Source: Candidatus Tectimicrobiota bacterium
GTDB taxonomy: Bacteria; JACPUC01
Length of the DNA: 20,607 nt
Reading direction: 5' to 3'
Assembly (NCBI GenBank): GCA_016192455.1
Contig: JACPUC010000024.1
Coordinates: forward strand, 1 to 20,607
Part shown: positions 1-20,607 of the stretch, in pieces
Layout of the letters: each line of letters opens with the position of its first letter
Position numbering within the stretch: the stretch's first letter is position 1
Translations under genes and position numbers: made by a program
Notes under the pieces: generated by a model
Told to the model about the DNA's origin: nothing
Seen by the model: only the letters and a program-made list of their open reading frames with translations
Database searches by the model: none

Positions 1-1005
1 CAGGCGCAGGAGGCGGCTGCCGGGGCGGTCGCCGGGCTCCCCCAGCGGCGCCGCGGCGCGCGCCTCCAGCCGCCCCGTGAAGCTCGGCCCCAGGTGCAGC
101 CCGGCGTTGCGGTGGCAGTGCAGGCACTGCGAGGTCGGCACCCGCACGGTGATCGTGTGCCGCTCGGGATGCCCCGGCTTCTCGCGGTCGAGCGTGGGGT
201 CGCCGCTGCGGCTGCGGCCGTCGTCGGCGTAGGGGACGTGGCAGGCGGTGCAGCCGCTGCCGCGATAGCGCCCGAAGCTCGCCTCGCCGCCGCTCCAGAG
301 GTGGCAGGAGAGGCAGGCGCGCCGCAGCAGCGCGTCGGCGTGCGAGGCGCCCGCCCCCGGCAGCTCCTCGATCTTCTCAGGAGCCGCCGGCGGCTGCTCC
401 CCTGACGGGCTGGGCAGGGCGCGGACGCCGCGCGTCCCGTAGCGCGGCGCCGGGCTCTCCTGCGCCCCCCAGAGGTAGCGCAGCGTGTTGATCTCCCCCG
501 CCGCCGTCGCCATGCGCGAGCGCAAGCCGCGGTTCACGTGGTCGCGCTCGCTGCGGGACACCACGCGCGACACGTCGCGGACGTTCGGGATCAGGCCCTG
601 CACATCGGCGCGCAGCTTGCCGGTGTCGCTGTGGCACTGGCCGCACGTCTGCTCCACCACGCGGTAGTCGCCGGGATCCGCGTGCATCCCCTGGTGCGCC
701 GCGTCCTTCGTGTTCGCCGTGGGGTTGCCGGCGTGGCAGACCTCGCACTTCGTATCGGCGCCCCACGTAAGCGCCATCGCCTGATTGATCGACTCGATCC
801 CTTCGTGGCAGCTCAGGCAGCGTTTCCGGCTGGCGACCTCGGGATCGACGCGGTCGAAGCGCTGCGCGGAGGCTGCGCCCTCCGGGTGGATGCCGCCGCC
901 GGCGGGAGCCTGTTGCGCCGCCGCCAGGGCTGCGCCGGCGGCAAGGCCGGCGAGCAGGAGGAGGGTCGAGAGGACGCGGGAAACAGTGCGGCGGCAGGGA
1001 TTCAT
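1..1005 (-). CDS. Periplasmic multihaem c-type cytochrome (at least six haems), 3' end beyond the window
   Basis: The open frame runs 335 codons without a stop and leaves the window at base 1, so the C-terminus is missing. The N-terminus is a Sec-type signal peptide: Arg-rich start, a Leu/Ala core at about residues 11-28, and an Ala-Ala-Ala cleavage region near 30. Six CxxCH haem sites are visible: CLSCH 63, CEVCH 87, CGQCH 121, CLSCH 231, CTACH 252 and CLHCH 294. They form two groups of three, with a haem-free stretch of about 100 residues between. The start ATG overlaps the stop of the upstream tetrahaem gene (ATGA), so the two are translationally coupled. It should be a periplasmic electron carrier or terminal reductase subunit for the Rieske/cytochrome b complex. 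The exact family is not recognised, and the truncation prevents a total haem count. Confidence 0.9.
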   Translation of the reverse strand, partial: MNPCRRTVSRVLSTLLLLAGLAAGAALAAAQQAPAGGGIHPEGAASAQRFDRVDPEVASRKRCLSCHEGIESINQAMALTWGADTKCEVCHAGNPTANTKDAAHQGMHADPGDYRVVEQTCGQCHSDTGKLRADVQGLIPNVRDVSRVVSRSERDHVNRGLRSRMATAAGEINTLRYLWGAQESPAPRYGTRGVRALPSPSGEQPPAAPEKIEELPGAGASHADALLRRACLSCHLWSGGEASFGRYRGSGCTACHVPYADDGRSRSGDPTLDREKPGHPERHTITVRVPTSQCLHCHRNAGLHLGPSFTGRLEARAAAPLGEPGDRPGSRLLRL

Positions 1006-1835
1006 GCTCCCTCCTCTGGCTGGGGGGCTGGGCGGCTGCGGGATGGCAGGAGCGCGCGCGGCATCTCCAACTTCGTGAGGCTCAGCATGTAGATCGTCAG
1101 CGCGGTCGCCTGCGCGTCATTGAGGCGGAAGTCGGTCATCGGCGAGTTCGGCTGGAAGGTGCGGGGGTCCTTGAAGTGGCGCAGCAGCCAGATGGGCAGG
1201 GTGCGGGGGCCGGTGTCGTCCCCCCACATGAGGTCTTCGGGCGCCTTGCTCCCCACGCCCGCCAGGTCGGGGCCGACCTGGCGGCCGCGACCATCGAGGC
1301 GGTGGCAGTTCCGACAGCCGTACACCTCGAAGAGCTGGCGTCCCTCCTCGAGGAGCGGCGCCTGCGTCGGCAGCGGTTCGCGATGACACTGGCCGCAGGC
1401 GGCCTGCAGGTAGACGCCGCGCAGCAGCGGCTCATCCCAGAACGGCGCCTCGCCGTGCGCCTCGGGCACCTCGGTGGCGCGGCCCTGGCCGCGATGGCAG
1501 AGGGTGCAGCCGAACTTCTCCATGGGATGCTGGGCGTGAACCGGGCGGAAGCGGAACATCGGCGGCGCCTCCTTGGCGCGCGGGTCGGCAACGCCTGGGT
1601 GGCAGGTCGTGCACCGATCCAGGCGCCGCAGCGCCTGCACGCCCACCTGCTGGAGCCCGGAGAAGCGCTGTGCTTGGAGCGAGGCCGGCGTTGTCTCCGG
1701 CGCGGCGGCGCGCAGCCAGTCATGGTACGCCTCCTGGTAGCGCAGCCAGGGCGGATTCAGCTCCCGCACCACCCAGGCCACGGAGATGGCGAGGAGGGCG
1801 ATGCTGGAGAGGATGAAGACTTTCTGGAAGCTCAT
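1002..1835 (-). CDS. Membrane-anchored tetrahaem cytochrome c of the Rieske/cytochrome b operon
   Basis: This 277-aa protein has one N-terminal membrane helix (about 6-23) that probably stays uncleaved as an anchor. Four haem motifs follow: CTTCH 75, CTLCH 110, CGQCH 147 and CRNCH 174. The last lies in a class-I cytochrome c fold with a GPDLAGVGSK stretch downstream and a likely methionine ligand in SPMTDF (Met233). The first three haems precede it in a region with extra histidines. It probably replaces cytochrome c1/f as electron acceptor from the Rieske centre and passes electrons to the multihaem cytochrome encoded next, whose start it overlaps. The gene begins 75 nt after the cytochrome b stop. 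The C-terminal tail is Pro/Arg-rich and has no haem site. Confidence 0.92.
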   Translation of the reverse strand: MSFQKVFILSSIALLAISVAWVVRELNPPWLRYQEAYHDWLRAAAPETTPASLQAQRFSGLQQVGVQALRRLDRCTTCHPGVADPRAKEAPPMFRFRPVHAQHPMEKFGCTLCHRGQGRATEVPEAHGEAPFWDEPLLRGVYLQAACGQCHREPLPTQAPLLEEGRQLFEVYGCRNCHRLDGRGRQVGPDLAGVGSKAPEDLMWGDDTGPRTLPIWLLRHFKDPRTFQPNSPMTDFRLNDAQATALTIYMLSLTKLEMPRALLPSRSRPAPQPEEGA

Positions 1836-1910
1836 GCCGCCGCCCGCCGTCCCCTCTGGTTCCAGCGCCGCGCGACGCCGCCAGCCGCCCGCGTCGCCAC
1901 GCCTCCTTCG

Positions 1911-3176
1911 TTACCACGGAACCGTGAAGCGCCAGTTCGGCCCGCGGAACAGCGTGCCGAGGATCGTGATGATGGTGAAGAAGAGCAGGACGGCGGTGAA
2001 GAGGACGACGGCGCGCCACCGCTGGGACGCACACCACTCCCCCACGCCCCGCGGGCTGCGATCGAAGTAGGGCAGGGCCATGAGGACCAAGCTCACGACG
2101 GTCGGCACGATGACGCCGCCGATGATGGGAGGTCCCCAGGAGAGCATCTCTTGCAAGCCGAGGAAGTACCACGGCGCCTTCGCCGGATTCGGGGTCTTCT
2201 CCGGGTCGGCGAGCTGCTCGAGCGGCGCGTCGAAGACGAACGAGATGATGAGGAGCAGCGCCAGCGCCGCAATCGCCACGGTAAACTCTTTGAAGACGAG
2301 GTGCGGGAAGGTCATGACGAGGTTCTCTGGCTCGCGCTCCGTGATCACCGGCACACCGCGCGGCAGGGCCACCAAGTCGTAGGTCTTCAGCGGCGCCTCG
2401 GGGCGGGGACGGTCCTCCTCGTTGTCGTCGAGGTCGAGAACGATCGTCGTCAACTCGCTCTCCGGCATGGAGATGCCGCCGTCCTTGCGCACCCGCCAGA
2501 CGTGGATGCCCATGAGCAGCCCCATGATGAGCGGCAGGAAGAAGACGTGCAGCGCGTAGAAGCGCAGCAGCGCGTTCTGCCCGATGTGCTCCGCGCCGAG
2601 GAGGAGCTCGCGGCCCCATTTGCCGATGAGCGGCGCCGTCTGCAGGATTTCGGTGCCGACGTTGATCGCCCAGTAGGCGAGCTGATCCCACGGCAGCAGG
2701 TAGCCGGTGAAGGCGAGGCCGAGCGTCAGCACGAAGAGGGAGAAGCCGACGACCCAGTTGAACTCCCGCGGGCGCTTGTAGGCGCCGGTGTAGAAGACGC
2801 GGCAGAGGTGGAGAAGGACGATGATCACCATGCCGTGGGCGGCCCAGCGGTGCAGGTTGCGCAACAGCCGCCCGTAGGGGACGGTGAAGCGCAGGTCTTT
2901 CATGAGGTCGTAGGCGACCTCCGTCGAGGGGACGTAGTAGAGCATGAGGAGGCCGCCGGTGATGGTGAGCACCGCGAAGAGCAGCACCGCCAGGCCGCCC
3001 AGCCCGAACGTGTAGGTGAAGCGCAGGGCGTGCCGCGGAATCTTTACCGGGTGGAGGTGGAGGAAGAAGTTATTGGTGATGACGAGCGCCTGGTTGAGGC
3101 GCGTGTTCGGCCACCCATGACGCACGATGGAGGCGATGAGGCGGTTCTGGCGCAGGCTGTCGAGGAAGGGCTTCAT
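1911..3176 (-). CDS. Cytochrome b, fused b6 + subunit IV type, of a quinol:cytochrome c oxidoreductase
   Basis: This is the membrane quinol-oxidising subunit, 421 aa. The N-terminal half (about 50-230) has four helices with the bis-His pairs for two b haems: His109/His123 and His210/His225. The second pair is 15 residues apart, as in cytochrome b6; mitochondrial-type cytochrome b has 14. The C-terminal half (about 295-410) has three helices like subunit IV, so b6 and subunit IV are fused. The Qo-site PEWY position reads APWY (334-337), followed by FLGLQE, a pattern I associate with menaquinol enzymes. A charged loop of about 60 residues (231-290) joins the halves. It lies 53 nt after the Rieske gene and before the tetrahaem cytochrome, which is the expected bc-complex order. 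Menaquinol rather than ubiquinol use is inferred. Confidence 0.95.
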
Positions 3177-3229
3177 GACGCCTCAGGCTCGGCCCGGCTG
3201 AGACTCACGACGAGCCCAGGGCGGGGCAA

Positions 3230-3740
3230 TCACGAGGTCCGGGGACCATGCACATCCAGGCGCTCCTGGCGCGAGACTGGCCGGCTTACATCGGCGACGA
3301 GCTGCCCGTTCGTGGCGAGCTCCAGGCGGAAGTAAGGGAGGTCCCGGCGCGCCGGCCCGCGCAGCACCTTGCCGGCGGCGTCGAAGCGGCTGCCGTGGCA
3401 CGGGCACTCCAGCAGCCCGTGCGAGGCGTTCCAGCGGACCACGCAGGCCAGGTGCGTACACACCGCCGACATGGCGGCCAAGCCCTGCGCATCATGTTTC
3501 ACGAAGACCTTCGGCGCCGCGACGTAGTGCAGGGAGTGGTTGGCGTAGCGGTCCGCTCCGCCGAGCGGCACGCGCGTCCGCTCCTTGTCGAGCGGCGGCG
3601 GGCTGGAGAAGCGCAGCAGCGAGTAGGCCGCCAACCCTGCCGCCCCCACCAGGCTGCTCCAGCCGAGCACACGGAAGAGCTCGCGGCGGGGAATGGTCAG
3701 CTCCTCGGGCGCAGTCAGCCGCTCTTCATCATCACGCTGG

Positions 3741-3760
<20 letters not shown>
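3230..3760 (-). CDS. Rieske [2Fe-2S] subunit of the bc-type complex
   Basis: From the ATG at 3760 the protein is 176 aa. A GGGAGG ribosome site lies about 10 nt upstream, and this start removes an Arg/Trp-rich extension that is antisense-like. A PRRELFRVLG stretch (24-33) precedes the single membrane helix (about 34-50) and resembles the twin-arginine signal usual for Rieske proteins. The cluster-binding motifs are complete: CTHLAC at 101-106 and CPCHGS from 119, giving two Cys and two His ligands. The start overlaps the end of the FAD oxidoreductase gene by 20 nt, so translation is probably coupled. It should move electrons from quinol at the Qo site to the c-type haems encoded downstream in the operon. 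Confidence 0.95.
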
Positions 3761-5581
<1,821 letters not shown>

Positions 5582-5582
<1 letters not shown>

Positions 5583-7531
5583 TAACGGCCCCCCTCGGGA
5601 GAGACGGAAAGGAGCGCCGCGGGGATGCTGCCGGCGCCCGGAGGTTGCTCGCCGCGCGGCGAGCTCTCGCTCGCCCCGTTCGCGGCCCAGTCATCGGGCG
5701 GCGGCGCGCTTCCAGGTGGCCGCGTGCCGAAGTCGCCATGCTCGATCTCGGCATGGCAGGCGAGGCACGCCACCTTCGGCCTGGTGAAGTCGGTGTTCTG
5801 GCTGACATGCCGGTCATGCAGGAACTGCACCTCGCCCAACTTGGTGAGGTCCTCGTGACAGTCCAGACAGCGAGCCCGCGCCACCTGTCCGTCCCCGCGC
5901 ACGGTCAGGCGCTGGGTGAGCTCGCGCTCGCTCAGGGTGCGGTGGCAGCTCGTACACTTGCCAACCGCCGTCTCCTGCTGCGGCCTCCGGTTCATGAAGT
6001 GACAGAGGTAGCAGTTTCGGAAATCCGTGGCAAAGTGTTCGCCGCGCACGTCGCGCGAGTGGCAGGTGTTGCACTGCAAGCGAATGCCGCGCGCGGGCTG
6101 GGCCAGCATGGTCTGGTGATTGAAGTTGAGCGTGTTGGTGCGGAAGGTGATGGCGCGGTAGAGCTTCTCCGTGCCGTGGCACCCCCCCTGCTGGCAGGAA
6201 CGGCTGTCGACGTTGCCGTGGGACTTGGTCGGATAGAAGCCGGTGACCTGCTTCGCCGCCATCAGCAGGCCCGCCGTGCGCCCCTTCACGAAGGAGCTCA
6301 GGTCGGGCGGGTAGTGGCAGTCGACGCAGCCGACGTTCCGGTGCTTCGAGGTCTTCCAGGTGTCGTACTGCGTCTGCATCGTGTGGCACGAGCCGCAGAA
6401 CGACGGGCTCTCCGTCACCTGGTTGACGTAGGAGAAGGCCATGCCCACGATGCCCAACATCAAGGGGAGGAAGAGGAGGAGGACGCGCTGCCAGTGCAGG
6501 CTGAGGCTGCGCGCCAGCGACCAGCTCCAGCGGAACGTCCGCCTCAGGAGCGGGTAACAGAAGATGACGCCGGCCAACAGGAGGCCGTAAAGGAAGGAGT
6601 TGACCAAGGTGCCGTAGAAGCGGTCTTCGGTGACGCGGATGAAGTGGGAGGCCAGGATGCCGAGGGCAAGGACGACGAGGTAGAGGGACTCCTCGGTGCG
6701 CCGCCGCCAGAAGACCGCCGCATTCACCAGGGCGCCGAGGAGGACGACCGGCAGGACGGCGCCAGGGGTGCCGCTCACGTAGGCCACGAGACCGCAGGCG
6801 AGGACCAGCGCCACCGCGGCGGTGAAGCAGACCGTCGCCAGGGCCTGCCGACCGCGCCAGTCGAGGGCGACGGCGGCCCCTGCGAGGGGGAGGGCGGCGA
6901 ACGCGACCAGGAGCACCGGCGGCAGCCCCGCGCTGAGCAGCGGCGCCGCATAGCGCCAGCTCAGAGTGGCGCTCAGCAGCACGCCGAGAAGATGCCAACG
7001 GTTCCCCTGCCGTCGCCAGACGATGAGATAGAGCCCCGCGAGGAGCAGGAAGCCGAGGCCGCTGATCGCCAGCGCGGCGCCGGAAGCAACGATCCCCGCC
7101 TCTGCCGGCGGAGGCGCCGCGCCGGGGGCGCCCGCCGCCGCCGCGAAGACCCCCCCCGGCACCTCGGCAAGGGTCAGGAGGCTGGCCGCCGCGGCGGTGA
7201 TGGAGGCCGCCGCAAAGCCGGCGCGCGACACCGCGGCGTTGCCGCGCAGCCCAACAGCCTGCCAGGCCGCGAGGAGCGGTAGCATGCCGAGGGCCTGCCA
7301 GGGTGCCGGCAGCGCCTGGCGCAGCGCCAGCACGTACGCCGCCGAGGTGAAGAGGAGCGCCGGGTAGAGGTAGCCCGCGGAGCGGCTGGCGCGGTAGGCT
7401 GCGACGTACGCCGCCGCCGCCACCACCGCGAGAAGGATGCCCCCCGCCAGCAGGCGCTCGTAGACCGCCCACGCCACCAGCGCCGCCGTCAAGCCGTAAC
7501 TCAGCGTCTGGTAGGTGGCGCGCAGATTCAC
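5582..7531 (-). CDS. Polytopic membrane protein fused to a NapC/NrfH-like octahaem cytochrome domain
   Basis: The protein has 649 aa and starts with GTG, which overlaps the preceding TGA; a GGGAGG site lies about 6 nt upstream. Residues 1-370 hold roughly ten hydrophobic helices without recognisable cofactor motifs. The last helix (about 350-370) leads into a NapC/NrfH-like start, CGSCHTM at 379, where the CxxCHxM form suggests Met ligation as in NrfH. Further haem sites are CVDCH 402, CNTCH 487, CYLCH 507, CTSCH 526, CLDCH 555 and CLACH 589. A CQQGGCH (CX4CH) at 446 makes eight in total. The tail after 600 is Pro/Gly-rich. A role as quinol dehydrogenase or membrane electron conduit is likely from the NapC-like part; the function of the helical part is unknown. 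Confidence 0.85.
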
Positions 7532-9474
7532 GGCCTGCCTCCCTGCGGAGCAACCTGCGGGGCGGCTGTCGACGGCGCCGCCGGCAGGGCCAGGGCGCCG
7601 AGCAGGAACGCGACCGCCCAGAGCATCAGCGCGGCGAGGTTCCAGGGCATCAGGAACAGCACCTCATAGAGCGACAGGCCGGCGGCGGTCAGCACGGCAA
7701 CGGTGAGGAGGGCCTGCCAGGGGCTGCCGCGGCGCCGCAGGCGCACCTCCTGGAGGAGCGCCAGGAGACCCAGGAGAGCGAACAGCATCCCACGGGAGAC
7801 GGGGTGCAGGGCCAAGGCCGCGCCGAGGGCCGCGAGCAGGTAGGCGGCAAGCACGATCACGAAGTAGGAGAGGTCGAGAACCGGGCGTCCCCGCGCGCGC
7901 AGCACCAAGATCGAGTAGAGCGCTCCAAAGGCCAGGCTGTGCAGGGCTGCCCAGAAGAGCGAGATGCCCTCGAGAATGCCCGCGGCGATGAAGAGGGCAG
8001 CCACGAAAGCGTGGCTGGCCTCGTAGCAGGAGCGCGACAGCTCCTCGCTGCTGAAGCGCGCCCCGCAGCCGAGGAGGACGCCCAGCAGCGGCAGGCCGAG
8101 GAACAGCTTGACGTGGAAGGCATGGCTCGGCGCCGCCAGGAGGAGTGCGCTCAGCGTCGCCCAGGTGTAGAACGCCGCCGCAACGAAGAGGTACTGGCTG
8201 CGCCCGCGCAGGGCGGTGGGCAAGCGCCACATCGCCAGGCGGCCGTACACGAGCGCGAGGAGGAGGGAGCCCACCCAGCCGAGGGTGGAGCTGCGCAGGG
8301 CGCTGGCGAGGAGGAGGAACGCCGCCAGCGCCGCTGCGAGGTGGCCCGCAATGAGGAGCCACCAGACCGCCGCGCCGGCCCCCGCCACGCTGCCGCGCCG
8401 CGCGTGGAGAGTGCCGGCCAGGGGGAAGTACGCTGCCGTGAGGAGGATGCAGGTGAGGAGCAGGAGTGACGGCCGGCCGAGCGCGGCAAGGAGGGCCACC
8501 GCCGCCAGGAGGAGGCTTGCCGCGTAGCGGGCGCCGGCGGCGCGCGCGCCGGCGCGGGCGTGTTCACCCACCGCCAGCCAGGCCCACAGCACGCCGCCCC
8601 CGGCAAGGAGGAGGGGGCGCAGCTCCGCCGCCGCCCGCGGCAGCAGCCAGAGGCCCAGGGCGTAGCCGAGCGAGCCCAGCCCCACGGCGAGGTAGCGGTG
8701 CGGCAACCACGCCGCGCCGGCCGCCGTGGCGCCCTTCAGGAAGCGCCACTCGAAGAACGCCGCGGCGCCGAGGAGCGGCGCCACCACGGTGAAGATCGGA
8801 TGGCCGTCGCTGCGCCAGGTCGCGCTCCATAGCGACCACATCCCCCAGACCGCGAAGAGGAGCGCAACGACCGCGCCGACGCGCAAGAGCATGCGGCGAG
8901 GATCGAAGCGCCGCGCCGCATCGGCCTCTCCCCGGCGGCCGCACCACCAGCCGAGAAGACCCAGGAGGCCCACCGGGGCGAGGGCCGCCGTGGGGAGCAT
9001 CCAGCTTACGGCGCCCACCGCCAGCACGGCGAGGAGGTACCCCACCACCGCCAGCCCCAGACCGCCGTAGAAGAGGCTGCGGCGCTGTCCCACGAGGCCC
9101 AGGACGAGGCAGAGGGCGGCGAACAGCCCGAGCACCGCGGCCGAGTCCGCGGCGTGCTTCAGGAGGTAGGCGCTGCTGCCGAAGACGAGCGCGCCGCTGA
9201 AGAGCAATGAAACGGCGACCGCCACGCCGGTGAGGCGCGTCTCCAGGTCGGCCTGGCTCAGGTACCATTTCACGTAGAGGAAGGGGAAGAGGACGGCGTA
9301 GGTGAAGGAGGGCCAGCTCAGGGCAAGGCGCAGGATCGATCCGATCTCGTTCGGCGAGACGTAGAGCTGCGACGGCATCTCCAGGGTGGTGCCGTGCATG
9401 ACCAGCTCATCCTCCTCGCGGGCAATTGACTCAATCTGCACCTCGGTGCGCACGAAGCTTGAGATGAGCTCCAT
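7528..9474 (-). CDS. Large polytopic membrane protein of unknown function, first gene of the respiratory operon
   Basis: I do not recognise this 648-aa protein. A hydrophilic, acidic N-terminus of about 45 residues is followed by some 18-20 predicted hydrophobic helices rich in Leu, Ala and Trp. No haem, flavin, Fe-S or transporter motif is visible, and no tryptophan-rich haem-handling (WWD) motif like that of CcsA/CcmC. A strong GAGGGGGA ribosome site lies about 5 nt before the ATG. Its stop overlaps the GTG of the octahaem gene, so it is the coupled first gene of the operon. The next protein also has a long helical region, so the pair may form a membrane scaffold for the electron-transfer complex; this is inference from context only. 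Confidence 0.75.
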   Translation of the reverse strand: MELISSFVRTEVQIESIAREEDELVMHGTTLEMPSQLYVSPNEIGSILRLALSWPSFTYAVLFPFLYVKWYLSQADLETRLTGVAVAVSLLFSGALVFGSSAYLLKHAADSAAVLGLFAALCLVLGLVGQRRSLFYGGLGLAVVGYLLAVLAVGAVSWMLPTAALAPVGLLGLLGWWCGRRGEADAARRFDPRRMLLRVGAVVALLFAVWGMWSLWSATWRSDGHPIFTVVAPLLGAAAFFEWRFLKGATAAGAAWLPHRYLAVGLGSLGYALGLWLLPRAAAELRPLLLAGGGVLWAWLAVGEHARAGARAAGARYAASLLLAAVALLAALGRPSLLLLTCILLTAAYFPLAGTLHARRGSVAGAGAAVWWLLIAGHLAAALAAFLLLASALRSSTLGWVGSLLLALVYGRLAMWRLPTALRGRSQYLFVAAAFYTWATLSALLLAAPSHAFHVKLFLGLPLLGVLLGCGARFSSEELSRSCYEASHAFVAALFIAAGILEGISLFWAALHSLAFGALYSILVLRARGRPVLDLSYFVIVLAAYLLAALGAALALHPVSRGMLFALLGLLALLQEVRLRRRGSPWQALLTVAVLTAAGLSLYEVLFLMPWNLAALMLWAVAFLLGALALPAAPSTAAPQVAPQGGRP

Positions 9475-9919
9475 GGCTCCCCCTCAATCCTCACGCCCGT
9501 CACCCCCAGGCGAAGGACGCGCCAGGCAGCAAGCGCCGCAGCGTTGAGCCCTTGGTACCAATAATATACAGGCCTTTCCGGGGTCTACCAGAGGGCCGCG
9601 AAAAAAATTCACAGATTGATCATCAAGTAGTTGATCATCAAAGCATTGCCAGTACGCCGACGGTGACACGGCCGCCGTTTCAGCGCCCCGGCAACCCTGG
9701 GGCGCAGCCGCGTCGCTGGTGGGATGTGAAGCTTCCGCCTATACTGAGGCTCGTCCCCCGGGCTTTCATGGGGGCCCGGGAGGGGGGTGGAGGTCTTCCG
9801 ACTACCGCGTTTGCCTGGAGCATGCCGATCGTCCGCCTGGGCCGGCGAGGGCGGTCGTTGCGCCGGCTCCAACGCAGCCGCCTGGCGGCGCGAGCCTGCC
9901 CAGCCGAGACTGGTCACGC
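9475..9919. promoter_or_regulatory. Divergent control region between the respiratory operon and the 9920 gene
   Basis: This 445-bp stretch has no credible gene. It contains an AT-richer island (9550-9645) in GC-rich surroundings. On the minus strand TATATT/TATTAT near 9562-9571 could serve as the -10 of the operon, but no good -35 is seen. On the plus strand TATACT at 9740-9745 is a possible -10 for the 9920 gene, also with a poor -35. An A7 tract sits at 9601-9607. A 7-bp hairpin, CCCGGGC at 9757-9763 with GCCCGGG at 9774-9780, lies in the presumed plus-strand leader without a T run. The operon may therefore need an activator. Confidence 0.45.
9616..9641. repeat. Two 11-bp direct repeats TTGATCATCAA, possible operator
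   Basis: TTGATCATCAA occurs at 9616-9626 and again at 9631-9641, one and a half helical turns apart start to start. Each copy is made of TTGAT and ATCAA half-sites around a single central base. The pair lies about 60-85 bp upstream of the possible minus-strand start, a usual place for an activator. The half-sites match the FNR/CRP consensus, but the 1-bp spacing does not match its 4-bp spacing. Confidence 0.5.
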
Positions 9920-10570
9920 ATGACGCTGGAAGTGTTCAGCATCGCGTTGGCGGCGCTTGGGCTTCTGGCCCTGGGGGGCGCGCTGCGGCAGTTGTGGCGG
10001 CGTCGGTTGCTTGCCGGCTCCGCGCAGGGATCGGCAGGCATCCTCCTCCTCGCCGTAGCCACCCTCTCCTGGGCGCTGCTGGCGAATCTTCACACCTACC
10101 GTCGGCTCACCCACGAGCAGCTCGCGGCTGATCTCAGCTTCACGGCCCTTGGTCCACAATTCTATCAGGCTCGCTTGACCGATGCCGCGGGTTTCGCAAC
10201 GTTCTTCGAGCTGCACGGCGATGAGTGGCAGCTTGACGCGCGCATCCTGAAATGGCGGGGTCTGGTGAACCTCGTCGGCATCCACACCCTGTACCGCTTG
10301 GAGCGTCTCAGCGGCCGGTACCGCGATGCCGCCCAGGCAGCCGCCACCCTGCCCAGTGTCCAGCCCCTGGCGCGTCATGCCGGCCTGGATGCGTGGAGGC
10401 TGGCGCAACGATTTTCCGGCTGGCTGCCGTGGGTTGATGCCGACTATGGCAGCGCCACCTACATGCCAATGGCCGACGGCGCGCGATACGCTGTGCTGGT
10501 GAGCACCTCGGGCCTCATCGCCCGGCCGAGGGACGCGGCAACGCGAAAAGTTGTGGAAGGCTGGCGCTGA
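9920..10570 (+). CDS. Conserved two-helix membrane protein of unknown function (often labelled 'multidrug efflux pump' without basis)
   Basis: From the ATG at 9920 the protein has 216 aa. A longer in-frame start at 9719 would add 67 Pro/Gly-rich residues with no membrane or family signal and is not used. Two helices (about 5-22 and 38-56) are split by an Arg-rich loop. A soluble domain follows with the landmarks NLHTYRRLTHEQ (57-68), ELHGDEWQLDARILKW (97-112), LSGRYRD (130-136) and WVDADYGSATYMPMADGARY (171-190). I recall this pattern from a conserved proteobacterial hypothetical family; its usual efflux-pump label has no support in the sequence, as it is far too small. It is the only complete plus-strand gene here and is transcribed away from the respiratory operon. 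The ribosome site is weak. Confidence 0.8.
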   Translation: MTLEVFSIALAALGLLALGGALRQLWRRRLLAGSAQGSAGILLLAVATLSWALLANLHTYRRLTHEQLAADLSFTALGPQFYQARLTDAAGFATFFELHGDEWQLDARILKWRGLVNLVGIHTLYRLERLSGRYRDAAQAAATLPSVQPLARHAGLDAWRLAQRFSGWLPWVDADYGSATYMPMADGARYAVLVSTSGLIARPRDAATRKVVEGWR

Positions 10571-10658
10571 GAGGCAGGGATCGCACGGGCTGCGAGACCT
10601 CGGGCGCAGAGGCCGCCGCGCGTCCGGGCGACGGCGGGGGACGGAGCCAGGCGCCCTG

Positions 10659-11111
10659 TTAGATGCAGGAGAGCGGCACCGACGGCGTGCACTCGAACTT
10701 CGCGGCGACGCTGCTCGGCTCCGGCTTCTTCACGGGGCACTTGATGTCAGACCTCAGCACCAGCCCCTCCTCGCCGCGATGTCTGCCGCTCAACACCTGC
10801 ACGAACGTGAGGCCGGAGTAATCGTAGCGGCTTTCCTTGACAACGACATTCTCCATGATGGAGAGAGTAAAGCGGGTGCAGCATTTCAATGCTTCCCGCA
10901 AAAGTTTCGCCGACTCCTTGTGGTCGCCGGTGTCCTTCGCCCCGATGGCGGAGGAGAAGAGGGCGACAAACCTTTCCGCCTTTTTCGGCTCGATGACGGG
11001 GATCGAGACCTGCTCCACCGTGCACGCCTGGGCGCGCGCCTCGGAGGCGGCGAAAGGAGCGAGCAGCAGGGAGAAGAGCAGGAGAAGCAGAAAGCGTGTG
11101 GTACTGGTCAT
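10659..11111 (-). CDS. Small secreted cysteine-containing protein, hypothetical
   Basis: The 150-aa product has a clear Sec signal peptide: MTSTTR, a Leu-rich core at 8-19, and cleavage probably after ARA near 27. The mature part of about 120 residues has six cysteines (30, 77, 78, 125, 141 and 149), an even number that could pair as disulphides. Neither CxxCH nor Fe-S spacing is present, so it is not an obvious redox-cofactor protein. GGGGGA about 9 nt before the ATG is a plausible ribosome site. It is convergent with the 9920 gene, with 88 nt between stops. I do not recognise the family. Periplasmic or extracellular location is the only supported statement. Confidence 0.7.
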   Translation of the reverse strand: MTSTTRFLLLLLFSLLLAPFAASEARAQACTVEQVSIPVIEPKKAERFVALFSSAIGAKDTGDHKESAKLLREALKCCTRFTLSIMENVVVKESRYDYSGLTFVQVLSGRHRGEEGLVLRSDIKCPVKKPEPSSVAAKFECTPSVPLSCI

Positions 11112-11312
11112 CTAACGAGTCCCCCGTGCGAGGTTCAGGAACCAGACACGCGGCAGGCCTTGCCATAACCCGCCAGCGCAGGAACCCCTTCTTCCTTTGT
11201 ATCGGATGGTAGGGACTCGTCATTAAGGGTCAGGTGGAAATAGTCCTTACGGAGAGGTGAGAGATCGGGCACGCTTCCTCAACCTTGGCGGCGCTCTCCC
11301 GGCGACGACGCC

Positions 11313-11364
11313 AAAAAAACCCCCTCCGCGCCGATGGCTTTACGGGCCATCACGACGGAGGGGG
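11313..11364 (-). terminator. Strong rho-independent terminator after the selenoprotein gene
   Basis: On the minus strand CCCCCTCCG (11364-11356) pairs with CGGAGGGGG (11328-11320). An inner stem GATGGC/GCCATC closes a TTTACGG loop, and seven T residues follow (11319-11313). The hairpin starts 43 nt after the TAG reached by read-through of the in-frame TGA, which supports that longer reading frame as the real gene. Confidence 0.9.
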
Positions 11365-11407
11365 CCTTCTTCCAGCTCCAACCATCACTCCCAGGCGGCG
11401 TCGCGGC

Positions 11408-11896
11408 CTAGCCGTAAACGCGGTCGATCTCCGCTTGAATCTGGCGGGGGGCGGAACCTTTCTTCGTCATCTGGTACGCTAACTGCGCCTCACCAATGCA
11501 AGTCCCTCAGCCGGCGCCGTGGCGCGTGGCGAAGCAGGTCAGCAAGCTCTTGTGCCCGAAGTTCTCCTTGCAGCGGCAGTAACAGTAGAGCTGGTCGAGC
11601 ACCTGCGGGATTTCCGCGGCGCGCTGGTAGGCCACCGCCGCCGCGCCGCTGAACAGGCCGGCGCTGAGCACCGGCTGCGTCTCGCGCAACTTGTAGGGTT
11701 CGGCGGGTCCCGCCGTTTGCGGCGCCAGGGCCACGGACGGACGGTTCCGCCGCACCAAGGCGGTTGCCCCCAACCCAAGGGCCACCACGGCGCCGAAGGC
11801 GATCCCCAGCCAGCGCCGCCGACTCACCGCCGGCTGAGGCGGCGCAACGTCCTTTTTCTTCTCCCCTGTTCCTTGCCTCCTGCGCGACTTGCCCAT
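11408..11896 (-). CDS. CYCXC-family protein, probable selenoprotein (in-frame TGA = Sec130)
   Basis: Translation from ATG 11896 follows an excellent AAGGAGGT site 5 nt upstream. The product has a Lys/Arg-rich start, a twin-arginine-like SRRRWLG and one helix (30-48), then YCYCRC at 104-109 and GHKSLLTCF at 114-122. A TGA at 11509-11507 would stop it at 129 aa. Reading on gives U-G-T-C (130-133), then GEAQLAYQMTKKG and QIQAEIDRVYG, ending at TAG (11410-11408), 162 aa in total. From memory, relatives (CYCXC/PCYCGC type) carry CxxC, a GEA/AY helix and an I..ID..Y end at this place, so TGA replaces the first Cys of CxxC. TGA is an ordinary stop elsewhere in the window, so a code change is excluded. 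It is likely an exported thiol/selenol or metal-binding protein; function unknown. The alternative is a nonsense mutation. Confidence 0.82.
11482..11509 (-). promoter_or_regulatory. Possible bacterial SECIS hairpin just after the in-frame TGA
   Basis: In the minus-strand RNA, ACUUGC (11503-11498) can pair with GCG-C-AGU (11488-11482), with one bulged C and a U-G pair. The 9-nt loop is AUUGGUGAG, and its G residues lie 13-14 nt after the UGA. Bacterial SECIS elements sit in this place, but the loop G is usually in the first two loop positions and slightly farther away, so the match is only partial. Confidence 0.35.
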
Positions 11897-11964
11897 GGAA
11901 CCTCCTTCGGCCAGATGTGCGTCGCGAACTCTCACCCTGGAATCGCTCTCAATCATCAGCAAGG

Positions 11965-11993
11965 ATCATACCGACACGAGCGCGCCTCGCCAA
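11965..11993 (-). promoter_or_regulatory. Sigma70-type promoter of the selenoprotein gene
   Basis: Minus strand: TTGGCG (11993-11988) and TATGAT (11970-11965) are separated by 17 nt, a good match to the -35/-10 consensus. The start would be near 11958, giving a leader of about 62 nt before the ribosome site. The remaining sequence up to the gmd stop (11994-12226) shows no gene. A GC hairpin at 12179-12201 lacks a T run. Confidence 0.65.
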
Positions 11994-12226
11994 GGGTGCT
12001 TGGGGGCGCGAAGCAGGCGCGGCAGGGAGAGGAAGAGTGGGCTGGGAACGGGACGAATTGACACATCGATGGGCCATTCCTGCTCACACGCGCCGGGGGA
12101 GGATGACGGCCGCGGTGGGTCTCCCAGCCGGGAAACTCGGCGGGATCGGCCACGCCGTGGCTTCCGCGCAACGTCGTGGCGGCGAGAGAGACCGTCGCCG
12201 CAAAGGCACCACGAACGGCGCCGGCG

Positions 12227-13267
12227 TCAGCTCAGGGGATTCCGCAGCCACCGCACGCGGTTGCCGAGAGCCCGCAGCCCCTCCCCCGGCGCTTCGAGGT
12301 CCGCGGCCCGCAGGTCGGCATCGACCATGAGGCGCACAAGCTGCGGGAAGGTGACGGTCGCCTCCCAGCCGAGGAACCGCCGCGCCTGTGTCGAGTCCGC
12401 CCGCAGGTGCTCCACCTCCGTGGGCCGGAAGTAGGAGGGGTCAACCCTCACGAACTGCCGCCAATCAAGATTCGCGTAGCCGAAGGCTTCTTCCACGAAG
12501 TCGCGCACCGAGTGGGTTTCACCTGTCCCGAAGACGAGGTCCTGCGGCTCACCCTGCTGGAGTAACCGCCACATGCCTTCGACGTACTCCGGGGCGTATC
12601 CCCAGTCGCGGCGCGCCTCCAGGTTGCCCAGGACGAGCTGCGTCGCTTCGCCTTTCAGAATCTTGGCAACGCCGCGGCTGATCTTTCGGGTGACGAAGGT
12701 CTCCCCCCGCCGCGGCGACTCGTGGTTATACATGATGCCGTTGCAGACGAACAAGCCGTGCGCCTCACGGTAGTTGCGCACCATCCAGTAGGAGTACAGC
12801 TTCGCCGCGGCGTAGGGACTGCGGGGCCAGAAGGGGGTGGCCTCGTTCTGCGGCGCCGGCGCGCTGCCGAACATCTCGCTGCTCGAGGCCTGGTAGAAGC
12901 GGCAGCGCACGCCGCTCCTCCTGACGGCTTCCAGCAGGCGCACCGTGCCCAGGCCGGTGATGTCGCCCGTGTAGGCGGGGAGGTCGAAACTCACCCGGAC
13001 GTGGCTCTGGGCTCCGAGATGGTACACCTCATCGGGCTGCACCTCGGCGAGGAGGGCGCCGAGGCGAGCGGCATCCGCGAGATCGCCGCAGTGCAGGGTG
13101 AGGCGGCCACCGCCTGCATCCTGCAGAAGATGGTCAAGGCGCTGCGTCGGGGAGGTGCTGCACCAGCGGATGAGGCCGTGTACCTCGTAGCCCTGCCCCA
13201 GGAGGAACTCCGCCAGGTACGACCCATCCTGCCCGGTAATGCCGGTGATGAAGGCGATCGTCGGCAT
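12227..13267 (-). CDS. gmd: GDP-mannose 4,6-dehydratase
   Basis: This extended short-chain dehydrogenase of 346 aa converts GDP-D-mannose to GDP-4-keto-6-deoxy-D-mannose, the precursor of GDP-fucose, GDP-rhamnose and related sugars. The NADP-binding motif GITGQDG is at 9-15, the catalytic SSSE at 128-131 and YAAAK at 152-156. The Gmd signature [16 protein letters not shown] runs from 181, and [17 protein letters not shown] (213-229) is also typical. Length is usual for the family. It lies 86 nt after the epimerase gene on the same strand, probably in one operon. No GDP-fucose synthase or GDP-4-keto reductase is visible unless the neighbouring epimerase does that step. Confidence 0.95.
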
Positions 13268-13353
13268 GCTGGGAGAGACCTCCGGCCTCTCTCCGCTCGG
13301 CTACCGGCAAGCAGGCCCTCGGCGGAACGCACGCCACCGGCGCCGCGCTCCGC

Positions 13354-14328
13354 CTAGCGCCCGAGACGCCGGCGCTCGTAGGCGATGATCTGCTCGATCA
13401 TCTCCGGGAGCTCGAAGGAGGGCTTGTAGCCGATGAGGCGCTGCAGCTTCGACAGGTCGGGCAGCCGCCGGCCAATGTCCTCGAAGCCGACCTCATAGGC
13501 CTCGCTGTAAGGGATGAAGACGATCTCCGAGCTGCTGCCGGCGAGGTCGCGCACCAGGACCGCAAGCTCGTGGATGGAGACCTCCTGGTGGTGGCCGACA
13601 TTGAACACCTCGCCAAAGGCGTTCGGTTGCTGCATGAGGGCGAGGAGAGCCTCCACCACATCTCCCACCCAGGTGAAGGAGCGCCGCTGGCTGCCATCGC
13701 CGTAGACGGTGAGGGGTTCGCCGAGGAGGGCTTGACGCACCAGGCGCGGCGCCACCATGCCGTACTGCCCCGTCTGCCGGGGACCGATGGTGTTGAAGAG
13801 GCGCACCACAATGGTCGGCAACCCCTTCTCTTTGAAGTAGGCCTGGGCAAGGAACTCATCAATGATCTTCGAGGCGGCATAGCACCAGCGCGCCTTCGAG
13901 GTGGGGCCGAGGAGCAGGTCGTCCTGCTCGGAGAAGGTCGGCTTGTCCAGCTTGCCGAAGACCTCGGAGGTGGAGGCGAGCAGCACCGGCTTGCGTTTCT
14001 TGGCGCACAGCTCCAGGACGAGCTCGGTGGCCTTGATGTTCGTCTCGATGGTGCGCACCGGCTCCTCGACGATGAGGCGCACGCCGACCGCCGCGGCCAG
14101 GTGGTAGACCTCGTCGGCGCGATCCACCAGCTCCATCATGAGGCGGCGGTTCATCACCGTGTCGAGCACGTAGGTGAAGTTCGGGTGCCCCTTGAGGTGC
14201 TCGACGTTGGTGATGCTGCCGGTCGACAGGTCGTCGATGATCTGCACCGCCGCTCCGCGTTGCAGCAGAACCTCCGCCAGGTGCGAGCCGATGAACCCGG
14301 CGCCTCCGGTAATTAGTGCATTCGTCAT
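13354..14328 (-). CDS. NAD-dependent NDP-sugar epimerase/decarboxylase (extended SDR)
   Basis: From ATG 14328 the protein has 324 aa and begins directly with the Rossmann strand MTNALITGGAGFIGSHL. The ATG at 14358 would add ten residues in front of this strand and has a ribosome site too close to it. The nucleotide-binding GGAGFIG is at 8-14, catalytic STSE at 119-122 and YAASK at 150-154. RLFNTIGPRQTGQYG (176-190) and YGDGSQRRSFTWVGD (209-223) are sugar-nucleotide binding segments. The pattern fits UDP-glucuronate decarboxylase, UDP-glucose 4-epimerase and relatives; the substrate cannot be fixed from sequence. Next to gmd it probably supplies activated sugars for polysaccharide or LPS O-antigen. 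Confidence 0.88.
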   Translation of the reverse strand: MTNALITGGAGFIGSHLAEVLLQRGAAVQIIDDLSTGSITNVEHLKGHPNFTYVLDTVMNRRLMMELVDRADEVYHLAAAVGVRLIVEEPVRTIETNIKATELVLELCAKKRKPVLLASTSEVFGKLDKPTFSEQDDLLLGPTSKARWCYAASKIIDEFLAQAYFKEKGLPTIVVRLFNTIGPRQTGQYGMVAPRLVRQALLGEPLTVYGDGSQRRSFTWVGDVVEALLALMQQPNAFGEVFNVGHHQEVSIHELAVLVRDLAGSSSEIVFIPYSEAYEVGFEDIGRRLPDLSKLQRLIGYKPSFELPEMIEQIIAYERRRLGR

Positions 14329-14671
14329 GAGCTTGTTCCCATCCTCTGGAAAAAACATCTCACCAAGAGCCGTCGCGGCGGCGGTTCAGGTCGGTCACGG
14401 GGCGGACAAGGGAGTGTGCGGGCCGCCGAGACACGCTCGCGCCGCAGCGCGACAGGGCCGGCCCGCGCCCTCACTGGCGCAGGGGTCCCCTCGCTCACCT
14501 GCCGCCACCCACCATGGTTGTACCATCAATTGCGGCAAGGTGAAAGGGACGCCACCGGAGAGGCGGGACCTTGGGGGAGAGACCTTTTCTCGGCAACTTC
14601 GAGACCGAATCGGAATCGGCGGGGAGGTGGGCGCCAAGCGGCATCCTGACAAGATGGAACGGCAAGCATCG
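14329..14671. other. Gene-free gap upstream of the sugar-nucleotide genes
   Basis: No credible coding frame was found here. A small inverted repeat ATGGT-TGT-ACCAT lies near 14513-14525 in a locally AT-richer spot. This would be a reasonable promoter place for the minus-strand epimerase/gmd pair, but no convincing -35/-10 pair was found. No terminator with a T run is seen after the methyltransferase. Confidence 0.4.
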
Positions 14672-15388
14672 TCACCTGAGCGCGCGCTTCACCGCCTTCA
14701 CCCAGCCGCTCATCGCGCCGCCGGGGCGGAGATCGCAGCTCAGATCAATGCCGGTCAGCTCGAAACCCGCCGCATCGAGCATCTGGTGCAGCTCCGTTAT
14801 GGGAATCTCACGAACGTGCCAGGAGACTTCCTCCGAGCTTGGCGCAACCTTTTCGCCGAAGCTCTCGAAGACGTTCGTAAAGTAGAGCATGCACCCAGGG
14901 CGAAGGACGCGGCAGAACTCCCGCAGGTAAGTCAGCACCAGGCGTCGGGGCAGGTGCTGGATGACCGCCTTGGCATAGACGAAGGTGTAGGACGCATCGG
15001 TGAGGTTGGCGAGGTCCTCGCCGTTGCTCAAGTGGAAGAAGCAGTTCGGCTGCTCGCGCAGGACGATGCCCTGCGCCATCTCCAGGGCGTCCGGCGAGAT
15101 GTCCATGAGGTGGTACTCCGCCACGCGGTCATGGAGATGCCAGCCGATGAGACCGCAGTTGCCGCCGAAATCGAGGAAAATCGAGTTGCTGTCAAGCAAG
15201 GGGAGGATGGCGCGGACAGCCGGCGTGTAGGCTTTCAGTTTTGCCGGCAGCCACGCCAGCAGTTCGCGCGCCTCGGCGTCGGAGTTCTTGACGATCGCTT
15301 GCCAGGCCGCGGCGTCGCGCGGACGCACCGTAAACCCGACGTGCTTGATGAACTCGCGCCATTTCGCCGCGTACGCCGCCTCAGCCAT
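14672..15388 (-). CDS. Class I SAM-dependent methyltransferase
   Basis: From ATG 15388, with GGGAGG 8 nt upstream, the protein has 238 aa. The longer frame start at 15508 adds 40 Arg-rich residues with no fold and is rejected. Motif I is FLDFGGNCGLIG (71-82), an acidic residue at the end of strand 2 (MDIS, 95-98) would bind the SAM ribose, and VIQHLP and VLRPGG-like turns (CRVLRPG) are typical of the methyltransferase-11/25 type. The substrate is unknown. Location beside gmd and the epimerase suggests sugar or lipid-linked glycan methylation, but the 343-nt gap before the epimerase gene leaves separate transcription possible. Confidence 0.85.
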   Translation of the reverse strand: MAEAAYAAKWREFIKHVGFTVRPRDAAAWQAIVKNSDAEARELLAWLPAKLKAYTPAVRAILPLLDSNSIFLDFGGNCGLIGWHLHDRVAEYHLMDISPDALEMAQGIVLREQPNCFFHLSNGEDLANLTDASYTFVYAKAVIQHLPRRLVLTYLREFCRVLRPGCMLYFTNVFESFGEKVAPSSEEVSWHVREIPITELHQMLDAAGFELTGIDLSCDLRPGGAMSGWVKAVKRALR

Positions 15389-15747
15389 CGTCTGCCTCCC
15401 TAGTGGATGTCCGCGCCTCGCCTGCCGCGAGCTCGGGCGCTTCCGAAATGGGCAAATCTCGTGCCACGCTCCGGACGCCACGCGCACCCCCGGTGAGCGG
15501 CCTGCCAAGCCGAGGGGAGCGCGCCTGCTTCCCGCACCCCTGGGGAAACAGCGTCAACGCAGGCGGAGCCGGCATTCCGGAGGCGTCAAGAAACTACCAG
15601 GTTGGTGCGCTGGATCAGCAGGATCTCGCGTCAGCTTTGCAGACTCTTGGTGCGGAATGAAGAGAGACCATTTGGGGCAGTTCCCCATGGGCCTCCGGCC
15701 CGCCCGCAAGGTCATGAAAATAAGCGGACAGGTCTTTCTCAGAAGGC

Positions 15748-15867
15748 TTCCATGGCATCGACCGTAGGGGCGGTTCGCGAACCGCCCCTACCAGCGGGAT
15801 GTAAAGAACCACTGATGAACACGGATGGACACTGATATTTTTGTGAACCCGCGTCCATCTGTGGTTC
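15748..15867. repeat. Composite intergenic repeat, copy 1 (28-bp palindrome plus hairpin)
   Basis: The unit has a 16-nt lead TTCCATGGCATCGACC, a perfect 28-bp palindrome centred on TTCGCGAA (15764-15791), a 14-nt spacer beginning CAGCG, and a 62-nt imperfect hairpin from GAACCAC (15806) to GTGGTTC (15867). A second copy with the same spacing is at 20345-20464. It does not code. Similar GTAGGGGCGGTTCGCGAACC palindromes are, from memory, common dispersed repeats in environmental bacteria. Confidence 0.85.
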
Positions 15868-15877
15868 CTTCCCCTAC

Positions 15878-15943
15878 CTTCTCCGCGTTCTCTGTGGTGC
15901 ACTCAATTGAACCGCGGAGGCGCAGAGAGCGCGGAGGTGAAGG
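15878..15943. repeat. Inverted repeat CTCCGCG-TCTCTG / CAGAGAGCGCGGAG
   Basis: The arms CTTCTCCGCGTTCTCTGTGGT (15878-15898, one base past the end of the core) and the imperfect complement from 15911 to 15943 face each other around a 12-nt centre. It follows directly on the composite repeat, so this gap is a repeat cluster. The remaining gene-free sequence (15389-15747 and 15944-16129) shows no gene. A TTCCTCC/GGAGGAA hairpin near 16090-16115 has no T run on the minus strand. Confidence 0.65.
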
Positions 15944-16129
15944 AGACCAGCCGCGCGACCGTCAGCCTCACCATCACGTGAAATCAGCCACTTCGACGCT
16001 TATTTTCGGGGCAGGAGTCGCGCGCGGGGATCGGCGCTCCCCCCAGGGGCGAACTTTCCACGAGGAGAAAAGGGGAGACGGGGTGTTTTTCCTCCGCGCA
16101 GGTTGTGGAGGAAGAATTGTTGCGGCGTG

Positions 16130-16987
16130 CTACGAAGGTCGCGCCTGGGGGGGTTGTTGGGTGATGGCGCCGTAGAACTCCGGCCGCCGGTCGCGGAAGC
16201 GGTTCGACTCGTGGCCCGGGCTGCTCATCCTCCCCTTGCTGCGCGCCTCGGCGAGCGCAAGGCTGGCGTAGATGATCTCCTCGCGGTCAGGCCCGGCCGC
16301 CGCCAGCTCCTCGCCGTCGGGGCTGATGATCTTGCTCTGGCCGATGAAGTGGTAGCCGCGCTCATCCCCCACGCGGTTGACGGAGACGTGGAAGACGACA
16401 TTCTCAATGGCGCGCGCATAAACGATATGGCGTGGCGTCCCCTCCACCCCCACCGGCCAGTTCGTCGGGTGCACGAGGACCTCTGCGCCCTCCAAAGCCA
16501 TGACGCGGGCAGCCTCGGGGAAGGCGCTGTCGTAACAGATGTAGAGGCCGACGGCGCCGACCGGCGAACGGTACACCTGCAACGGACCGGGACCGTGGTC
16601 GGCGAATCGATCCAGGCCGAGCTTCGGCAGGTGAACCTTGCGGTAACACGCCACGATGCCTTCAGGGCCAAGGAAGACGGCGCTGTTGTAAAGCTTCTCG
16701 CCGGCGCGCTCCGGCATCCCCACGATGGTATAGACGTGCAGCCTGCGACAGGCCGTGAGGAACCGCTCAACGCTGGGACCGGGCACCGGCTCCGCCACGC
16801 TCATGGCTTCCGCGCGGCTGTCGAAGCAGTACCCCGTGGTGGCGCACTCCGGGAAGACGACGAGCTGCGCCCCGTGCACCGCCGCCTCCTCGAGGTTGCC
16901 GAGGCACTTGCTGACATTGGCCTCCACCTCAAAGAGGCGCGGGTTCGTCTGCGCCCCCGCGACGATCGTGCGTGGCTCGTTCATCAT
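16130..16987 (-). CDS. Nitrilase-superfamily carbon-nitrogen hydrolase (amidohydrolase)
   Basis: The 285-aa protein carries the full nitrilase-superfamily catalytic triad: Glu47 in VVFPECATTGY, Lys117 in YRKVHLPKLG and Cys151 in YICYDSAFPE. Length and spacing are those of single-domain aliphatic amidases and carbamoylases. It cleaves a C-N bond of an amide or carbamoyl compound in the cytoplasm; the actual substrate is not readable from sequence. Two adjacent ATG codons (16987 and 16984) follow a GAGGGGGG ribosome site; the first is used. It is a single gene between repeats on one side and the ferredoxin terminator on the other, so no pathway partner is suggested. Confidence 0.92.
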   Translation of the reverse strand: MMNEPRTIVAGAQTNPRLFEVEANVSKCLGNLEEAAVHGAQLVVFPECATTGYCFDSRAEAMSVAEPVPGPSVERFLTACRRLHVYTIVGMPERAGEKLYNSAVFLGPEGIVACYRKVHLPKLGLDRFADHGPGPLQVYRSPVGAVGLYICYDSAFPEAARVMALEGAEVLVHPTNWPVGVEGTPRHIVYARAIENVVFHVSVNRVGDERGYHFIGQSKIISPDGEELAAAGPDREEIIYASLALAEARSKGRMSSPGHESNRFRDRRPEFYGAITQQPPQARPS

Positions 16988-17236
16988 CCCCCCTCATCAT
17001 CCTTGCGCAGCGCTGCCCGGCGGTCTGCGCGGCCTGGGGAGAAGAACCGCTCGGCTGCGCCGCAGGCCCACCGCGGCGGCGCGGGGGTGACGCTCCGGCG
17101 CGCCAGCCTGCAAGCTTCCCCGTCCGCCCCGTCAGCCGCGCGCTGGGGTCCGAACCCTCCCTCGTTGCAGCTCCCCGGAGAGGCCGCGACGGCGCCGCCG
17201 CGCGCCGCGGCAGGCGGCTTCTCCAGCGCACCAGGC

Positions 17237-17286
17237 AAAAAATAAGGAGAGGATGCCAAAGACTCTGGGGCGGCGCCCTCTCCTCT
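17237..17286 (-). terminator. Rho-independent terminator of the ferredoxin gene
   Basis: Minus strand: GGAGAGG (17283-17277) with an adjoining GCC pairs with GGC and CCTCTCC (17252-17246) around a loop, followed by TTATTTTTT (to 17237). It lies about 25 nt after the ferredoxin stop and separates that gene from the amidohydrolase. Confidence 0.85.
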
Positions 17287-17311
17287 TTATACGCAGCCAG
17301 CCTCCGCGGGG

Positions 17312-17656
<345 letters not shown>

Positions 17657-17671
17657 TCAAGGCATGCCACC

Positions 17672-17700
17672 TATATAGTTACGCCCCTGCCTTTTGTCAA
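17672..17700 (-). promoter_or_regulatory. Sigma70-type promoter of the ferredoxin gene
   Basis: On the minus strand a perfect TTGACA (17700-17695) is followed after 17 nt by TATATA (17677-17672). The start would lie near 17665, giving a leader of about 65 nt. This is the best promoter match in the window. Confidence 0.8.
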
Positions 17701-18155
17701 AGGCAAAGGCCGCGTTGCCCAGAAGTTCCGCCCCTCCTTGCGCCCACCCGCACCCGGCACCCCCCCACACCTGCCCTCGTGGCAGAGATCATGAGGGTGG
17801 CGCGCCCGGCGGCATGCGGCAAGACTCCCCACGGGGCTGCTGGACGGCTCCGCCGGACTCGCCGAGAACGCCGCACAGGTGGTCGCAGCCGCTTCGGCTC
17901 CCTCTGGCATGCCAGGGAATCGCTCTCCAGGTCAGGAGTCCAAGCCAGCCGTATGCTTGTATAGTGAAGCCGCCACTGCTCTGCAAGGGCTATGTGGGGA
18001 GTGCCTCGCAGGGAAACGAGACCGCCTGGAAGAGCCTCTGCAAGCCTTCCCACAGTTCCGCAGACCGCGCCCCTCACCCGCCGCGGAGGCAGCGCCGCGC
18101 TGCCTGTCGCAGCCCTCCTCCGCAGCCTGCGCTTCCGGCTTTCATCTGGGCGCCA
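17701..18155. other. Gene-free gap between ferredoxin promoter and the Hdr-like gene
   Basis: No credible gene is seen; the frames here are Arg/Pro-rich and lack ribosome sites. A 7-bp GC hairpin with a 3-nt loop (18088-18104) lies after the Hdr-like gene but has no T run, so it is only a weak terminator candidate. Confidence 0.4.
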
Positions 18156-20141
18156 CTACGGCAGCAGGTGCCGGGCCACGATCTCCGCCACGTCGAGCGG
18201 CGCGATCTGCTCCTGGGCGCGCTTTGCGGCCACCGCCTCCTCGAACATCTGTATGCAGAAGGGGCAGGCGGCGGCCAGGGTCGGCGCCTTGGTGTCGAGG
18301 GCCTCCTCGAGGCGGGTGACGTTGATCTTTTGGCCGACCTGCTCGTCCATCCAGGCGTGGCCGCCGCCGGCGCCGCAGCAGAGGGCGCCGCGCCGGCTGC
18401 GGCGCATCTCCACCACCTTTCCCGACAATGCCCTGAGGATGGCGCGGGGCTGCTCGTAGATGCCGTTGTACCGCCCCAGGTTGCAGGGGTCGTGGTAGGT
18501 CACGGGGCCGAGGGCGTCGCGGTCGAGGCGCAGCCGCCCTTCCTGTATGAACCGCTCGATGAGCTGCGTGTGGTGCAGCGCCTCGAAGCTGCCACCGAAC
18601 TCCGGCGCCTCGTTCTTCCAGGTGTTGAAGCAGTGCGGGCAGGCGGTGACGAGCTTCTTTACATTGTAGCCTTTCAGGGTCTCGATGTTCTGCCGCAGGA
18701 GCGTCTGGAAGGTATACTCGTTGCCCAGGCGGCGCGCCGGGTCGCCGGTGCAGACCTCCTCCTCGCCCAGGCAGGCGAAGCTCGTGCCGCTGGCCCGCAG
18801 CAGGCGCGCGAAGGCCTGGGTGATCTTCTGGTTGCGCTCCACCAGGGCGCCGGTGCAGCCGACCCAGAAGAGGTACTCCGGGCGGGCGCCCTCGGCCAGC
18901 AGCGGGATGTCCATCCCCTCCATCCAGCTCGTGCGGGTGAACTGCGTGCCGCGCCAGGGATGGGCGCGCGTCTCCAGGCACTGCAGCGTGGCCTCGACGG
19001 TCTCCGGCATGCGCCCCTCGACGAAGACGAGGTTGCGGCGCATCTCGGAGATCTTGCCGAGGTGCTCGATGAACACCGGGCACTGCTCCTCGCAGGCGCC
19101 GCAGACGCGGCACTCCCACAGCACCTCGTCCTGGATGACGCCGCCGACCATGCGCTCCTCCTGGCGCCGCGGCGAGTGCAGGTGCGCCTGCAGGTCCAGG
19201 ATGAGCTGCTTGGGGTTCAAGACCTTGCCGGTGACGGTGGCCGGGCAGTTGTCGGAGCAGCGGTCGCAGCGCGTGCAGGCATCGAGGTCGAGGAGCTGCT
19301 TCCAGGTGAAGTCCTCCACCCTGCCGGCGCCGAAGGTCTCGGCCGTCTCAATGTCGGGGATGCTGCGGAAGGCTCCCGGGGGCTTATAGCTGCGCAGGAA
19401 GACGTTGGCCGAGGAGATGAAGACGTGCATCATCTTCGACCAGCCGAAGTAGGCCAGCAGGGCCATGGAGAGGACCATGTGCCCCCACCAGGCCAGCGCG
19501 TGCAGGCGCGTCGCCGCCGCCGGCGACAGATTCAGCGCCAGCAGCGTCTTGGCCGTCACGTAGCCCAGGGGCGACCAGCGCGCCCAGTCCGGGTGCCGCG
19601 CCACTTCCGTGGCGGCGACGCGCGCTCCCTCGACGAGGAACCCCGTGGTCAGGACGACGAAGAAGAAGAGGAGCGACAGGCCGTCGTCGAGGAGGTTCGT
19701 CCACTCCTTCGCCTCGTTCGAGCGCAGCCCGTAGCGCCGCCAGGCGGCCATCAGCACGCCGAGGAGCGCCAGGCCGCCGAAGAGGTCGAGGATGAGCGAG
19801 TACCAGAGGTAGAACGTCCCTTTCAGGTAGTGGATGCCGCTCCACTCCTGCACGGCGATCATGCAGGTGCCGATGAAGAGGACGATGAAGCCCCAGAAGA
19901 TGCAGAGGTGCAGAACGCCGGCGTAGGCGTTGCGGATGACGCGCCGCTGCATGACGACGTAGACGAGGACGTCCCACAGGCGGCGCCCGAGGTGGTCAAG
20001 GCGGTCCTCCGCCGTGCCGAGCCGCCAGCGCCGCCAGCGCGGGTAGATCCCCGCCAGCAGCACCGCCAGCATCACCAGCGCGAAGAGGTAGACCAGCCCG
20101 CCGTAGCTGATGTTCCAATAGATCTCGCGGGTCGGGGTCAT
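18156..20141 (-). CDS. Membrane b-haem/Hdr-like Fe-S oxidoreductase, probable ETF:menaquinone oxidoreductase
   Basis: The 661-aa protein fuses a NarI/DsrM-like membrane part to an HdrD/DsrK-like part. Residues 10-250 have about six helices with candidate b-haem histidines (His78, His214, His221, His239). Two ferredoxin clusters follow, CTRCDRCSDNCP (289-300) and CRVCGACEEQCP (344-355). Two CCG-type domains come next: VGCTG 428 with CTGDPARRLGNE from 464 and CPHC 501, then CNLGRYNG 553, CCGAGGG 588 and CPFC 626. This architecture is that of EMO-type proteins that pass electrons from electron-transfer flavoprotein to menaquinone in beta-oxidation. No etfAB is adjacent, so the partner may be elsewhere or the role may differ (lactate or sulphur metabolism). 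AAGGA lies 8 nt before the ATG. Confidence 0.87.
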   Translation of the reverse strand: MTPTREIYWNISYGGLVYLFALVMLAVLLAGIYPRWRRWRLGTAEDRLDHLGRRLWDVLVYVVMQRRVIRNAYAGVLHLCIFWGFIVLFIGTCMIAVQEWSGIHYLKGTFYLWYSLILDLFGGLALLGVLMAAWRRYGLRSNEAKEWTNLLDDGLSLLFFFVVLTTGFLVEGARVAATEVARHPDWARWSPLGYVTAKTLLALNLSPAAATRLHALAWWGHMVLSMALLAYFGWSKMMHVFISSANVFLRSYKPPGAFRSIPDIETAETFGAGRVEDFTWKQLLDLDACTRCDRCSDNCPATVTGKVLNPKQLILDLQAHLHSPRRQEERMVGGVIQDEVLWECRVCGACEEQCPVFIEHLGKISEMRRNLVFVEGRMPETVEATLQCLETRAHPWRGTQFTRTSWMEGMDIPLLAEGARPEYLFWVGCTGALVERNQKITQAFARLLRASGTSFACLGEEEVCTGDPARRLGNEYTFQTLLRQNIETLKGYNVKKLVTACPHCFNTWKNEAPEFGGSFEALHHTQLIERFIQEGRLRLDRDALGPVTYHDPCNLGRYNGIYEQPRAILRALSGKVVEMRRSRRGALCCGAGGGHAWMDEQVGQKINVTRLEEALDTKAPTLAAACPFCIQMFEEAVAAKRAQEQIAPLDVAEIVARHLLP

Positions 20142-20344
20142 CGAGGTCCTTCCCTGCGAGGGTCAGCGTCGCGTTTCATCGTCCAAGCATTCACTGCGGC
20201 CGTTGGGCCTTCTGTCTGCGCTCGTGGCGAGCCGGCCAGCGCTCAACTCGCAGGACGGGCGACCAGTCTGTGGAAAAAAGGACAGGACCGCCAGCCTCGT
20301 CAGCGCGTTACATCAACCGCCCGCGCCTCCATCTTCGAGGCGGG

Positions 20345-20464
20345 TTCCATCCCATCTACCGTAGGGGCGGTTCGCGAACCGCCCCTACCAGCGCCAGGCA
20401 AGGAACCACCGATGCACGCCGAGGCCAGCAGGAATCGGTGTGCATCGGTGTCCATCAGTGGTTC
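20345..20464. repeat. Composite intergenic repeat, copy 2
   Basis: It has the same layout and orientation as the copy at 15748: lead TTCCATCCCATCTACC, an identical 28-bp palindrome (20361-20388), a 14-nt spacer starting CAGCG, then a 62-nt imperfect hairpin from GAACCAC (20403) to GTGGTTC (20464). The hairpin interior differs from copy 1 while its ends and length are kept. The rest of the 20142-20513 gap shows no gene. Confidence 0.85.
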
Positions 20465-20478
20465 ATCCTAGTACTTAG

Positions 20479-20507
20479 TTGCGTTATTGCACTTTACGTG
20501 CTATGAT
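20479..20507 (+). promoter_or_regulatory. Possible transposase promoter
   Basis: TTGCGT (20479-20484) and TATGAT (20502-20507) are 17 nt apart. The -10 is good and the -35 weak. The start would be only a few nucleotides before the transposase ATG, so a leaderless or very short-leader transcript is implied. Confidence 0.4.
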
Positions 20508-20513
20508 GGGGGC

Positions 20514-20607
20514 ATGAACACCTCATCCGTCCCCATTACGTTGAGTCAGGAGGAGCGACAGACCCTGGAGCGCTGGCGCCGCACCCCGACGACCGAGCAG
20601 CGCCGGG
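20514..20607 (+). CDS. IS630-family transposase, N-terminal fragment (edge-truncated)
   Basis: Only 31 residues are visible: MNTSSVPITLSQEER, then QTLERWRRTPTTEQRR. The LSQEERQTLERW pattern followed by an Arg-rich stretch is the start of the helix-turn-helix domain of IS630-family transposases as I remember it. The catalytic DDE domain would be outside the window. GGGGG close to the ATG may serve for translation. The short length limits certainty. Confidence 0.6.
   Translation, partial: MNTSSVPITLSQEERQTLERWRRTPTTEQRR

Follow-up and report, generated by a model that had tools for sequence, protein, structure and literature searches.

An in-frame UGA predicted to encode selenocysteine in a CYCXC-family gene of Candidatus Tectimicrobiota

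The window analyzed here is the whole 20,607-nt stretch of contig JACPUC010000024.1. On its minus strand, at positions 11408-11896, lies a gene of the CYCXC (PCYCGC) family, whose reading frame opens with an ATG at 11896, runs through 129 codons to a TGA at 11509-11507, and continues for another 32 codons (11411-11506) to a TAG at 11410-11408. Read through, the frame yields a 162-residue product in which the TGA would specify selenocysteine (Sec) 130, the first residue of a UxxC motif; the second, Cys133 (11498-11500), is invariant in the CYCXC family. The CYCRC motif at residues 105-109 (11570-11584) contributes three further invariant Cys, and a membrane helix is predicted near the N-terminus (residues 26-50; 11747-11821) from the AlphaFold2 model and from hydrophobicity judged by eye. 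The Shine-Dalgarno sequence AAGGAGG (11901-11907, minus strand) stands four bases upstream of the ATG, and a sigma-70-like promoter candidate, TTGGCG-17-TATGAT (11965-11993, minus strand), is proposed from its match to the consensus. An intrinsic terminator (11313-11371, minus strand; a hairpin with a T run, MFE -40.8, z -6.05) begins about 43 nt past the TAG; because its loop is long, a simple terminator scan gave no match here, and it was revealed by direct folding. The first-pass annotation had placed the TGA, the 32 additional residues, and the TAG at exactly these coordinates, and had described a strong terminator about 43 nt after the TAG rather than near the TGA.

An adjoining gene (10659-11111, minus strand) encodes a 150-amino acid protein that seems to have a signal peptide and matched neither Pfam nor NCBIfam. 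Much of the remaining window (1-9474 and 17312-20141) is a respiratory gene cluster, comprised of multiheme cytochromes, cytochrome b, a Rieske protein, a FAD/4Fe-4S oxidoreductase, a NapC-like cytochrome, and a CCG-domain iron-sulfur membrane protein. Scanning the window with Rfam and ARAGORN returned no matches.

The read-through product belongs to a family that is already listed among selenoproteins. Its score with the NCBIfam model NF041379, "CYCXC family (seleno)protein," is 119.2 bits, above the cut-off of 90, and the match covers residues 74-161 and thus crosses the TGA; this is the NCBI model to which the first-pass annotation had referred. Both motifs of the family are present, CYCRC at residues 105-109 and UGTC at 130-133. 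The C-terminal domain also matches PF13798 (PCYCGC; Pfam) above the gathering score, at 43.3 bits, although the Pfam family takes in Cys-only PCYCGC proteins, whereas the window protein has CYCRC together with the predicted Sec. The family was formerly termed OS_HP4 and has since been renamed CYCXC family protein, with the motif UxxC; two reviews list it in this way (PMC9312934; PMC13188914) and cite for it the work of Zhang and Gladyshev (2007) on the Delta1 symbiont of Olavius algarvensis.

A search of other genomes provided 28 distinct homologues in which the site can be read; L021 and L026, apparently the same contig, were entered once, and L052 was excluded for a run of N within the gene (a TGA is nonetheless seen at its site). 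The 40 comparison genomes are all related to the source genome at the level of the same domain only. Opposite the window TGA, the homologues carry TGA in 21 of 28 cases, from 21 other genomes in several phyla, and TGC or TGT in the remaining 7 of 28. Alignment at residue 130, which the first-pass annotation had proposed as a check, therefore gives Cys or TGA throughout (28/28), and the in-frame UGA lies opposite the presumed redox Cys of the Cys-form homologues with both flanks conserved. The segment beyond the TGA is conserved at the protein level: a profile built from the post-TGA segments of the 28 homologues alone found 11506-11411 at E 5.3e-15, as the sole significant match among 438 six-frame fragments, and a profile restricted to the seven Cys-encoding homologues still found it at E 2.3e-12. 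The coding potential after the TGA is therefore independent of any assumed read-through.

These comparisons also bear on the possibility that the TGA acts mostly as a stop, with a functional 129-residue CYCRC protein as the main product and read-through as a minor or selenium-dependent event. Sec insertion and termination compete in known systems, and the CYCXC motif does lie upstream of the TGA, so that a short form would retain it. Homologues ending at residue 129 without the C-terminal segment had been named in advance as evidence against read-through; none of the 28 ends there, and the C-terminal helices are conserved in the Cys forms too. We consider a predominant short form very unlikely.

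Downstream of the UGA, a SECIS-type hairpin is predicted at 11464-11501 (minus strand), with a 4-bp upper stem GCGC/GCGU (11488-11485 and 11479-11476), an apical loop AGUUA (11484-11480), a spacing of 22 nt, and an energy of -10.6 kcal/mol. Published limits for bacterial SECIS elements (bSECIS) are a loop of 3-9 nt, an upper stem of 4-16 bp, a G in loop positions 1-2, a spacing of 16-37 nt, and an MFE of -7.5 or lower (PMC13188914), and the window hairpin, with G second in its loop, falls within all of them. Its energy is unremarkable (z -0.84 against dinucleotide shuffles), and 89% of synonymous recodings of the window sequence fold equally well or better. In the window, the family stem has lost two of its lower pairs, for which the prediction substitutes a bulge and a GGU/ACC stem. 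No covariation occurs in the stem, which is uninformative because the stem hardly varies.

The comparative evidence is stronger than the energy. A covariance model built from the 21 other Sec forms, with the window left out, recovers 11509-11456 at 37.5 bits (E 1e-8), a score owed in part to coding similarity. The pattern GCG-x-x-GCG around the loop is kept in all 22 Sec forms (window included), a count that, like all of the comparative counts on hairpin and codons given here, is inflated by kinship among the sequences. Among the Sec forms, the two Ala codons of the stem (GCG) and codon +8 each have a synonymous identity of 1.00, and the mean is 0.81 over the hairpin codons vs. 0.53 elsewhere; in the Cys forms, the same three positions have values of 0.27, 0.19, and 0.17. 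The Leu codon that supplies UUA of the loop is TTA, used for just 1 of 575 Leu codons in the other genes of the window, and the next Ser codon after the loop region is TCT in 19 of the 20 Sec forms with Ser there, a codon that accounts for 1 of 222 Ser codons in the window genes. Judged from sequence comparison, the hairpin is thus under a SECIS-like constraint.

Hairpin codons vary freely in most Cys forms, with two exceptions: the homologues L030 (6322-6375) and L035 (3436-3489) still carry the SECIS hairpin sequence, which fits the expectation after a recent Sec/Cys exchange and suggests that one took place. In a separate subgroup (L038, L045, L049, L051, and L052), UxxxC occurs instead of UxxC (UENYC, UINIC, UIDIC), and the SECIS hairpin is accordingly displaced by 3 nt relative to the UGA.

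The source genome (G000; 4.46 Mb in 31 contigs, 88% complete) has the full set of genes for Sec decoding: selB (366 bits) adjoins selA (596 bits) on contig C23, the Sec tRNA (selC) is found on contig C8 (75.5 bits; anticodon TCA by ARAGORN), and selD on contig C3 (389 bits). A genome search for these four genes had been suggested in the first-pass annotation, with absence of selB or selC as the adverse outcome, and all four are present. The SelD protein (L018:1501-2421, contig C3) is itself a selenoprotein, with an in-frame TGA and Sec in VAGUAAKLGPGDL. Two other candidate selenoproteins in this genome were rejected: formate dehydrogenase alpha is a Cys form and therefore not a further Sec user, and FlpD gave no match.

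It could be argued that the TGA arose through an error in sequencing or assembly, or that a Cys codon recently underwent a nonsense mutation, such that the gene is a pseudogene or encodes a truncated 129-residue protein. The sequence does come from a single MAG of unknown coverage, and the window copy of the SECIS has lost two of the lower stem pairs. However, TGA occupies exactly the same codon in the 21 other genomes, the Sec machinery is complete, and the hairpin codons are kept, including the near-unused TTA, while the Shine-Dalgarno sequence, the conserved C-terminus, and the terminator after the TAG are all intact; an error or mutation is less probable still than a predominant short form. 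A code in which TGA specifies an ordinary amino acid (e.g., Gly or Trp) would account for an in-frame TGA inside a conserved gene, but its probability is negligible, given that the aligned residue is Cys rather than Gly or Trp, that tRNA-Sec, SelA, SelB, and SelD are present, and that TGA, whose use as a normal stop elsewhere in the window had been noticed at first reading, ends 5 of the 11 other window genes, which excludes general reassignment.

We therefore regard it as very probable that this gene encodes a genuine CYCXC/PCYCGC (OS_HP4) selenoprotein of 162 residues, and infer from the sequence that Sec is inserted at UGA 130. Decoding would occur via SelB and tRNA-Sec, aided by the hairpin 22 nt downstream, and translation would truly end at the TAG. 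The product is predicted to be anchored in the membrane near its N-terminus and to have a small helical domain, in which CYCRC, one further Cys, and two invariant His accompany UGTC, which may form a redox-active pair. Its predicted site of action is beyond the cytoplasmic membrane, where it would serve as a thiol/selenol redox protein, possibly handling metal or heme, with a predicted role in the assembly of respiratory cytochromes, perhaps as a distant CcmH-like protein.

The AlphaFold2 model (mean pLDDT 84) has one long N-terminal helix (26-50) followed by a helical domain (73-162), and the invariant residues of the family include eight potential ligands (C105, C107, C109, H115, C121, H126, C/U130, and C133). 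A sequence search of solved structures gave no match, and a Foldseek search with the model returned nothing below E 0.001. Structural matches on a second look included two domains of CcmH, which has a three-helix periplasmic fold: 2kw0 (Z 4.4) and 2hl7 (Z 4.3). These values are not decisive, since helical bundles reach them by chance. Alignment of the family with CcmH proteins by hhalign gave a P-value of 1e-4 in the C-terminal helix region, with none of 100 column shuffles as good, and a probability of 57-64% over just 26 columns; with the CxC-type CcmH subset alone, the score was weaker and was equalled by 1 of 100 shuffles. The Pfam CcmH model (PF03918) has no match listed in 26 family members at E up to 1.

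Gene neighborhoods add further context. Rieske and cytochrome b genes are found near the gene at the L022 and L026 loci, and cytochrome b with a ResA-like redoxin at L023; the Rieske gene of the window itself lies 7.7 kb downstream of the CYCXC gene. CcmH occurs near the homologue at L032, the neighbors at L036 are ResB, a cytochrome c assembly protein, a redoxin, and DsbD, and DsbA is a neighbor at L045. Many Rokubacteria-type loci have, as a neighbor, a large membrane polyferredoxin that carries a Fer4_5 domain. The source genome also encodes two CcmH-type proteins, L067 and L072 (contigs C22 and C20), of which one contains ICQCGCN, a CxCGC motif that recalls PCYCGC proteins, and the other lacks the usual CxxC.

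Because of the weak profile and structural similarity and the gene neighbors, our best guess, of modest confidence and somewhat short of even odds, is that the protein serves cytochrome assembly in a CcmH-like manner, through thiol/selenol chemistry outside the cytoplasm. Like CcmH, the window family has a membrane-anchored small helical domain, a Cys motif before helix 2, the C-terminal pattern G-x-(S/T)-x-x-x-I-x-x-x-(Y/F)-G, and similar genomic company; it differs in matching no Pfam CcmH model and in its extra Cys/His residues and UxxC, and the similarity is weak by both hhalign and structure. The main rival, which concerns function only, is that the family is not a CcmH-like thiol reductant but a metal (e.g., copper) chaperone, with the invariant Cys/His residues making up a metal site. 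The eight invariant potential ligands and the neighboring genes for respiratory metalloproteins are in its favor; Sec, however, is usually a redox catalytic residue, and the weak CcmH similarity and thiol-redox neighbors favor thiol exchange, and we consider a chaperone somewhat less probable.

The window gene is a further example of the known OS_HP4/CYCXC kind of selenoprotein, which it resembles in a profile score above the cut-off, in CYCXC and UxxC, and in the position of Sec, and from which it differs only in sequence divergence (35-54% identity between its product and the homologues) and in the two changed pairs of the lower SECIS stem. A gene caller that stops at the TGA would drop 32 residues, including the active-site pair. 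More broadly, the comparative set reveals a SECIS element frozen across the family, together with repeated Sec/Cys exchange. The neighborhood and the weak similarity to CcmH also provide a testable idea on the function of the CYCXC family: tentatively, CYCXC/PCYCGC proteins may be a distant, selenium-using offshoot of CcmH, serving as a periplasmic selenol reductant or heme-handler in cytochrome c/bc-complex assembly in multiheme-rich bacteria. We hold this more doubtful than the general CcmH-like role, and, if true, it would assign a function to a family that is listed as being of unknown function.
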